This document shows positions 1 to 64,000 of a stretch of 64,000 nucleotides of DNA, piece by piece; position 1 is the first letter of the stretch; the number at the start of each line of letters is the position of its first letter. The stretch lies in assembly GCF_003315205.1 (NCBI RefSeq), contig NZ_QNRR01000004.1, positions 310,001 through 374,000 on the forward strand, given 5' to 3'. Source of the DNA: Roseimicrobium gellanilyticum. Lineage in GTDB: Bacteria > Verrucomicrobiota > Verrucomicrobiia > Verrucomicrobiales > Verrucomicrobiaceae. The position numbers and the translations under genes were made by a program. The notes beneath the pieces were generated by a model. That model searched no databases. It saw nothing but the letters and a program-made list of their open reading frames with translations, and was not told the origin of the DNA.

Positions 1-246
1 GGCGTGGCCATGCTGAACCATCCGAAGAGCTTCCGGTACCCCACACCCTGGCATGTGCGTGACTATGGTCTCTTCACCGCAAATCCCTTTGGCACCAAGA
101 ATCTGGACAAGTCAGCCGCGGACGGCACCTTCATCTTGAAGGCCGGTGAGAGCGTGACTCTTCGTCATCGGCTCATCTTTCACGAAGGTGATACCGCTTC
201 CGCGAAGCTGGACGAGGCTTTTGCGGCGTACGAAAAGCTGCCGTAG
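1..246 (+). CDS. C-terminal end of a DUF6807 (PmoA-like) family protein, 5' truncated by window
   Basis: The open frame is already running at the window edge and ends at a TAG at 244-246, so only about 80 C-terminal residues are visible. The segment reads as FRYPTPWHVRDYGLFTANPF followed by a Leu/Arg-rich strand (SVTLRHRLIFHEGD). This pattern is typical of the end of DUF6807 proteins (annotated 'methane oxygenase PmoA'), which in Verrucomicrobia and Planctomycetes are usually secreted and occur near sugar-degradation genes. The name PmoA is historical; no methane oxidation is implied. The internal ATG at 10 is not a credible start. The gene is followed by a convergent hairpin terminator. Confidence 0.7.
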   Translation, partial: GVAMLNHPKSFRYPTPWHVRDYGLFTANPFGTKNLDKSAADGTFILKAGESVTLRHRLIFHEGDTASAKLDEAFAAYEKLP

Positions 247-277
247 TCGAAGAGTCTCCTTCCGGTGTATCAACTCA

Positions 278-315
278 GCCCGCTTGAGTGCCTCGCAGCA
301 TCAAGCGGGCGTTTT
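278..315. terminator. Intrinsic terminator between two convergent genes
   Basis: A perfect 10-bp inverted repeat (GCCCGCTTGA at 278-287 and its complement at 301-310) with a 13-nt loop is followed by a T-rich stretch (gttttgtt). It lies between the end of the DUF6807 gene and the end of the minus-strand lipoprotein gene. It probably ends the plus-strand transcript; the minus side lacks a clear T tract. Confidence 0.7.
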
Positions 316-325
316 GTTGGGCGCG

Positions 326-586
326 TTAGTGGAAGATCGCATTGTGCACGTCCGCTCGGGCGGCATGGAGGTTGCCGCGCACATGGCCTATGGGGCCGTG
401 GTGGTAGTAGCCGTCACTGTAAGTACGATGGTAGTAGCGAGGGCGTGGGCCGTAGTAGTAGTCGCGGTAGTAGGGACGCTCCACATAGGCGTATCCACCG
501 TCGTAGTCATCATCGACCACACAGCTACTCAGGCCGAGCGTGGCAGCGGCAAGACTGGCGAGAATGAAAAATCGGGTCTTTTTCAT
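326..586 (-). CDS. Small Tyr/Asp-rich lipoprotein of unknown function
   Basis: The protein is 86 residues. I chose the ATG at 584-586 because it opens a good signal peptide (MKKTRFFILASLAAATLGLS) and is preceded by an AAGGAGAG ribosome site; an upstream in-frame ATG at 655 would only add a non-conserved leader. The signal ends in a lipobox (LSSC), so the mature protein should be lipid-anchored at Cys21. The mature part is very rich in Tyr, Asp and His (DDDYDGGYAYVERPYYRDYY), low in complexity, and has no known domain. Short, Tyr-rich surface lipoproteins like this are common in environmental Gram-negatives. Function unknown. Confidence 0.7.
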   Translation of the reverse strand: MKKTRFFILASLAAATLGLSSCVVDDDYDGGYAYVERPYYRDYYYGPRPRYYHRTYSDGYYHHGPIGHVRGNLHAARADVHNAIFH

Positions 587-803
587 GGGGACTCTCCTTG
601 GAAAGTTGGATTTGGTTCGGAGAGCGGAGGAACTCGGGGCATGGCAAAACGCCATGGAGCGTCTCGTGCGCTCTCTATCTAATGTTTCGCAGGGAGTTGG
701 CGCATGGATCTCCGGAAAGGTTCTTTTTCATCGCCAGAATGGCATCCATGATTCACGCTGGGCACGAACGCGAAGTCGATGCGCCACACTGCTGTACACA
801 TCC

Positions 804-1388
804 ATGCATGCCGAGATAGAACGTTACCTGAAGGAGACGAACGCCGCGATGCGGCCCATCTGCGAGAAGCTGCGCGAGATCGTCCTCAAGGCCGCTCCGC
901 ACCTGGAAGAGGGAATACGGTGGGGTGGACCGAGCTACAAGGGCAAGGGCGTGGTATGCGGGATTGGTGCATTCCAGAAGCACGTGAACCTGTTCTTCTT
1001 TCGCGGAGCGCAGGTGCCGGATCCCGGGGGTGTCTTCAACCATGGCCTGGACAATGCGACATCGCGCAACGTGCAGTTCTTCTCGATGGAGGACGTGAAG
1101 GTGAAGCCGCTTACGACCCTGGTAAAAGCGGCCGCGAAAGTGGATGCAGAAGGTGGAGCCAAGGCTCGTACGAAGAGGCCGGACCTGCCAGTGCCCGTGG
1201 TGCTGGCGGAGGCGTTGCGTGGTGATCCACGCGCGAAGAAGTTCTTTGATTCGCTATCACCCTCTGCGCGACGTGACTACTGCGAGTGGATCGGCAGCGC
1301 GAAGCAGGAGGTGACGATGCAGCGAAGGCTGGAGAAGGCAATGACGCGGCTGGGCGAGGGACGGAAGCTCGGGGACGAGTATGTGTGA
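804..1388 (+). CDS. DUF1801 / YdeI-OmdA-type protein
   Basis: The protein is 194 residues, read from the ATG at 804. The N-terminal ~120 residues match the DUF1801 (YdhG-like) fold: a helix (EIERYLKETNAAMRPICEKL), the EEGIRWGGPSYKGKG strand-turn, and a KHVNLFFFRGA strand. The last ~70 residues (VLAEALRGDPRAKKFFDSLS, then EWIGSAKQEVTMQRRLEKAM) match the 'bacteriocin-protection YdeI/OmpD-associated' C-terminal helical domain. The two domains are known in one polypeptide. The biochemical role is not known; DUF1801 proteins resemble frataxin-like folds. The frame is open further upstream to 540, but that part overlaps the promoter of the preceding minus-strand gene and has no family similarity. 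There is no strong ribosome site at 804, so the start is moderately certain. Confidence 0.75.
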   Translation: MHAEIERYLKETNAAMRPICEKLREIVLKAAPHLEEGIRWGGPSYKGKGVVCGIGAFQKHVNLFFFRGAQVPDPGGVFNHGLDNATSRNVQFFSMEDVKVKPLTTLVKAAAKVDAEGGAKARTKRPDLPVPVVLAEALRGDPRAKKFFDSLSPSARRDYCEWIGSAKQEVTMQRRLEKAMTRLGEGRKLGDEYV

Positions 1389-1541
1389 ATGTGGTCCGAA
1401 TACTCCGTTGAGCGGGTGGTGAAATCTCTGCAGGGGTTCATCTGCCTGATGTGGGAGACAGACACCTTGCAGGTTGCTTGTGAGCGGTCAGCGTGAGTGA
1501 CGTCCTGACCGCACACGGAGTGTGCGGACCATCATGGGGAT

Positions 1542-2558
1542 TTACTTCTTCAGAGGCACGCTCCAGAGGTGATTGCCGGAAGTGATGTAGAGGGTCCTGC
1601 CGTCATGGCCGCCAAAGGCGCAGTTGGTGGCTTCATCGGGAGCGGTGGGCACGAAGTCGAGGAGTTTGCCGAAGGGCGAGAGGATGTAGCAGCCCGCTTT
1701 GAATTCATTGGTCTCGTAAGGGTTGGCCTTGTTCACACCAGCGGCGACGTAGAGGCGGCCCACGGCATCCATCTTCACACCATCGGGGCCGCGGCTGTTC
1801 TTCCAGTCAAAGATGAGGATGCGGCTGCCGGGGCGCACAGAGCCATCCGGCTTGAGGTCGAAGCGCCACAGCTTCCGTGCGCCGCCGTGCGTGTTGTTGT
1901 TGTTATCCGCGACGTAGAGGTAGTGGTCATCATACGAAACGAGGATGCCGTTGGGGCGCTCCACGTCATCGGGACCGAGAATGCGGGTGACCTTCCCGGG
2001 AGCGTCCACGCGATACACACCCTCCACGAGACGTCCTTTGGAGTCGCGCATCTCCATGGTGCTGCGGTCGCCGTAGCGTGGGTCGGTGAAGTAGATGCGG
2101 CCCTTCGAGTCCGTGGTGACATCGTTGGGTGCGTTGAAGCGATGGCCTTCGTAGCGGTCGGCGAGGACGGTGACCTTTGGGTTTGAGTTCAAGTTCGCAG
2201 AGCCTGTACAACCTGTCCCAGTGAACCCCAATGTCGTGACTTTACCTTCATGGCGTACAAGGCGTCGTCCTTTGGATTCACAGGCAATGAGATAACCGTT
2301 CGTGTCGAAAAGGAGCCCGTTGGGGGAACCACAGTTGCTGCGAAAGACCGATGTCTTCCCCGTCTTCGTATCAAACCGGTTGATGTGCGAGCCATCTGTG
2401 AAGTAGAGCGAGCCTTCCTTCCATGCCGGTCCTTCGCCGGCGCCAATCTTCCCGTGGTCATGGGCTTTGGCATTGGGGGCGAGGGGAGAGGTGGTACCGG
2501 CGCAGGAGGCGAGCACCGCGGCGAGGGCGGGAAGCAGGAGGTGGGTGGGCAGACGCAT
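1542..2558 (-). CDS. SMP-30/gluconolactonase/LRE-type lipoprotein
   Basis: The protein is 338 residues. It starts with a lipoprotein signal (LLLPALAAVLASCAG; Cys at ~19). The rest is a six-bladed beta-propeller of the SMP-30 type, with the hallmark stretches GEGPAWKEGSLYFTD, CGSPNGLLFD, RFNAPNDVTTDSKGRIYFTD and ERPNGILVSYDDHYLYVADN. The metal-binding residues expected for the family (Glu in GEGPAW, Asn in NAPNDV, Asp in the SRGPDGVKMD blade) are all present, so an active lactonase or esterase is plausible, but the substrate is unknown. An odd 20-residue segment (about residues 109-128, FTGTGCTGSANLNSNP) separates two KVT triplets where related proteins usually run straight from the blade strand into VLADRYEG; see findings. 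Confidence 0.85.
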   Translation of the reverse strand: MRLPTHLLLPALAAVLASCAGTTSPLAPNAKAHDHGKIGAGEGPAWKEGSLYFTDGSHINRFDTKTGKTSVFRSNCGSPNGLLFDTNGYLIACESKGRRLVRHEGKVTTLGFTGTGCTGSANLNSNPKVTVLADRYEGHRFNAPNDVTTDSKGRIYFTDPRYGDRSTMEMRDSKGRLVEGVYRVDAPGKVTRILGPDDVERPNGILVSYDDHYLYVADNNNNTHGGARKLWRFDLKPDGSVRPGSRILIFDWKNSRGPDGVKMDAVGRLYVAAGVNKANPYETNEFKAGCYILSPFGKLLDFVPTAPDEATNCAFGGHDGRTLYITSGNHLWSVPLKK

Positions 2559-2615
2559 GGAGGAATGCTAGCGGGCTGACGAGGTCTCGCGAGGGAAAAA
2601 GGCGAGGAGACAGGT

Positions 2616-2756
2616 CAACGTAGCTCGCGAGTCCCTTCGCGAGGTTTTTTCAGGGCTCCTATACATCGGGTGATAGGTAGCCTCCTCCGTAAAGCGGCGG
2701 TCTAAGGGAATGGAGCGTCTTAAGGAAACTCGCGAAGGGACTCGCGAGCTACGTTG
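2616..2756. repeat. Palindromic repeat element with perfect 28-bp inverted arms
   Basis: The arms lie at 2616-2643 and 2729-2756 and are perfect reverse complements; each contains the core CTCGCGAG plus a nearby CGCGAAGGG. Pairing continues imperfectly inward, leaving an interior of about 85 bp. The right arm ends 2 bp from the stop codon of the upstream minus-strand gene at 2758. A related half-copy (GCTCGCGAGCTACG) lies at 48466-48481, also directly after a stop codon. This looks like a REP/MITE-type element that also forms a transcript 3' hairpin. No transposase or RAYT gene is in the window. Confidence 0.8.
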
Positions 2757-2757
2757 G

Positions 2758-4074
2758 CTATTGCCGCGGAAAATCCTTCTTCGTCTCCCGCAGGATGGAG
2801 AGAATGTTCTCGCGCTCGGAGGCGGAGAGATGGGCGAAGTCCGGGGACGCATCTGTGCCATTCAGAACAGCCAGCAGGCGGGTATAGAGCATCGTCTTGA
2901 GCTGCGGTGGCAGCGCCTCAAACGAATTCGAGTAAATCATGTAACTGCAGCGATCCTTGAAGAGACGCGTGCGAAGCTGGAAATCCTTGAGCGAGCGGCC
3001 CCCGGCATTCTCCTTGCGGTTGGCGCGGAAGGCATCCTGGAAGGCCACGGCGCCCTCCACGCCATCGTCCTTCAATTCGTATTCGCCGCAGAAGAGCAGG
3101 TGATGCAGCAGCTTGTCCACATGACTGTTGAAGACGCCGAGTGCGGAGCCTTGGGGAGAATCCGTCACCTTTTCACCGAAGGCTTTCTGAAACTCATGCT
3201 GGCGCAGCATGGCCTGGCGGCACTGCTCATTCGCAGCGGTCAGCAGGTTGTGCATGGTGCACTGATGCTCCAGCACCATGAGGGCCACGAGATCGCTGCT
3301 ACCGGTGAGATACGAGCGGATGTCGATGTAGGGCGAAAGGTCCAGCACGTTCGCACCGGCCTTGCGGTCCAGGCGGATGTCGCGCGTCTGCGAGTTTTCA
3401 TCCACCGTCGCGGTCACGTTGCCCATGTGCAGGTCATTGCCATGGCGGCCGGTCACATACCAGCCACCCCAGCGCTCATGCAGCGGGCTCTCATGCGTGC
3501 TGAGGAAGGAGCCGTCCTGCAGTTGCGGTTGCCCGCTCGCGTCTGTGTACACGGAGCGCACCAGCATGCCTTTCACATTGCCTGTGCGTGAGCCTTCATG
3601 GCAGGAGAAGCACTGCTCACTGCGGCCCAGTTCCGGCTTCTCATCCTTCTGTGTGGGGATGGTAAGTGTGTAGAACTGTGGGCCGCGCTCGCCATCCATG
3701 CCGATGAGTTCCATCACACCACCCATGCCCTGCACCCAGCCCACGTAGCACTCTTCATTGAAATAGACCGCACGCGGGGTGCGCGGGGTGATGTGGCTGT
3801 TCTGCAGGCTGGTCTTGGAGAAGACGAGCACCTGGGACTCCACGGGAATCTTCAGCTCACGAAGCACGCTGGCGAGGAAGGTCTTCTCACTCGTGGCATC
3901 GAGCTTCGCCTCGCCGCGTTGCATCCGCTGCCACAGGGCGGCCACCGGGTCATTCGCGCCTTCCACAATCGCCTGCTGCTCAGGCACACCTGCACGTACA
4001 ACGGCAGCCGTGCTCAGAAGCAACGACAGCAGCAGCAGGGCAGGGGTGAGGGAGGACAGGGAACGAGGGGACAT
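2758..4074 (-). CDS. Secreted protein with a single CXXCH haem c motif
   Basis: The protein is 438 residues, starting at an ATG at 4072-4074 with a signal peptide (SSLTPALLLLSLLLSTAAVVRAG). One haem c motif, EQCFSCHEGSRTG, lies near residue 155, so it may carry a covalent haem in the periplasm. The surrounding sequence (YFNEECYVGWVQGMGGVMEL, then IPTQKDEKPELGRSEQCFSCHEG) and a later HESPLHERWGGWYVTGRHG resemble uncharacterised verrucomicrobial and planctomycete 'cytochrome c domain' proteins. I do not recognise an enzyme family, and no electron-transfer partner is encoded nearby. It ends 2 bp from a palindromic repeat that may end its transcript. The haem attachment is inferred from the motif only. 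Confidence 0.75.
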   Translation of the reverse strand: MSPRSLSSLTPALLLLSLLLSTAAVVRAGVPEQQAIVEGANDPVAALWQRMQRGEAKLDATSEKTFLASVLRELKIPVESQVLVFSKTSLQNSHITPRTPRAVYFNEECYVGWVQGMGGVMELIGMDGERGPQFYTLTIPTQKDEKPELGRSEQCFSCHEGSRTGNVKGMLVRSVYTDASGQPQLQDGSFLSTHESPLHERWGGWYVTGRHGNDLHMGNVTATVDENSQTRDIRLDRKAGANVLDLSPYIDIRSYLTGSSDLVALMVLEHQCTMHNLLTAANEQCRQAMLRQHEFQKAFGEKVTDSPQGSALGVFNSHVDKLLHHLLFCGEYELKDDGVEGAVAFQDAFRANRKENAGGRSLKDFQLRTRLFKDRCSYMIYSNSFEALPPQLKTMLYTRLLAVLNGTDASPDFAHLSASERENILSILRETKKDFPRQ

Positions 4075-4174
4075 TCAGCGCACGTGTCTAGGGGGGGCAG
4101 ACAAGATACTATACGCTGCATGTCATGCGCATCTTTTGTGATGCGTGCCGCACTGCTTGGCGCCGGAGGCGGGG

Positions 4175-4966
4175 TCAGGGTGTGGTGACTAGGAGCTTGA
4201 TGGGCTGCTGATGCGAGAGCGGCAACCGGGCAGAATGCCCAGCGGGAATGATGACTCCGCCCATGGCGAGGGAGACGCCTTGCTGTGCCTGCAACTTCAT
4301 CGCGAATTTCTCCAAATCCTTCGTGGTGGAGCCCTCTGGCAGGTCATGGAATTCAGGCAGATAAAGGAATTCAGCACCGGCCTTCGTCTTGCGTAGCGGT
4401 TGACGATAGCGAATGTGGACTTCAGGTGAGCCGCGCAGAAGAGCCGGGGAAAATCCCACGTCCGCGAAGGACAGAATCCACCCCTCATGCCGCCATGCTG
4501 CGGAGGTGTATTTCCTTTTGCTGCGGGACATGGGATTGGAAACTCTGAGATTCCCGATGGGCACATCGCGATTTCCGATCGTGAGTTTCAATCCGATGGC
4601 CTCGCTCCACGCCTGGCGCAGGGGACCTTCGAGTTTGTAATGGTCGTCGGCGGACTCCAGAGTTTTCAACAAGGATGCGACGGTCGCATCACCTTGGGAA
4701 GCCTTCGCTGGGATCCAGACTGGAATCGAAATGAACACATCCGAGTCCTCACCGAAGTCTCCTTTTTTGAGCGCCGACTTGAATCGAAAACTTCCATCGA
4801 TATGTGCCGCTTCGGCATCCACCTTCACGTGCAGCGCTTCTGAAGCGATATAGACATCGTGGGTGATGGCAATGGGATTGGCCGTGAGCGGAGCACGCAG
4901 ACTGAGTGCTGCTGAAAGCACCATCGAGGCTGACAGGAGAAGACGTAGGCGGGTAACCGAATGCAT
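4175..4966 (-). CDS. Secreted protein of unknown function
   Basis: The protein is 263 residues from the ATG at 4964-4966, which places a signal peptide (MHSVTRLRLLLSASMVLSAALSLRA) at the N-terminus; the frame extends upstream to 5038 but that leader is Arg/His-rich and unlikely. The mature part has alternating strands (THDVYIASEALHVKVDAEAA, IDGSFRFKSA, VFISIPVWIPAK, SPEVHIRYRQPL), suggesting a beta-sandwich or adhesin-like fold. It ends with a short helical region and a strand (PIKLLVTTP). No catalytic motif is visible. It could be coexpressed with the haem c protein downstream (100 bp gap), but no functional link is shown. Confidence 0.65.
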   Translation of the reverse strand: MHSVTRLRLLLSASMVLSAALSLRAPLTANPIAITHDVYIASEALHVKVDAEAAHIDGSFRFKSALKKGDFGEDSDVFISIPVWIPAKASQGDATVASLLKTLESADDHYKLEGPLRQAWSEAIGLKLTIGNRDVPIGNLRVSNPMSRSKRKYTSAAWRHEGWILSFADVGFSPALLRGSPEVHIRYRQPLRKTKAGAEFLYLPEFHDLPEGSTTKDLEKFAMKLQAQQGVSLAMGGVIIPAGHSARLPLSHQQPIKLLVTTP

Positions 4967-5633
4967 ATCGAACAGGCGGGGTGGCTGCGTGCCATGATGC
5001 CCATGGCGTGCCAATCGTGCAATCGATGCCTTCTGCATCTTGCTTTGGGGGGCTACGCATGTGCGTCGGGTTAAGGGATGGAGAACCGTGGACGTGTCGA
5101 ACGATGACCGTAGTGCATTTTCATCTGGTACCTGGAAACAGCGCTTTGCGTCTTGGAGTGCGGCGGCAAGCGCTCAAGCGCGACACCGCTTTCATCGGAG
5201 AGGATAAACATCATGGCACAGAATCACGTTCTAAATTCCAAGATGCTCGCAGGAGGCTCCGGCTGCTGGATTCCACCATAGTTCTAGGGCACATCAGGAC
5301 TGGCTTTCTCCGTTCATAGCGGTGTCGTCGCCTCCAGGGAGGTCCCGCATGGCGGGACCACGCGCACTCCACGACGCAAAGCGACTTGGTGCGACGAGAG
5401 AGCGCGCACACTGCCACCACCCTGTTGCAACTATTCCTATTTCATCCACCTGACTCACATGCGCTCTGCGGCTCCTGCACCCCTTCAGGGCGCGATGCCA
5501 GCGCGTGCAAGGCACAGGTGAGCGCGGTGGTCGTGCTCATTCATTGCACAACCATCAATAAACCATCGGCCATCCATTCACCGTTCTTCCTGCGATCATC
5601 AGGCGTTGTTCCTGTGTGGACTTTGCCTCGTTC
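4967..5633. other. 667-bp non-coding gap with one hairpin
   Basis: I find no convincing gene here: the open frames lack a ribosome site, codon bias and family similarity. A perfect 8-bp inverted repeat with a 3-nt loop (GGTCCCGC at 5341-5348, GCGGGACC at 5352-5359) lies in the middle, without a T tract, so it may be a REP-like element or an RNA hairpin rather than a terminator. The region should hold promoters for the two divergent neighbours. Confidence 0.4.
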
Positions 5634-6458
5634 ATGACCCTCGACGCCTCCTGCTCCCTCACCTACGCCACCAAGTCCGAGGTGCCGGCCATCTTCATGC
5701 TGCGGCCGCGCAGCGGGTGGGCGCAGTGGATCATGAGGGAGGAATTCATGCTGGACCCGCAGGTGCCGGTGGTGGAGTACACGGACTTCTACGGGAATCT
5801 CTGCCAGCGGGTGGTGATGCCGAAGGGGGAATTTCGTTTCTCCATGTCCTGCCGAGCTTCGGTGCCGGATCACATCGACGCGATGCCTACAGCGAAGCGT
5901 GTGCCGGTGGCGCAGCTTCCGGTGGAGCTGCTGCACTACCTGCTGCCGAGTCGCTACTGCCAGTCAGACAAGCTTTCGCGACTCGCGTATTCCATCACAG
6001 GGAATGTTCCGCGTACCTACCAGCAAATCGCACGGCTGCGGAACTGGGTGCATGAGAACATCGAGTACGAGTACGGCACCAGCAATGCCTCCACCTCCGC
6101 GCTCGAGACGGTGAATACGAAGCGTGGGGTGTGCCGGGATTTCGCGCATCTCGGCATCGCCCTGTGTCGTGCGGTGAGTGTGCCTGCTCGTATGGTGGTG
6201 GGATTCCTGCACGAGCTGGAGCCGATGGACCTGCATGCGTGGTATGAGGCGTACATCGGCGGGCGGTGGTTCACCTTTGACGCGACCGAGGATGAACCGA
6301 AGGGCAACCGCATCGTCATCGCCTATGGCCGCGACGCCGCGGATGTCGCGCAGGCTACGCTATACGGCGCCTTCACCTGCACTGAGATGAAGGTCACTGT
6401 GGGAGCGGTGTGTGAGAGGACTGAAGGAGAAAGGCCCACTCCGCCTGAGGTCCTGTAG
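5634..6458 (+). CDS. Transglutaminase-like cysteine protease-fold protein
   Basis: The protein is 274 residues if read from the ATG at 5634; a GTG at 5616 would add six residues, and neither has a clear ribosome site. The N-terminal half (ASCSLTYATKSEVPAIFMLR) is the usual bacterial transglutaminase N domain. The core has the catalytic triad in order: Cys167 in RGVCRDFAH, His201 in MDLHAWYEAY and Asp216 in FTFDATED. Members of this family act as peptidases, amidases or cross-linkers on peptides; the substrate here is unknown. There is no signal peptide, so it probably acts in the cytoplasm. The last 65 bp overlap, tail to tail, the end of the esterase gene on the other strand. Confidence 0.88.
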   Translation: MTLDASCSLTYATKSEVPAIFMLRPRSGWAQWIMREEFMLDPQVPVVEYTDFYGNLCQRVVMPKGEFRFSMSCRASVPDHIDAMPTAKRVPVAQLPVELLHYLLPSRYCQSDKLSRLAYSITGNVPRTYQQIARLRNWVHENIEYEYGTSNASTSALETVNTKRGVCRDFAHLGIALCRAVSVPARMVVGFLHELEPMDLHAWYEAYIGGRWFTFDATEDEPKGNRIVIAYGRDAADVAQATLYGAFTCTEMKVTVGAVCERTEGERPTPPEVL

Positions 6459-7485
6459 CCTGGCAACACTCGATCGCGGAGGGTGCTTTCAGTTTCTCAA
6501 TGATGTATTCGTGAATCTGCGCGTGCTGCACATACGGAGCGCCGGGATACACGAGTTCGCTGGGCACGCTTACCTCACGCAGCCGCTCCTGCAGTTTCAC
6601 GCCAAAGTTTGCGGTGTGCGTGGGATCCCTTTGCTCCTTGCCGAGTTCGGGCTTCGCAGCATAGGTCATGTAGATGGGCGGATCGTCCGGGGAGACGTGC
6701 GCATATGGGGAGTATTTGTTGATCTCGGGAAGCAACTGATCACGCGCGGCAAGGAAGGTGGCGAATTGCGTGTCGCGTGTCTTGAGGTCCTTCGGGTCCG
6801 GCATGAAGCCGAAGGCGTGGCCACCGTAGCGGCTGTTCGGCGTCCACTCCTTCATCTGCTGCGGATCGAGCGTGGTCTGCGCGCCGCTCACCGCCGCGCA
6901 CCACAGACGGGTGGATTCACGGGCGATGGGATCGCTGCTCTTCGGATCCGCCATGTCTGGCACAAAGGCGAGCCACAGGCTGGAACACGCGCCCGCGGAG
7001 CCTCCAGAGGCGGCGATGCGTGCCTTGTCGATGTTCCACTCCTTCGCTTTGCTGCGTACGAACTGCAGGGCACGTGCCGCATCCTTGAGCGGCCACTCCA
7101 CGGGTGTTTTTACACCGGCGAGCTGGGCTTGGGTGGTGAGGCGGTAGTTGATGGAGACGACCGAGATGCCTGCGTCCAAGCACTGCACCAGACTGCCGGG
7201 GCGTTCCTTGCTGCCATTCACCCAGCCACCGCCATGGATGAAAAAGAGGAGCGGGGTAGGCTTGTCTGACTTCGCCTGGTAAAAATCCAGCACTTGCCGC
7301 TCATGGGTGCCGTAGGGGACGTTTGCCTGTGTGGGTGGCGGCAGGGGAGGCAGGGGCTTGGCGGGCGCATTCTCGGGTTTCGCAACCGTGGGCGTGGCCT
7401 CGGCAGGCTTGGCCGGTTCGGCAGCGACGAGAGGAAGTGCCAGGCCGAGAAGGAGCAGGGCCGGAAGAGAGATGCTGAGTTTCAT
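6394..7485 (-). CDS. Secreted alpha/beta-hydrolase (carboxylesterase/BD-FAE-like)
   Basis: The protein is 363 residues from the ATG at 7483-7485, which starts a clear signal peptide (MKLSISLPALLLLGLALPLV, cleavage after AAA/E). A Pro/Ala-rich linker (residues ~25-55) leads to the hydrolase domain. The oxyanion motif HGGGW is at 84-88 and the nucleophile elbow GGSAG at 161-165 (Ser163). A DPPIYMTYA stretch and a late His (VQHAQIHEYI) can supply the Asp and His. The family hydrolyses acyl esters, in many verrucomicrobial cases acetyl or feruloyl groups on polysaccharides; the real substrate is unknown. The C-terminal ~30 residues are encoded in DNA shared with the convergent transglutaminase gene and look unlike the family. 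Confidence 0.88.
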   Translation of the reverse strand: MKLSISLPALLLLGLALPLVAAEPAKPAEATPTVAKPENAPAKPLPPLPPPTQANVPYGTHERQVLDFYQAKSDKPTPLLFFIHGGGWVNGSKERPGSLVQCLDAGISVVSINYRLTTQAQLAGVKTPVEWPLKDAARALQFVRSKAKEWNIDKARIAASGGSAGACSSLWLAFVPDMADPKSSDPIARESTRLWCAAVSGAQTTLDPQQMKEWTPNSRYGGHAFGFMPDPKDLKTRDTQFATFLAARDQLLPEINKYSPYAHVSPDDPPIYMTYAAKPELGKEQRDPTHTANFGVKLQERLREVSVPSELVYPGAPYVQHAQIHEYIIEKLKAPSAIECCQATGPQAEWAFLLQSSHTPLPQ

Positions 7486-7676
7486 ACGGATGCGGAGAGT
7501 GCTAAACGGCCTGGGAGCGCGAAGCTTTCGCCATGCTTTGGGCATCACGCGGAGGCGTGCCCTTTCAAGGCAAGAAGATTGTTTGCAGGCCTTCGTGGAC
7601 GCACACATGGTCCGGACCGTGTGTCACACGGAGCAACCGGTGCACATGCATTCCTGCCAGAACGTCAATCACACCT

Positions 7677-9158
7677 ATGAAAAAGTCTTTCCTCCACGCC
7701 GCCATCTCCACCCCTGGAGCATGCACCCGCATCCTGCCGGGCATTCTGTGCGGCGCTCTGCTTTCCCTGCCTGCCTGCAAACCGGGGAACAGTGAATCAT
7801 CCGGTGGAACTCCGTCATCTCCATCTGCGGCGGAGGCAAAGAACACTGGAGGAAGTGACTCCTCAGGCGGGAAGAAGGCGAGCGGCAACAGCGCCCCAGT
7901 CATCCCTGATGTTCCGCCACTGGATCATCCCGCGAAGAGTGCCGAGGCTGCGAAGGTGCTGGACTTCGAGAAGTTCGAAATCATGCCGGGTGTGGACAAG
8001 GGACCGGGCGAGCGTTGCCTTGCCCATCTCGCCTACCGGGCGAAGGGCGATGTGAAGTCCGGCTTTGAGTTTCAGCGTGCGAAGCTGCAAGCGATGGGCT
8101 GGAAGGAACTCCCCGGCACCGCCGTCACGGATCAATATGCGAGTGCCATGTTTCAGCGTGGTGGCTTCAATGTCTCTGTCTCCGTCTCTCCGATGGGCGG
8201 AGATGGCACGGTGGACGTGATGATGCACAATCACGGCAATGTGGACCTGACCAAGGTGCCCATGCCGCCAAATCTCACGAAGGTGTATGAAGGCCCCATC
8301 ACCGCCATGTACACCTCAGGTGAACCGGTGGCCGCCACGGCGGAGACCTGTCAGAAGCTTCTGCAGGCGGCGGGATGGCAACCGTACGGCTTTGCCGGTG
8401 ACACGAAGTACTACAAGCAGAATGCGGTGCTGCTTCACGTCACGGTATCCAGCGCCCCTGCGCAGGGCGGGAAGACCATGATCAGTTTCAATAGCGAACA
8501 GCTCTCCGCGGACCTTCCGGCATTGCTTGATGCCCAGGATCTGCGCTACACAGACCAGATGGGCACGCTGGACTACCAGTCTCCTGCGACTCGTGAGAAC
8601 GTGGAGAAGTTCTATCGCATGTCCATGGAGGCGCTCGGATGGCAGGCGACCCTCGACAAGGCTGTCGAGGACAAGGGCCGCTTCTTCATCGTTTTCCGCA
8701 ATCCGGAAAAGGCAATGACCACGCTCTACATGAGTGATGTCAAGGAAGGGGGCACCAAGGTGCAGATGGAATACCTGAGCCCGACGCAATTCGCCGAGAT
8801 GGATCGCCGTGCCAAGGAGCAAGGTGAGAAGCTGAAGGCGAAACTCGCTGCGGAGAAAAACGCTCCGAAGCCCCAGGCGAAACTCAAGCTGCCCGCAGGG
8901 GCCACCGGACTGAAGAAGGAAGGCAGCAGCGTGAGCTTCAAGGTTGCTGCCGGCAAGGCCAAGGACGCCGTGAATGATCTGCGCAAGCAGGGCTCCGACC
9001 TCGGGTGGACGGAGGAGTTGGCGGTGCTGGAGAGCATCGGGGGGACGGTGTCCTTGAAGAAGGAGCCTTTGTCCCTCAGCATTTCCTACACGGATAGCGG
9101 ATTCTCTGAAGGCGAAGTCACTGTGATGGTGGTCGGTGGTGAGCTGACCATGGAGTAA
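7677..9158 (+). CDS. Lipoprotein with four internal repeats
   Basis: The protein is 493 residues from the ATG at 7677. The leader (GILCGALLSLPACKPG) ends in a lipobox (LPAC), followed by a Ser/Gly-rich linker to about residue 60. The mature part repeats a short alpha/beta unit about four times, each ending in an amphipathic helix with a Gly-Trp turn: FEFQRAKLQAMGWKELPG, TCQKLLQAAGWQPYG, VEKFYRMSMEALGWQATL and AVNDLRKQGSDLGWTEEL. Between the third and fourth units is a charged helix (AEMDRRAKEQGEKLKAKLAAEK). I do not recognise the domain; it could be a substrate- or peptide-binding periplasmic repeat. The gene stands alone, with 176 bp before the next plus-strand gene. Confidence 0.8.
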   Translation: MKKSFLHAAISTPGACTRILPGILCGALLSLPACKPGNSESSGGTPSSPSAAEAKNTGGSDSSGGKKASGNSAPVIPDVPPLDHPAKSAEAAKVLDFEKFEIMPGVDKGPGERCLAHLAYRAKGDVKSGFEFQRAKLQAMGWKELPGTAVTDQYASAMFQRGGFNVSVSVSPMGGDGTVDVMMHNHGNVDLTKVPMPPNLTKVYEGPITAMYTSGEPVAATAETCQKLLQAAGWQPYGFAGDTKYYKQNAVLLHVTVSSAPAQGGKTMISFNSEQLSADLPALLDAQDLRYTDQMGTLDYQSPATRENVEKFYRMSMEALGWQATLDKAVEDKGRFFIVFRNPEKAMTTLYMSDVKEGGTKVQMEYLSPTQFAEMDRRAKEQGEKLKAKLAAEKNAPKPQAKLKLPAGATGLKKEGSSVSFKVAAGKAKDAVNDLRKQGSDLGWTEELAVLESIGGTVSLKKEPLSLSISYTDSGFSEGEVTVMVVGGELTME

Positions 9159-9334
9159 GGCCTGGGCATGGATGGCGCAGAAGCGGGGTGGATGAGCTAT
9201 TGCCCCCCCCGTTCCTTGGGCCTGTCGCAACGCGATGGGAAAATCTTCCGTGCCGAGGTGATATCACGTTTGCTTGTCTCCCTCGTGCGCGGAGAAAGTT
9301 GCAAACCGGCAGTTCCCGATGTTCAGGAGGGGGT

Positions 9335-10633
9335 ATGCTTCGCCGCCGCCGCTTGCTCCTCGCAGTTGTTCCATCGCTCCTGGGCATCTCATGGGGGCGT
9401 GATGTTTCCGCCTCCGATGACGCCGTCGCCATCAATGTGGAAAAGGCGCACCAGCAGCTCTGGACGCGGTTCATGGACAAGTATGACCTCATGCTGGATT
9501 CCACGGATCTCGATGGCTCCTATGATCGTCCCACGCCTGAGGAGTGTCTCGCAGGCAAGCCGAATGCACTGGCGTGGTGGACGCCTGTGGAGAACGGCGC
9601 GATGTTCAATGGCGGTTATCTCGATGGAGTGGTGCTGCGCTGGAAGCAGACAAAAAAGGAGGAAGACCGTGCCAAGGCGAGGAGATTGGTGAAGGGACTT
9701 TTGCTTTTGAACTCCGTGGGGAATACACCCGGCTTCGTCGCGCGTGGCGTCGCTTCAGATGGAAAGACTCCGTACCCCATGGGCTCCAACGACCAGACTG
9801 GCCCGTGGTTCTATGGCCTGTGGCGTTACGTGCAGAGCGGTATGGCTGAGCCGGAGGAAAAGAAGGAGATCATTGCGCGCATGAAGGCTGTGGCGGACGT
9901 GCTGGCCTCCAACGGCTGGCGCATGCCCTGCCAGGAGCCTGCGCCCTCGACGCATCGTGGCAGCTTTGCCATGATCGCGTGGGAGGGGGCACCGCGCCTG
10001 CTCTTCCTTTGCAAGGCGATGCACGAACTTACCGGTGAAGCGGTTTGGGAGGAGCGGTACAAGAAGTTTTTGCATGAACCCGGCGGCGAACCAGCGCGCA
10101 CGCGTCTGCAGGTTTGCGAGGAGGGCATGCACTTTGACAATCCCAAGCACCGCCATAGCTGGACGGGCGTGAGCAGCGGGGCGCCGCTGCGTGCCCTGTG
10201 GGAAATGGAAACAGATCCTGCGCTGAAGGCATCTTTTGCAAAGGGATTGCTGGCGAGTGCGAAGCTCTCGGCGGACAGCCTTGAACTCCACAGCCAGTTC
10301 AAGGTGGACACGCCGCAGAAGTTTCACCACGACTGGCGCGTGCTGAATCAATGGTGGAAGCCGCAGCACAGCGAGCAGGAAGCCGTGGACGTAGCCATGG
10401 TGCAGGTCCGTGAGCTGGGCAAGCTCTCACCGCAACGCTACCAGGAGTTCACGTATGTGCGTGAGCCAGTTTTTGCCGCATGGGTCGTTACGCTCTGTCC
10501 GGACCGTGCTTTTGTGGAGCAACAGCGTGAGAAGGTGCGCGCCGTGCTCGGGCACTACAAGTATGACAAGCTCTACTACTCCCAGTTCTTCCCCGCAGAG
10601 GCGGCGTGGCATCGGTTGAATGGATTGGAGTAG
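9335..10633 (+). CDS. Secreted protein, possibly an (alpha/alpha)-barrel glycoside hydrolase-like fold
   Basis: The protein is 432 residues. The ATG at 9335 is favoured because AGGAGG lies at 9325-9330 and the protein then begins with an Arg-rich, Tat- or Sec-like signal (MLRRRRLLLAVVPSLLGISWG). The mature part is mostly helical, with many aromatic residues on helix ends (LAWWTPVENGAMFNGGYLDG, GSNDQTGPWFYGLWRYVQSG, HHDWRVLNQWWKPQHSEQ). This spacing is what one sees in six-hairpin (alpha/alpha)6 enzymes such as GH88/GH105, but the defining residues cannot be assigned with confidence, so the enzyme call is only a guess. Related unnamed proteins are known from Planctomycetes and Verrucomicrobia. 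Confidence 0.75.
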   Translation: MLRRRRLLLAVVPSLLGISWGRDVSASDDAVAINVEKAHQQLWTRFMDKYDLMLDSTDLDGSYDRPTPEECLAGKPNALAWWTPVENGAMFNGGYLDGVVLRWKQTKKEEDRAKARRLVKGLLLLNSVGNTPGFVARGVASDGKTPYPMGSNDQTGPWFYGLWRYVQSGMAEPEEKKEIIARMKAVADVLASNGWRMPCQEPAPSTHRGSFAMIAWEGAPRLLFLCKAMHELTGEAVWEERYKKFLHEPGGEPARTRLQVCEEGMHFDNPKHRHSWTGVSSGAPLRALWEMETDPALKASFAKGLLASAKLSADSLELHSQFKVDTPQKFHHDWRVLNQWWKPQHSEQEAVDVAMVQVRELGKLSPQRYQEFTYVREPVFAAWVVTLCPDRAFVEQQREKVRAVLGHYKYDKLYYSQFFPAEAAWHRLNGLE

Positions 10634-10913
10634 CGGAAGGGGTCGGGCATTCGGCATTGTCGGGTGCTTGCGTTTCTGGTTCGTTCATGTGGTGCCAGAT
10701 GCAGGTGCCGCGTTGCAAAAAGCGGCCTGTCAGAGTCTTGCCTTGAGCTGGTGTGAATTGTGCACGCGGGCTGCGTTCGCATGTGGTCCTGTCGCCGGAT
10801 GGCGAAAAAGCCAGAGGGGATGCGTAATGCAAACTACTTGATGACATCCCACGGTGCCGGGAGCAGCGATGCTTGGTCAGACGCCATGCGTCTCCTCAAA
10901 CAACCCCTGTGTC

Positions 10914-11258
10914 ATGAACCGCAAAAACTTCATGCGTACGCTGCTGTTCACCTGCTGGCTCCCACTAGTGTGTGCGGGCCTTGGAGCGGTGCAGCTGGCG
11001 GACAATGCCGCTTATGCCCATCACAAGAGCTTGGGATGGGAAACACCTGTTGCCGACTCGGCTGAAGCCCAGCCCTCGATGCCGGCAGACGAACCGACCA
11101 TACCAGACGCTTCGCTCCCTGCTCGCTATCACCTGGAAGGCGCCATCTTTGGGTTCTTCAGCGGAGCCATCATCTCACTGCTTGCGGCCACCGTTGCCGG
11201 CAGCATGGGACCCCTGCCCAAACCTGCGCTCAAACGATCGAGGAAAGTGATGGCATGA
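10914..11258 (+). CDS. Small protein with two membrane segments
   Basis: The protein is 114 residues if started at the ATG at 10914; the frame is open 60 bp further upstream. It has one hydrophobic stretch near the N-terminus (TLLFTCWLPLVCAGLGAV), a Pro/Ala/Asp-rich external segment, and a second membrane helix (GAIFGFFSGAIISLLAATVAG), ending in a positively charged tail (KPALKRSRKVMA). No family is recognised. It ends 7 bp before the end of the convergent methyltransferase gene. Confidence 0.5.
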   Translation: MNRKNFMRTLLFTCWLPLVCAGLGAVQLADNAAYAHHKSLGWETPVADSAEAQPSMPADEPTIPDASLPARYHLEGAIFGFFSGAIISLLAATVAGSMGPLPKPALKRSRKVMA

Positions 11259-11265
11259 GTTCTGG

Positions 11266-11913
11266 TCAGCCGGCATTGGGCCGCACCCACCAGTCGCTTT
11301 TCAGCAACCCCCATTCCGTCTCCACGCGTTCGCGCAAAATAAAACCAGCCCGCATGAGATGGAGATCTGGTGGCGTGAGCGAGGTCGCAGGCAATCGTGT
11401 GACGACTCGAAAGAATGCATACATGCTCGCGAGGATGCAGCGGCTGCGCCAGCGCTTCCAGCCTGAGGCGGCTTCCTGGAAGTCGGCCAGAAGCCAGTGC
11501 GAATCCTTGGTTCCCGCTTGAGCGATGGAGGGGACGAGGGCTTCAAGCTGTTCCGGCTGGAAGCAATCGAGGAAGAAGTGGGTGACAATGAGATCGAAGG
11601 CCCCATTCGGAGGGGGTGACTTCAGGATGTCTGCCTGAATGAACGTGACCTTGTCGCTGGGCAGGCCGCAATGTGCGAGGTTGGCCTTGGCCTGGGAAAT
11701 CATCCCGGCGCTTTCCTCCATGCAGGTGATGGCGGCGTTGGGGAAGCGTCGCACACACTCCACGACAAACCGGCCAGGTCCCTCGCCAAGGATGAGAATT
11801 TTTTTTGGTGTCGGGATGCGTTCGAGGAAAACACAGCGACAGAGGTGAAGCTTGCTGCCGGCGAGCACGCGCTCCATCAGTCGATAGATTGGCGCGAGGA
11901 CTTCGAAGCTCAT
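11266..11913 (-). CDS. Class I SAM-dependent methyltransferase
   Basis: The protein is 215 residues. The SAM-binding glycine loop ILILGEGPGRFV (residues ~39-50), the acidic motif II residue in ITCMEES, and the FIQADILKSPPPNGAFDLIV segment (motifs III and IV) define a Rossmann-like methyltransferase. The substrate is unknown; the N-terminus (FEVLAPIYRLMERVLAGSKL) resembles UbiE-like and small-molecule methyltransferases. Its start overlaps the stop of the upstream membrane protein gene by four bases (ATGA), a translational-coupling arrangement that suggests the two act together, for example in lipid or quinone modification (inference). Confidence 0.85.
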   Translation of the reverse strand: MSFEVLAPIYRLMERVLAGSKLHLCRCVFLERIPTPKKILILGEGPGRFVVECVRRFPNAAITCMEESAGMISQAKANLAHCGLPSDKVTFIQADILKSPPPNGAFDLIVTHFFLDCFQPEQLEALVPSIAQAGTKDSHWLLADFQEAASGWKRWRSRCILASMYAFFRVVTRLPATSLTPPDLHLMRAGFILRERVETEWGLLKSDWWVRPNAG

Positions 11914-12311
11914 GCGTTGAGCGGTTCACGACCGGAAACTGGTGAGCGTTTCTCCTGCCAGCGCCACCAGCAGAGGGCAAGGATGGCGCCACTCGCGTAG
12001 GCTAACACGTCCCGATAGTCTCCCGAGGTGCCCGGCACCCAGCGCGGCCCAATGCCTTCACAGATCACGCACCAGATGCCGAGATGCAGCAGCACTTCAG
12101 CGGATGATGGAAACCTGTCATGAGCTCGCAGACTGAGTTTGCGATGCAGCCAGAGAAGCGGCGGCAGCGCACAGGGGATGAGCCACAGGTCATTGAAGTA
12201 GTAGTGGAAGAACTCGACTGTGGTGTGTGGCTTTACCGCCCAGCGATTCAGCGCATACAGGGCGCACCCTGTCAGGCAGAGAGGATCCAGCAGATAGCGG
12301 AAGCGTGACAT
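11910..12311 (-). CDS. Integral membrane protein, translationally coupled to the methyltransferase
   Basis: The protein is 133 residues with about four hydrophobic segments (LLDPLCLTGCALYALN, YYFNDLWLIPCALPPLLWLH, EVLLHLGIWCVICEGIG and DVLAYASGAILALCWW). It resembles short bacterial membrane proteins seen next to methyltransferases; I cannot name a family. Conserved-looking charged and aromatic residues sit between the helices (HYYFNDLW). It overlaps the methyltransferase start by four bases and follows a 25-residue hydrophobic small ORF by 6 bp, so the three probably share one transcript. Confidence 0.75.
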   Translation of the reverse strand: MSRFRYLLDPLCLTGCALYALNRWAVKPHTTVEFFHYYFNDLWLIPCALPPLLWLHRKLSLRAHDRFPSSAEVLLHLGIWCVICEGIGPRWVPGTSGDYRDVLAYASGAILALCWWRWQEKRSPVSGREPLNA

Positions 12312-12317
12312 TACAAA

Positions 12318-12395
12318 TCAGACGAGTGCCAGCATCACCCAGCCAGCAGCAGCAGCGAGGGCAATCTTCACGAGAAGGACTTTGATGATCAGCAT
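12318..12395 (-). CDS. Possible 25-residue hydrophobic peptide upstream of the membrane protein gene
   Basis: A short open frame begins at the ATG at 12393-12395 and ends at the TGA at 12318-12320, 6 bp before the next start. The product (MLIIKVLLVKIALAAAAGWV, then five more residues) is a single hydrophobic helix with two Lys. It lacks an obvious ribosome site, so it may be a leader, a small membrane peptide, or chance. Its position in front of a coupled membrane protein/methyltransferase pair is what makes it worth listing. Confidence 0.35.
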   Translation of the reverse strand: MLIIKVLLVKIALAAAAGWVMLALV

Positions 12396-12449
12396 GTTTT
12401 GGATGTGGGTTGGAATTTGTTTTGAATGGCGGGAACGAAAGACAGTGCC

Positions 12450-14282
12450 CTATCGCTCGCGGATGTGCTCTTCTTCAAGAAGCTTCCGTCGGGCGGTGAG
12501 CAATGCAGCGCGACCGAGGTACCCCACGATGCGACGTGGTTCATTCGGTTCCACCACGGGCAGACGACCGATGTCGCGGGAGAGCATCTTGGTTAGCGCG
12601 TCATGGAGGGACTCTTCGGGGTGCGTTACGATGAGGTCAGTGCTTCCCAGATCGGAGACTCTGCGTGTGCTGGCACCGGAATCACCCATGGCACGCAGCA
12701 TGTCTCCGCGAGTGAGGATGCCGCTGAGGTGTTCGTTCTCATCGACCAGGAGCGTGGCCTGGCGGGAGTTCAGCATGGGGTCGCCCTTGGCCAGCTGGTC
12801 GATCAAGGAATGAAGTGGCAGGCTCGCCTGCACCTTCGGCGGATTGCGATCCATCACATCCTTCACGCGAGCGAGTTCGAAGGGATCCACGCTGTATTCG
12901 CAGGAGATGTGATGACCGCGGCGTGCCAGCTTCTCTGTGAGGATGGAGCGGCGCATGAGCAGCACGGTCACCGCGTAGGAGCACACCGTTCCGATGAGCA
13001 AAGCCGTGCAGAGGTGGAAGTCGTCCGTGAGCTCCACCGCGAAGACCACCGCTGTGAGAGGCACGCGCATAGTGCCTCCCATCATCGCGGCCATGCCCAC
13101 CAGTGCCCAGAGACCCACATCGCCCACAGGGATCCATTGTCCCAGCATCGCCCCCATGGCTCCGCCGAGGATGAGCAGCGGCGCCAGTACGCCGCCTGAA
13201 GTGCCGGAACCGAGCGCGACGGACCACACGACGGCCTTTGCCACGAGCAGTGCGAGCAGGGATGCGCCCAGCACTTCGCCACGCAGCATGCCGTGGATTG
13301 TTTCATAGCCGGTCCCCAGGACACGTGGGTCCAGCACGCCGCCGACTCCCACGACCATCGCACCCATGGCAGGCCACCACATCCAGTGGATGGGAAACTT
13401 CAGAAAGACGTCCTCCACTGCGTAGATGAGCATGGTAAACAGCCCGGAGCCAAGCCCCACGAGCACCCCCACACCCGCTGCGAAGGCCAGTCCCGTGATG
13501 GGGAGAGCTTGATGGGGTGTGATGTAGAACAGGGCACCACTACCGAGCAGGGGCACACGCAGGGTGGCCGCCACCGCAGCCGCGATGACCACGGGGATGA
13601 AGCTGCGCGGCTTCCACTCAAAGAGCAGCAACTCCACCGCCAGCAGCACGGCGGCCACGGGAGCCGAGAATACTGCAGCCATGCCCGCTGCCGCACCCGC
13701 CACCAGCAGTGTCTTGCGCTCGGCTGCGCTGAGATGAAAACGCTGGGCGAAGAGCGAGCCAAAGGCGCCACCTGTCATGATGATGGGACCCTCCGCGCCG
13801 AAGGGGCCACCCGTGCCGATGGAGATGGCGGCGGACACCGGCTTCAGCAGTGCGACCTTCAACTGGATGCGGCTGCGACCCAGCAGGATGGCTTCGAGCG
13901 CCTCCGGGATGCCATGGCCCCGAATCTTCTCCGAGCCAAATCGTGCCATCAATCCGATGATAAGCGCACCGACGACGGGCACGCCAATGACCCAGTACCC
14001 GAGGGCGTGTCCCTGGGGTGTGGTGTGCGCGGAAGACCACTGCTGGTAGAAGGCCAGATTTGTGATCACCGCGATGAGCCATTGCAGCACCCAGGCAGCG
14101 ACCGCTCCGATGGCACCCACGCATACCGCCATGGCAGAGAGTACGAGGACTCGCGATGTGGTGCTGAAATCGCGCAGGGCTGGACCTTCAGCATGGGGCA
14201 CGGATGCAGGGGAAGGGAGCGAGGGGGAACCTGAGACGGGAATATCTGACATGCTGGAAAGCGCAGCGGTAGCCGCAGCCAT
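12450..14282 (-). CDS. ClC-type chloride channel/transporter with two CBS domains
   Basis: The protein is 610 residues from the first ATG (14280-14282); an alternative start at 14250-14252 (MSDIPVSG) would leave 600 residues and move the operator-like palindrome fully upstream of the gene, which I find more natural. The membrane part carries the ClC selectivity motifs: GHGIPEALEA, GGPFGAEGP (with the gating glutamate kept but Ala where Lys/Arg is usual) and GSGTSGGVLAPLL. Two CBS domains follow (RVKDVMDRNPPKVQAS... and DLIVTHPEESLHDALTKMLS...GRLPVVE). ClC/CBS proteins move chloride or other anions, with CBS domains binding nucleotides. The divergent MarR gene and the palindrome between them suggest direct regulation. 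Confidence 0.92.
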   Translation of the reverse strand: MAAATAALSSMSDIPVSGSPSLPSPASVPHAEGPALRDFSTTSRVLVLSAMAVCVGAIGAVAAWVLQWLIAVITNLAFYQQWSSAHTTPQGHALGYWVIGVPVVGALIIGLMARFGSEKIRGHGIPEALEAILLGRSRIQLKVALLKPVSAAISIGTGGPFGAEGPIIMTGGAFGSLFAQRFHLSAAERKTLLVAGAAAGMAAVFSAPVAAVLLAVELLLFEWKPRSFIPVVIAAAVAATLRVPLLGSGALFYITPHQALPITGLAFAAGVGVLVGLGSGLFTMLIYAVEDVFLKFPIHWMWWPAMGAMVVGVGGVLDPRVLGTGYETIHGMLRGEVLGASLLALLVAKAVVWSVALGSGTSGGVLAPLLILGGAMGAMLGQWIPVGDVGLWALVGMAAMMGGTMRVPLTAVVFAVELTDDFHLCTALLIGTVCSYAVTVLLMRRSILTEKLARRGHHISCEYSVDPFELARVKDVMDRNPPKVQASLPLHSLIDQLAKGDPMLNSRQATLLVDENEHLSGILTRGDMLRAMGDSGASTRRVSDLGSTDLIVTHPEESLHDALTKMLSRDIGRLPVVEPNEPRRIVGYLGRAALLTARRKLLEEEHIRER

Positions 14283-14307
14283 ACATATATCGTAATGCGA
14301 TATATGT
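14283..14307. promoter_or_regulatory. Operator-like palindrome between the ClC and MarR genes
   Basis: A perfect inverted repeat of 10-bp arms (ACATATATCG at 14283-14292, CGATATATGT at 14298-14307) with a 5-bp spacer lies in the divergent region. It is AT-rich against a GC-rich background and has the size and symmetry of sites bound by MarR dimers. The MarR start is 48 bp away. It is therefore the probable operator for MarR control of the ClC gene and of marR itself. If the ClC start is at 14282, the palindrome directly abuts it; if at 14252, it lies 30 bp upstream. Confidence 0.7.
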
Positions 14308-14355
14308 CAAACAACGGTTGCCACCACAGGGCGCGACGTCTTAGGGTGGTGGCAG

Positions 14356-14769
14356 ATGCCGACACGAAAATTCACCAAGGCGCACTATGAGCAGATCGCG
14401 GCATTCCGCTTCGGGCTCAGGCAGTTCCTGCGCTTCAGTGAGGAGGCAGCGCACGAAGCGGGCCTGACGCCGCAGCAACACCAGGCGTTGCTGGCCATCA
14501 AAGGATTTCCTTCGCGAGATCACGTGACGGTGGGGGAGTTGGCGGAACGTTTGCAGATCCAGCATCACAGTGCCGTCGGACTGGCGGACCGGCTGGCTGC
14601 GGAGCGCCTCATCCAGCGGGAGCAATCCCAGGAGGACCGCCGGCAGGTGAACCTCCGGCTCACGGCACACGGGGAAGAGATTCTTGACAAGCTGACAGCG
14701 GTGCATCGTGAGGAGTTGCGCCGTATCGGGCCTGACCTCGGAGCATTGCTGGAAAAGCTGAGCTCATGA
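14356..14769 (+). CDS. MarR-family transcriptional regulator
   Basis: The protein is 137 residues, typical for MarR. It shows the winged-helix core: LTPQQHQALLAIKGFP, then the recognition helix region VTVGELAERLQIQHHSAVGL, and the wing with the family signature LIQREQSQEDRRQVNLRLT. MarR proteins are dimers that usually repress, and are released by small ligands such as phenolics or oxidants. The divergent ClC gene and the palindrome at 14283-14307 make that gene the likely target. The HD-hydrolase gene downstream starts 7 bp later at the earliest, so it may be cotranscribed. Confidence 0.9.
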   Translation: MPTRKFTKAHYEQIAAFRFGLRQFLRFSEEAAHEAGLTPQQHQALLAIKGFPSRDHVTVGELAERLQIQHHSAVGLADRLAAERLIQREQSQEDRRQVNLRLTAHGEEILDKLTAVHREELRRIGPDLGALLEKLSS

Positions 14770-14776
14770 CCGGAAG

Positions 14777-15391
14777 GTGGTCTGGCTGCAAAACATTCCA
14801 TTCGCCCGGTGCGTGGGCTTATGGCAGAAAAGCCCTGTGAAGGATACCCTGGCATCATTTGGCCCTGAGGACGTGGCCCGCGCTCGCGACTTTGCCGTGC
14901 AGGCGCATGGCACCCAGCAGTACGGTACACATCCCTACGTGTACCACCTGGAGCAGGTGGTGCATTTGCTGAAGCCCTTTGGTGCAGCGGCGCAGGTCAT
15001 CGGCTTCCTGCATGATGTCGTGGAGGACACAGAGATGCCAATCGAGAGCATCGCGGAGGAATTCGGCGAGTTGGTGGGTGATTGCGTGAAGCTGCTGACC
15101 GATTCCCCGGAAGGCACGCGTGAGGAGAAGAAAGCACGCAGTCACGCCAAGCTGGCCAAAGTGCCGGTGGAACAGGCGACCAGGCTGGCGCTCATTGTGA
15201 AGGCCGCAGATCGGCTGGCCAACTTGCGTCATTGTGCCAAAGGAGTGAAGAGCGGCGATCCTGTCGCCGCAAAGAAGCTGGCCATGTATCGCAAGGAGCA
15301 CTCCGCTTTCCGTGAGGCCGTCTATCGCATCGGCCTCTGCGAGGACCTGTGGGAGGAGATGGAGGAGATATTCGAGGCGTTCGCCGAGTGA
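14777..15391 (+). CDS. HD-domain hydrolase, RelA/SpoT hydrolase-like (MESH1-type)
   Basis: The protein is up to 204 residues. The 5' end is uncertain: GTG at 14777 or GTG at 14837 (184 residues). The HD signature is in VIGFLHDVVEDTEMPIESIA, with an upstream His (YVYHLEQV) and a later Asp (VKAADRLANLRHC) that complete the metal site. This is the pattern of the SpoT hydrolase domain and of small stand-alone (p)ppGpp hydrolases (MESH1-like) or dNTP/NADPH phosphatases. No synthetase domain is present. The substrate cannot be fixed from sequence. It follows marR closely on the same strand. Confidence 0.82.
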   Translation: MVWLQNIPFARCVGLWQKSPVKDTLASFGPEDVARARDFAVQAHGTQQYGTHPYVYHLEQVVHLLKPFGAAAQVIGFLHDVVEDTEMPIESIAEEFGELVGDCVKLLTDSPEGTREEKKARSHAKLAKVPVEQATRLALIVKAADRLANLRHCAKGVKSGDPVAAKKLAMYRKEHSAFREAVYRIGLCEDLWEEMEEIFEAFAE

Positions 15392-15573
15392 GGGCAGTTC
15401 ATCAGATTTCCCGGGACGTGAAGGGGATGGACATGACCATACGAGGCGCTTTTCGTTGAATAATAAAATGCCGTGCCGACCGGAAAAGTTCTCGCATCCT
15501 GAGGCATCCGAGGTGACGCTGGGGGCATGAAAATGGAGGCTGCTCCGCTGCCAGCGGAATGAGGTCTGCCGGA

Positions 15574-15620
15574 TCGCGGTTGAGCGTGTTCGTTCTGCCC
15601 CTTTTTACGCTCAATCGCGA
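15574..15620. repeat. Inverted repeat (hairpin) upstream of the hydroxylase-like gene
   Basis: Two 14-bp arms (15574-15587 and 15607-15620) pair at 13 of 14 positions around a 19-nt loop that ends in TTTTT. It lies between the HD-hydrolase and hydroxylase-like genes. It lacks a T tract after the stem, so it is not a standard terminator; it may be a leader hairpin. Confidence 0.45.
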
Positions 15621-15664
15621 CGTGTTGCCCACACTGGGCGCACCGCTTGCCCTCCTGTTGTTAC

Positions 15665-16243
15665 ATGCTGTTGTTTTCGATTCTCTTTGTCTCAGGCATC
15701 CTTTACGCCTCGGTGCTGGAATGGCTGCTTCATCGTTATGTCATGCATCGCCCGGTCGGTTCGTTCCGCTATCCTTTCGAGACGCATGCCCTTGTGCACC
15801 ATCGTACGTTCAAGGCGGACCACACCTACCACCTCATTCACGAGAAGGATCGTGAGATCATTCCCATGGCCTGGTGGAATGGTCCGGTGCTCATCCTCAT
15901 CTCTTCGATTCCTGCAGCCGTCGCCAGCCTGATCATGGGCTCCTGGATTCCCTGGCTGGCCATCACAGCGTCCGTCGCGGCCTACTATGGGGCGTATGAG
16001 TACATGCACTGGTGCATGCATGTGCCGAAGGACAAGCGGCGTGTCGTGGAACGCAGCGGCATCTTCTTCCGTCTCAACGGCCATCACCTGCTGCACCACC
16101 GCTACATGGGGAAGAACTTCAACGTGGTGCTGCCTTTCGCGGACCTCATCTTCGGTACCCTGCTCTTGCGTTCGAAGATCCACTTCAAGCAGGCCAGCGG
16201 TCCCTCTGTGCCGAATGTTCAGCCGCGTGAGGTCCGGGCCTGA
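15665..16243 (+). CDS. Fatty acid hydroxylase/sterol desaturase family membrane protein
   Basis: The protein is 192 residues from the ATG at 15665; a TTG at 15647 would add six residues. The family's histidine clusters are visible: EWLLHRYVMH, ALVHHRTFKADHTYHLIH, YEYMHWCMHV and LNGHHLLHHRYMG. These bind a di-iron centre in the membrane. Hydrophobic segments flank them (LLFSILFVSGILYASV, GPVLILISSIPAAVASLIMG, IPWLAITASVAAYYGAY). The lipid acted on is unknown; candidates are fatty acids of lipid A, hopanoids or sterol-like lipids. It is convergent with lpxD, ending 41 bp from it. Confidence 0.82.
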   Translation: MLLFSILFVSGILYASVLEWLLHRYVMHRPVGSFRYPFETHALVHHRTFKADHTYHLIHEKDREIIPMAWWNGPVLILISSIPAAVASLIMGSWIPWLAITASVAAYYGAYEYMHWCMHVPKDKRRVVERSGIFFRLNGHHLLHHRYMGKNFNVVLPFADLIFGTLLLRSKIHFKQASGPSVPNVQPREVRA

Positions 16244-16284
16244 GATAGTGGTGCCTCAGGTGGCAACCCTGCTGGAGGCTGCGG

Positions 16285-17370
16285 TCATGCCAGCTTCTCC
16301 AGCATCTTTTCAAGGGCCCGTACGCGGGCATTGAGCTTTTCGAGACGGCTCACTCCGGCAAGCTTCCGTTTTTCCTTTTCCGCAGGCACCGCGGGAAAAC
16401 CGAGATAGGACTGTCCGCCGGGCAGGTCCTTTGTGACTCCACAGCGAGCTCCGAGACGTGCCTGGGGACCGATGGTCACATGGCCGGCAATTCCCGCCTG
16501 GGCGCCAATGACCACATAGTCCGCAATCACCACGCTGCCCGCGATGGCCACACAGGCCACCAGGATGCAGTGCCTGCCGATCACCACGTTGTGGCCGATT
16601 TGTACCAGGTTGTCTATTTTCGTGCCAGCTCCAATCCATGTGCGGCCATAGCGCGCCCGATCAACGGTGGAGTTGGCTCCGATTTCCACATCTGCGTCCA
16701 CCTGCACGATGCCCCTCTGTTTCACCTTGCGATGCCGGCCAGCCTCGAATTCGTAGCCAAAGCCGTCAGCGCCAATCACGACACCTGAATGAAGGATGAC
16801 GCGGTCTCCGATGACACAGCCATCCTGGATGGTCACTTGAGCGTGCAACTTCGTGTCCTTTCCGATGGTCACGTCATGGCCCACGTATGAGCTTGCGCCA
16901 ATCGTGGCACCATCGCCGATGATGGCTCCCTGCTCGATCACCGCGTGAGCGCCGATGCACACTTTCGCCGCATTGAATGTGACACTATCTGAAATGACGG
17001 CGGTGGGATGGATGCCGGCTTTGAATGCGGGTGCCTGGCGCCCGTATCGGTCCACTACAAGGTCAAATGCAGCAGTAGGACTCACCACGCGAATGAAGGC
17101 CACTCCCAGTTGTTCGCTCTCCCAGTCCTCGGGAACGAGGATGACGGTGGCCTTCGTCTGGCGCAGCGCGGCTGCGTGCTTCACGTCTGTGTAGAAGGTG
17201 ACATCACCCTTCTGTGCCTCTCCCAGAGAGGCGAAGCCTTCCACCATCATCTTGGCGTCTTCAGAACGGGAGGTGCCATGGACAAGCTGGGTCAGATCTC
17301 CCACAGAAAGGCGAAATCGGTTTGGGGGGGAGGAGGTCTGGCTCATGGACAAGCTTCCGTCATGCTGCAA
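16285..17370 (-). CDS. lpxD: UDP-3-O-acylglucosamine N-acyltransferase LpxD
   Basis: The protein is 361 residues (E. coli LpxD 341). The N-terminal uridine-binding domain covers about residues 15-110 (DVTFYTDVKHAAALRQTKAT). It is followed by a left-handed beta-helix of hexapeptide repeats (IHPTAVISDSVTF, IGAHAVIEQGAIIGDGATIG, and on) with the catalytic His in DNLVQIGHNVVIG and the family stretch GVVIGADGFGYEFE. A C-terminal helix follows. LpxD adds the second N-linked acyl chain to lipid A, so the cell makes lipopolysaccharide. I kept the ATG at 17370, which has AGGAA upstream; MSQTSS at 17346 is an alternative. Confidence 0.95.
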   Translation of the reverse strand: MQHDGSLSMSQTSSPPNRFRLSVGDLTQLVHGTSRSEDAKMMVEGFASLGEAQKGDVTFYTDVKHAAALRQTKATVILVPEDWESEQLGVAFIRVVSPTAAFDLVVDRYGRQAPAFKAGIHPTAVISDSVTFNAAKVCIGAHAVIEQGAIIGDGATIGASSYVGHDVTIGKDTKLHAQVTIQDGCVIGDRVILHSGVVIGADGFGYEFEAGRHRKVKQRGIVQVDADVEIGANSTVDRARYGRTWIGAGTKIDNLVQIGHNVVIGRHCILVACVAIAGSVVIADYVVIGAQAGIAGHVTIGPQARLGARCGVTKDLPGGQSYLGFPAVPAEKEKRKLAGVSRLEKLNARVRALEKMLEKLA

Positions 17371-17555
17371 TTCCTGCGCAGGAAATCTTACCTCTGGAGT
17401 GAATTAATTTCATGCCCTGTTCATGTTCACCGGCTCCGTGTGTGCCACCTATATCTCTCAGGTGCTTTGCCTGAGACACATCGACATCATTTCTTGCCCC
17501 AGCGGGAATCTTCTCCATACTGGTTGGGCTACATAGAAATTAGAAATGCAGCATT

Positions 17556-17628
17556 GGCCCTGTAGCTCAATGGTTAGAGCAGAGGACTCATAATCCTTTG
17601 GTTGCCGGTTCGAATCCGGCCGGGGCTA
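17556..17628 (+). tRNA. tRNA with CAU anticodon, probably tRNA-Ile2 (lysidine type)
   Basis: All four arms fold: acceptor 17556-17562 with 17621-17627 (two G-U pairs), D arm GCTC/GAGC, anticodon arm GAGGA-CTCATAA-TCCTT, and T arm GCCGG-TTCGAAT-CCGGC; discriminator A at 17628. The CCA is not encoded. The anticodon is CAU (17589-17591). It is not an initiator, which would have a C1:A72 mismatch. The GAGCAGaGGACTCATAATCC context resembles bacterial tRNA-Ile2, whose C34 is changed to lysidine by TilS, more than elongator tRNA-Met. The Ile/Met choice needs a covariance model. Confidence 0.9.
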
Positions 17629-17658
17629 CTTCCCTGGGAGGCAGGAGGCAATAAGTTC

Positions 17659-18885
17659 TCAGAACTCATCATCCTCTTCCACCTCATTGCGGCGGCTGGA
17701 GGAGGAAGCTGATTTTTTCACGGGAGAGAGGTTGCGGTGCACCCAGACGCTCTGCACCAGGCCCATGAGGAACATGCACATGATGAGGAAGGTGCCCCCG
17801 TAGCTGATGAAGGGGAGGGGGAGACCGGTGATGGGCATCATGAGCACGTTCATCCCCATGTTCTGCATGGCATGCGCGAATTGCATGCCCACCACACCGA
17901 CAACGATGAGCCGGCCGAGATTGTCCCGGGCATAGAAGGCGACAAAGACGCATTGCAGCAGCAGCAGTGCTGTTCCCAGGATCTGCATCAACCCACCGCG
18001 GAAGCCAAATTCCTCCACGATCACGGAGTAGATGAAGTCATTGATGGATTCCGTGGCGCTGTAAAAGGAACGATGGATGGAGCGGCGTTCCTTGGTGAGC
18101 GGGTCCTCCGTTTTGACGGAGAGCGGGCCCTTGCCTTCGAAGCCGGCCGAGCCCACGGCGATCTGAATCTTGTCCGCCATGTAGGCTTCGTTCTGGATGT
18201 TCACCTTTTCGTTGGCGAGCATCGCGATGAAGACTTCCACGCGCTTTTTCTGGTAGGGCTTGAGGCCAAAGAAGTAGGCGATGGGTATCACACACATGAC
18301 CGCCAGGAACATGGTGATCAGGTAGCGGAAGGGGATGTTTCCCACGAGCAGCATCGATACCACCACGGGGCCATAGACCAGCGCGGATCCCAGGTCCGGT
18401 TCCTTCAGCACCATGAGCATGGGCACGGAAGACACCACGCCAGCCACGGCCAAGCGCAGCCAGTGGTGCCTGAAGGCAGGAAAGATGCGGTGCAAATCTC
18501 CAAGGATGACCGCCAGTGCCACGATGGTGGCCACAATAGCGAGCTGCGAGCCCTGAAAGTTCACCGGACCAAGGTCGATCCAGCTCTTGGCGCCCTTGAT
18601 CTCCGGGGCGAATTTCATCACCAGCACCAGGCCGAGGATACCAGCCACGTAGAGGAAGGGGGCGCCCCACCGGAGCCATCGGTAGTCAATGAGCGCCGCG
18701 ATAAAGAATCCTACCAGCCCGACACCACCCCACATCACCTGGTCGCGCCACTTGCTGGCCAGCGCTTCACCTTCGCGGAAGGAGGAGGCGTTGTAGATCG
18801 CATACACGCCCCAGGAGAGCAGGAGGATCATGTTGATGAACAGGATCCAATTGATGCCGAGAAATTTTCTGAAGAGAGGGGTCAT
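17659..18885 (-). CDS. rodA: Rod-shape-determining protein RodA (SEDS glycosyltransferase)
   Basis: The protein is 408 residues with about ten membrane segments and the SEDS signature near the C-terminus, LPLPFISYGGTFLIMCM. The extracellular loop holds the essential Asp region, MVLKEPDLGSALVYGPVV. SEDS proteins polymerise lipid II into glycan; RodA works with a class B PBP in the elongasome. RodA is preferred to FtsW because there is no division-gene context here, though that is weak support. The C-terminus is an acidic, Ser-rich tail (SASSSSRRNEVEEDDEF). The central region is longer than in E. coli RodA (370). It lies 42 bp downstream of the ABC ATPase gene, so they may be cotranscribed. Confidence 0.88.
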   Translation of the reverse strand: MTPLFRKFLGINWILFINMILLLSWGVYAIYNASSFREGEALASKWRDQVMWGGVGLVGFFIAALIDYRWLRWGAPFLYVAGILGLVLVMKFAPEIKGAKSWIDLGPVNFQGSQLAIVATIVALAVILGDLHRIFPAFRHHWLRLAVAGVVSSVPMLMVLKEPDLGSALVYGPVVVSMLLVGNIPFRYLITMFLAVMCVIPIAYFFGLKPYQKKRVEVFIAMLANEKVNIQNEAYMADKIQIAVGSAGFEGKGPLSVKTEDPLTKERRSIHRSFYSATESINDFIYSVIVEEFGFRGGLMQILGTALLLLQCVFVAFYARDNLGRLIVVGVVGMQFAHAMQNMGMNVLMMPITGLPLPFISYGGTFLIMCMFLMGLVQSVWVHRNLSPVKKSASSSSRRNEVEEDDEF

Positions 18886-18927
18886 GAAAAGAGAAGGCAG
18901 GCCTCAGCGAAGGCTCCACGGGAGGGC

Positions 18928-19716
<789 letters not shown>

Positions 19717-19894
19717 GGATAGGGACGGTGTGCTTGATGCGCCCGAAAATGGGGGGAAAGAGGAGAGAGGTCAATAGGGTTCAGTTTTGAGTTTTCAGCA
19801 GGTGATTGTCCCGGGTGCAGTCCGAACCTGCTGCAGCGCCAGCCGCAGACATGGACTGTGCATTCCACATCTGGGATGTGCCCCTTCCTGAAGA

Positions 19895-22435
19895 CTAACT
19901 CCCTTTTGGTCTCGTCAGCCGCTTCCAGAAGAAGTCGAGCTCATTTGCCAGTGCACCCAGTACCGTGTTCGCGTCCACCTGCATGGTGCCGGTTTCCGTG
20001 TCACGCACGAGCTGGTGCATGGCGTAGAGGCTGGCGAGATCACGGGCATCGAGATGCACGGCATCCACCTGATGGCGCATGGCGGCGGGGATAACCTCGT
20101 CCGTGAAGAGCGCGGCAAGGCCGGGACCTTCCAGATCTCCCTTGAAGAGGGTGAGCTTGAGCTGCGGAGGCGTCTCGCCACTTTGCATTGCGAGTACCTG
20201 GAGCTCCGCAAGGCGGCCCACGACGTAGGCCGAGATCGTGCGCCAGTAGCGGGTGTTGCCGTAGTCCTCCAGACCGAAGACGATTTCCATCCCCTGCAGG
20301 GTCCAGCGTGGCACGGAGCGGCCCAGTAAGCCTGGCAGCTCAATTTCGTCGTAGTTCACCACGGGGAACCGCTTTCCGGCGAGGCGCACCAGATCGCCCA
20401 GCACTGGCAGCTCAATTTGAGCGGCGCGACCAGAGCGGGAGATTTCCTGTCGTGCCGATTCGAACCGGGACAGCATTTGGTCCGGCGGCACGGGGGCCGA
20501 TTCTTGCGGTAACGCTGCTGCGATACTGGCACTCGTGGCGGCGGCTCCATTCGTGGCGGGCTGCAGGTGGCCGCTTTCGTGTGCCTGTTCGAGTGTCGGC
20601 ACGCGTTGGGTGTCTCGCGCGCGGAAATAGCTGTTGGGGTCTGTGGATACGCTGGCCTGCCCTGCCGAGAGCTTGATGCGAGCGAGGGCATGGCGCAGCC
20701 GCTGGAAGCTGGAGCCTTCGCCTGCTTCCGTAGCTGTTGCATCCGGTACCTGGTCAGCAGCGCTGTTGTTCAATCCGACTTCGGCAGGAGGGGGAGTCGC
20801 TGCCGGCTGCGGAGGCAATGGCGGTGGTGTGGAGCGTTCCGAAGCTGAAGGAGTCGCAGCTCCACGGACTGGCACGATATTGATTACCTGCGGCGGGGTG
20901 GGACCGGCCGGGGGCAGAGAGCCGGGTCCGGTGGAGAGATCCACGACACGCCCACCCGAGTCCTGAGCCAGATGTTCCGCGAGTTTCTTCAGCGCTTCGT
21001 CATCCTCCGCGTCCGACTCATCATCAAACGTGAGTGATGGAAATGCCTCCGCCTCCTGCTCCTTGGGAGCGGGAAGTTCGGCGGCAGGTGGTGGGAGAGA
21101 TGGAACTGGACGCTTGCCGACTTCGGCAGCGGACTCCGGAGCGGATGCTCCGGAGGGCATGTCCTCCAGCAGGAATCCACCTGCGGAGTCCGGCAGCGGC
21201 ATTTCAGGCTGCGGCTGGTGCCTGCCTTGCAAGGGCATCGTGGCCGGAGGGGATTGCGGAGCCTGCAGGGGAGCACCTGCGGCGAGCCAGTGACGCCATG
21301 TCTGCGTTGCGTGGCGCAGCAGACCTCGCGCGGATACGCTGCCCACGGCACGCCCGTAGAAGAAGCGGTCCAGATCCAGGAAATTCAGAAACCCGCGTGC
21401 ATGGTCCTCCGCTACGCCTGCATCTTGCAGGCGCAGGGTGATGAGCGAGTGCGCTTCCTGTGGTGTGGGTCCCCGGAGCGGTACGCTATAGGAGTTCAGG
21501 CGATCCTCCAAAGCGCTGGGGAGCTGGCCGCCGAAGGTGGTCTCCCACAGGTCCTGATTCATGCTCAGCACCACGTGCACACCAGGCATCGAAACGAAGG
21601 CCAGTGCCATGCGAGCGATGGCCACGCCAGCCTCGGGATCGCGGTACATCCCATCCATGTGATCCGCCACCAGCACGAGGGGCTTCCACGCGGTGATGAG
21701 GCGAATGAGGCGTGAAATCTCCGCTGCGCCGTCGCGTTCCAGTCGGCTCTCCAAGGCGACCACTGCGGTGGCGCTGGGGTTTTCAAGGTAGTGGAAGAGC
21801 CCACGCAGCCAGCCTTCCATGGCATCGGAGCCGTCGGGACCGGCGCACTCTGCCAGGGGCTTGGCAAGCTGCTCGAAGTGGCGGCGGAACCAGGAACCAA
21901 TCACGCTGGCACTCTTGCCCTCCAGAAAGAGGTCCATGGGATCCTGTGAAAGCACACGGAGTGCCTGCACCGGATCCGTGCTGGGAATGCGTCCGGTCTG
22001 AATGAGACGGCGCAACATGGTGGCCAGCACACCACCACCCACGCGTTGGAGGAGGGTGGGGTTTTTGCCAGCCCTGGCCAGGTCCTGCAGAATGCCACGA
22101 CCGCTCGCGGACCATCCAAGACCTTCTAGAGAGGTCCACGGAAGGCCCGCTACGATCGCTTCTTCTTGGAGTCTGCGAGCCACTCGTCCCAGCAGGTGAG
22201 TCTTGCCATGTCCGGCACGCGGAGCGTTTAAGAGGGTCACTCGCCCCTCGGATTCCAGCACTCGCAGGGACTGCAGAGCGCCTTCATTCATAGGCACTTC
22301 TGAATCATGCACCGCGTCCCGCCAGTAGGCGCAGACGTCATGGCCGAAGGGCTGCATCATCTCCAGCTCAGCGGTCCGGGACGGGGTCAACCGGGGTACG
22401 TCCTGAGGAGTGCGGGAGGGGGTGGGAGCAGGCAT
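19895..22435 (-). CDS. 846-residue P-loop ATPase of unknown function with long Pro-rich linker
   Basis: The protein has three parts. Residues ~25-400 form a P-loop NTPase: a Walker A-like loop VTLLNAPRAGHGKTHLLGRV (Lys78, Thr79; Pro where Gly/Ala is normal) and a Walker B-like strand KPLVLVADHMDG, followed by VHVVLSMNQDLWETTF, which resembles the sensor strand of AAA/STAND-type ATPases. Residues ~400-640 are a Pro/Ala/Ser/Glu-rich, probably disordered linker. Residues ~660-846 form a globular C-terminal domain (ELPVLGDLVRLAGKRFPVVN, LQGMEIVFGLEDYGNTRYW, VLGALANELDFFWKRLTRP). The N-terminal MQPFGHDVCAYWRDAVHD resembles a helical start of AAA+ modules that act on bound partners. No signal peptide or membrane helix is visible. 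I cannot name a family or job; nothing nearby suggests one. The frame is uninterrupted. Confidence 0.7.
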   Translation of the reverse strand: MPAPTPSRTPQDVPRLTPSRTAELEMMQPFGHDVCAYWRDAVHDSEVPMNEGALQSLRVLESEGRVTLLNAPRAGHGKTHLLGRVARRLQEEAIVAGLPWTSLEGLGWSASGRGILQDLARAGKNPTLLQRVGGGVLATMLRRLIQTGRIPSTDPVQALRVLSQDPMDLFLEGKSASVIGSWFRRHFEQLAKPLAECAGPDGSDAMEGWLRGLFHYLENPSATAVVALESRLERDGAAEISRLIRLITAWKPLVLVADHMDGMYRDPEAGVAIARMALAFVSMPGVHVVLSMNQDLWETTFGGQLPSALEDRLNSYSVPLRGPTPQEAHSLITLRLQDAGVAEDHARGFLNFLDLDRFFYGRAVGSVSARGLLRHATQTWRHWLAAGAPLQAPQSPPATMPLQGRHQPQPEMPLPDSAGGFLLEDMPSGASAPESAAEVGKRPVPSLPPPAAELPAPKEQEAEAFPSLTFDDESDAEDDEALKKLAEHLAQDSGGRVVDLSTGPGSLPPAGPTPPQVINIVPVRGAATPSASERSTPPPLPPQPAATPPPAEVGLNNSAADQVPDATATEAGEGSSFQRLRHALARIKLSAGQASVSTDPNSYFRARDTQRVPTLEQAHESGHLQPATNGAAATSASIAAALPQESAPVPPDQMLSRFESARQEISRSGRAAQIELPVLGDLVRLAGKRFPVVNYDEIELPGLLGRSVPRWTLQGMEIVFGLEDYGNTRYWRTISAYVVGRLAELQVLAMQSGETPPQLKLTLFKGDLEGPGLAALFTDEVIPAAMRHQVDAVHLDARDLASLYAMHQLVRDTETGTMQVDANTVLGALANELDFFWKRLTRPKGS

Positions 22436-22704
22436 CGCAGGGAGAGCTTGGCAGGGCGCGGAGGGTCTCGTTTCAGCAGTGGAATGCTGGATTCCTGGAG
22501 GGCTCGAATTGATTCATTTCATTCCACAGAAGTATCAGATTGCCAGAAAAACTAGATAAAGTCATGAAATAATATTTAGATTGGCTGCAAATACCGTGTT
22601 GTTTGGAGCCAATTGAATCCCACGTGGTTGTCCTAGAGAGCCAGCCCGTGACGCTGAATCTTTCGGCGGGGGTTGGAAAGTTTTCCTGTACCTTCGTGGG
22701 CCCT

Positions 22705-23301
22705 GTGAAATCATCCCTAGTCTACCGCTTCTCTGGTGTCGTGCGCTCCATCATCCAGCTCCTTATTTTAGGATTCGTGATGACCGTGCTCGCCCATGGA
22801 GGTGAGCCGGTGCGTGAAATCCGGCACTCTCCAGACAAGAAGTATCTTGTGGCCTGGTTTGATCAGGACGTGGGTGAGCCCCTTCGCGATATGCGCTCCG
22901 TGGTCCTCTGCGCCTCAGATGATTCCGCACCGCTCTTTTCCTTCGTGTCGAACCCGCGCTACACCGATGCGGCGTGGAATGCTTCCTCCAACCTCTGCAT
23001 CATCGCCGATGCTCCGGACAATGGAGGGCCGGTCATCTGGCTGCTGCGAATGAACGAGAAAGGTGACTGGCAGCCGGAGGTACTCGACCCATTTGCCAGC
23101 CTGTCGAAGGAATTCTACGATATACCAGATCGTGCCTCGCTCTTTCGTCCGTCGCTGCTGAAGATCGAGTGGCTCTCGGAAACCAAGGTACGCTTCCGTG
23201 GCTACTGCAATCTGGGTACCTACTTCATGACCGTGGATACGACCATGCCAGGAAAGGCGGCGGAAGTGGAGAAACTTTCGGACAAGCTGCTCAGGGAGTG
23301 A
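22705..23301 (+). CDS. Small secreted protein of unknown function
   Basis: The protein is 198 residues from the GTG at 22705, chosen because it puts a signal-like segment (VYRFSGVVRSIIQLLILGFV) at the N-terminus; the frame is open to 22603 but with a TTG start. The mature part starts REIRHSPDKKYLVAWFDQDV and continues as beta strands with aromatic residues (SVVLCASDDSAPLFSFVSNP, NLCIIADAPDNGGPVIWLLR, KVRFRGYCNLGTYFMTVD). The pattern resembles a one- or two-blade beta-propeller fragment as found in WD40-like or S9-type N-domains. There is no catalytic motif. Confidence 0.55.
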   Translation: MKSSLVYRFSGVVRSIIQLLILGFVMTVLAHGGEPVREIRHSPDKKYLVAWFDQDVGEPLRDMRSVVLCASDDSAPLFSFVSNPRYTDAAWNASSNLCIIADAPDNGGPVIWLLRMNEKGDWQPEVLDPFASLSKEFYDIPDRASLFRPSLLKIEWLSETKVRFRGYCNLGTYFMTVDTTMPGKAAEVEKLSDKLLRE

Positions 23302-23356
23302 CGGAAGCCTGGGATATCATGGTGTATCATAAGTGCTTCCAGCAGGTGCCTGCCCG

Positions 23357-24091
23357 CTACGCTTCGCCCACCAGTCCCGCGAGATACCGTACCTCCTCCT
23401 GCACGTCTCCGGGATCAGACACCGTGTCAGCCACTTCCATGCGGAAGAGTTCGCCGAACCGGCGACGCATGTGGTGAACGGCGGCGCGTGCGGTGCCCTG
23501 AGGTACGCATAGTATGGCAGCAATATCGGGATAGGGAATGCTGCCGCGGGGTGCGGAGAGGTAATCCTTCAGCGTGTCGAACTCTGTCAGGCGGGAGTCC
23601 CTTGCGTATTCCTCCTTGAGACTCGCCATGGCGCGATCCAGCAGGGTGAGGGCCCAGCGCCGCTCGAACTGGCGCTCGGGAGTGGCGGAGACAGCGGGTT
23701 CCTTGAGAAAGCGCTCCTCGGCATCGTCTGCGTCCAGCGGCACATGCTGGACGCGGCCGCCGCGTTTCAGGGTGTGAGAACGGTCCCATTCATTGAAGAG
23801 GAAACGCTTCAGGGCGACCAGCAGGAAGCTTCGGAAACGTCCACGCGAGGGTTCCGCGGCATGCATCCACTGCTTCTGCAGCAACCGTGCGAAGAACTCC
23901 TGCGTGAGATCCTGCGCATCCTCCGGGCTGTGTCCCTGCCGCCGCACATAGACATAGAGGGGGTACCAGTAGCTGCGGCACAGATGCTCCAGCGCCGCGT
24001 CTGAGCCGGGGGCTCCTGCATCCCGGGCAGCGACGACGAGGGACCAGCGCGTGGTGAGAAAGTGCGGCGAAGGCGGGGGGGAGGAGGACAT
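23357..24091 (-). CDS. ECF-type RNA polymerase sigma factor
   Basis: The protein is 244 residues from the ATG at 24089-24091. The N-terminus (SPHFLTTRWSLVVAARD) is the mark of a verrucomicrobial/planctomycete ECF group. Region 2 is DAALEHLCRSYWYPLYVYVR followed by the DAQDLTQEFFARLLQ core helix; region 4 has DIAAILCVPQGTARAAVHHM as the helix-turn-helix. No classical anti-sigma gene flanks it. The divergent neighbour, 190 bp away, is a giant Ser/Thr kinase. Families of ECF sigma factors that are genomically linked to, and activated by, Ser/Thr kinases are known (e.g. EcfP/PknT in Vibrio), so phosphorylation by this kinase is a reasonable hypothesis. Confidence 0.9.
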   Translation of the reverse strand: MSSSPPPSPHFLTTRWSLVVAARDAGAPGSDAALEHLCRSYWYPLYVYVRRQGHSPEDAQDLTQEFFARLLQKQWMHAAEPSRGRFRSFLLVALKRFLFNEWDRSHTLKRGGRVQHVPLDADDAEERFLKEPAVSATPERQFERRWALTLLDRAMASLKEEYARDSRLTEFDTLKDYLSAPRGSIPYPDIAAILCVPQGTARAAVHHMRRRFGELFRMEVADTVSDPGDVQEEVRYLAGLVGEA

Positions 24092-24280
24092 CGAAAACGT
24101 TGGGCGCGTCGTGAAAGCTGTGCCTGTGTTAGTTAAGGATGTCGCGGGAGATGTTGGAAGAAGGGGGGGAGGCGAGCGGACCGGTGGGCCGTGCATCCAC
24201 CAAACTAAAAATCATCCATTGCCCACCATAAGTCCAAAAAACTCCCAACAATCCCGCCGTCATGTTTAAGTGATGCAGTG

Positions 24281-27200
24281 ATGAGCACTTCCGACAGCGG
24301 CCCGACTGGGCCTGAATCGTCATCACCCAAACCTGGGCGCAACTGTCCGCATTGCGGAGCGGTGCTGCCACCGGATGCGCCGGAGGGGCAGTGCCCCGCC
24401 TGCCTGCTACAGAACCTCACGCTGGAACCGACGCTCTCACCCACCCAGCCGGCTGCCCCGCCCAAGCCGCCATCACCACCGTTGACGCCTTCGGAGCTGG
24501 CGCCTCATTTTCCTCAACTCGAAATCCTGGAGTGCCTCGGCCGCGGTGGTATGGGGGTGGTGTACAAGGCGCGGCAGAAGTCATTGAATCGCCTCGTGGC
24601 ACTCAAGCTCCTGGCACCGGAACGGGAAAAAGATGCTGCCTTTGCGGAGCGGTTCACGCGTGAAGCACAAGCCCTGGCCTTGCTGAGTCACTCCCACATC
24701 GTCACGGTGTATGACTTTGGCATCACCAGCTCATCGCAGGAAGGAGTGGGTGATGGCTTCTATTATCTCCTGATGGAGTATGTGGATGGCGTGAACCTGC
24801 GCCAGCTCTTGGAGCAGCGGAAGCTCACTCCAGAAGAGGCGCTGGCCATTGTCCCGCCGCTATGTGATGCCCTGGAGTATGCCCATGAGCGTGGGATTGT
24901 GCATCGAGACATCAAGCCAGAGAACCTGCTGCTGGACAGGCGTGGGCAGGTGAAGATTGCCGACTTCGGCATCGCGAAGATGTTGGGAAATGGGGCACCT
25001 GCTCATGCCACGGGCAGTGCACCGGTGGAGCCCGCGCCGCTTCCCCTTGGCGTCACCCAGCCTGAAACGGCTTTGGGCACCCCGGCCTACATGGCTCCGG
25101 AACAGGCGAGTGCACCTGAGCGTGTGGACAGCCGGGCGGATATCTATTCGCTGGGCGTCGTTTTTTATGAGATGCTCACAGGCGAACTGCCAGCGAAGCA
25201 GATCGAAGCCACAAGTTCCCGACTGAAGAATCTGCACATTGATGTGCGGGTAGATGAGATCGTGCTGCGCGCGCTGGAAAAGAAGCCGGAGATGCGCTGG
25301 CAGACCGCGGCGGAACTTCGCACGCGTGTGGAGCAGGTGAGTTCCGCCACCTCGGCTCCGCCTCCGCCTCTGCCCACGAATGTTTCCGATGCCGCACCGA
25401 AGGTCCGGCCGTTTCATCCCTGGATGCAGCGCTTTGTGGCGCGGAGTTTCGAGACCAGGCGGGTGCTCTTCTGGTGGATGCTCGTGGCGGGCACGTTGCT
25501 TACGGCTCTTTTCATGATGCCGGTGTCCAAGCATCGCGTTGATCCCACGCCATGGCTCCAGATGGACCCGAACAACCGCGCCGACAGCAAGGACGACTGG
25601 CAGGTGAAAAGCGAGTTTGGCGTGCCCGATGGATGGTGGATCCAGACGATGCGCCAGTCCACCGTGCCTGTGACGAATGCGGATGGCAAGGTGGTGGGGC
25701 GCACCATCTCCCAAGCGTCACAGGTGGAGCGTGAGGTGGACTTCTTCACCCTGTCCTATGCCATGGGAGTGGTGGGTGGATCTCTCTGGATTCTTTTCTG
25801 GTGTTTCTTCTCCGCAGAGCAACGGGCTGGCGATGCCTTGCCCCCTGCGCAGCGGGCGTTCGCGATGGCGATGGTGGATCGGACCTCGGAAACTCGAATC
25901 TTGTGGGGGCACCACCTACTCCTATTCCTCGCGTTCGTGGGGACATCGGTAACGCTGTCAGGGCACATGACAGCCTTCATGATGCTCCTGCTGGGTGACG
26001 GACCCAATCCCGCTCTCAACGCCTTCTTCACGACTTTCATTTTATCATTCGTCGTTATGAAGGGGATGGGGAGCGAAATTGCTCGCAAGAGTCCTGCTGC
26101 CCCGGGGGGTGCTCCGGCAGTGAGTGCAGCAGCTTTGCATGCACGGTCCTGTGGCCCTGTGGCAGCGGCTGCGGGCTTCGTCGCCGCGTTTGTCGTTCCC
26201 TTCCTCTTCTACTGGCTGCGTGAAGTGATGAGTGGACATGTGAGGGACCGGGTTCTCATCTCCGTGTTTCTGGTGACATGGGGTGTATCCACGGTTGCCG
26301 CGCATTGGGTGCTGTCGCGACGCAAGCTATCCGAAGCGTCCACGCGCCGCTGGCTGCGTGTGATTTCCGTTTGTGGCTGGCTGGTATCCTTGCCCATGGT
26401 GGGGTTTGCGGTTTTCATCTATCTCGCGGTGGCGGGTGAGTCGTCCTTCAACTGGGAGCCTTCGCCAACGGAGGCGTTCATCACACCGGCGATTTGCCTG
26501 GGTGCGTTCTTACTTCCCCTTGCCTCGTGGCACTTGTGGAGGGTGAGTGGACCGCGCCCGGGAGTGGACAGGGGAGCAAGACGCAGTCCGCGGCACGTGG
26601 CCTTGGGAATATTCATGCTGCTCGCTGCTGTCGTGGCCCCGTTGGCGTATGCGGCATCCCATGCCATCGAGAAGGCGCAGGACCAGGCCGCTTTTCACCG
26701 GCAAAAGTCGATGCTGCAACAGCGTGCCATTCTTGACGAGGCGAATCTGGACGCCTTGCAGCAATCGGCTCGTGACCTGGAGGCTCAACTGGCACAGACA
26801 TCCGATGCTATTGCGAAGGCGAGACTGCAAAGTGATCTGGAACGCGTGCAAAGCGCGGTGATCACGGTCCAGAACTCCAGGCAGGCCGCGACTGCTGAAC
26901 TTCGAGATCAACTCCCGCCGCGCCTTCCCCAATTTATGGGCTTTGGGCTGACGTATATCGTCCTGGGTTCCTCAGCGTGCGTCGCCGGGGCGCTGCTGAT
27001 GTTCCGCCGTCGCGGTATGGATGGGGGCCCAAGTTTCATCCTTCCAATCCTGCTCGTGGTTACCGTGGGTTATGTGGTGTTTGCAGTGAGCCAGCTTTTC
27101 CGGACGGCGTCTTCACACTCAGCGCGGGGTGCGGTAGTGGAGGTTCCCTTTGAGTACAATCACAGGGTGCGTGGAAATGTGCTGGTGGTCACGCTCACGG

Positions 27201-29584
27201 CCACGGTTCGCACTCAAGCGGTGGCGGTAAAGACCAGTATGCGGGGACCCCGCCTTAGTGGAGAAGCTCATGAGCTTGCCCGGAAGTCATACGAAGGTGA
27301 GGTGGCGATGCCGGGGCCCGTTCCGGCACGTCCACCGCATGTGCTTTACCGGGGCTCTAGCACCATGGAGGTCGCCTTCGCTTTTCCTGACGCCGAGACC
27401 GCACGCGCAGCCGGAAGCGACCTGCGTCCCCTGTGGCAGATGTCCCCCGTGCCTGGCCGCGCGGCATCCGGCATCCTATTCCAGGTTCGAACGAAAGAAA
27501 GGGAGGTATATCAGGGTGAGATGCAATTCAGGTTACTCGCGGATCTGGAGCAGCCTGAAGCGGTGGAGGAGGCTCCGTCTGAACCTGTGCCTCCCAAACC
27601 CGTGACCCAGGCACCCGGCGCCCTCCATGCCGAGGAATTGGAAAAGCTACGTTTCAACCTCGCCAAGTGGAGGGAGGAGCGGGAAAACCTGACTCACACC
27701 TTCCTGCCTAAACATCCCAAGATAAGAGAGCTGGAGAATCGCATCCAGGCCACGGAAACCGTCATCGATGCACTCTCGGAGAAAGCGAAGGAGCTTCACG
27801 CTGCTCCAGCCTCGGAGCCGCCTGTTATGGATACCTCTGATGCAGCCCTCCGCGCGCTTGACTGGAAGACATTCGACCAAACGCCCCACCAGTACTGGCG
27901 GCAACTTGCAGATGTGCGACGATATCGCGAGGCGGCAGAGCTCATCGAGCGGTACCTGGCGCTGCATCCCGAACTGGAAACGGAGGCGCAGCAGGTGAAT
28001 GGCGCCAACCTGCATTTTCACGCAGGTCAATGCTATGCCTTTGCTCCTCTGTACACGCAAAAAGCACTGGAGCATCTGCGGAGGTCTTTTCATCGCCCAC
28101 CCTCATCAAGCCACGACAGTCAGATGTGGAACTGCTACGTGAATGCAACGATCTCCTTTCTGGTCCCCGGCGAGGATCGTCTTGGCATGCTCATGTCGTA
28201 CGAGCAAATGGCCAGAAGCTTGGCCTTCAATGATCCCAATCTCATCGCGGTTGAGCGCCTTCTGGGGGGCTTCGGCAAAACCTATGGGAAGGCCTACGAG
28301 TCGGGCGATGGTGAAGACCACAGGAAACTATCCGTGGAATACTTCAATCGTGCCTGGGAGTTGATGGACAGAACTCAATGGTCTCGTGAAGAAGCTGCGG
28401 AAATGCGCTCGTATGCCCATGGCTCGCTCGCGCACTGGCGCCAGAGGGACGACTGCAAGACGAGGAACCTCTCTGTAGGGTACTGGCAACTCTCGCGTGT
28501 CTATGCTCTGCTGGGAGAGTGGTACAGTGCACAAATCTGTGCCCGACTATGTCTCGCGGCCAGCGTACAGGAGCCACCGTTCTATCTTGGTTATGCTTAC
28601 GAGGCTCTGGCTCGGGCCGCCTTGAAAGAAGGGAACATCCAGCGCTTCCGTCAGCACCTCGGTAGTGCCAAGGCACAAGCCGCGCTCGTCACGGATGAGG
28701 GTGAGCGGAAGTTGCTGGAGAAGGATCTCGGGCAGCTCGATGCTACAGCGTCGGCGGAATGGGGCCAGGCATCTGCTCCAGGCGCGCACTCTTCGGGATT
28801 GGCGGTGCCCCCTGGTGATTCTGTCGCGAAACTCGTGACGACCACGCGCACCATCAAGCTCACCTTTGCCACGCCACATTCTCGAGAGGAAATTGAGCGC
28901 TGGCTGAAGAGCATCCTCTCTGGTCCGCAGGAGACCTTCGAGATTTCTTCTGACAAGTATGCCTACACGATCACCGCTGCACCCGATGGGATGCGGCGTG
29001 CCATAGCGTGCCTGAGGGCACTGGACTCGACGGAACCACTCATGCGTCCAAGCGAAGGGAGCGGCACGCATGATCCCAGCTACCTTTGTGATTCGGCCAC
29101 TAATACCGGTCGTGCGTTCATCCATGCATGTGCCTTGCGCGATGTTGAAAGCATGGCTTCCCTCATGGATCCGGCCGCGCTTGGCCGTCTCAAAGATCCC
29201 AAGATTGGCAATCGGCTCACCTTCCTTAGACCTTATCTGCGTCTCGGGCCGGAGGAGCTTTCAAAGATGCGTGCGCAGAGTCCGGGTGAAGTACCCGAGG
29301 ATCTGAGCACTGCGTGGAATGCCCTTGAGAAGGAGGTGCGTGGAGACTGGCCGGGCAAATCTGAAGCGCTGGAGCAACTTGCCCGGCAGTTCTTGCAGCA
29401 TACGCTGGCCTCGTTCAGCCTTTCTTCAACCTCCAGCGATGATCTGGCGGTGGTGAACATCGCTTATGAGCCTCCCGCGTATGGCATAGCGGCTGTTTGC
29501 ATCATGCCTGAGGTTCGTGATCGCGAGCCTCAACGTGGTCGGTATCAGGTCTCCCATTGCATTCCTCAGGGCAACCCACCTTGA
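24281..29584 (+). CDS. Giant Ser/Thr protein kinase with zinc ribbon, membrane segments and TPR-like region
   Basis: The protein is about 1,767 residues from the ATG at 24281 (a GTG directly before it is the other choice). In order: a zinc ribbon (CPHC...CPAC, residues ~22-41); a Pro-rich linker; a complete Hanks-type kinase domain (~80-345) with the Gly loop GRGGMGVVYKARQ, Lys in LVALKLL, HRDIKPENLL, DFGIAK and MAPEQ; then about eight hydrophobic segments between residues ~395 and ~950. Next comes a region with an LTHTFLPKHPKIRELENRIQ coiled coil like that of Wzz/GumC-type chain-length regulators, and then TPR-like helices (YREAAELIERYLALHPELET, YTQKALEHLRRSFHR). The C-terminus has alternating strands and no known domain. 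The kinase motifs look active. It is divergent from an ECF sigma factor and may be its input. Length is far above the usual 400-900 residues. Confidence 0.9.
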   Translation: MSTSDSGPTGPESSSPKPGRNCPHCGAVLPPDAPEGQCPACLLQNLTLEPTLSPTQPAAPPKPPSPPLTPSELAPHFPQLEILECLGRGGMGVVYKARQKSLNRLVALKLLAPEREKDAAFAERFTREAQALALLSHSHIVTVYDFGITSSSQEGVGDGFYYLLMEYVDGVNLRQLLEQRKLTPEEALAIVPPLCDALEYAHERGIVHRDIKPENLLLDRRGQVKIADFGIAKMLGNGAPAHATGSAPVEPAPLPLGVTQPETALGTPAYMAPEQASAPERVDSRADIYSLGVVFYEMLTGELPAKQIEATSSRLKNLHIDVRVDEIVLRALEKKPEMRWQTAAELRTRVEQVSSATSAPPPPLPTNVSDAAPKVRPFHPWMQRFVARSFETRRVLFWWMLVAGTLLTALFMMPVSKHRVDPTPWLQMDPNNRADSKDDWQVKSEFGVPDGWWIQTMRQSTVPVTNADGKVVGRTISQASQVEREVDFFTLSYAMGVVGGSLWILFWCFFSAEQRAGDALPPAQRAFAMAMVDRTSETRILWGHHLLLFLAFVGTSVTLSGHMTAFMMLLLGDGPNPALNAFFTTFILSFVVMKGMGSEIARKSPAAPGGAPAVSAAALHARSCGPVAAAAGFVAAFVVPFLFYWLREVMSGHVRDRVLISVFLVTWGVSTVAAHWVLSRRKLSEASTRRWLRVISVCGWLVSLPMVGFAVFIYLAVAGESSFNWEPSPTEAFITPAICLGAFLLPLASWHLWRVSGPRPGVDRGARRSPRHVALGIFMLLAAVVAPLAYAASHAIEKAQDQAAFHRQKSMLQQRAILDEANLDALQQSARDLEAQLAQTSDAIAKARLQSDLERVQSAVITVQNSRQAATAELRDQLPPRLPQFMGFGLTYIVLGSSACVAGALLMFRRRGMDGGPSFILPILLVVTVGYVVFAVSQLFRTASSHSARGAVVEVPFEYNHRVRGNVLVVTLTATVRTQAVAVKTSMRGPRLSGEAHELARKSYEGEVAMPGPVPARPPHVLYRGSSTMEVAFAFPDAETARAAGSDLRPLWQMSPVPGRAASGILFQVRTKEREVYQGEMQFRLLADLEQPEAVEEAPSEPVPPKPVTQAPGALHAEELEKLRFNLAKWREERENLTHTFLPKHPKIRELENRIQATETVIDALSEKAKELHAAPASEPPVMDTSDAALRALDWKTFDQTPHQYWRQLADVRRYREAAELIERYLALHPELETEAQQVNGANLHFHAGQCYAFAPLYTQKALEHLRRSFHRPPSSSHDSQMWNCYVNATISFLVPGEDRLGMLMSYEQMARSLAFNDPNLIAVERLLGGFGKTYGKAYESGDGEDHRKLSVEYFNRAWELMDRTQWSREEAAEMRSYAHGSLAHWRQRDDCKTRNLSVGYWQLSRVYALLGEWYSAQICARLCLAASVQEPPFYLGYAYEALARAALKEGNIQRFRQHLGSAKAQAALVTDEGERKLLEKDLGQLDATASAEWGQASAPGAHSSGLAVPPGDSVAKLVTTTRTIKLTFATPHSREEIERWLKSILSGPQETFEISSDKYAYTITAAPDGMRRAIACLRALDSTEPLMRPSEGSGTHDPSYLCDSATNTGRAFIHACALRDVESMASLMDPAALGRLKDPKIGNRLTFLRPYLRLGPEELSKMRAQSPGEVPEDLSTAWNALEKEVRGDWPGKSEALEQLARQFLQHTLASFSLSSTSSDDLAVVNIAYEPPAYGIAAVCIMPEVRDREPQRGRYQVSHCIPQGNPP

Positions 29585-29837
29585 AGCTGAAGACCGGGCT
29601 GGTGAGTGGCTTCAGGGGGATGTCGAGCTGCGCGATCTTCTGCGAAACGAGGGGAGAGTGGTGGTCAATTCACCCTGAATTGCCAATTCTCGACTGGACA
29701 CGATTTCCACGTCGCCCACGTAACCTTTCCGAAGAAGTGCCGCATTACTCCAGCAGGGAGTCCGGTTCTGGACAGGCTTCCCTTTTTGCACGAGTCTTAT
29801 CCAGTCTGGAGTCTGAATTGTTCCCCCAACTCTTGTC

Positions 29838-30560
29838 ATGCCGGAAGAACAAGATACCAACGCGCCCGAGATGCCGTCGTCTTTGGGGCTGGATGGCCAA
29901 TCACCCGGCAAGATGAAGGTGCGTGATGTGCTTGCCCAATCGGGTGAGTTGAGCTCGATGTTTGGTCAAGGCCAGGGACAGGGGCAAGGACAGGGAAATG
30001 ATGCATTCAAGACGGCGTCCCAGGGATTGGGAGACATGGCCAATGGGCCCGAGGGCGCGGGCCAGGGAGCGGCGAAGTTTACCAACATGATGGGTTCTGG
30101 AATTCAGGACATCACGGGGGGCGACGAAGGCGGTGGTGACACTGACATCGGTCAGCAGTTGGAAGGGATGGGACAGCAAATGGCCGAAGTGGGGCAGGAG
30201 ATTGCGGATGTCGCGATCGAAGTTGGTAAACAGGTGATCGAGACCGGAGTAAAAGCAGCGACCATGGTGGCGGGTGCTGCCGTGGGCATGCCGGGAGTTG
30301 GCGGCGGTGGGATGTCCATGGGAGGAGGTGGTGGAGGCATTGGCATGGGCGGCGGAGGCGGAGGTGGACTTGGTGGTCTCGCAGATTTGGGAGGGCAGAG
30401 CGGCGGAGAACCTGATGCCGGAATCGCGGACGTAATCCGGACGGTCAGCGGCAAGGACGACAAGGAACACAAGCTGACGGTGCGTCAGGCCACTGGACTC
30501 TCCCTGCCGCAGCAGGGCATGGGAATTGATGGTCCGAAGCAGGGCATCAAGATGCGATGA
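29838..30560 (+). CDS. Gly/Gln/Met-rich low-complexity protein
   Basis: The protein is 240 residues. It begins MPEEQDTNAPEMPSSLGLDG and soon becomes repetitive: a GQ run (FGQGQGQGQGQGNDAF), a central amphipathic stretch (QQLEGMGQQMAEVGQEIADV, IEVGKQVIETGVKAATMVAG), then a Gly/Met tract (SMGGGGGGIGMGGGGGGGLG). It ends in a short basic segment. No signal peptide or family is recognised. It may be a scaffold or surface protein, or the frame may partly be an artefact of the G-rich sequence; third-position bias and the ATG spacing favour a real gene. It sits between the giant kinase (plus) and the hybrid histidine kinase (minus). Confidence 0.6.
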   Translation: MPEEQDTNAPEMPSSLGLDGQSPGKMKVRDVLAQSGELSSMFGQGQGQGQGQGNDAFKTASQGLGDMANGPEGAGQGAAKFTNMMGSGIQDITGGDEGGGDTDIGQQLEGMGQQMAEVGQEIADVAIEVGKQVIETGVKAATMVAGAAVGMPGVGGGGMSMGGGGGGIGMGGGGGGGLGGLADLGGQSGGEPDAGIADVIRTVSGKDDKEHKLTVRQATGLSLPQQGMGIDGPKQGIKMR

Positions 30561-30600
30561 CCCCTGCGTGACCTTGAGTCGCCTACATGGATCCTTTCAC

Positions 30601-33600
30601 TCACATCAGCCGATCATGCGCTGCCAGCAGGGCTTGATCCAGTGACTGCACACTGATGGGTTTCGTGAGGTGCGCCATGAAGCCGGCGGCTTGTGTGCGA
30701 GCGATGTCCTCGCTCATGCCGTAGCCCGTGAGAGCGATGCCGCGCAGCTTGTAGCGGCTGCGGAGTTCCCGCATGAGATCATTTCCGGTGCCGTCAGGAA
30801 GACCAATGTCGGACATTACCAGGTCAAAGGTGTTTTTCTCCGCTGCAGCGAGGGCTTCGGCAACGGTGCCTGCCGTAGTCACCACATGCTTCCTGCGCTT
30901 CAGCAGCTGGGCGAGCGCCACACGCGTGGGCTCGTGATCTTCCACCAGTAGAATACGCAGGTTGGAGGGCAACTCGTCGTCCTCCACGAGGATCACTGGC
31001 ACCGCTTCGCGGAATTCCGGTGGCAGTGTGACTCGGCCGGAGGCCGACATCTTGGAGGTAGCGAGCCGGATGGTGATGGTGGTGCCACTGTTGCGTCCGG
31101 CGCTGTTGGCCCGGATGGAGCCTGCATGCATCTCCACCAGCATGCGGGAGATGGCGAGTCCGAGTCCGAGTCCGCCGAAGCGATGGGAACCGCCGCCACC
31201 TGCGTGCTCGCCTTGTGTGAAGTAGTCAAACACCCGCGCGAGTTCTTCCCCGGTCATTCCAATCCCGCTGTCCGTGAGGTCGATGATGAGGTCATTGTCC
31301 GGACCACTGTTTCGCGTGGAAAGCGTGATGTTGCCTCCTGAGGGCGTGAACTTCACCGCGTTCTTGAGGATGTTCCAGAATACTTGCTGGAGGCGGACGG
31401 CATCTCCCCACACCTGATGCTCTTGAGCGGCGAGACGCAGGGTGAGCGCGATGGATTTTTGATCCATCTCCATGTTCACGGTGGAGACGGCGTCGCGCAG
31501 GATTTCATGGGCGTCACGCAACCCCATGTCGAGCGGCATCTTTCCACGGGTGATGAGGGTGAGGTCGAGCAGGTCGTCGATGAGCCGTGCCTCCAGCATC
31601 ACATTCTTCGCAATGGTATCGAAGTCCTCCCGCGCTTCCTTGGGGAAGGCGGAGTTCCGCGCGGCTTCTGTGGCCAGCAATAGCACCGGATTCAGGGGCG
31701 TGCGCAGCTCGTGCGAGAGGGAGGCGAGGAAATCATCCTTCGCCTGGCTGGCACGCTCCGCGCCATCGCGAGCCTGCACCAGCGCGGTCCTGGCTTCATT
31801 GAGTTCTGTGATGTCACGTCCTTCCACCAGAATGAACGCGAGCTTTCCGGCATCTGTGACGGGGGTTACGTGCACATCAGCCCAGCGCTTGCTGCCTTCA
31901 CCGGCGAAGTACATGGTTTCAAAATGGGAGGGCTTTCCACGCACGGCACCCTCAATGGCGGTGCGGATGCGCGCCTGCACCTGGGCGTCTTGATTCCACC
32001 AGGAGGTCTCCCAATAGGGCCTGCCTTTCTCTTCGTTCAGCCGGACCTTGGCTGCGGTCAGGGCGGCATCATTGCTGTCCAGCAGCACGCCATCGGGACC
32101 GACGATGCCGATGAGTGTGGACGCCTGGCTGAAAATCGCGCGCAGGCGGAGCTCATTGCTGCGCAGAGCCTCCTCGGCGCGCTTGCGCGCGGTGATGTCC
32201 ACGAGCACACCGGGGAAACGCACGGCGTGCCCCTCCTCATCCCGCTGCACCCGGCCACGAGCAGTCACCCAGCGGATGCTGCTGTCAGGCATGACAAGCC
32301 GCAGGTCGCATTCGAAGCCGGGACGCCCTCCCGAGAGCGCCGAGGTTATGTCCTGCTGCACACGCATGCGGTCATCTGGGTGCACCTGCTGCATGTAGTC
32401 ATCCACGGTGGTGGGGTGGCCGGACTCCATCATGGGGAAGAGCTGGGCCAGCTTCCGATCTGCGGTAACCTCGTTCTTTTCAATGTCCCAGGTCCAGGTG
32501 CCGATTTCAGCGGCGCTCAGAGTCGCTTCCAGGCGGTCGCGTGTGTCGTGCAGGGCCTCCTCCGTGGCGCGACGCTGGGTGATGTCACGCAGATAGATGG
32601 AGAGCATCCCTGGCGAGGGAAAGGCGCGCACCTCCATGATGATATGCAGGGGATCATAATACACCTCAAAGGAGTCAGGCTCCTGAGAGCGCATCGCATG
32701 GCGATAGCGATCGCCTGCCTCAGACTCGGCCAGCCCGGGAACGTGCTCCCACAGATTCTGCCCCACGAGATCCTGGGAGGCATCTACGAATGGCTCCACC
32801 ATCTTGCGATAGCGGCTGTTTGCATAGGTGATGCGCCAGGTGTGGTCCACTGCGATGAAGGCATCACTCGTGCTTTCGAGAATGCTCTCCACCCGGGCGG
32901 CATTTTCCCGACGCAGCCGGACGAGGCGCAGGTTGGCCGCCACGCGGGCCAGCAGCTCCCGCGCACTGAAGGGTTTCACCAGGTAGTCGTCCGCACCGGC
33001 ATCGATACCCTCGATGCGAGCCTCTTCACCGGCCCGCGCGGAAAGCATGATGATGGGGATGTCCCTGGTCAGGGGATCGGCACGTAACTCGCGCAACAGT
33101 CCGAAGCCATCGAGCTCGGGCATCATGATGTCGGTGAGCACCAGATCCGTGGGTTCGCTCTGGACGGCATTGAGCGCGTCCATGCCGTTTCCCACCGTAG
33201 TCACACGATAGGAGGGCGAGAGGAGCTGTCGCAGGTAGTCGCGCATGTCCGCATTGTCATCCGCGACCACCACGCGGGGCATGTCTCCAGCTTCTTCCGT
33301 TTTTGGGGGTGATGCAGACAGCGGCACATCATCCAGAGGATGCTCTGCAACGCCGGTGTCTGCCCAGCGCATGGCCTCTTTTACAAAGGCGTCCGCATGC
33401 AGCGACATGGGAGAGCTGCGTCCCAGGCCAATGCGGTCTGCGGGCAGATGCGCATGCCCGAGGGGAATCTTTACTTCAAAGGTGCTGCCCTCACCGGGCT
33501 CGCTCGCTGCCGTGATGCTGCCCCCGTGCTGTTTCACCAACTCCTGCACCAGTGAGAGGCCGATGCCGCTGCCCTCGTGCGTACGGGAGCGTGAGCCCGC

Positions 33601-35181
33601 CACGCGAAAGAACCGCTCAAAGAGACGGGGCATCACCTCCGGTGCGATGCCGATGCCGCTATCCTTCACGGAAAGGCAGGCCATGCCGGAATTCTCCCGC
33701 AAAGAAACCTGGATGCTGCCTTCGAAGGTGTGCTTGTACGCGTTTGAAAGCAGATTGAGCACAATCTTCTCCCACATCTCACGGTCCACATACGCTGGCG
33801 CTGAGAGGGAAGGGCAGTCCACGCTCAGCGTCATGCCCGCCTTCTCCACAGCAGAGCGGAAGGCGCTGGCGAGTTCCGCGGTGAGCGTGGCCAGATCCAG
33901 CGGCTCGTACTGGGCCTTCATGCGGCCGGCCTCGATGCGTGAGAAGTCCAGCAGGGCATTCACCAGTTTCAGCAGGCGCAGACCATTGCGATGCACCACC
34001 TGCAGTTCCTCCCGCACCGGTGCGTCCATGCTGGCCTCCGGCTGCCGCAGGGCATCCTCCAGCGGACCGAGCATGAGGGTGAGCGGCGTGCGGAACTCGT
34101 GGCTTACATTGCTGAAGAAGGCGGTCTTTGCGCGGTCGATTTCCGCCAAAGCTTCCGCACGGCGTTTTTCCTCCTCATAGCCAAGGGCGCTCGCGAAGCT
34201 GGCGGAGATCTGCCCGGCGACCAGAGAGATGAATCCTTCATACTCCGAGTCGTACTGGCGGTAGGGACTGAGACCGACGACAAGCACGCCGTTGAACCCT
34301 GAATCACCCGCGATGGAAATCGGCAGCACCGCAGCCTGCCTGGGGGGTGCGTCCCAATCACCGGTTGGCAACGTTCCGAAGTCGGTGGAGAGGTCCACGA
34401 GACGAGGCTGATGCTGGGTGAGTACTTCGGAGAATGGCCACCGGGATGGCGACTCCAGAGGCACTGTCGCTGGAGCGGCCTCATGCCCGGCTGCAATGCC
34501 GGAGGTGCCTGCCAGGGTGACAGAGGTATTGCTGCCATCCGCCAGATAGATCATGGCAAAGGGCAGGTCCCGGCGATTAGATTTCAGCGCGCCTACGCTC
34601 TGGGTGCAGGCACTTTGCACGGTGCGCGCATCCAACGTGGACGTGGCCAGCTCGCGTAACAAAGTAAGCTGCCGCTCTCCGATGATGCGCTGAGTGTCAT
34701 CCGTATTCGTGCAGATGATGCCACCGGCTCCGCCCTGGTCATTGGGAACCGGACTGTAGGAGAAGGTATAGTAGGTCTCTTCCTGATAGCCGTAGCGCTC
34801 CATGATGAGGAGCAGCGCCTCATCGTAGGTACCTTCATTTTTCAGCATCGCGGACTCGGCGCGGGGCTGCACGGCGTCCCAGATTTCGCGCCAGACGACG
34901 GAGGCGGGCTGGCCGAGTGCCTCCGGATGCTTGCCTCCCACGATGCTCTTGTATGCGTCGTTGTAGAGATTGATGAGTTGCTCTCCCCACCATACAAACA
35001 TGGGCTGGCGGCAGGTGAGCAGGATGCGCACACAGGTCTTCAGGCTCTGCGGCCACTGCTCCACCGGACCCAGTGGTGAGGTGCTCCAGTCGATTTCGCG
35101 CATGCGCGCTCCCATTTCACCCCCGCCCGCAAGGACGTCCTGCGAGGAGGAAATGGTGGGAGATGATTCAAGCTCTAACAT
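30601..35181 (-). CDS. Hybrid sensor histidine kinase with two kinase cores and two receivers
   Basis: The protein is 1,526 residues. Approximate order: PAS-like input (25-170), GAF-like (190-340), first HisKA (His in FFSNVSHEFRTPLTLMLG), first HATPase (EKIVLNLLSNAYKHT, GSGIGLSLVQELV), receiver 1 (VVVADDNADMRDYLRQ, phospho-Asp in LVLTDIMMPELDG, Lys in DDYLVKPFS), three PAS domains (~790-1170), second HisKA (FLASLSHELRTPLNPVLL), second HATPase, and receiver 2 (ILLVEDHEPTRVALAQ, DLVMSDIGLPDGTG, HLTKPISV). No membrane segment is evident, so it is likely soluble. Both His, both Asp and both HATPase N boxes look intact. No HPt domain is seen, so an outside phosphotransfer partner would be needed. 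Confidence 0.93.
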   Translation of the reverse strand: MLELESSPTISSSQDVLAGGGEMGARMREIDWSTSPLGPVEQWPQSLKTCVRILLTCRQPMFVWWGEQLINLYNDAYKSIVGGKHPEALGQPASVVWREIWDAVQPRAESAMLKNEGTYDEALLLIMERYGYQEETYYTFSYSPVPNDQGGAGGIICTNTDDTQRIIGERQLTLLRELATSTLDARTVQSACTQSVGALKSNRRDLPFAMIYLADGSNTSVTLAGTSGIAAGHEAAPATVPLESPSRWPFSEVLTQHQPRLVDLSTDFGTLPTGDWDAPPRQAAVLPISIAGDSGFNGVLVVGLSPYRQYDSEYEGFISLVAGQISASFASALGYEEEKRRAEALAEIDRAKTAFFSNVSHEFRTPLTLMLGPLEDALRQPEASMDAPVREELQVVHRNGLRLLKLVNALLDFSRIEAGRMKAQYEPLDLATLTAELASAFRSAVEKAGMTLSVDCPSLSAPAYVDREMWEKIVLNLLSNAYKHTFEGSIQVSLRENSGMACLSVKDSGIGIAPEVMPRLFERFFRVAGSRSRTHEGSGIGLSLVQELVKQHGGSITAASEPGEGSTFEVKIPLGHAHLPADRIGLGRSSPMSLHADAFVKEAMRWADTGVAEHPLDDVPLSASPPKTEEAGDMPRVVVADDNADMRDYLRQLLSPSYRVTTVGNGMDALNAVQSEPTDLVLTDIMMPELDGFGLLRELRADPLTRDIPIIMLSARAGEEARIEGIDAGADDYLVKPFSARELLARVAANLRLVRLRRENAARVESILESTSDAFIAVDHTWRITYANSRYRKMVEPFVDASQDLVGQNLWEHVPGLAESEAGDRYRHAMRSQEPDSFEVYYDPLHIIMEVRAFPSPGMLSIYLRDITQRRATEEALHDTRDRLEATLSAAEIGTWTWDIEKNEVTADRKLAQLFPMMESGHPTTVDDYMQQVHPDDRMRVQQDITSALSGGRPGFECDLRLVMPDSSIRWVTARGRVQRDEEGHAVRFPGVLVDITARKRAEEALRSNELRLRAIFSQASTLIGIVGPDGVLLDSNDAALTAAKVRLNEEKGRPYWETSWWNQDAQVQARIRTAIEGAVRGKPSHFETMYFAGEGSKRWADVHVTPVTDAGKLAFILVEGRDITELNEARTALVQARDGAERASQAKDDFLASLSHELRTPLNPVLLLATEAARNSAFPKEAREDFDTIAKNVMLEARLIDDLLDLTLITRGKMPLDMGLRDAHEILRDAVSTVNMEMDQKSIALTLRLAAQEHQVWGDAVRLQQVFWNILKNAVKFTPSGGNITLSTRNSGPDNDLIIDLTDSGIGMTGEELARVFDYFTQGEHAGGGGSHRFGGLGLGLAISRMLVEMHAGSIRANSAGRNSGTTITIRLATSKMSASGRVTLPPEFREAVPVILVEDDELPSNLRILLVEDHEPTRVALAQLLKRRKHVVTTAGTVAEALAAAEKNTFDLVMSDIGLPDGTGNDLMRELRSRYKLRGIALTGYGMSEDIARTQAAGFMAHLTKPISVQSLDQALLAAHDRLM

Positions 35182-35377
35182 GTCCGTGGGGAGACCGGGG
35201 AGTCAGCGTGCTGGACTGCGCCTGAGCGCAGCCTCCGAAGTTATCACCGTTCAAGCTTACGAGGCAAGACAAAGGGCGGATCCCACGATGTGATTTGCAT
35301 CATGAATCAAGGCTCAGGAACAATCCCCAGCCTTGCCTGCCTGCGATCTTGATCTCCCCTGGACGCGAGGCGCCTGA

Positions 35378-36784
35378 TCACTTCAAACCTTCGCTTCCAT
35401 TGGCTAGCACATTGTCGTCAAAGGTGTTTTCCTTCCCACCCTCCACCTTGAGCGAGAGCGTCATCTTTTTCTCGTCACGATCGTCGCGAATCACGTTGTC
35501 GGAGACCTTGGTGCGCGTGCAGTTTTTCATCCAGAGGCCGATGCCATCGCTGTCGAGAATGCTGCAGTCGGTAACGGTCATGCGGTCGCAGTTTTCCAGC
35601 AGCACGGCTGCATCCTTGTTCCACACGCCGCTGACGAGCACGCCGTCGAGCTTGCTGTCGGAGCAATTGCGGAACACCAGGCCATTGATGTCCTTGGCCC
35701 ATTTGCCGTTCACGACGTAGCGCGGGTTGCGGTCGAAGTCATTGGGGCCCACGACGACGGCGTGACTGTTTTCGATCAGGAGGTCGTGCTCGAAGCCCTC
35801 CCAGAAGGTGTTGCCTGTGATGTTCACGCCGCGGGCGTTGTCGAGGTGGATGTTCACCATCACATCACTGAAGATATTTCCCGTGATGGCGATGTGGCCC
35901 TCCTTCGTGGGATCCATTTTCTTTTCGCTGAGCGTGCCAGTGCCGAGTACGCGGATATTCGCGCTGCCGGGGGACTTGCTGTTGTGCTGGATGGTGCAGC
36001 CGGTCACCGCCACCTCACCCGTGGAGCCGCCGGTGCAGTCGATGAGGATGTTCGCCGTGGGAGGTGTGTCGGGTGACATGTTGCTCTCAATGTCACACGT
36101 GCCGATGTGCAGGTTGCGCACGTTCCCACCACGCGTCACCACGCCACCGCCGGCGTTGTAGCTGATGTGGCAGCCCACAATGTTGCTCTGGTGGATGTTC
36201 ACCTGGTCGTACAGCACGCCGACGCCGCGGTTGTGGTACAGGTGGCAGTTGGACACGATGAGGTTGCGATTGCGCTTCGTGAAGTGGATGGCGTGGAAGC
36301 ATTCACGGATGTTCGTCTCGGTGACTGTGAGTTCCATCACGCCGGTGAATTCCAGTCCATTGGCCTCCTTGTGGTCGCCCACGATTTCAATGCCGCGCAC
36401 GATGGGCATGCGTTGCTTTTCCCAGACATTGGGCTTGAAATCAGAAGGAGCGGCAGAGCCTTCATGCGTGCCGACAAAATGAAATGCCGGTCCCGCACCG
36501 CTCATCACGATGCGCGGAGTGCCATCTCCGGTGAGGGAGGTGAAGCCCGTGGTATCGAGATTGATGGTGATGGACTTGGTCAGCTTGTAGGTACCCTTCG
36601 TGAAAATGAGGCTGCCGTGCCCCGAGTCCACCGCCTTCTGGATGGCTGCCGTGTCATCCGTGGTGCCGTCTCCTTTTGCGCCGAAGTCGCGGACGGTTTT
36701 GATTTCCTCCGCATGGAGCGGTGAGGCAAGGAGGGCGGCCGTGACGGTCAGGCAGAGAGTGGTGAACAGGGGCGAATGCTTCAT
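35378..36784 (-). CDS. Secreted parallel beta-helix protein (pectate lyase 3-like)
   Basis: The protein is 468 residues with a signal peptide (FTTLCLTVTAALLASPLHAE). It begins with the typical pectate_lyase_3 entry IKTVRDFGAKGDGTTDDTAA, followed by right-handed beta-helix turns full of N/C/I ladders (NLIVSNCHLYHNRGVGVLYD, SNIVGCHISYNAGGGVVTR, MTVTDCSILDSDGIGLWMK). Members act on uronic-acid or other polysaccharides, or are non-enzymatic. I see no certain catalytic residues. It follows a PIG-L-type deacetylase gene by 48 bp on the same strand, so the pair may work on one glycan. Confidence 0.85.
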   Translation of the reverse strand: MKHSPLFTTLCLTVTAALLASPLHAEEIKTVRDFGAKGDGTTDDTAAIQKAVDSGHGSLIFTKGTYKLTKSITINLDTTGFTSLTGDGTPRIVMSGAGPAFHFVGTHEGSAAPSDFKPNVWEKQRMPIVRGIEIVGDHKEANGLEFTGVMELTVTETNIRECFHAIHFTKRNRNLIVSNCHLYHNRGVGVLYDQVNIHQSNIVGCHISYNAGGGVVTRGGNVRNLHIGTCDIESNMSPDTPPTANILIDCTGGSTGEVAVTGCTIQHNSKSPGSANIRVLGTGTLSEKKMDPTKEGHIAITGNIFSDVMVNIHLDNARGVNITGNTFWEGFEHDLLIENSHAVVVGPNDFDRNPRYVVNGKWAKDINGLVFRNCSDSKLDGVLVSGVWNKDAAVLLENCDRMTVTDCSILDSDGIGLWMKNCTRTKVSDNVIRDDRDEKKMTLSLKVEGGKENTFDDNVLANGSEGLK

Positions 36785-36832
36785 GAGATGGTGTGAGGGA
36801 AAATGATGCGTGCTGGAAATGGAGGGTGATGG

Positions 36833-37525
36833 TCAGAGGATTTCCACGGGCGCGGCGGTCATCGACCAGATGGCCTCGGCGTACTTCACGCCACAAGTCG
36901 CGCCGCGGTAGCGGGCGAGGGATTCCTTCGCCTGACGGCTGGAGTCGAGGGTGGCAGCGTCATACTCCTTCTTGTTCACGAAGGCCATGAGCCTGCCGAG
37001 CCACTCCATGGAGGCAGGCCACTCGGCCGTCACGTCCACGAACGTGTTTGGCTCGAAGCCGATGGTGTGGCGCGGGCCATTGTCATAGCAGAAGACCCGG
37101 CGTGGCGCCGGACAGTCGCGTCCCAGGATGGTACGCGGTTGCATGAGCGCGGCCTTGCAGATGGAGGCGGCGGATTCGTGATCGGGATGGCGATCGTGGG
37201 GCCACAGCATGAAGGAGGTGGTGGGCTTCACCTCTTCCACGATCTCCGCGACCTCGCGTTGGGTATCCTCACCGAGACGGAAGTGCATGGAAGCGTGCTT
37301 CAGGAATCGCATCTCCATGCCGCGCTCCTGGGCGAGCTGTTTGGTCACTTCCAGGAGTTGCGGTTCGCGTCCCTGCACCGGCGGCCAGTTTGTGTAGTCG
37401 CCGATGAGCGAGAGGATGACCACCCGGTGGTGCTTGCGCACGGCCTGTAGCAGGATGCCGGGAATACCGAAGACGCAATCGTCATAGTGGGCGCCGATGG
37501 CGAGGATGGTCTGGGGGAGGGGCAT
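36833..37525 (-). CDS. PIG-L/LmbE-type N-acetylglucosaminyl deacetylase
   Basis: The protein is 230 residues without a signal peptide. The zinc-site motif is IGAHYDDCVFGIPG (the family normally has AHPDD; here Pro is Tyr) and the second part is MLWPHDRHPDHESAASIC. These enzymes remove acetyl groups from GlcNAc-containing small molecules such as GlcNAc-inositol or bacillithiol and mycothiol precursors, or from sugars. The substrate is unknown. The next gene downstream is a beta-helix protein 48 bp away. Confidence 0.88.
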   Translation of the reverse strand: MPLPQTILAIGAHYDDCVFGIPGILLQAVRKHHRVVILSLIGDYTNWPPVQGREPQLLEVTKQLAQERGMEMRFLKHASMHFRLGEDTQREVAEIVEEVKPTTSFMLWPHDRHPDHESAASICKAALMQPRTILGRDCPAPRRVFCYDNGPRHTIGFEPNTFVDVTAEWPASMEWLGRLMAFVNKKEYDAATLDSSRQAKESLARYRGATCGVKYAEAIWSMTAAPVEIL

Positions 37526-37874
37526 GGCTGAAGATGGAGGTTCAAATACGCCATGGCTGGGGATTTGTGATTTATGATTTGCGATTTTTGATTGGGACAG
37601 AGCGGCGTACGTAGGGAAGACGGTGCCTTTTTAATCAGTAGTGGGCACTTCCGGATCACTGGACGATGTGGCGTCTATCGAGGGTGCTGGGTGTGGCGGG
37701 CTGCATTGGATTCAACGCAGAGACACAGAGAAGCTGAGGAGGGATACAAATTCGCTCTCAGGATTGCCCACCAATCAAATGCGCCCTCCTGAGAGGAGAT
37801 ATCGTTGTGAGGTGGAGACGAGGCGACAGCCCGATCCTTGGCGGCTGCCGCCCCATCTCTGCGCTCGTACTAAA
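37526..37874. other. 349-bp intergenic gap
   Basis: Apart from the 7-bp repeat near its left end I see no gene. The part from about 37700 to 37770 is AT-richer than the surroundings and may hold the promoter for the deacetylase/beta-helix pair. No terminator for the upstream HEAT-like gene is obvious. Confidence 0.4.
37562..37593 (+). repeat. Imperfect 7-bp tandem repeat (GATTTNN)
   Basis: Starting at 37562, the unit GATTTNN repeats with a 7-bp period (gatttgt, gatttat, gatttgc, gattttt, then a partial gattggg). It is AT-rich in a GC-rich region. It lies directly upstream of the deacetylase gene (ending 37525), within its likely 5' region. Confidence 0.7.
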
Positions 37875-39719
37875 CTACTCCCGCTTCAGTGGCGGCCACT
37901 GGGTGCCGTCCTTGAAGGAAATATGGAATACGACGTCCTCGGAGCCGGGACGCTGCATGAGATGCAGGAGTTCGGGATCCTTGATGGAAAAGCGTTTTCC
38001 GTCTGCGAGCTCCTTCCGGTGTTTGTTGAGGAAAGTCACCCAACGGTCGCGCAGCGTGAAGCGCTCATCCATGGTCATGTGGCTGCTGCTGCCGCTGCCC
38101 ATGGTCTGCTTGTCTTCAACCTCCTGAATGATCTTCTGCAGGTATTGGAAGGCATCGCTGTGCAGTTCCTTTTCCGCGAGGCGTTGGGCCCAGATGTCCC
38201 ACATTTCCACGTGCGCACCGCAGAACCAGGCCGCTTCCGAGGCGGATCGGATCACCCATGGGTGATGACTGGTCTGCAGGATGCGGAGGGCAGGTTTGGC
38301 AAAGTCCTTGTGCTTGCTACGGGCGGCGGCCTCGCAAGCGATGCGAACTACGCCGAGATCGTCATCCTCCATGCGGCGCAATACCATGGGAATCCAGTCT
38401 GAGGGGATGTCATCTGGCACGGCCTTGAGCGCTTCCTCACGGAGCGTGGGGCAGGGGCTTTCCATGCTGGTGACGAGGCGTGCCTTCCACGCGCCGCCCT
38501 CGGGCTTGGGAATGGTCTTGTCCGCGAGCTGCCGCATCAGGATGAGGGAGCCCGCGACATCGATGTCTGCATTCGTGCTGGCGCGATGGCCACGACTGCG
38601 GATGGCATCCACCGCGCGAAGGAGTGTGTCCTGCGCTCCGGGGTGGTTGAGGATGTTGTCTCCGGATTCCTTGCGTGGGACCGGGATGGTTTTCGTTTCG
38701 CGAGCGAGTGTCGCCTGGATCACAGGCATGTCCTCGGGACGACCCAGCGAGGTGAGCACCAGCGCTCCCCGGTTGATGAGGTCAACTTTGTCAGATTCCA
38801 CCCACTGTTTTCCAAGGGCGAGCGTTTCAGGGCGGAAGCGCTCGTCCCAGGTCAAAGCACTGGCCTGCTTCGGGTCTCCGGCCTCATACCAGGTGTGATA
38901 GACCGGGTAAGTGTATTCACCCATGGTGATCATGGGCAACCGGGACAGCAATTGGTCGATGGCGAGCGTTGCGATCCCTGCGTCCTCATGCTTCGTCAGC
39001 TTCACCAGTGCTGCAGTCGCATCCACCGTGAGGATGCCGCCGATGCCATGCACGGCGGCTTGTGAACCTTTCTCCGCCTTCTCCAGCAGTGCGGGGAGGA
39101 ATACGGGATGACGCAGCAGCCGTGTCTCCGTAGCGCGGGTGTTTCGATCGATGCCGCGGACGCAGGCCTGACTCACGAGTTCGCGGGCTTCATCCGCAGT
39201 GGGCATGGTGACCTCAATGGTGGTCTCGGCCCAGGGGTGCTTTCTCGTTTCGGTGACAGCCCAGCCAAAGTCATGCGCGACCTTCACTTTGTAGCGGCCG
39301 GGCTGGTTGATCGTCACATAGAGCAGCAGGGGAAGAAACTCCTGATGCTTCTCACCCGGCTTCAACTCACGCGGTCCGCCGATGCCACCCATGTTCATGG
39401 CGTACTGGGTGAGATCTGGCATGACCTTCCCATCCGCATCGGTCACCACAAACTTGTACCGAAGAGGGAAGCCGGTGCCGCGATAGTCTCCGCCGGTCTC
39501 GATGGTGAAAGGATCCTTGCCAGCATTCTCCAGTGTGAACTGCACGGAGATGGGTTCACCCAGCAGGTAGGTGGTCTTACCCGTTTGCACGCTCACTTTC
39601 GCCGACTCTGGAACCGGCTTGCCCTCGCGGCCGAAGTAGGACTGAAGCTCCGGGTCTGCACCGTGCAGCATCCCCGCGAGGGCGAGGCACGTCCAGAGGC
39701 ATAGGTTGCGCAGCTTCAT
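37875..39719 (-). CDS. Secreted HEAT-like repeat protein with N-terminal Ig-like domain
   Basis: The protein is 614 residues with a signal peptide (MKLRNLCLWTCLALAGMLHG). An N-terminal beta domain (SVQTGKTTYLLGEPISVQFT, then YKFVVTDADGKVMPDL) resembles the BsuPI/Ig-like domains that precede repeat domains in planctomycete and verrucomicrobial proteins. The rest is helical HEAT-type repeats (AAVHGIGGILTVDATAALVK, EDAGIATLAIDQLLSRLP, DDDLGVVRIACEAAARSKHK, HHPWVIRSASEAAWFCG). It is 71 bp downstream of the anti-sigma/VWA gene and probably in its operon. A role as a surface or periplasmic scaffold is likely; no enzyme motif is present. Confidence 0.8.
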   Translation of the reverse strand: MKLRNLCLWTCLALAGMLHGADPELQSYFGREGKPVPESAKVSVQTGKTTYLLGEPISVQFTLENAGKDPFTIETGGDYRGTGFPLRYKFVVTDADGKVMPDLTQYAMNMGGIGGPRELKPGEKHQEFLPLLLYVTINQPGRYKVKVAHDFGWAVTETRKHPWAETTIEVTMPTADEARELVSQACVRGIDRNTRATETRLLRHPVFLPALLEKAEKGSQAAVHGIGGILTVDATAALVKLTKHEDAGIATLAIDQLLSRLPMITMGEYTYPVYHTWYEAGDPKQASALTWDERFRPETLALGKQWVESDKVDLINRGALVLTSLGRPEDMPVIQATLARETKTIPVPRKESGDNILNHPGAQDTLLRAVDAIRSRGHRASTNADIDVAGSLILMRQLADKTIPKPEGGAWKARLVTSMESPCPTLREEALKAVPDDIPSDWIPMVLRRMEDDDLGVVRIACEAAARSKHKDFAKPALRILQTSHHPWVIRSASEAAWFCGAHVEMWDIWAQRLAEKELHSDAFQYLQKIIQEVEDKQTMGSGSSSHMTMDERFTLRDRWVTFLNKHRKELADGKRFSIKDPELLHLMQRPGSEDVVFHISFKDGTQWPPLKRE

Positions 39720-39790
39720 CTCGACATCCTAGTGGAACAGAACCCGGGTCGGCAATCCTCAAGAAAGGATTGCCAACACTCTGATGAGTC

Positions 39791-42700
39791 CTACTCCCGG
39801 CCTTCCGTGAGTCCACGAGCCTTGTCGATGAGTTGCAGGAACTCACCACGATAGCCCAACGGGTCTTCACCTTTGCCGCGCAGGGCCATGTCACGCACCA
39901 TGTCCCAGGTGAGTTCACCGGAGTACTGCGAGTTGCGCAGCATCATGCCAAATCCGGTGACACTGGCTGCAAAGACGAAGTCACGGGGCGCATTCGCCAT
40001 GGTCTGCTCCTTGTCCGTCACCGGCACTTCAATGAGCTGGCTCTTGTCACCCTCGGGTTGCTTGTAGCGCAGCTTCACGGTCATGGTTTCCCTGCTGGGA
40101 GATCCGCCGCCGGGAGCTGGAGTGGCCATAACCGTCGTGGGTGGCGGCTTGGGTGCGTACTTCAGGTCATCGACGGCGGGACGTCCATCGGGTGACATGG
40201 CGCGTGCGCCCACGGGTACGATTTCGTAGAGTGCTGTCACGGTGTGGCCCGCGCCGATTTCACCTGCATCCTTGCGATCGTTGTTGAAGTCCTCCTTCGC
40301 CAGTGCGCGGTTCTCATAACCAAGCAGGCGATAGGCAGCAACCTGGGTGGGATTGAATTCCACCTGGATCTTCACATCCTTGGCGATCGTCACGAGCGTG
40401 GCATTCATCTGATCCACCAGCACCTTGCGTGCTTCGCTCAGGGAGTCGATGTAGGCATAGTTGCCGTTCCCCTTGTCTGCGAGGGTTTCCATCGTGCGGT
40501 CCTTGAGATTGCCTGTGCCGTAGCCCAGCACGCTGAGGAAGACGCGGCTCTTCGCCTTCTCCGCGATGAGTTTCTCCAGTTCCTCCGGCGAGCTGATGCC
40601 CACATTGAAGTCACCATCCGTGCATAAGATGACCCGATTCACGCCTTCTTGTACGAAGTTCTGCGTGGCCTGCTGATAGGCCACGCGAATGCCGCCTGCG
40701 CCATTGGTGGAGCCTCCGGCATTGAGGGCTTCGACGGCGCTTTGAATCTTCTGCCGCTCGCTACCCGTTGTGGAAGTGAGGGCGACACCAGTGTCACCCG
40801 CATAAGTCACGATGGCCACACGGTCCGTGTCCTTGAGCTGCTCCGTGAGCATGCGCAGGGACTGCTTCACGAGAGGCAGCTTGTCCGGCGAATCCATGGA
40901 GCCGGACACATCCACGAGGAAGACAAAGTTTGCCGCACCGCGTTCCTTGCGAATCTCGCGACCTTTCAGCGCGATGCGCGCGAGGCGGTGCATGGGCTGC
41001 CAGGGAGCCTCCGCCATGTCCACCGTCACGGAGAAAGGAGCGGCGTCTTCCGCGGGTGGTTCATAGGCATAGGGGAAGTAATTGATGAGTTCTTCCAGAC
41101 GCACGGCGTCGGCCGGAGGGCGCTGTCCATTGTTCAGGAAGCGGCGCACATTGGCGTAGCTCGCGGTGTCCACATCGATCGAGAAGGTGGAGAGAGGTTG
41201 CTGCGCTACCTGTAGGAATGGATTCTCGTAGATGGGGGTGTAGGTCTCGCCACCAGCATGCCGGGTGACGAGCTTGCGAGCACGGGTTTCGGCTTCCTGG
41301 AGGTCTTTGATTTGCTTGAGCTCTTGCAACTGTTTGCCAAACTTCTCCAGGTCCTGTTCGCGCTTGCCTCTCACCAGAGACTCCGTGGTGGTAGTGGTGG
41401 TTTGGGTTCTCCTGTAGGCGTCGTTTTCGTTGTCCGCGATGGCGTAGAAGTGGGGAGCTGGAGCCGGCACGGGGTTGGCAATGGTAGCGGCAGGAGCGGC
41501 GGGAGTAGCGCTGGCAGGCTTGGGAACCCCAGTAAGCGGGGTTGAAGGCGTGGTCGCAGCGGGGGCACCACCAGCGGCAGGCATCTTGATCGCGTCGTCG
41601 GTATCAGCAAGGGTGGCGAGAGTCATGGTATCCGCAGGAGCGGGGGATGCCACGGGGCCTGAGGCGGGCGTGGCTGACCTGCCTGCGAGTTCCGTGGGTG
41701 GCTTGGGTTCCGCGGCAGCAGCCTGGAGCTTGACCCCGCCGTCACTGGGGGAGGGTGCCGCTCCTGGGGAGGTATCAAAGACCCTGCGACGGGTCAAAGG
41801 TTTGGGTGCTTGGGAGCTGGGAGGAGTATTTACCGCCACAGCGGGCGTGGAACTGTCCATGTGCAGACCGGTTTCCGCTTCCTCAGCACGCAGTGCGGGC
41901 ACGCTACCCGCCGCGAGGGTTGTGCCTCCGGTGTAGGTGTTCGCAGGTGCTCCCGTGGGGGCAGAAGTGGTGGTGCCAGTGAATGCGAGTGTACCACCAG
42001 CCAGCGTGATCGAGCCAGCTCCCACCTTCGTCACTCCACCCGTTCCCGCAGCTGCCTTGTCTGCGGTGGGCACATCTCCGGTAGTGGAAGCCCCATTGGC
42101 AATGACAGTGCCGCCCACCGCCCCCCTGGAAGTGAGCGAGCCATTCACTGTGACCACGCCACTGCGATTCAGGTTGAGGGTGCTGCCGTTGATGTCGGCA
42201 CCGCTGGCCATGGAGGCGTCGCGGCCAAAGCTCACGGCAGGCTCATTGACCTCCAGCCCCAATGCCAGGCCGTTGCCAGACATGGATACAGTCCCACCCG
42301 CGCCCACCACAATGTCGGAGGCTGGCGAGAGGCCACCCAGTGATCCGAAGGTTCCCGACGTTGGATCCGCAGGCATTTCGCTCAGCTTGTCATTTGAAAA
42401 GTTGAACTGATCCAGAGGACGGGTACTGCCGATGGCGATGCCGCGACTGGCAATGCTACCTGAGCCTGTGATGCGGCTTCCCTCGCTCGCACTGCTGAAA
42501 TCCGCCTCTGCTTTTTCCGTCACCATCGTCGATGACAATGCCTCGGCCACCAGGGTGGATGCGGCGGTCCCATCCGGCGAGACGGGGAGCAACAGCGCAG
42601 GACTTGCGGGCGTGCCCGGCGTGGGCATGGGAAGCAATGCATCGCCTGTCTTGCCGAGAGCGACGGGCGCATTCACCGCCACGAAGGTGGGTGTATCAGG

Positions 42701-43168
42701 CATTCCGGGGGCGGGAGTCTGGCCAGCGGAGATCGGCTTTGCTGTTTTTTCAATGTTCACCCGCACGTCTTCGGTGGAGAGCTTGCCTTTGGCGTGAACG
42801 GCCAGACTCACCCTCTCCTCAGGCGCCTGTGAGCGCTGTTCGTTCAGGGTGATCACGAGCATGGCTGTGGTGCAGGCCGCGATGGCGGTGGGCACCCAGA
42901 AGGCGGGATGCTTCCAGATGGAGCGCTCGGTCTTCTTTGGCAGGGGCTGCGTATCCGCGGTGAATTCGCGCAACACACGGAAGCGTTGCTCGGAGGTGAG
43001 CGTCGTTTTTTCTGCATCAGTGACCTCGTCGTGGAGCAGGGTGCAGAACTTGCGCATCTCCTCCGCCTCCACGCGCAGGGCGGGATTGGTTTCCATCTCG
43101 GCCTCCAGGGCGGCGCGCTCATCAGGCGGCAGCTCATTCAGGGCGTAGGCGGTTAGTTTCGCATTCAT
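39791..43168 (-). CDS. Anti-sigma/von Willebrand A (YfbK-type) fusion protein with PATR-like linker
   Basis: The protein is 1,125 residues. Residues 1-75 are an anti-sigma N-domain (AYALNELPPDERAALEAEME, a form without zinc ligands), then a single membrane helix (~90-110: FWVPTAIAACTTAMLVITLN). Residues ~150-580 are Pro/Ala/Ser/Gly-rich and include a stretch at ~377-422 (GGVTKVGAGSITLAGG, then ANTYTGGTTLAAG) that looks like an autotransporter PATR unit. A helical part follows (~595-635), then the YfbK N-domain (YENPFLQVAQQPLSTFSIDV), a VWA domain with the MIDAS loop DVSGSMDS (752-759) and a DUF3520-like C-terminus. The cognate ECF sigma factor gene is 57 bp upstream. The layout suggests a membrane sensor: VWA outside, anti-sigma inside. 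Confidence 0.88.
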   Translation of the reverse strand: MNAKLTAYALNELPPDERAALEAEMETNPALRVEAEEMRKFCTLLHDEVTDAEKTTLTSEQRFRVLREFTADTQPLPKKTERSIWKHPAFWVPTAIAACTTAMLVITLNEQRSQAPEERVSLAVHAKGKLSTEDVRVNIEKTAKPISAGQTPAPGMPDTPTFVAVNAPVALGKTGDALLPMPTPGTPASPALLLPVSPDGTAASTLVAEALSSTMVTEKAEADFSSASEGSRITGSGSIASRGIAIGSTRPLDQFNFSNDKLSEMPADPTSGTFGSLGGLSPASDIVVGAGGTVSMSGNGLALGLEVNEPAVSFGRDASMASGADINGSTLNLNRSGVVTVNGSLTSRGAVGGTVIANGASTTGDVPTADKAAAGTGGVTKVGAGSITLAGGTLAFTGTTTSAPTGAPANTYTGGTTLAAGSVPALRAEEAETGLHMDSSTPAVAVNTPPSSQAPKPLTRRRVFDTSPGAAPSPSDGGVKLQAAAAEPKPPTELAGRSATPASGPVASPAPADTMTLATLADTDDAIKMPAAGGAPAATTPSTPLTGVPKPASATPAAPAATIANPVPAPAPHFYAIADNENDAYRRTQTTTTTTESLVRGKREQDLEKFGKQLQELKQIKDLQEAETRARKLVTRHAGGETYTPIYENPFLQVAQQPLSTFSIDVDTASYANVRRFLNNGQRPPADAVRLEELINYFPYAYEPPAEDAAPFSVTVDMAEAPWQPMHRLARIALKGREIRKERGAANFVFLVDVSGSMDSPDKLPLVKQSLRMLTEQLKDTDRVAIVTYAGDTGVALTSTTGSERQKIQSAVEALNAGGSTNGAGGIRVAYQQATQNFVQEGVNRVILCTDGDFNVGISSPEELEKLIAEKAKSRVFLSVLGYGTGNLKDRTMETLADKGNGNYAYIDSLSEARKVLVDQMNATLVTIAKDVKIQVEFNPTQVAAYRLLGYENRALAKEDFNNDRKDAGEIGAGHTVTALYEIVPVGARAMSPDGRPAVDDLKYAPKPPPTTVMATPAPGGGSPSRETMTVKLRYKQPEGDKSQLIEVPVTDKEQTMANAPRDFVFAASVTGFGMMLRNSQYSGELTWDMVRDMALRGKGEDPLGYRGEFLQLIDKARGLTEGRE

Positions 43169-43225
43169 GGCTTTCGGGGAAAAGGGATGTATCAGAAAAG
43201 GATGTGGTGGGATGCGGCTCTTTTT

Positions 43226-43741
43226 TCAGGCATTCAGTGCGAGCCAGCGCTCCCGCAGGGTGGTGACTCCGAGGTGAATGAGCGTGCCTACATTTCCCAC
43301 GCTCGTCTTCAGGACTTCGCTGATCTCCTTGTAGCTCAGCCCGGCCTCGAATTTCATCTTCACAGCCTCGCGCTGCTTGTCAGGAAGTTGATCAATCCAC
43401 CGGCTGATCTGGCCGCTGGTCTCCTGCTCCTCAAGAGCATCCGCGGGAGTCGGAGCGTTGGAGGATTCCATGTCGAGCACGTCGTTTTCCATGGGGATGA
43501 TGCGGTTGAATTTTCGCTGATGATCCAGGGCGCGATTGCGGCACACCGTGAAGAGCCACGGCGCGAGCCGTTCGCGATCCAGCGTGCCAAGGCTCTGGCT
43601 CAGCCGGATGAAGACGTCCTGGGCGATGTCGCGAGCCTGACTCACATCTCCCACGATGCCGATGGCATAGCGTATGAGGGGCTTCTCATACCGTTCCAGG
43701 GCACCAAGGAGGAAGGCGTGGTCGGGGTCGCGACTGCTCAT
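43226..43741 (-). CDS. ECF sigma factor (RpoE-like)
   Basis: The protein is 171 residues from the ATG at 43739-43741 (ATG or GTG a few codons upstream are alternatives). Region 2 is YEKPLIRYAIGIVGDVSQAR with the DIAQDVFIRL helix; region 4 is LPDKQREAVKMKFEAGLSYK followed by EISEVLKTSVGNVGTLIHLG. The protein starts a minus-strand operon whose next gene encodes the anti-sigma/VWA fusion. It should therefore be held inactive by that protein and released by a signal sensed outside the inner membrane. A divergent pseudopilin-like gene lies 212 bp away. Confidence 0.92.
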   Translation of the reverse strand: MSSRDPDHAFLLGALERYEKPLIRYAIGIVGDVSQARDIAQDVFIRLSQSLGTLDRERLAPWLFTVCRNRALDHQRKFNRIIPMENDVLDMESSNAPTPADALEEQETSGQISRWIDQLPDKQREAVKMKFEAGLSYKEISEVLKTSVGNVGTLIHLGVTTLRERWLALNA

Positions 43742-43953
43742 GAAGGCTTCAGGAGGCATCACGGGGAGGGGAAGGAAGTCTTGGGAAAAAGATGGAGAAA
43801 GATTCGGCTGTGGGAAAAGGAGAAGTGGATCGCTCGTTCCATCATGCAGGATTTCTCAGGCACAGGCACAGGCACACATGTTGAGGTATCTTGATATGAC
43901 GTGAGAGTTGGGGATGTGGAAGGAGATTTCACAAGACACACCATTCGGAAGTC

Positions 43954-44346
43954 ATGATCATCCTCAAACGTGTCCTTCTGGCGCTTGTGCTTGTTTTCGT
44001 GGGCGTCCTCCTGGCGCTCGGGCTGCTCTTTCGAGCTTCCAAAGATATCGTCGTGGATACAAGGATGGAGTTGGTCGCCTGTGCTGTTGCTGCACAGGAT
44101 TATCGCAATACTCATGGGAAGTGGCCTGAGAACCGCGGACAGATTGACGCCAGTGTGAGCACGGCACTGGGCATGGGCGGTGGTGGTCGGCAGGACGAGT
44201 GGGGAAGGCCTTTTCTATTGGCCGTCGACCAGAGTCTGGACCAGGCGGTACTGCAGACGTATGGTCCAGATGGCAAGAGCGATACCAGGGATGGCGGCCT
44301 GCGTGTCGTGGTCATGCCTCAGCAACTGACTGTGTATTCTGAATAG
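43954..44346 (+). CDS. Pseudopilin-like (GspG-type) protein
   Basis: The protein is 130 residues: a membrane segment (ILKRVLLALVLVFVGVLLAL) followed by a short helix (AVAAQDYRNTHGKWPEN) and a GspG-like C-domain (QDEWGRPFLLAV, LQTYGPDGKSDTRDGGL). The last part resembles the calcium-binding loop of major pseudopilins. It lacks the usual prepilin peptidase site (no G-FTLxE), so it is not a classic pilin. Such stand-alone GspG-domain proteins are frequent in Verrucomicrobia. It is divergent from the ECF sigma operon. Confidence 0.7.
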   Translation: MIILKRVLLALVLVFVGVLLALGLLFRASKDIVVDTRMELVACAVAAQDYRNTHGKWPENRGQIDASVSTALGMGGGGRQDEWGRPFLLAVDQSLDQAVLQTYGPDGKSDTRDGGLRVVVMPQQLTVYSE

Positions 44347-44379
44347 GAGCGTGCCGCTCCTTGTTCTTGCGCGAGGCAA

Positions 44380-45420
44380 TCACCTCTGGAGCTCGCGCAC
44401 CATCTCCTTGAGCGTGTGAGGCCGGTGCACATTGCGGAAATACACCTCAGGACCTGCGCTCACGGAAGAGTCGAATCGTAGATTCCCCATGCCAAGCAGA
44501 GCCCGCCAGCCGCTTTGTTGCACGTCAATGGCGCGGATGTCGCGGATGCGCACTTCACGTGTGTTTCTCCCGAGCACGCCGTATTCCATCTCCACTCTCC
44601 GCGTGGTGATGAAGTAGGTGCAGGTGTAGCGATCGAGCCCCACGAAAAGCAGGACCAATCCGGCGATGGAGCTGAACAACAGCATCCACTCCATGCCGAA
44701 GTGCAGGTGGTGGGACACCACCGCGCCGGCAATGGTCAGCGCGATGCCGAGGAGTGACTTGGGATAGGCGAACCAGCTTGGATGACCCTGGTAGAGCATT
44801 TCCTCCGGCTCGCGGTCCTCCGGATAGGAGGTCTCGGCCTCGCCCAGATGGGGCCGCATCATGCCGCCATTGGGGTACCCGGGCCTCCATTCCTGTACAG
44901 GTGGGGGCATCCCGGACCCGGCAGCAGAGGCATTCAGATGCAGCGCATCCTCATCGAGCTCTTCTTCATCTTCCACGCCGTGGTCATCAAAATGATCAGG
45001 CTCGTCTTCGTCGAGACCAGGGGCGAATTCATCGTCTTCAAACGAGGCATCTTCCTCCTCCTCGTCACCTTCATCAGGATTGTTGAAGTTGTCTTCCCGA
45101 GCGGGGCGTCGCTGGGAGGGTGGGCGGAAGTCGGTCTCCGGTCGCGGCAGCGGCGTGTCCGCGCGGAATTCGTGATTGGGCGGCAATTGCGGGCGGGGGG
45201 AGGGGCCTCCGCCGCTCGTGCTCCGTCGCGGCATGTTCGTCACGTCCGGGTAGGGCATGGCCAGCAGATCGCCGAGAAGGTGGCCGTGACCCGTTTCGTC
45301 ATCCAGTACCATGTCGCTCCGACTGAGTGTGCCGGAGATGAGCATCGCGCGCAGATCGTTCTTGCTGTACACATCCTTCAGGGTGGGATGGTCCGGCAGA
45401 AAGTAGCGTGCGTTGGCCAT
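44380..45420 (-). CDS. Membrane protein with bacterial PH (bPH2/YdbS-like) domain
   Basis: The protein is 346 residues from the ATG at 45418-45420. The N-terminus (ARYFLPDHPTLKDVYSKNDL, then GTLSRSDMVLDDETGHGHLL) resembles GYF_2/DUF4339-type modules. Residues ~70-195 are a very acidic, low-complexity linker (NPDEGDEEEEDASFEDDEF). Two membrane helices follow (SLLGIALTIAGAVVSHHLHF, MEWMLLFSSIAGLVLLFVGL). Then comes the bPH2 domain (YTCTYFITTRRVEMEYGVLG, EVRIRDIRAIDVQQSGWRAL). The function of this family is not known; it may anchor or sense membrane partners. A GHL10-type gene is divergent 147 bp away. Confidence 0.8.
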   Translation of the reverse strand: MANARYFLPDHPTLKDVYSKNDLRAMLISGTLSRSDMVLDDETGHGHLLGDLLAMPYPDVTNMPRRSTSGGGPSPRPQLPPNHEFRADTPLPRPETDFRPPSQRRPAREDNFNNPDEGDEEEEDASFEDDEFAPGLDEDEPDHFDDHGVEDEEELDEDALHLNASAAGSGMPPPVQEWRPGYPNGGMMRPHLGEAETSYPEDREPEEMLYQGHPSWFAYPKSLLGIALTIAGAVVSHHLHFGMEWMLLFSSIAGLVLLFVGLDRYTCTYFITTRRVEMEYGVLGRNTREVRIRDIRAIDVQQSGWRALLGMGNLRFDSSVSAGPEVYFRNVHRPHTLKEMVRELQR

Positions 45421-45567
45421 GACAGGGCGAAGTGGGCGGGGTGCGCGGGGCAGGCGGAGTCCGGCGCGCCTATGACAAAATGCGAAACCGGCCCGCGTGT
45501 CCATCGCTTCTTCTCAAAACCAAATGCCCTTTTGCTATTGCGGCGCTTGCTGGCATCTTGCGCGCCC

Positions 45568-47043
45568 ATGTCGTCTGCCCGACTTTCGTTGATCGCGCTG
45601 TCAGTGCTGAGTCTCGCCGGAGTGTGTCCGGCGCAAGTGGAACGCCCCCCTGAGCCGCTGCGCGAGTTTCGTGGCGCCTGGGTGGCCACCGTGCGCGGCA
45701 TCGACTTTCCCTTCGAGCCCGGCGACCCGACGCCGAAACAACAGGCGGAAATCGTGGAAATCTGCAACAAGGCAGCGGCTCTGAAGCTGAACGCCCTCAT
45801 CTTCCAGGTGCGGCCAGCGGGGGACGCCGTGTACAAGTCCGACATCGAGCCCTGGTCTCCCTGGCTGACCCACGCCATGGGAAAGGCCCCGGATCCCATG
45901 TGGGACCCACTGGAATTTTTCATCAAGGAGGCGCACAAGCGGGGCATTGAACTGCACGCGTGGTTCAACCCCTTCCGCGCTCTGAGCGGCCCCAAATACA
46001 AGGGGGCGAAGAACCACATCAGCCTCACGCATCCTGAATGGTGCTGGCAGTATGGGGAGAATCTCTGGATGGATCCCGGTGAGCCCGGCGTGCGCGCGCA
46101 AAGCCTGGCGGTGATGCTGGATGTGACCCGACGCTATGACGTGGATGGCATCCACATGGATGACTATTTCTACCCGTACCCCATCCAGGAAAAGGGCGCG
46201 ACGGTGCCCTTTCCGGATGGCAGGGCCTGGAAGAAGTACCAGGACTCCGGTGGCACATTGAGCCGGTCTGACTGGCGCCGCGACAACGTGAACACCTTTG
46301 TGCGCGATCTATACGCGGGGGTGAAGCGTGAGAAGCCCTGGGTGCGTGTGGGCATCAGCCCCTTTGGCCTGTGGCGTCCCGGATATCCGGAGGGGATGGG
46401 GAAGGGGGCGCTGGATCCGTATGAGGCCCTTGCCGCAGACTCGTTGAAGTGGCTGCAGAATGGATGGGTGGACTATTTCGCGCCACAGCTCTACTGGCCA
46501 ATCGAGCAAAAGAATCTGAGCTTCATCGGCTTCTTCGACTGGTGGCTTACGCAGAATACGGCGCAGCGTCACATCTGGCCGGGGATGGCGTCTGAGCGGG
46601 TGCTGCGCGATCGACAGCCTGCCGAGATCCTGCGCCAGATCAGCCATACGCGGAACCGCATGCAATACATGCCGCCCGGGCACATCCACTGGAACTTCAC
46701 GGCCTTGAAGAAGAATCTCGGTACGCTGGCGGATCTTTGTGGGCAGCGCGCCTACCAGGACTATGCGCTGGTACCCTCCGCCTCCTGGCTGGGAAAAGAC
46801 AAGCCTGCCGCTCCGACTGTGAGAATCCAGGACGGGAAGGCTGAGTGGCAGTATGCCGACCCACGCTTCGACTCCTTCGTGAAGTGGTGGCATGTGCAGG
46901 TGTATGATGGCTCCCAGTGGATATCGCTGCGCTCCCTGCCTGTGGAGGAGCGCTCTCTCAGCTATCCCAAGGGGGCGCAGGCGATTGCGGTGCGCGCCAT
47001 CACCCGCACGGGGATTGCGGGTGAGGTGTCGGTCGCGCGGTGA
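45568..47043 (+). CDS. GHL10-type glycoside hydrolase-like protein (DUF187)
   Basis: The protein is 491 residues from the ATG at 45568, which opens a signal peptide (ARLSLIALSVLSLAGVCPAQ). The family start LREFRGAWVATVRGIDFPFE is followed by a TIM-barrel-like pattern: ALKLNALIFQVRPAGDAVYK, GIELHAWFNPFRALSGPKYK, VDGIHMDDYFYPYPIQEK, and VRVGISPFGLWRPGYP. The acidic residues in IHMDDYFYPY and the late DYFAPQLYWPIEQ are good candidates for catalysis. The family cleaves bacterial or host glycans, in some cases peptidoglycan-associated ones. The next gene is an SGNH protein 68 bp downstream. Confidence 0.85.
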   Translation: MSSARLSLIALSVLSLAGVCPAQVERPPEPLREFRGAWVATVRGIDFPFEPGDPTPKQQAEIVEICNKAAALKLNALIFQVRPAGDAVYKSDIEPWSPWLTHAMGKAPDPMWDPLEFFIKEAHKRGIELHAWFNPFRALSGPKYKGAKNHISLTHPEWCWQYGENLWMDPGEPGVRAQSLAVMLDVTRRYDVDGIHMDDYFYPYPIQEKGATVPFPDGRAWKKYQDSGGTLSRSDWRRDNVNTFVRDLYAGVKREKPWVRVGISPFGLWRPGYPEGMGKGALDPYEALAADSLKWLQNGWVDYFAPQLYWPIEQKNLSFIGFFDWWLTQNTAQRHIWPGMASERVLRDRQPAEILRQISHTRNRMQYMPPGHIHWNFTALKKNLGTLADLCGQRAYQDYALVPSASWLGKDKPAAPTVRIQDGKAEWQYADPRFDSFVKWWHVQVYDGSQWISLRSLPVEERSLSYPKGAQAIAVRAITRTGIAGEVSVAR

Positions 47044-47111
47044 CTCCGTGCCGAGGCACGTAGAGACGCATTGCTTGCGAAATGCGGCCTCTGGTGTTTC
47101 TTCGCGCGTCC

Positions 47112-48257
47112 ATGGAAGCCCCTGGTTCCGACCCGTCGACATCACCTTCGCCACCGGCATCAACAAAGGCTGGAACGAGGCGTTGGTTTGGCTCCAGTGC
47201 ATGGATAGCGCTGGGGGTGTTTGCCCTCGGGAGATTCGCGCTGGAGCCCTTGCGGGATGAGCCACACTTTGATCATCATGGCATGGATGCCTTCAACGCG
47301 ACGGAAACGTACACGCTGAGAAAGCAGCCTTCCCCGGTGAAGGTGGCCTTCTTTGGCAGCAGCCAGAGCCTCTGGGCCATCATCGCGGATGATGTGGCAC
47401 GCGAGACGGGGCTGAACCCTGCGGAGGTGCGCAACCTCTCCAGCGAGGGTGGCACGCCTTTTGACCTGTGGAATCTCATCCGGCGGAATGAGGAGCATCT
47501 GCGCGAGCTGCGTCTCGCCGTGGTGGAGGTGAATCCCTTTGTGCTGCGGCAATCCCTCGATGGTGACAGCCGTGTGCAGACGGACTTTTACCAGCATGCC
47601 ACGTTTTCGGAGCGCATGCTTCTCAAGAACCGGGCGAATCGCGTGGGCCAGATTGCGGAATGGCTGATGCCCGTGCGGTCGGTACGACATTCACTGGAGT
47701 CGGTGGTCTTGAACGTGATGGATCCTGAACCGGGCAACCCCATCTACCCATGCCCGGAGCAGCGCACTGCCCCCGCGTCTGACTGGCATGCCTGGCACCA
47801 CAAGAGCACTCTGGCCAAGGAGCGTCTCACACTTTCTCCCGATGCCGCGGCGAAACGCATGGTGGGGAACTGGCGACTCTCGAAGCTGCAGGATCACTCA
47901 CTGCGCCAAAGCCTGGACTGGTTTGTGAAGCATCGGGTACGTGTGGTCTTCCATGAGCTCCCGGTGCACCCGGAGGTAATGAAGAAGGTCCGAGAAGTGC
48001 CTGAGTACGAGGAGGGGCACGCGAAGTTCGTGGCCTACATCGAGTCCCTCAAGCCACAGCCGCTGGCACGGCTCTACACACCGGATCCGGCCGACTGTGG
48101 ATTGAAGGTGGAACACATGGCGGACCGTACGCACATCAATGAAAATGGTGCGCATCTTTACTCACGCCACATGGCGGAGAAGCTGCGCCAGTTCCTGCCC
48201 GAGCTGGATTTGGTGGACGTAGGCGGAGAGGATGCGCATGTGCGAGTGCAGCAGTAG
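47112..48257 (+). CDS. Membrane-anchored SGNH hydrolase-like protein
   Basis: The protein is 381 residues from the ATG at 47112; an ATG at 47082 would add ten residues. A Ser/Pro-rich tail leads to one membrane helix (WFGSSAWIALGVFALGRFAL). The SGNH-type nucleophile block is VKVAFFGSSQSLWAII, and the C-terminal block with Asp and His is EHMADRTHINENGAHLYSRH. The pattern fits lipase/esterase or O-acetyl-transfer SGNH domains on the outer side of the membrane. It lies just after a glycoside hydrolase gene and 1.2 kb before an AlgX-like gene on the opposite strand, consistent with modification of one polysaccharide (inference). Confidence 0.75.
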   Translation: MEAPGSDPSTSPSPPASTKAGTRRWFGSSAWIALGVFALGRFALEPLRDEPHFDHHGMDAFNATETYTLRKQPSPVKVAFFGSSQSLWAIIADDVARETGLNPAEVRNLSSEGGTPFDLWNLIRRNEEHLRELRLAVVEVNPFVLRQSLDGDSRVQTDFYQHATFSERMLLKNRANRVGQIAEWLMPVRSVRHSLESVVLNVMDPEPGNPIYPCPEQRTAPASDWHAWHHKSTLAKERLTLSPDAAAKRMVGNWRLSKLQDHSLRQSLDWFVKHRVRVVFHELPVHPEVMKKVREVPEYEEGHAKFVAYIESLKPQPLARLYTPDPADCGLKVEHMADRTHINENGAHLYSRHMAEKLRQFLPELDLVDVGGEDAHVRVQQ

Positions 48258-48269
48258 CTGCAACCTGGT

Positions 48270-48460
48270 GCGGTTTAAACAAAGTCGTGGCCTTGGATCA
48301 GGGGTGACTTGCCGCACCGCGACCAGCGGTCGCAGCCACAGTGGTACCAAGACTTACTGCCGTGGCGGATGGTTCAGGCCGCAGCTGTGGCTGCGACCGC
48401 TGGTCGCGTTTGGGGTGGCGCGCCCCAAGACGAAAATGGCTACACTGTAACTTAAACCGC
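48270..48460. repeat. Nested palindromic element (MITE-like)
   Basis: Outer 9-bp arms (GCGGTTTAA at 48270-48278 and TTAAACCGC at 48452-48460) enclose perfect 24-bp inner arms at 48318-48341 and 48385-48408 (starting CGCGACCAGC). The whole 191-bp unit is non-coding. It starts 12 bp after the stop of the SGNH gene. The nested symmetric design with defined ends resembles a non-autonomous mobile element. A copy of the other repeat family follows directly at 48466. Confidence 0.75.
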
Positions 48461-48465
48461 TCTAG

Positions 48466-48483
48466 CTCGCGAGCTACGCTGCC
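48466..48483. repeat. Half-copy of the 2616-2756 palindromic repeat
   Basis: The segment from 48466 (GCTCGCGAGCTACGCTGCC region) matches the arm of the element at 2729-2756 at nearly every position (GCTCGCGAGCTACG shared). Just as there, it abuts the stop codon of a minus-strand gene (48484). This suggests a dispersed repeat that lodges at gene 3' ends, or a shared 3' hairpin element. Confidence 0.65.
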
Positions 48484-49170
48484 TCATCGCTCGACATCGA
48501 GCACTTCAAACTTGTCCCCATGTTGGGTGAAGAGCGTGTTCCCATTGTCGGACATCGCTTTCAGCGGGACTTCGGTTCCCTCCGTGGCGGCCAGTTTCTC
48601 AAGGGCTACGGATTTGTCATGCATGCCGATGATGATGCCCTTCGTCCACGTACGTCCGGGCAGCGGTCTTCGCTTCGCATCGGCGTTCCACTTGGGGTTC
48701 CAAGTGGCGACGGCGGCATTTTCATAAACAAAAGGAACGGAGCTGCCGGGGGAGTCAGAGAGGTGCGGGGTAAACATCCAGTGGTTTTCCCCAGCCTTCA
48801 ACGCATCTACAAAATGGGGGGCAGTGCCGATTTTTCCGTCCGGCTGATAGGGACTCTGAGGGCAGCCAAAGATAAGCTCATTCTCCAAGATGCCCTCTGC
48901 GAAGAGCATCTTGAACGCTTGGTTGGATGAGGAGGAGGTTTTCTGACGGTCAGATAGTCCGTCTGGTCCTCCGCGATGATCGGAGGCGTAGGCATACACG
49001 GCAGTGATGATCTGCCGGCAATTGGAGATGCCCTGCGCAACCTCCTGCTTCTCCGCAGCCCGGTTCATGTATGCCTGGACGATGAGACCAAGCCACACCG
49101 CAGGAACCGCGACTGCGACCACGGTGACTAGATTCTCTACACGGGACGGGGTTCTCTTTTCCGCGTGCAC
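48484..49170 (-). CDS. Pilin-like/pseudopilin-type membrane protein
   Basis: The protein is 228 residues. An N-terminal membrane helix (NLVTVVAVAVPAVWLGLIVQ) is followed by an extended helix (QEVAQGISNCRQIITAVYAY) and a domain containing SPYQPDGKIGTAPHFVDALK and HWMFTPHLSDSPGSSVPFVY. The helix-then-Cys layout (ISNCRQIITAVYAYASDHRG) is that of the many verrucomicrobial 'prepilin-like' or DUF1559-related proteins, although the classic prepilin cleavage motif is missing. The function is unknown. The start at 49168-49170 is the first good ATG, and the gene ends at the half-repeat. Confidence 0.65.
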   Translation of the reverse strand: MHAEKRTPSRVENLVTVVAVAVPAVWLGLIVQAYMNRAAEKQEVAQGISNCRQIITAVYAYASDHRGGPDGLSDRQKTSSSSNQAFKMLFAEGILENELIFGCPQSPYQPDGKIGTAPHFVDALKAGENHWMFTPHLSDSPGSSVPFVYENAAVATWNPKWNADAKRRPLPGRTWTKGIIIGMHDKSVALEKLAATEGTEVPLKAMSDNGNTLFTQHGDKFEVLDVER

Positions 49171-49468
49171 GCCCGCATAAAATCAAATCGTGCGAATTTC
49201 AGCAAGGCTATTGTGCATGAATTGCTTGGATAATGGTAATTGAGTTGAGGTGAGTCTGCGTAGGCACTCTATTTAGGAGATAGCCATAGAAATGCCGGGC
49301 GTGTCCCGTATTTATGGCCCTTGGAAGATTCGCTAGAGCGGAAGGCAGCGTTACAGATAACGCTATTCAAAATGGCACTGCCCTGTACGTGCGTGACAGT
49401 GTTCCGCCGTTGAAGAAAGCTTTTGTCTCGATGGTGCAATACTTTTGGAGCCGGAGCTCCACCGCGCC

Positions 49469-51262
49469 TTATTTCACCTCTTCTGCCTTCTCCACGTAGA
49501 AGCGGGGGGCGTCAAAGGCGACGGTGTCATCCTGCAGGTTCAAGCCATGGAGTTCCTTGCGTCCGTCCCAAGGCACGAGGGTAAGCTTGTACTTCTTACC
49601 CACGGTGAAGCTGGCGGTAGGTTGCATGACCTTGTCCTTGAAGGTCCACTGAATGCCCACGATCTGCTTCGCGGCGAGTTCACCTTCGCCGACGCTGGTC
49701 ACATCATAGACGGCAGCATGCAGGGCATCGCGATAGGGGGTGCCCACCGGATCCTGGTTGGCGGATTTTTCACTGAGACTGGCTTCGACCACGATGTTGC
49801 TGGAGGTGGCAGCTACGGGAGAGGTCTCAAGAGCATCCGGGCTTTTGTTGGGATTAAACTTCACCACATCCCACTCGATGTTCGCCTGGTGCGCGGCGGT
49901 GCGGGAGAGGAGCACATCGCGCGCGGCAATCACCCAGATCACGAGTTTCTTCCCGCGCACTTGATCGTCGTGGCGTCGGGCAAACTCGCGGCGTACGCCG
50001 GTGGCGCCTTTGCCATTCTGCGCGATGACGTCGAGCGGCTGATTGAGCAGCAGGCTGAGATGCTGCGCAAAGCCCGCGCGGATGCGCTTCTCCGGCGCAT
50101 CCGGATCACCGAAGCCAATGCTCGGATCATCGAAGATGTTCGCGAAGCTATCGCCCAGGAGCACCATGGGGGCGTACTTGTCCTCCGTGCCATCACCCAC
50201 CACGCGAAGGAACTGCTCCTCCTCACCGAAGAGCGACTTTGGATTCTTCAGATCGAGCAGTTTTACCAGGTCGCCCATGCTGTCGCGGTACACACCGTCG
50301 GCGCTGGTGATGGTGCGCGCCATGGGTCGGAAGGCATTGGGGTACTTCTGCTTCACGTGGTCTGCCACCTTCTCTGCGGCCATGCGCATGGCATCGGGGG
50401 TCCAGTGAGTGTCCTGCAGCAGGAAGGCATCCTCCTTTTCCTGGGTCTGCTCAAAGGACTTGCGTGCGATGTCGCGATTGGCGGCAGTGGATTCGAGGAA
50501 GTAGAAGTTCTTGGGAGTGTTGCGGAACTTCACAAAGTCCTCCGTGAGATCCAGCACATCCACGCCCTGCTGCCGCAGTGAGTCGTAGAACTTTGCCGCG
50601 TCAGGATGCGTGATGGATTTTACCTCCAGGGAGGTTGCCACCTCTGAACTGTAGAGCATGGGCTTCAACGGCACGGGGACGAAGAGGAGCTGGATGTCGC
50701 GCTCCTTGAGCTGGGCAGCGAACTCCGTGATGCAGGCCGCGGCGGTGGGCAGCTTCGCGAGTTCGGGATCCTTCATCACGCTGAAGGGCTCGGGCTTCAC
50801 AGGACCGTACCCGGTGAGTGCCTTGAGATCCGCGTTGTAGAAGAGCCAGCCGTTCCACCCGATGTAGACCTTCTGGCTGCCTTCGGCGAACTTGTCGATG
50901 AGCCACTGCTGGGTGTTTTGCCTCATGGCCACGGCGTAGTCGGCCTGATCCAGCCCGCGTTCGAGCCAGCGGAGGTGGGAGACGATTTTCTTCTTCTCCG
51001 GATTGGGCTGGTTCGGGTCGAAGGAAGGCGGGCTGAAGACTTCGTACCAGAAGGCGCGGCGCTTCGCATACGCGGCGCCGTTTTCCTCATGCGAGGAGCG
51101 GCGCAGATGATCCAGCACGACTGGGGTGAGTACCAGCGCAAAGAAGATCACGATGATGACTGCGCAGAAGCCGCGGTTGATGGCATACACCGTGGTCTCC
51201 TTTTCCTCCGGATAAGGATTGTCAGGCACGTGCCTGGGGCTGGTGGGGGCGTCGGCGGCCAT
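49469..51262 (-). CDS. AlgX/AlgJ-like SGNH O-acetyltransferase
   Basis: The protein is 597 residues. A short cytoplasmic tail leads to one membrane helix (GFCAVIIVIFFALVLTPVVL). The AlgX/AlgJ-type SGNH domain shows KVYIGWNGWLFYNADLKALT, the DTHWTP catalytic Asp-His block, and the nucleophile MVLLGDSFANIFDD. A C-terminal beta domain (residues ~480-597, from SNIVVEASLSEK) may bind carbohydrate. In alginate systems these proteins move acetyl groups, supplied through AlgI, to the sugar polymer in the periplasm. The gene is 29 bp after the AlgI-type gene, so the pair forms an operon. Confidence 0.88.
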   Translation of the reverse strand: MAADAPTSPRHVPDNPYPEEKETTVYAINRGFCAVIIVIFFALVLTPVVLDHLRRSSHEENGAAYAKRRAFWYEVFSPPSFDPNQPNPEKKKIVSHLRWLERGLDQADYAVAMRQNTQQWLIDKFAEGSQKVYIGWNGWLFYNADLKALTGYGPVKPEPFSVMKDPELAKLPTAAACITEFAAQLKERDIQLLFVPVPLKPMLYSSEVATSLEVKSITHPDAAKFYDSLRQQGVDVLDLTEDFVKFRNTPKNFYFLESTAANRDIARKSFEQTQEKEDAFLLQDTHWTPDAMRMAAEKVADHVKQKYPNAFRPMARTITSADGVYRDSMGDLVKLLDLKNPKSLFGEEEQFLRVVGDGTEDKYAPMVLLGDSFANIFDDPSIGFGDPDAPEKRIRAGFAQHLSLLLNQPLDVIAQNGKGATGVRREFARRHDDQVRGKKLVIWVIAARDVLLSRTAAHQANIEWDVVKFNPNKSPDALETSPVAATSSNIVVEASLSEKSANQDPVGTPYRDALHAAVYDVTSVGEGELAAKQIVGIQWTFKDKVMQPTASFTVGKKYKLTLVPWDGRKELHGLNLQDDTVAFDAPRFYVEKAEEVK

Positions 51263-51291
51263 GGTATATGCAGAAAGTTTAACTCAGGGAA

Positions 51292-52758
51292 CTAGAACTG
51301 GAAATACAGGAAGGGGCTGTGACCGATGGTGAACATCATGATCACGGCGACGACGAAAAGGACGAGTCCAATGACGGCCTTCCACCAGACGAAGCGATGC
51401 AGGATGGTCTGCGTATTCGGCATGACCCACACCACGAACGCGCAGAGCAGGAACTGGTAGATCTTCACATCCGTGAGCATTTGCGCTTCCAGTAGCGCGG
51501 CGGTGGGGCCGGCCTGCACCATGCCGAACATGGTGGCCAGGAAACGCTTCGCGACCTCGAAGTTCTCCGCGCGGAAGAAGACCCAGGTGATGAGCAGGAT
51601 GAAGAAGGTGAGGATGATCTTGAGCGGCTTGGGCATCGCGCCGTAGAAGGATTTCTTCCCCATCATGCGCTCGAAGGAGAGCATAGCTCCGTGGATGGCG
51701 CCCCAGATGATGAAGTTCCACGAGGCACCGTGCCACAGGCCCCCGATGACCATGGTGAGCATGAGATTCACATAGGTGCGGGAGACGCCCATGCGATTGC
51801 CACCCAGCGGGATGTAAAGGTAGTCCCGCAGGAAGGTGGAGAGGGACATGTGCCACCGCCTCCAGAACTCGGTGATGCTGGCGCTCTTGTACGGTGAGTT
51901 GAAGTTCTCCACGAAGTAGAACCCGAGGAGCTTTGCCAGGCCGATGGCCATGTCTGAGTAGGCGGAGAAGTCGAAGTAGATCTGGAAGGCATACGCGATG
52001 ATGCCCACCCAAGCCGTCATGGTGCTGAGGCTGCCATCTCCTGCGCCGAAGGCCTGATCCGCGATGACGCCCATGGGGTCTGCGAGGAGGATCTTCTTAC
52101 CAAGACCGAAGCCGAAGCGCGTGAGGCCGAGGGCAAAGCCATCCACTGTGTGGACACGGTGACGCATCTGCTCCGCGATGATGCCGTACCGCACGATGGG
52201 ACCGGCTACGAGGTGGGGGAAGAGCGAGACAAAGCAGGTGAAGTCCAGAAACGACTCGGCCGGCTTTGCGTGCCCGCGGTAAAGGTCCACGCAGTAGCTC
52301 AGGCTCTGGAATACATAGAAGGAAATGCCCGCCGGGAGGACGATATTCCGGAAAAACTCCGGCACCGTGACGTGGCCCCAGCCCATCCAGTCAGACACAC
52401 CCTGGATGCTCTCCACCCCGAAGGCGGTGTACTTGAAGAAGGCGAGCGCGGCGAGATTCGAGACGACGGAGAGCACCATGCCGAGCTTCTTCCGCGCGTG
52501 CACCTGGGCGTCCGTGGCGCCCTTTTCGCGGAGTTTCTCCGCGTTGACGATCATCTTCCCGAGGTTGTAGTCCAGGGCGGTGGTGCCCAGCATGAGCAGG
52601 ACGAACCACGGATTGTGCCAGCCGTAGAACACCATGCCCATGCACGTGAGGAAGAGGTGCCGGGAGGTGATGCTCGTCTTCGCGGCGAGCATGCCGTAGT
52701 AGCCCGCCAGCACGAGCGGCAAGAAGAAGAAAATGAAGATGTGCGAACTGAAAACCAC
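51292..52758 (-). CDS. AlgI-like MBOAT O-acyltransferase
   Basis: The protein is 488 residues from a GTG at 52756-52758, where the family normally begins (MVFSSHIFIFFFLPLVLAGY). It has about ten membrane segments and the MBOAT motifs FWRRWHMSLSTFLRDYLYIP and GLWHGASWNFIIWGAIHGAM, the latter holding the invariant His. AlgI-type MBOAT proteins pass acetyl groups across the inner membrane to an AlgX/AlgJ-type partner. The next gene encodes that partner. No polymer synthase or exporter is present in the window, so the modified glycan is unknown; alginate is unlikely without alg8/alg44. Confidence 0.92.
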   Translation of the reverse strand: MVFSSHIFIFFFLPLVLAGYYGMLAAKTSITSRHLFLTCMGMVFYGWHNPWFVLLMLGTTALDYNLGKMIVNAEKLREKGATDAQVHARKKLGMVLSVVSNLAALAFFKYTAFGVESIQGVSDWMGWGHVTVPEFFRNIVLPAGISFYVFQSLSYCVDLYRGHAKPAESFLDFTCFVSLFPHLVAGPIVRYGIIAEQMRHRVHTVDGFALGLTRFGFGLGKKILLADPMGVIADQAFGAGDGSLSTMTAWVGIIAYAFQIYFDFSAYSDMAIGLAKLLGFYFVENFNSPYKSASITEFWRRWHMSLSTFLRDYLYIPLGGNRMGVSRTYVNLMLTMVIGGLWHGASWNFIIWGAIHGAMLSFERMMGKKSFYGAMPKPLKIILTFFILLITWVFFRAENFEVAKRFLATMFGMVQAGPTAALLEAQMLTDVKIYQFLLCAFVVWVMPNTQTILHRFVWWKAVIGLVLFVVAVIMMFTIGHSPFLYFQF

Positions 52759-52926
52759 GCGCTGTGTTTAGCCGGGGTCGGCGTGGGGGTCAAACGGGGG
52801 ATGCGGGGCGGAAAGGGTGGGGTGATCCGGGGATTTCGCACAGAAAGGCGGTGACCACAGGACGTGGAGGAGGGGTGGGTGCTCGATGTTGGTCTCCAAC
52901 CGCCACGCCCCATCCGCCTATAGAAA

Positions 52927-53346
52927 TTACCTTTCCTCCGCGAACCCATCCCAGAACCTTGCCGCGCGGTCGTAGGCTTCCTGATCGCTCGCGAGAGCAA
53001 AGGAGCTGACGTGATGCAGCCAGTCTGCCACCACACGACGCTGGCGCTTCGTGAGACAGGCAAATTCTCGAATGGCTTCCTCCCGCTTTGCCGTCGGCTT
53101 CTCACCAACTTCAAGATAGTAGAGCACCATGAAGTCATCGAATTGCTCATTCCCCACAAGGATGTCGATCAGCACGTCGCCCAGCAGACCCCGGGTACTG
53201 GAGAGGGCGAATCGACACAATTTGCTGCGCAACGGGCCAATATTGGCGTCGACCTTCTTCGGGATGCCTCCACGATATGCCTCCACAGGGAAGCATTCTT
53301 GGATTTCAAGAATCAAAGCCTTGTCCGCTTCACTCAACGGTTTCAT
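52927..53346 (-). CDS. Small cytoplasmic helical protein of unknown function
   Basis: The protein is 139 residues with no signal peptide. It is largely helical: SEADKALILEIQECFPVEAY, LRSKLCRFALSSTRGLLGDV, AIREFACLTKRQRRVVADWL, LASDQEAYDRAARFWDGFAE. It has the look of immunity- or SMI1-adjacent small proteins, but no specific family is recognised and no toxin gene is close. It is flanked by the MBOAT gene (169 bp) and a membrane-anchored protein gene (79 bp). Confidence 0.6.
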   Translation of the reverse strand: MKPLSEADKALILEIQECFPVEAYRGGIPKKVDANIGPLRSKLCRFALSSTRGLLGDVLIDILVGNEQFDDFMVLYYLEVGEKPTAKREEAIREFACLTKRQRRVVADWLHHVSSFALASDQEAYDRAARFWDGFAEER

Positions 53347-53425
53347 CTTCGTGGTCTGCTCGCAGGGAGTATTTCACTGATGGGCGACGGGGCAGATGGG
53401 AGTTGGGATGGAGAGGTGTTTTGCG

Positions 53426-55045
53426 CTAGTTCCGATGACCGGCGTGTAGCTCCACCTCAATCTCGGTGGCCTTATCCAGCATGCCTTCTTGAAAGGTGTA
53501 CGTGACGGCGGCACCTGTGTCTACGAAACCCATGCCATCAGTGTCAGCCACCATGCTGCCATTGGCGGAGCGCCAGATGGCGCGGAAGAAATCGTCGCCT
53601 TTCACCTGGAAGGTCACGCGGCCTCCCTCTTTGCCGAGATGAATGCTTGTCTGGTGACTTTGCAGCGTGGGGTGAGTCAATGAAGGGCCGTCGCTTACAG
53701 GTGGCCATGGCAGCTTGCAGCGGTCCTTGAGCTGCTCTGCGATGACAAGGAAGTCCAGGATGAGGGAGACCGGCTTGCCGCTGGCATCCAGACCCCAATA
53801 GCACAGACAGCCACCGTCCATGGAGATGACGAGACAGTTTGTTTTCCCGGAGGGAGGATTTCCCAGGCGAATGGGTGTTGGATTCTCGGGGTGCGATCCC
53901 GGTGCCAGGACGTGGTCGACATAGTCGTGCTGGAAGTGCTCCTCGTGCGCCCGTTTCGACACCTGCATGAACGCGGCCGCGTCAAAGACGGCGACATTCC
54001 CATGATTTACGCTGGCCTCATTGTCCTCAGCTTCCAGGGCATGGGCCGGACGGTACGTGACTGCTGGGGAAGACTTGTCCAGAAGGAGTCTGGCTGCTGC
54101 CACGGTGCCATCCACCTCGGCATACTCACATGCATGGTCACCTGGAGTGATGCGCAGGGTGAGTGGCCGCATTTCTTCGGGGAAGGCGCCGAGGTGATGC
54201 ACCCCCAGCACACCTGAAGGCACGCTCAGCATTCCGCCGGAGTGAACATGAAGCGTGTGCTCCTTGTTGAGAAAGGTGACCTTGCGTCCCTCGGTGAAAA
54301 GCCGGTCGCAGTTCGGTGCCGCACCCGGCTTCAGTTCGGGAAGCGCCGCATCAGGTGTCACCTTTGCGAGGATGGCTGTGCGCTCCTCATCAGTGAACGC
54401 CGCTTCCGTTTCATCACTGAAGAAGCGATCAATGGAGCGGATGTACCAGCTGCCGTTGCCCTTGGTCAGTTGATAGACATTGAATTCAGGCGGAGAATCT
54501 CCCAGCCGAGTGGTGACCGTTGCGCCGTTGGATTCCACATGAACCTTGGTCACCACTTCACCACCGGGAGCATGACTTGGGGGATGGCCCATACTTGACT
54601 CCAGATCACTAAAGTCTTCGTGGGACACGGAGCTGTGCCTCTTCTGAACGCCACGGATGATTTGATTCCAGCCCTCCTGCAGTTTCATGAAGTCCTTGAT
54701 GCCTGGAGAACTGCCATCCTTTTGCGGCATGCTGAGAGCTAGCATCGTGTTGAGGTGCGGCTTTGCGCTCTGCAGCCAAGCGGCATGCCATTCGCGAATG
54801 TACGCCTCGACTCGCGCCTCAGGAGTGCTGCCTTCGGAGGAGGGGGGCGTGTTCTGAGGAGTCACAGGCGGAGTGGTTGGTGAGGTCAGTGAGGTCGGTG
54901 AGATCAGTGAGGATGAGGTCTTGCTGCTGGGAAACGACTTCAGGTACTCGCTGGAAGGGAACAGATGCCGGAGCCAGAACACGAGCACCCACAGGAGGGC
55001 GATGCCGATGGCGTAGGTGAGAAGGATCCGGGTCCTTTGGGGCAT
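53426..55045 (-). CDS. Membrane-anchored protein with Ser/Thr/Pro linker, unknown function
   Basis: The protein is 539 residues from the ATG at 55043-55045, chosen because it places a membrane helix (RILLTYAIGIALLWVLVFWL) at the N-terminus; the frame stays open to 55303 but with unlikely sequence. After a Ser/Thr/Pro-rich linker (SSLISPTSLTSPTTPPVTPQ) comes a helical part (RVEAYIREWHAAWLQSAKPH), then strands with a YQLTKGNGSWYIRSIDRFFS stretch that resembles a small NTF2/SnoaL-like domain, and a C-terminal beta-rich part with LVISMDGGCLCYWGLDASGK. I cannot assign a function. Confidence 0.6.
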   Translation of the reverse strand: MPQRTRILLTYAIGIALLWVLVFWLRHLFPSSEYLKSFPSSKTSSSLISPTSLTSPTTPPVTPQNTPPSSEGSTPEARVEAYIREWHAAWLQSAKPHLNTMLALSMPQKDGSSPGIKDFMKLQEGWNQIIRGVQKRHSSVSHEDFSDLESSMGHPPSHAPGGEVVTKVHVESNGATVTTRLGDSPPEFNVYQLTKGNGSWYIRSIDRFFSDETEAAFTDEERTAILAKVTPDAALPELKPGAAPNCDRLFTEGRKVTFLNKEHTLHVHSGGMLSVPSGVLGVHHLGAFPEEMRPLTLRITPGDHACEYAEVDGTVAAARLLLDKSSPAVTYRPAHALEAEDNEASVNHGNVAVFDAAAFMQVSKRAHEEHFQHDYVDHVLAPGSHPENPTPIRLGNPPSGKTNCLVISMDGGCLCYWGLDASGKPVSLILDFLVIAEQLKDRCKLPWPPVSDGPSLTHPTLQSHQTSIHLGKEGGRVTFQVKGDDFFRAIWRSANGSMVADTDGMGFVDTGAAVTYTFQEGMLDKATEIEVELHAGHRN

Positions 55046-55382
55046 GCGCTCAAGATGACTGGTGCCTCCATGGATGTCCAGTGAGCGCAGTGCCTGTGAG
55101 CGCTCATTCCCGCGGCGACGCAGTTCGCGCGAGCCTCTCAATCTTAATCTGCCGGGACTGCCCGGATTCACTACGAGCCGCGCCAAATACGAGATGCGCA
55201 TGGGACGGCCGAAAGTGGCATGTGGGAGAAATAACACGCTCGCATACGACAAAATGCCGCTTTTTTTGCCCGAGGGGTTGCGCACCGCGTGAGGTCTGTG
55301 CAAAGGGTGGTTTTACCACCCCTGACGGGGTCCATTCACCCGCTTCACCCTCTTATCGACCATCACGCCCCCTTCCAGCCCT
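55046..55382. other. 337-bp divergent intergenic region
   Basis: This region separates the minus-strand unknown gene from the plus-strand antiporter gene and should contain both promoters. A small hairpin (GGGTGG at 55305-55310, CCACCC at 55316-55321, loop TTTTA) lies 61 bp before the antiporter start and could be a leader structure. I see no riboswitch fold I can name and no credible gene. Confidence 0.4.
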
Positions 55383-57404
55383 ATGCATCACACGCTTCTC
55401 CAGGACCTCGCGATCGTGATGATGGTAGCGGCAATCGTGACGGTGATATTCCGGAGGCTGAAGCAGCCGGTGGTTTTAGGGTACATCCTTGCTGGGGTCA
55501 TTATCGGCCCCCACACGCCGCCCTACGCACTCATTGAGGACAAGCATACCATTGAGACGCTCTCGGAATTGGGCGTGATCTTCCTCATGTTCGCCCTCGG
55601 GCTGGAGTTCAGCCTGAGAAAGCTCTCCAAGGTAGGGGCCACGGCCCTCATTGGAGCGACGATGGAAATCGTGCTGATGGTGTGGGTGGGCTACCAGATA
55701 GGGAGGGCCTTTGGCTGGCATACGATGGACAGCGTCTTCCTCGGCGCGATCCTGGCCATTTCCTCAACCACGATCATCATCAAGGCACTGGAGGAGCTGG
55801 GGAAGACGAAGGAGTCCTTTGCCCAGCTCATCTTCGGCATCCTCATTGTGGAGGACATCCTGGCGATCTTGATGATTGCCATGCTGGGGGCTTTCGCCAC
55901 CACAGGGTCACTGAGTGCGGCAGAGGTGGGCGTCACTGTGGGCAAGCTGAGTGCATTCCTCGGTGTGCTTCTGGTGGCGGGACTCATCATTGTGCCACGC
56001 CTGCTGAACTACGTGGCGAAGTTCAAGAGCAATGAGATGCTGCTCGTGACGGTCACCGGACTGTGCCTGGGCGTCTCGATGCTGGCGGTGAAGCTGGAGT
56101 ACAGCGTGGCTCTGGGCGCTTTCCTCATCGGTGCCATCATTGCGGAGGCACGCCAGATTGCGAAGATTGAGATGCTCATGCATCCGGTGCGGGATCTTTT
56201 CAGTGCGGTGTTCTTCGTCTCCATCGGTCTCTTGATTGATCCCAAAGTCCTGTGGGAACACATCGGGGCCATTTCGGTGATCTCGCTCGCCGTGGTGCTG
56301 GGCAAGGTGATCACCTGCGGCCTCGGGACCTTTGTGGCAGGGAATGATCTGCGAACCTCCATGCGCGTGGGCATGGGTCTCGCTCAGATTGGTGAGTTCT
56401 CCTTCATCATCGCGGCTTTCGGTTTGCAGAAAGGGGTGACAAGCGAGTTCCTCTACCCAATCGCGGTGGCGGTATCTGCCATCACCACGTTGCTGACACC
56501 GTATCTCATTCGCAGTTCAGACACCATTGTAGCCTGGTCTGAGAAAGTGATGCCGGTCTCTGTGAGCCGCGCCCTGGATGCATACACCCACTGGGTGGGG
56601 CAGCTCGGAAAGAGCGGCAGTAGACGCAGTCCAAGCACGTTCCTGAAAAAGTGGGGCTGGCAGATTGCGCTTAATCTGCTGCTGATTGCGGGCGTGTTCA
56701 TCGGGGCCTTTTATGCGAGACGGTTTGCTCTGGAGCGCTGGCCTGAGGCCCCGGGCGGGGACAATGCGCTCAAGGGCATGGTGTTGCTAGGCGCGATGCT
56801 GCTGAGCCTGCCGATGATCATCGCGGTGGTGCGCAAGTGGCAGGCCTTCGCGATGCTGCTGAGCGAGATGAGTGTGACGAGGAAAGCTGCAGGAGAGCGG
56901 ACCGCCGCTCTGCGTGCGGTGGTGCAGATGATTGCGTTTGTAGCTGGGTGCGTGGCCCTGAGCATCTACATCCTGTTGCTGAGTTCTGCGCTGCTGCCTT
57001 CGTGGAATTTGCTCATCGTGCTCGCCCTGCTGCTGCTGGTGGCAACGCTTTTGCTGCGTCGCTCCTTCATCCGGTTGCATGCTCGTGCCCAGGTTGCTCT
57101 GGTGGAAACCTTCGAGACACCGCCGGCGCCTCATCCACACGAGGAATCCGAGTCCAAGGTGCACCCTCTGCTGCGTGAGGCACAGCTCGATACCATCACT
57201 GTCTCGCCGACATCCACTGCGGCAGGGAAGGTGATTGCCGAGTTGAAACTGCGTACGCTCACCGGCGCGAGCATCGTGGGCATCGAGCGCTCGGGTGAGA
57301 ATGTGATCAATCCCGGCATTGATGAGGAGATCAAGGCGGGAGACTCGGTGTTGTTGATTGGAACCATCGCGCAGATTGAAAAGGCGAAGGTGGTGATGGG
57401 GTAG
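55383..57404 (+). CDS. CPA2-type monovalent cation/proton antiporter (KefB-like) with RCK_C domain
   Basis: The protein is 673 residues. The membrane part starts with MVAAIVTVIFRRLKQPVVLG and has the family sequences GVIFLMFALGLEFSLRKLSK, DSVFLGAILAISSTTIIIKA and LIVEDILAILMIAMLGAF, where the Asp is the expected ion-binding residue. About twelve helices are followed by a second hydrophobic cluster (~420-550) and a C-terminal TrkA-C/RCK_C domain (TITVSPTSTAAGKVIAELKL through SVLLIGTIAQIEKAKVVMG). The NAD-binding RCK_N (TrkA-N) domain of true KefB/KefC is missing, so regulation probably differs from glutathione-gated Kef. It likely exchanges K+ or Na+ for H+. Confidence 0.9.
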   Translation: MHHTLLQDLAIVMMVAAIVTVIFRRLKQPVVLGYILAGVIIGPHTPPYALIEDKHTIETLSELGVIFLMFALGLEFSLRKLSKVGATALIGATMEIVLMVWVGYQIGRAFGWHTMDSVFLGAILAISSTTIIIKALEELGKTKESFAQLIFGILIVEDILAILMIAMLGAFATTGSLSAAEVGVTVGKLSAFLGVLLVAGLIIVPRLLNYVAKFKSNEMLLVTVTGLCLGVSMLAVKLEYSVALGAFLIGAIIAEARQIAKIEMLMHPVRDLFSAVFFVSIGLLIDPKVLWEHIGAISVISLAVVLGKVITCGLGTFVAGNDLRTSMRVGMGLAQIGEFSFIIAAFGLQKGVTSEFLYPIAVAVSAITTLLTPYLIRSSDTIVAWSEKVMPVSVSRALDAYTHWVGQLGKSGSRRSPSTFLKKWGWQIALNLLLIAGVFIGAFYARRFALERWPEAPGGDNALKGMVLLGAMLLSLPMIIAVVRKWQAFAMLLSEMSVTRKAAGERTAALRAVVQMIAFVAGCVALSIYILLLSSALLPSWNLLIVLALLLLVATLLLRRSFIRLHARAQVALVETFETPPAPHPHEESESKVHPLLREAQLDTITVSPTSTAAGKVIAELKLRTLTGASIVGIERSGENVINPGIDEEIKAGDSVLLIGTIAQIEKAKVVMG

Positions 57405-57449
57405 GAGGAAGGGCTGGCTTGTGATCGGTGCTCTATCCCTTTTCTCAAG

Positions 57450-57490
57450 AAAAACATCGCCGCGATGGAATGCCACCGCGGCGATGCGTT
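57450..57490 (-). terminator. Intrinsic terminator of the first secreted paralogue
   Basis: A perfect 10-bp stem (57456-57465 and 57478-57487; CATCGCCGCG) with a 12-nt loop is followed on the minus strand by a T tract (five As at 57451-57455 on the plus strand). It lies 74 bp downstream of the end of the gene at 57564-57902. The plus-strand antiporter gene, ending at 57404, may also use the hairpin. Confidence 0.75.
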
Positions 57491-57563
57491 TGTTGGTGAG
57501 TTGGATTCGATCTATCGGCAATGATGTTCTCATGAGGCGCGCGGCCAGGCGCCCTCCTGGAGT

Positions 57564-57902
57564 TTAATCATCATCGTCGTCGTCATCATCGACGACCACC
57601 TTTTGGATCACGCGACGTTCGCCCATGGGGGCATAGTGCACCGTGGCAGGGATGCCCACCCGGATGCGGGTCTGCACCTGCTCAGGCGTCAACACAACGC
57701 CGCTACGGGTGACGTATGTGACGCCGTCACCATAGCTGTACGTCACAGGGCCGGCGGATTCCGTCAGGATGAAGGAACTTCCAGGGGTGTACGCATTGAT
57801 GGTGCCGGTGCTCGTGCTGTAAGTCGTCACGGTGCGATCATCCGCGAAGGCTGCTCCTGCAGTGAACATGGCGCACGCCAGCGTCAGTAGTAGGGTTTTC
57901 AT
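57564..57902 (-). CDS. Small secreted protein with poly-Asp tail, paralogue 1
   Basis: The protein is 112 residues with a signal peptide (MKTLLLTLACAMFTAGAAFA). The mature part is a single beta domain (INAYTPGSSFILTESAGPVT, YSYGDGVTYVTRSGVVLTPE, TRIRVGIPATVHYAPMGERR) that ends in an Asp run (VVVDDDDDDDD). It is about 60% identical over this domain to the next gene at 58270-58596, so the pair is a tandem duplication. The function is unknown; the acidic tail could bind calcium or a cationic surface. Confidence 0.8.
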   Translation of the reverse strand: MKTLLLTLACAMFTAGAAFADDRTVTTYSTSTGTINAYTPGSSFILTESAGPVTYSYGDGVTYVTRSGVVLTPEQVQTRIRVGIPATVHYAPMGERRVIQKVVVDDDDDDDD

Positions 57903-58269
57903 TGGGATTAAGGTTTGGGGTGTTTGGGTTTTTTGTTTGTCGTGCGAGTCTGCAAAAGACAGAGGTTGCTGCCGTAGCAGACTCTAAAGGTTCGCCCTCG
58001 CGCGCGGTGGCGGATGGCATTGCCGCGAGTGATTATCTTTGTTTATCGATAATCTGGTGGGCAGGTTGCACGAGGCGAAATATCGCATCTCAAATTCGTG
58101 CAACTCCATCCACTGGATCGCGGGTGGCTGGTGCAGTGTGCGTGCGGAATGATGCACGAAATGCTGCATGCCATATCCTTCATTTCACTTTCAAAAGAGC
58201 TCGCCGCGACATTTGCACATCGCGGCGAGTGTGGGCCTTTGATTCAGGTCTCAGGGAGAGGGATGAGGA
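57903..58269. other. 367-bp gap between the paralogues, mostly non-coding
   Basis: The gap holds the terminator of the second paralogue (58200-58229) and probably the promoter of the first. The centre is AT-rich, with a TTTATCGATAA palindrome (about 58042-58052). No further gene is supported. Confidence 0.45.
58193..58229 (-). terminator. Intrinsic terminator of the second secreted paralogue
   Basis: A perfect 10-bp stem (CTCGCCGCGA at 58200-58209, complement at 58220-58229) with a 10-nt loop is followed on the minus strand by a short T run (AAAAG at 58194-58198 on the plus strand). Its stem core (CGCCGCG) is the same as that of the terminator of the neighbouring paralogue at 57456, as expected if gene and terminator were duplicated together. 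Confidence 0.7.
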
Positions 58270-58596
58270 TCAATCATCCACTTCTACCTTGGTGATTGTC
58301 TTGGTCTCACCGGCGGGTGTGTAATACACACGGGCGGGTACGCCCACTTTGATGCGAGTCTTCACCTGCTCTTCAGTGAGCACGGTGCCGCTCTTCGTCA
58401 CGTAGGTGACACTGTCACCGTATTTGTAGGTCACCGGCCCGGCTGTTTCTTTCAGAACGAAAGTCGTGCCGGGGGTGTACTCAGTGATGGTGCCGGAGCC
58501 ATACGTGGTTGTCGTAGTCGTGGTCTTCTTGTCGTCAGCGGATGCGGTGACAAGGGCAAAGGCAAGGCAGGCCAGTGTGGTCAGGATGGTCTTCAT
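58270..58596 (-). CDS. Small secreted protein, paralogue 2
   Basis: The protein is 108 residues from the ATG at 58594-58596; the frame runs four codons further upstream. A signal peptide (MKTILTTLACLAFALVTASA) is followed by a Thr/Lys-rich segment (DDKKTTTTTTTYGSG) and the same beta domain as paralogue 1 (ITEYTPGTTFVLKETAGPVT, YKYGDSVTYVTKSGTVLTEE, TRIKVGVPARVYYTPAGETK). It ends EVDD, without the long Asp tail. Most differences between the copies lie at the tail and the N-terminal linker. The role is unknown. Confidence 0.8.
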   Translation of the reverse strand: MKTILTTLACLAFALVTASADDKKTTTTTTTYGSGTITEYTPGTTFVLKETAGPVTYKYGDSVTYVTKSGTVLTEEQVKTRIKVGVPARVYYTPAGETKTITKVEVDD

Positions 58597-59028
58597 GGGT
58601 AGTTCCAATGGGTCGGTTTCGGTTTTTTCTGTGATTGCAACCGTGAGGAGTGATCTTCACGGTGCAGATGTCTCGAAATCGTGAGGCTCTTATCCGGTGG
58701 ATGGATGAATTTGCCTTCCGTTGCGGAATATTTTTGTGTCTGGCGTTATGCACGGGAATGCTGTTCGATGGCATGTCGAATGCGTGCTTCCGCGAAGGTG
58801 AACGCAGTGAAAAATGCACGAAACAAGAGAGGTCCAGTTGAGCGGAGGGGCTCGCTGCTGGTGTGTCCAAGATGATGTGATGAGGTGTCTGGTATCAGGA
58901 TATGATACAAGGAAGTGTGCGTTGTGCGCGCGTGGGATATTTCACCTCTGCGTTTTCAGCGGCCTTTCCGATCGCAGTCAATTGCCAATTCCTCAGCGCC
59001 TCTAACGACCTCTCAGGGCGAGGGGAGG
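58597..59028. other. 432-bp intergenic gap
   Basis: No gene with support is visible. The part next to 58597 is the probable promoter of paralogue 2. The segment around 58700-58900 is less GC-rich and holds only short open frames without ribosome sites. The dihydrouridine synthase gene ends at 59029. Confidence 0.4.
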
Positions 59029-60090
59029 CTATGCCGCAACGAGGAGCTCGCCTTCTTCTGAGGTGGAAGCATTGGCATCTGCAACATGTGAGCCGCGAGA
59101 GGTGGCGGCGAGATGCTCCGCCGCGATGTCTTCCAACTCGGCAACGCTACTCACATGGCAGAACTTGGCTCGCAGGTGTTTTCCTCCGGGCAGACCAGCG
59201 GTGTAGGTCATGAGGCGGTTGCGCATGGAACGCATGGCGCTGATCTCGTCCTTGTAGCGATTGCTCACGAGCGCCAGACGCGTGTGGCGCAGCATGAATT
59301 CGAAACGCTGCTCCATGGTGACTGGGCTAAGGTGTTCGCCTGTCCCCAGATAGTGCTTGGCCTCACGGAAGACCCATGGATTTCCCATGGCGGCACGGCC
59401 AATCATGATGCCACGCACTTTTGTCTCCCGGCGGCGTCTTTCCACATCGTGGCCACTGGCGATATCACCATTCCCGATGACGGGAATCTTCACTGCCTCC
59501 GCACACATGCCAATGACATCCCAATTCGCAAGACCGGTGTAGCCTTGAGCGCGTGTGCGTCCATGGATGGCGATGGCCTGGATGCCGGCGTCTTCGAGGC
59601 GGCGGCAAACGTCGAGCGCGTTGACGTTCTCCGAATCCCAGCCAATGCGCATCTTTGCAGTCACGGGCACAGGAGAGGCTTTCACGAGTTCGCTGGCCAC
59701 ATTGGTGAGCAGCGGGCAGTCCTTCAGTAGGGAGGATCCGCCGTTCTTTGCCACGACCTTGTTCACCGGGCAGCCGAAATTGATGTCGATGAAGTCAGGA
59801 CGCTTCCAGTCCGTGATCTTGCGTGCAGCCTCACCCATGCGCTTGCCGTCTGCGCCGAAGAGCTGGACTCCCAGAGGGCGCTGGGGTTCGTCAAAGTCTG
59901 TATATTTCCGGGTGCGCTCATCCGCCTGGAGGATGCCTTCTGCAGAAACAAATTCGGTCACCGTGACATCCGCGCCGAGCTCCTTGCAGAGGCCACGAAA
60001 AACCGTGTCCGTGACTCCCGCCATCGGGGCGAGGTACAGAGGGAAACGATCAGGCTGGAGCCACGGGAGCATCCAGCTACCATGCCTCAT
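59029..60090 (-). CDS. dusB: tRNA-dihydrouridine synthase (DusB-type)
   Basis: The protein is 353 residues from the ATG at 60088-60090; a TTG at 60117 is the only longer start. The family pattern is clear: the FMN-binding start LAPMAGVTDTVFRGLCKELG, the active-site Cys in DFIDINFGCPVNKVVAKNGG, VTAKMRIGWDSENVNALDVC, the His of IHGRTRAQGYTGLANWDVIG and IPVIGNGDIASGHDVE. The enzyme reduces a uridine in the D loop of tRNAs. The subtype (DusB rather than another Dus) is judged from overall resemblance and is less sure than the family. The ~35 C-terminal residues are a low-complexity tail (SRGSHVADANASTSEEGE). Confidence 0.9.
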   Translation of the reverse strand: MRHGSWMLPWLQPDRFPLYLAPMAGVTDTVFRGLCKELGADVTVTEFVSAEGILQADERTRKYTDFDEPQRPLGVQLFGADGKRMGEAARKITDWKRPDFIDINFGCPVNKVVAKNGGSSLLKDCPLLTNVASELVKASPVPVTAKMRIGWDSENVNALDVCRRLEDAGIQAIAIHGRTRAQGYTGLANWDVIGMCAEAVKIPVIGNGDIASGHDVERRRRETKVRGIMIGRAAMGNPWVFREAKHYLGTGEHLSPVTMEQRFEFMLRHTRLALVSNRYKDEISAMRSMRNRLMTYTAGLPGGKHLRAKFCHVSSVAELEDIAAEHLAATSRGSHVADANASTSEEGELLVAA

Positions 60091-60183
60091 GCGGGCCAAT
60101 TCGCAAGGTTGGGTCAATGATTAGCAAAACTTGAAGGAGATGCTGGTTGCGTTGTGCAATGGGGACTGACACACTGTAACCCT

Positions 60184-60657
60184 ATGAAACTGCACCATTT
60201 TGCCATCATCGCATTGCTCGCCACCGGTATGACCGCTTGTGAACAGCAGAAGGACGAGGCTGCCAAGGCTATCGAAAAAGCCAAGACGGAAGCATCCAAG
60301 TCGGGTGAAGAGGCCAAGAAGGCTGTCGACAAGGCGGTAGACGCCACCAAGGAAGCCGCCTCCGCCACGAAAGAAGCGGCTGAGAAGAAGATGGAAGAGG
60401 CCAAAGTCGCGGCTGAGAAGGCCGTAGACGCTGCCAAGGTGGAAGCTGACAAAGCCGCTGCTGAAGCGAAGGAAGCCGCAGCCAAGCTTGCCGAAGAGGC
60501 CAAGAAGAAGGCTGAAGAGGCCGCGGCCAAGGTGAAGGAAGCAGTGAGCCCGACTCCGGCTCCTCCCGCACCTGCTCCCGCCACGGATGCAGCTCCTGCG
60601 CCGGCTCCCACTCCTGCACCTCCTGCTCCTGCCCCAGCACCCTCGGGCACAAACTAG
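60184..60657 (+). CDS. LEA/apolipoprotein-like helical lipoprotein
   Basis: The protein is 157 residues from the ATG at 60184. The signal (HFAIIALLATGMTACEQQ) ends in a lipobox (MTAC). Residues ~20-125 form one long Ala/Lys/Glu amphipathic helix built from about 11-residue repeats (AEKKMEEAKVAAEKAVDAAK), like LEA proteins or Lpp-type coiled coils. The tail is Pro/Ala-rich (PTPAPPAPAPATDAAPAPAP). It may link the outer membrane to the cell wall or protect the envelope; both are guesses. A strong terminator follows at 60706. Confidence 0.75.
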   Translation: MKLHHFAIIALLATGMTACEQQKDEAAKAIEKAKTEASKSGEEAKKAVDKAVDATKEAASATKEAAEKKMEEAKVAAEKAVDAAKVEADKAAAEAKEAAAKLAEEAKKKAEEAAAKVKEAVSPTPAPPAPAPATDAAPAPAPTPAPPAPAPAPSGTN

Positions 60658-60972
60658 TGACTCAGAGTTCTCCTGACGGGAGATAAGAGTTTAAACCAGC
60701 ATTGAAAAGCGCCGGATGATGTCCGGCGCTTTTTTTTGGTGGAAGGAGAGAAGTGCACCTTCAGGAAAATCGCTGACCAGTCGTCATTTGCGGCGTGGCA
60801 ATGTTGTTGTTCAGTTATCCAAGTAATAGAGAAATATAGTGCCAGAGAAAGTGCAGATTGTCGTGAGCATCAAGATTCAGCACATCGATTCTGAACGAAG
60901 TGGATCACAAAATCTGGTGTGTTTTGGTTAGGTCTTGCGGGGCTCTGGCAGGTTTGGATACGATGGAGGCAG
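60658..60972. other. 315-bp intergenic region with terminator and promoter space
   Basis: It contains the terminator above, then about 235 bp up to the AraC-type regulator. The stretch 60790-60860 is AT-rich (tatccaagtaatagagaaatatag) and is a reasonable place for the regulator's promoter. No further gene is seen. Confidence 0.4.
60706..60737 (+). terminator. Strong intrinsic terminator
   Basis: A perfect 11-bp stem (AAAGCGCCGGA at 60706-60716, complement at 60722-60732) with a 5-nt loop (TGATG) runs into a T tract (60730-60737). It lies 49 bp after the stop of the LEA-like lipoprotein gene and is its transcription terminator. Confidence 0.92.
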
Positions 60973-61806
60973 ATGAGTGCCGCCAAGGTCAATTTCCCGT
61001 CGCAAGCAACCAGCATATCCAATCGCGAAGAGGCCAGACAGCTCCAGAAGGATTTTTTTCTTCGCATGGGAAGTTCGCAGGAGTTGAGACTGGTCTTTGA
61101 TCATCTGGACGGTGTCACGTTTTTCATGAAGGACCTCATGGGTAGATTCGTCGCGCTAGGGGAGGGGCCCAGGCGGAGATTTGATCACGGCACGGAGGAG
61201 TCGAACTTGGGGCGCACCGATCATGATCTGTATCCGATACACATCGCGGACCGCATTCGTGATGATGATCGCGTCGTCATTGAGTCCAATGCTCCGATGC
61301 TGAACATTGTTGAGCTCCTGGTGAATCCCGGAAACAAAGCCGTCGAATGGTATGTGACGAACAAATTCCCTGTGCATGACAGCAACGGGGCGGTGATCGG
61401 AGTGATGGGCACCGTACAGCTCTATGAAGGTGGCAGGAGAAAGCTGCTGGAGGGCACGCGTCTGGACGATGTGGTGGAGTTCATCAGAGACAATCCGGCT
61501 GGCAGCTACACCGTGGAGGACCTCGCGCGCATGGCGGCGATGTCGGAGAGGCAGCTCGAACGCCGCTTTCGCGAGATTCTGGGCATGACTCCAAGAGAAT
61601 TCATCACACAGAATCGCATGAAGCTCGCATGCGACTCTCTTGCGCACACTGCCAAGCCCATTGTGGACGTGGCGCTGGAGTGTGGCTTCAGCGAACAGAG
61701 CGCATTTGCAACACAGTTCCGCAGGGCGATTGGAATTTCACCGCTGAAGTATCGTCAGCGTTATCTTATGGAAGCGCAGGGGCGAAAGCTGGATAGCAAC
61801 GACTGA
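60973..61806 (+). CDS. AraC-family transcriptional regulator with PAS domain
   Basis: The protein is 277 residues from the ATG at 60973; GGAGG at 60965-60969 lies close upstream. The N-terminal half is PAS-like (RLVFDHLDGVTFFMKDLMGR, then WYVTNKFPVHDSNGAVIGVM). The C-terminal half holds two helix-turn-helix units of AraC/XylS type (YTVEDLARMAAMSERQLERR, VDVALECGFSEQSAFATQFR, then RAIGISPLKYRQRY). PAS-AraC regulators are common in Verrucomicrobia, where many control sugar use. No target can be fixed here; the next gene on the same strand is 417 bp away. Confidence 0.9.
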   Translation: MSAAKVNFPSQATSISNREEARQLQKDFFLRMGSSQELRLVFDHLDGVTFFMKDLMGRFVALGEGPRRRFDHGTEESNLGRTDHDLYPIHIADRIRDDDRVVIESNAPMLNIVELLVNPGNKAVEWYVTNKFPVHDSNGAVIGVMGTVQLYEGGRRKLLEGTRLDDVVEFIRDNPAGSYTVEDLARMAAMSERQLERRFREILGMTPREFITQNRMKLACDSLAHTAKPIVDVALECGFSEQSAFATQFRRAIGISPLKYRQRYLMEAQGRKLDSND

Positions 61807-62223
61807 TGTGTCGGAAAGTTTAAAAAAGGCGTCGGTTGGGATCAAGACCCCGCCGAGCATTTTTCGGTAGGCTTTGGTCAGATTTGGAGCAGTCCAGATC
61901 GAAAACCCCCACCCCCCCAACTCCAAGTGATACCCACCCAGTACTTCATGATGCATCACACGCGAACTCTTCTTCCCAGTTCGCGCGGGAACTGTGACTA
62001 GCCAGTAGGTAGCGATATCACCAAGCGAAAATATTCGCTCGTGCATACTGCATCGCTACGCCGCCCCTTTGGATGAGTCCGCATGACGCGAGCGGACGAA
62101 ATCTTTCTGAAGTGAATTGAATCCGTAGGACCATTTGTCTGTCTCAATCCGAAAATACTTCGTAACATCATTGTATATCCAGGCTGGCTGATTTGAGCCG
62201 GCATAGAAATACAAAATCCCCCC
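61807..62223. other. 417-bp intergenic region
   Basis: No gene is supported. It contains a poly-C tract (CCCCCACCCCCCC at about 61908-61920) and, near its right end, AT-rich sequence (cttcgtaacatcattgtatatcc, about 62158-62180) that may be the promoter of the following cassette gene. There is no clear terminator for the AraC gene. Confidence 0.4.
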
Positions 62224-64000
62224 ATGAGAACCCTGCCCCCAAAACCACGGGGTTCTGCCCTCGTCATCGTATTAGCAATGCTGTCACTGCTCGTCGCACT
62301 GACTATCGCCTTCCTTGGGCTGGTCCGTACGGAGAGAACTGGTGCTGGCATCTTTGCCGAAAGTGTCGAGGTCAGAAACCTCTCCAATGTGCCCGTGAGT
62401 CTTGTCATCTCGCAGATGCGCAAGGCTACGGAGAATAATGCTCCACGTGATGGAAGTAAGAACTTCAAGACGTGGGCGTCCCAGCCTGGGATGATCCGCC
62501 AATACGGAGTCGAGCCGGACGAGAGCGGATATCGCAGCAGGGCCGTGGCGCTCTACAAGCTATATTCGGATGATACACTCGTGGTTTCCAAGGTCGGTGC
62601 TTCTGCTTCTGGCGGTGGTTTGAGCTCCGCCGAAGTGGAGTCCGCACTGAAGGCGGACACGTTGGATCTCTCCACGTGGGACAAGAAGCCGGGTCTGTAT
62701 ACGGACTTGAATGAACCCGTGGCGGTGCCGGGCACAACGCCAACGATGAAGTTTCCCATTGTGGATCCTCGTGCGGTGGTGCCGGGAAATGGCAGCCACG
62801 CAGTAGAAGGTTTTGAATTTGTCACGGGGCCAACCGCCAAATATCCGAATGCGGCCAATGTGGCGAAGACACTCCTGCCAAAAGATCGGGATGATCTCGC
62901 TGCCCGTCTCCCCATGCCGGTGCGGTGGATGTATGTGCTGAAGGATGGCTCGCTGATCACGCCAACTTCAGGGGACGAATTGAAGACCGTTTTCACCTCG
63001 GGCGTGGACAGGCCTCTGCCGACTGCAGAGAACCCTATCGTAGGACGTGTGGCCTTCTGGACAGATGATGACAGTGCCAAGATCAACATCAATACCGCGT
63101 CTGAAGGCTCCCACTGGGATGTGCCTGTAGCAACGAGCCAGACGGAGAAAGAATACGCCTCGCGCATGCCTGCACAGGGTGAGTTCAGCCGCTATCCCGG
63201 TCACCCTGCCACTACGAGCATGAGCGCGGTGCTGCAGGCATTCAGCGATGACTTTTATGTGGACCCCACACGCTTGCCTGATCCGGTGGTGTTTGAGCGT
63301 ATTCACAAACTATCTCCACGCACTCCCTGGGGTGGCAGCAAGGCAGGCACCCAAAGTCCAGGCACGGGCAAGGAAGGTCTCGCGCCCAAGACAGATCGTC
63401 TCTATGCGAGTGTGGATGAGATGTTCTTCGATCCCAATCGTGATCCCATCAATACAACCCTGACCGGGGAATCGCTGGAACTTGGGCGCTTCTTCCTCAC
63501 CGCGCACAGTCGCGCGCCGGAGATGAACTTGTTTGGGAAACCGCGCATCAGCTTGTGGCCGCAGTCTGCGGACCCCAAGGATCGTAATCCGAAGGACAAG
63601 ATGCTCGCGTTTCTCAGCGAGACCACGGGTAACACCACCCGCCAGTGGTACTGGATGCGTGAGAAGAACTGGACGGCGAATGATCCAGGCTCTTCACAAA
63701 CCTCCACTGCAGACTATCCGGGAACGAAGCGGAATGACGACATGTTTGAGTCATACTACCGCTTTCTCGTGGGTGATGGCGCCTATCTCGTGCCGGGATT
63801 TGGAAACAGGACCATGGCTACGAAGTACGGGGCCACGAAGCGCGACCAGATCGGTGCGGAAGCGTTCGATCTGCTGCGCTGGGGTGTGAACAGCTACAGT
63901 TCCATGTCGAACGACGGCTGGCCTACTTATACGTACCTGCCAGACCGCGTTGGTGGAAACCTGGGGCAGTCCTCTGCAGTGCCGCTTTTGTACAAGAAGG
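62224..64000 (+). CDS. Verru_Chthon cassette protein A-like, 3' truncated by window
   Basis: An open frame starts at the ATG at 62224 and stays open to the window end (592 codons). It begins RTLPPKPRGSALVIVLAMLS, a hydrophobic segment like those of type II/IV secretion minor components (PulK/GspK-type), which continues LLVALTIAFLGLVRTERTGA. The following soluble part includes FPIVDPRAVVPGNG, RVAFWTDDDSAKININTASE, YPGHPATTSMSAVLQAF and KTDRLYASVDEMFF. These match what I recall of Verru_Chthon cassette protein A, first member of a four-gene cassette found in Verrucomicrobia. The cassette's function is not known; pilin-like features in its members suggest a secretion or fibre system. The remainder lies beyond the window. 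Confidence 0.75.
   Translation, partial: MRTLPPKPRGSALVIVLAMLSLLVALTIAFLGLVRTERTGAGIFAESVEVRNLSNVPVSLVISQMRKATENNAPRDGSKNFKTWASQPGMIRQYGVEPDESGYRSRAVALYKLYSDDTLVVSKVGASASGGGLSSAEVESALKADTLDLSTWDKKPGLYTDLNEPVAVPGTTPTMKFPIVDPRAVVPGNGSHAVEGFEFVTGPTAKYPNAANVAKTLLPKDRDDLAARLPMPVRWMYVLKDGSLITPTSGDELKTVFTSGVDRPLPTAENPIVGRVAFWTDDDSAKININTASEGSHWDVPVATSQTEKEYASRMPAQGEFSRYPGHPATTSMSAVLQAFSDDFYVDPTRLPDPVVFERIHKLSPRTPWGGSKAGTQSPGTGKEGLAPKTDRLYASVDEMFFDPNRDPINTTLTGESLELGRFFLTAHSRAPEMNLFGKPRISLWPQSADPKDRNPKDKMLAFLSETTGNTTRQWYWMREKNWTANDPGSSQTSTADYPGTKRNDDMFESYYRFLVGDGAYLVPGFGNRTMATKYGATKRDQIGAEAFDLLRWGVNSYSSMSNDGWPTYTYLPDRVGGNLGQSSAVPLLYKK

Follow-up and report, generated by a model that had tools for sequence, protein, structure and literature searches.

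A REPIN with a candidate cognate RAYT in Roseimicrobium gellanilyticum, conserved at the same site in a sister species

The perfect inverted repeat beside a haem c gene in the window (the whole 64,000-nt stretch of Roseimicrobium gellanilyticum DNA analysed here) is very probably (roughly 0.9) an old REPIN, in which a 27-nt REP is used twice with the heads facing outwards, which was spread in trans by a RAYT and is now inherited in place. We report the REP family to which it belongs, the repeated unit, the pairing and orientation of its copies, a RAYT gene with the REP on both sides, the conservation of the element in the sister species, and its placement relative to stop codons. Elements of this kind are already well known, and this family with its identifiable RAYT is an added example. 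The host presumably belongs to the same phylum as O. terrae, the Verrucomicrobia. We call its own genome G000 (7.93 Mb, 32 contigs) and the only same-genus genome among the 57 that we compared G001. The features around the element are the following:

2616..2643, + strand: left REP, made of CAAC, the GTAG head (2620-2623), stem CTCGCGA (2624-2630), loop GTCCCT (2631-2636) and stem TCGCGAG (2637-2643), with unit boundaries taken from 93 copies
2644..2728, no strand: REPIN interior of 85 nt, without alignment to the orthologous G001 element; other copies match the arms and at most ~15 nt past them
2729..2756, - strand: right REP, the same unit as the left REP on the opposite strand; its head (2749-2752) faces the haem c stop codon
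2758..4074, - strand: haem c gene, 438 aa, with a CFSCH motif (haem c type); stop codon TAG at 2758-2760; G001 ortholog at L125:1733-3043
1542..2558, - strand: adjoining gene, 338 aa, starting 57 nt past the left arm; this neighbour is also conserved in G001

The two 28-nt arms are exact reverse complements spaced by 85 nt, as the first-pass annotation described, and each includes the self-complementary CTCGCGAG that it had pointed out. When extended, the pairing of the arms reaches 38 nt at 89%. The adjacency to the haem c stop codon stood as well, with a single base (2757) between the right arm and the stop codon instead of the 2 bp originally given. The element folds at -50.6 kcal/mol as single-stranded DNA (z -9.6) and at -77.0 as gene-strand RNA (z -10.4), energies equalled by 0/200 shuffles in each case, and this fold is carried by the arms. 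Rfam covariance models gave 0 matches to positions 2500-2860 up to E 1. A 16-mer scan with looser settings, restricted to the window (at most 3 mismatches), found just the two arms, both exact, which by itself is not above shuffles (2 vs a mean of 0.70, with as many in 17/100).

The repeated unit is the arm and not the 141-bp element that had been proposed as such. A BLAST search of 161 nt against G000 gave 112 matches and, the query aside, each spans an arm and at most ~15 nt beyond it. Since the non-self matches hardly extend past the arm, the repeated unit is a 24-27 nt REP with a GTAG head that the element uses twice. The 27-mer CTCGCGAAGGGACTCGCGAGCTACGTT has 57 copies in G000 at 3 mismatches or fewer, 37 of them exact, and its reversed control has 0, which makes a match by chance untenable. 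Hence, the element is neither present once nor without kin in relatives, the outcome against which the first-pass annotation had staked its reading. The consensus of the unit is (C)AAC-GTAG-CTCGCGA-GTCCCT-TCGCGAG, and its edges are sharp. Across 93 of the 94 copies from the two genomes (one copy with 5 mismatches was left out), each base of AAC has a frequency of 98% and the preceding C of 74%, the head has frequencies of 100 (G), 97 (T), 98 (A) and 89% (G), and the stem and loop columns range from 89 to 100% (98-100% in the loop alone). The bases flanking the unit drop to 28-74%, and past the 3' foot all 16 positions are at or below 45%. The unit has the character of a REP, a palindrome of 20-40 nt in many extragenic copies (57), and the GTAG at the foot of its stem-loop is that of the GTAG-type REPs, which carry GTAG or GTGG there. 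None of the 63 REP groups (40 in G000, 23 in G001) lies wholly within a predicted gene.

The stem covaries in a few copies. Among the 94 copies (29 distinct units), pair 9-18 changes from G-C to C-G in 3 copies and pair 5-22 from T-A to C-G in 4. Counting against the REPIN reading, 16 of the 658 stem cells (94 copies, 7 pairs) hold combinations other than standard or G-T pairs. At L093/L147 and L100/L150 there is a sub-variant in which one stem pair is swapped (CTCGCCA...TGGCGAG); at L093 the change is on one side of the pair only. A loose pattern for diverged copies gave 494 matches vs 653 in its reversed control, and is therefore uninformative on such copies.

The REP family is found mainly in one genus. 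At 1 mismatch or fewer, the 24-mer occurs in three of the 57 genomes: G000 (53 copies), G001 (26), and G014, from the same family (2). Across the class, 384 genomes were sampled evenly from a larger group, and among these it occurs in G000 and G175 (4 copies, one variant). In the two genomes from outside the genus, G014 and G175, the sequence is present at one mismatch. A named genome collection holds an exact REP in one 3.7-kb MAG contig labelled Flavihumibacter (L084:375-398), which we set aside because the contig may be mis-assembled or mis-binned. The window itself carries, at 1509-1532 on the - strand, a copy of a different REP, GTGGTCCGCCCACTCCGTGTGCGG (2 mismatches of 24), 9 nt past the stop end of the gene at 1542-2558; this other REP flanks RAYTs at L071 (G000) and L122 (G001).

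We put REP copies less than 400 nt apart into one group. The 40 groups of G000 comprise 17 with two members, one with three and 22 single copies, and 9 of the 23 groups of G001 have two members. All 26 two-member groups (17 in G000 and 9 in G001, some of them orthologous and hence non-independent) are oriented heads-out. Two inverted REPs in one hairpin, the arrangement that defines REPINs, are therefore found in 26/26 pairs by orientation and in the window copy by its folds. Many copies, paired and single alike, are 0-1 mismatches from the consensus. As described for Pseudomonas fluorescens SBW25 (Bertels and Rainey 2011, PMC3116915), the REPs form inverted pairs whose spacer is less conserved and which fold together into a single long hairpin, they are linked to a RAYT, and singlets occur too. 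They differ from the SBW25 REPINs of that account in numbering dozens, not hundreds, of copies and in having little common interior. Single copies (22/40 groups in G000), commoner here than in Pseudomonas, where 18% of the SBW25 REPs are reported as singlets (PMC3116915), count against our reading.

The genome also encodes a candidate transposase for this REP, as the first-pass annotation had anticipated in proposing a REP-type repeat with a RAYT. It had rightly seen no transposase beside the element; the cognate gene sits elsewhere in G000:

G000:C2:161252-161989 (= L020:688-1425, protein P0001): RAYT gene, 245 aa, uninterrupted

Two REP sequences flank this gene. Ahead of its start codon, at a distance of 76 nt, is a full REP (L020:1502-1525), and at its 3' end a half REP of 14 nt (L020:676-689) overlaps the stop codon; the two are part of an inverted repeat of 25 nt (96%). 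Such an arrangement, in which a genome-dispersed REP stands on both sides of a RAYT gene, is that of a REPtron. We assign the protein to the REP transposases despite scores under the cut-offs (60 bits, E 2.3e-16, to NCBIfam REP_Tyr_transpos, NF047646, cut-off 80; 15.4 bits to Pfam Y1_Tnp, cut-off 23), and its activity is predicted from these similarities and its motifs. It had no sequence match to solved structures at E 0.1. H137, H139 and Y212 are invariant across 9 aligned proteins and the HUH motif reads PNHAH, with Y212 as what we take to be the catalytic Tyr. The protein has the HUH motif and Tyr of a Y1 HUH transposase and falls outside the IS200 core group. Around residues 171-185, in the segment that separates the HUH motif from the Tyr motif, it has an additional stretch of ~15 residues that is absent from the eight other aligned proteins. 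Its closest relatives (52-54% identical) are in G005, G019 and G003, those of G019 and G003 each with one in-frame TGA. Clear stem-loop repeats with GTAG or GTAC heads lie beside the relatives in G005 and G003, and only short ones in G019.

An orphan REP family without a transposase was a candidate explanation that we dropped. A search with Pfam Y1_Tnp (PF01797) had returned 13 loci in G000, 17 in G001 and 4 in G014, none of which (34) has the window REP in its 1.5-kb flanks at 5 mismatches of 24 or fewer. The RAYT, beside C2:162066, was missed by that search and was found by tblastn of the retrieved proteins against the REP loci. Y1/RAYT genes are numerous in each genome (13 and the Pfam-missed one in G000; 17 in G001), and many of the loci L061-L073 (G000) and L104, L106, L108, L110 and L112-L124 (G001) have another REP or inverted repeat on both sides. 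The Y1/RAYT loci of both genomes are thus rich material for the co-evolution of RAYTs and REPs. Downstream of an IS200-like gene, L064:2081-2388 holds a long array of 7-bp repeats (ACTGACC, ACTGACT and GACTACC types).

The unit and its RAYT resemble the GTAG-tagged REPs and REPtrons described by Di Nocera et al. (2013, PMC3733652), which have GTAG at one end of the stem-loop and a RAYT flanked by REPs, and are located chiefly downstream of genes, in co-directional as well as convergent intervals. GTAG repeats were reported there from Verrucomicrobia (O. terrae). The unit differs from those GTAG REPs in its conserved AAC ahead of GTAG, and the sequence of the AAC-GTAG unit was not found in the available text of PMC3733652. 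The E. coli TnpA-REP and its REPs, in the parts of PMC8266576 and PMC6006769 that cover them, share with our system an HUH/Tyr protein and a GTAG head, and the group 3 REPs also a stem-loop without a bulge. Compared with E. coli TnpA-REP, the RAYT described here is distant (the 60 bits to NF047646 given above).

The element is older than its perfect arms suggest. G001 has the same REPIN after the haem c ortholog, with GTAG 5 nt past the stop codon as in the window. Both arms (2/2) are identical between the species, and the interiors (70 nt in G001 vs 85 nt) cannot be aligned. At four-fold sites, the two flanking genes differ between window and G001 by 34.3% (198 sites) and 34.4% (160 sites), and simple arithmetic puts the chance of 54 identical arm nt under such drift at ~2e-10. 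The arms are identical in G001 despite this divergence, so their perfection reflects conservation or homogenisation and not youth. The recent spread that the first-pass annotation had read from them does not hold for the window copy. Two independent insertions at one site in both species are unlikely.

Other copies are shared as well. Comparing the REP loci of G000 and G001 (41 vs 21), we found 17 with an apparent partner in the same place; at a few of them, e.g., L087 and L100, one of the two flanks is absent or has been rebuilt. Leaving out L090/L139, where the flank alignment is ambiguous, 10 of the 24 comparable arms in 16 partnered pairs are identical, with differences at 29 of 648 positions (4.5%). 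These figures are biased to conserved copies, as a pair could be counted only if the REP was recognised on both sides. Eight G000 loci (C2:38-195 kb) compared with four G001 stretches had no partner at or next to the aligned positions at 5 mismatches or fewer, and at L099 the aligned G001 sequence shares just 14/24 bases with the REP unit (by eye). We found no empty site of the window copy. Of the eight G000 copies compared with G001, five were examined closely and gave no clean pre-insertion junction, the sequences being too diverged or rebuilt, and neither a target preference nor a target duplication could be read from these junctions.

The sister species lacks a close RAYT relative. The genes that flank the RAYT can be aligned in G001 up to points 40 bp apart, with no RAYT between them, and this gap is occupied by a stem-loop from another family that has GTAG at each foot. 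No G001 protein exceeds 45% identity to the RAYT, and the two best matches adjoin other repeats. G001 thus keeps 26 REP copies without a close RAYT relative, and RAYT-driven mobility there is putative. A REP cluster is apparent on its 7.96-Mb chromosome, where C1 ~4.40-4.86 Mb holds 11 of the 23 REP loci within 500 kb (random maximum of 9 in 5,000 trials). The GC skew, coarse at 20 stretches, changes sign at 3.4-3.8 Mb, and the cluster is therefore not exactly at the inferred terminus.

The suggestion that distances to stop codons were worth counting proved a good one, as REP copies cluster near stops. Genes were predicted with a simple codon-usage caller trained on the window, so that the stop distances are approximate. 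We used 36 of the 40 G000 groups, omitting three sites between divergent genes and one at a contig edge; the placement counts also omit a variant unit with 4 mismatches, present in three copies at L102 and L103. In G000, 15 of the 36 sites start within 7 nt of a stop codon, compared with 6.0 expected for uniform placement in their own gaps, and none of 20,000 random placements reaches 15 (the largest being 14). Over both genomes, 29 of the 54 groups with a stop-facing neighbour are within 15 nt of the stop. Between co-directional genes in G000 (n=23), 19 sites are closer to the stop, 3 closer to the start and 1 tied. Single REPs within 60 nt of a stop turn their head towards it in 12 of 13 cases. 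The term 'stop codon' has 0 occurrences in the available text of PMC3116915, which does not treat stop proximity under that term. In E. coli, REPs closer than 16 nt to a stop codon can reduce translation (Liang et al. 2015, as cited in PMC12306157); the window hairpin, which starts a few nt after the stop, shares this position. At L005:1783-1786 and L014:1522-1525, the TAG within the GTAG head appears to double as the stop codon predicted for the neighbouring gene.

TnpA-REP proteins bind and cut single-stranded REPs, with GTAG involved, and are thought to mobilise REPINs (PMC3116915, PMC8266576, PMC6006769 and PMC3733652, in the parts that cover them). By analogy, the RAYT, as an HUH single-strand transposase, would act on single-stranded DNA by recognising the GTAG head together with the stem-loop, and would have copied REP pairs in trans to new places. 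The window copy would have landed before the two species split and have been inherited vertically since, its arms being kept by selection or sequence homogenisation and its interior drifting. The haem c mRNA, if it runs on, would carry a very stable hairpin directly after the stop codon. This might make the mRNA upstream of it more stable or delay termination, as reported for E. coli REPs at most 15 nt from the stop, which would give the REPIN a function for the host.

Such a function could be all that matters today: the element may be a host RNA element, a post-stop hairpin kept for stabilising or down-regulating the haem c mRNA, whose mobile origin is now irrelevant. We consider this a serious contender, if on balance not the probable one. 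It would account for identical arms at the same site and in the same orientation in two species 34% apart at four-fold sites, for the 29/54 groups within 15 nt of a stop, for the stem covariation, and for the persistence of the family in G001 without a close RAYT relative. However, the arms match copies beside unrelated genes, and homogenisation or recognition by a transposase explains their identity too. Conservation of the loop and of the AACGTAG head is close to that of the stem, which fits recognition of DNA by a protein more readily than it fits a simple RNA hairpin. In the G001 sequence aligned to L099, only 14 of the 24 REP bases are retained. A bolder version extends to the whole family, which would have been taken over as a gene-end device tuning translation termination or mRNA decay, hence the letter-for-letter retention of pairs across species. 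RAYT insertion or later selection would set the GTAG hairpin a few nt past stops with its head stopward, the head itself would seem to serve as stop codon at two loci, and pairs would be retained even where no close transposase relative remains. We hold this to be tentative and rather unlikely.

It is very improbable that the element is the intrinsic transcription terminator of the haem c gene. There is a stable hairpin after the stop and one terminator-like match (2624-2653), but this match is on the + strand, opposing both flanking genes (-), and the gene strand gave none. The T run is not preserved in G001, and the transcribed strand lacks the hairpin with T run of an intrinsic terminator. 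A recently inserted miniature transposon that carries terminal repeats of its own (a MITE, moved by a DDE transposase) would explain perfect terminal inverted repeats around a short interior, but this reading has next to no chance of being correct: there is no obvious target duplication beside the arms (by eye), the interior varies between copies, the arm is also found singly and is itself a GTAG stem-loop, the element is common to the sister species, which contradicts a recent insertion of the window copy, and the REP-flanked gene is a Y1/HUH transposase.

The reading as an old REPIN accounts for the conspicuous perfect inverted repeat in the window and provides a clear REPIN-RAYT pair from beyond the well-studied gamma-proteobacteria. 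Two species that share many REP sites, one with and one without the cognate RAYT, could make it possible to separate upkeep of REPINs by the host from upkeep by the transposase.
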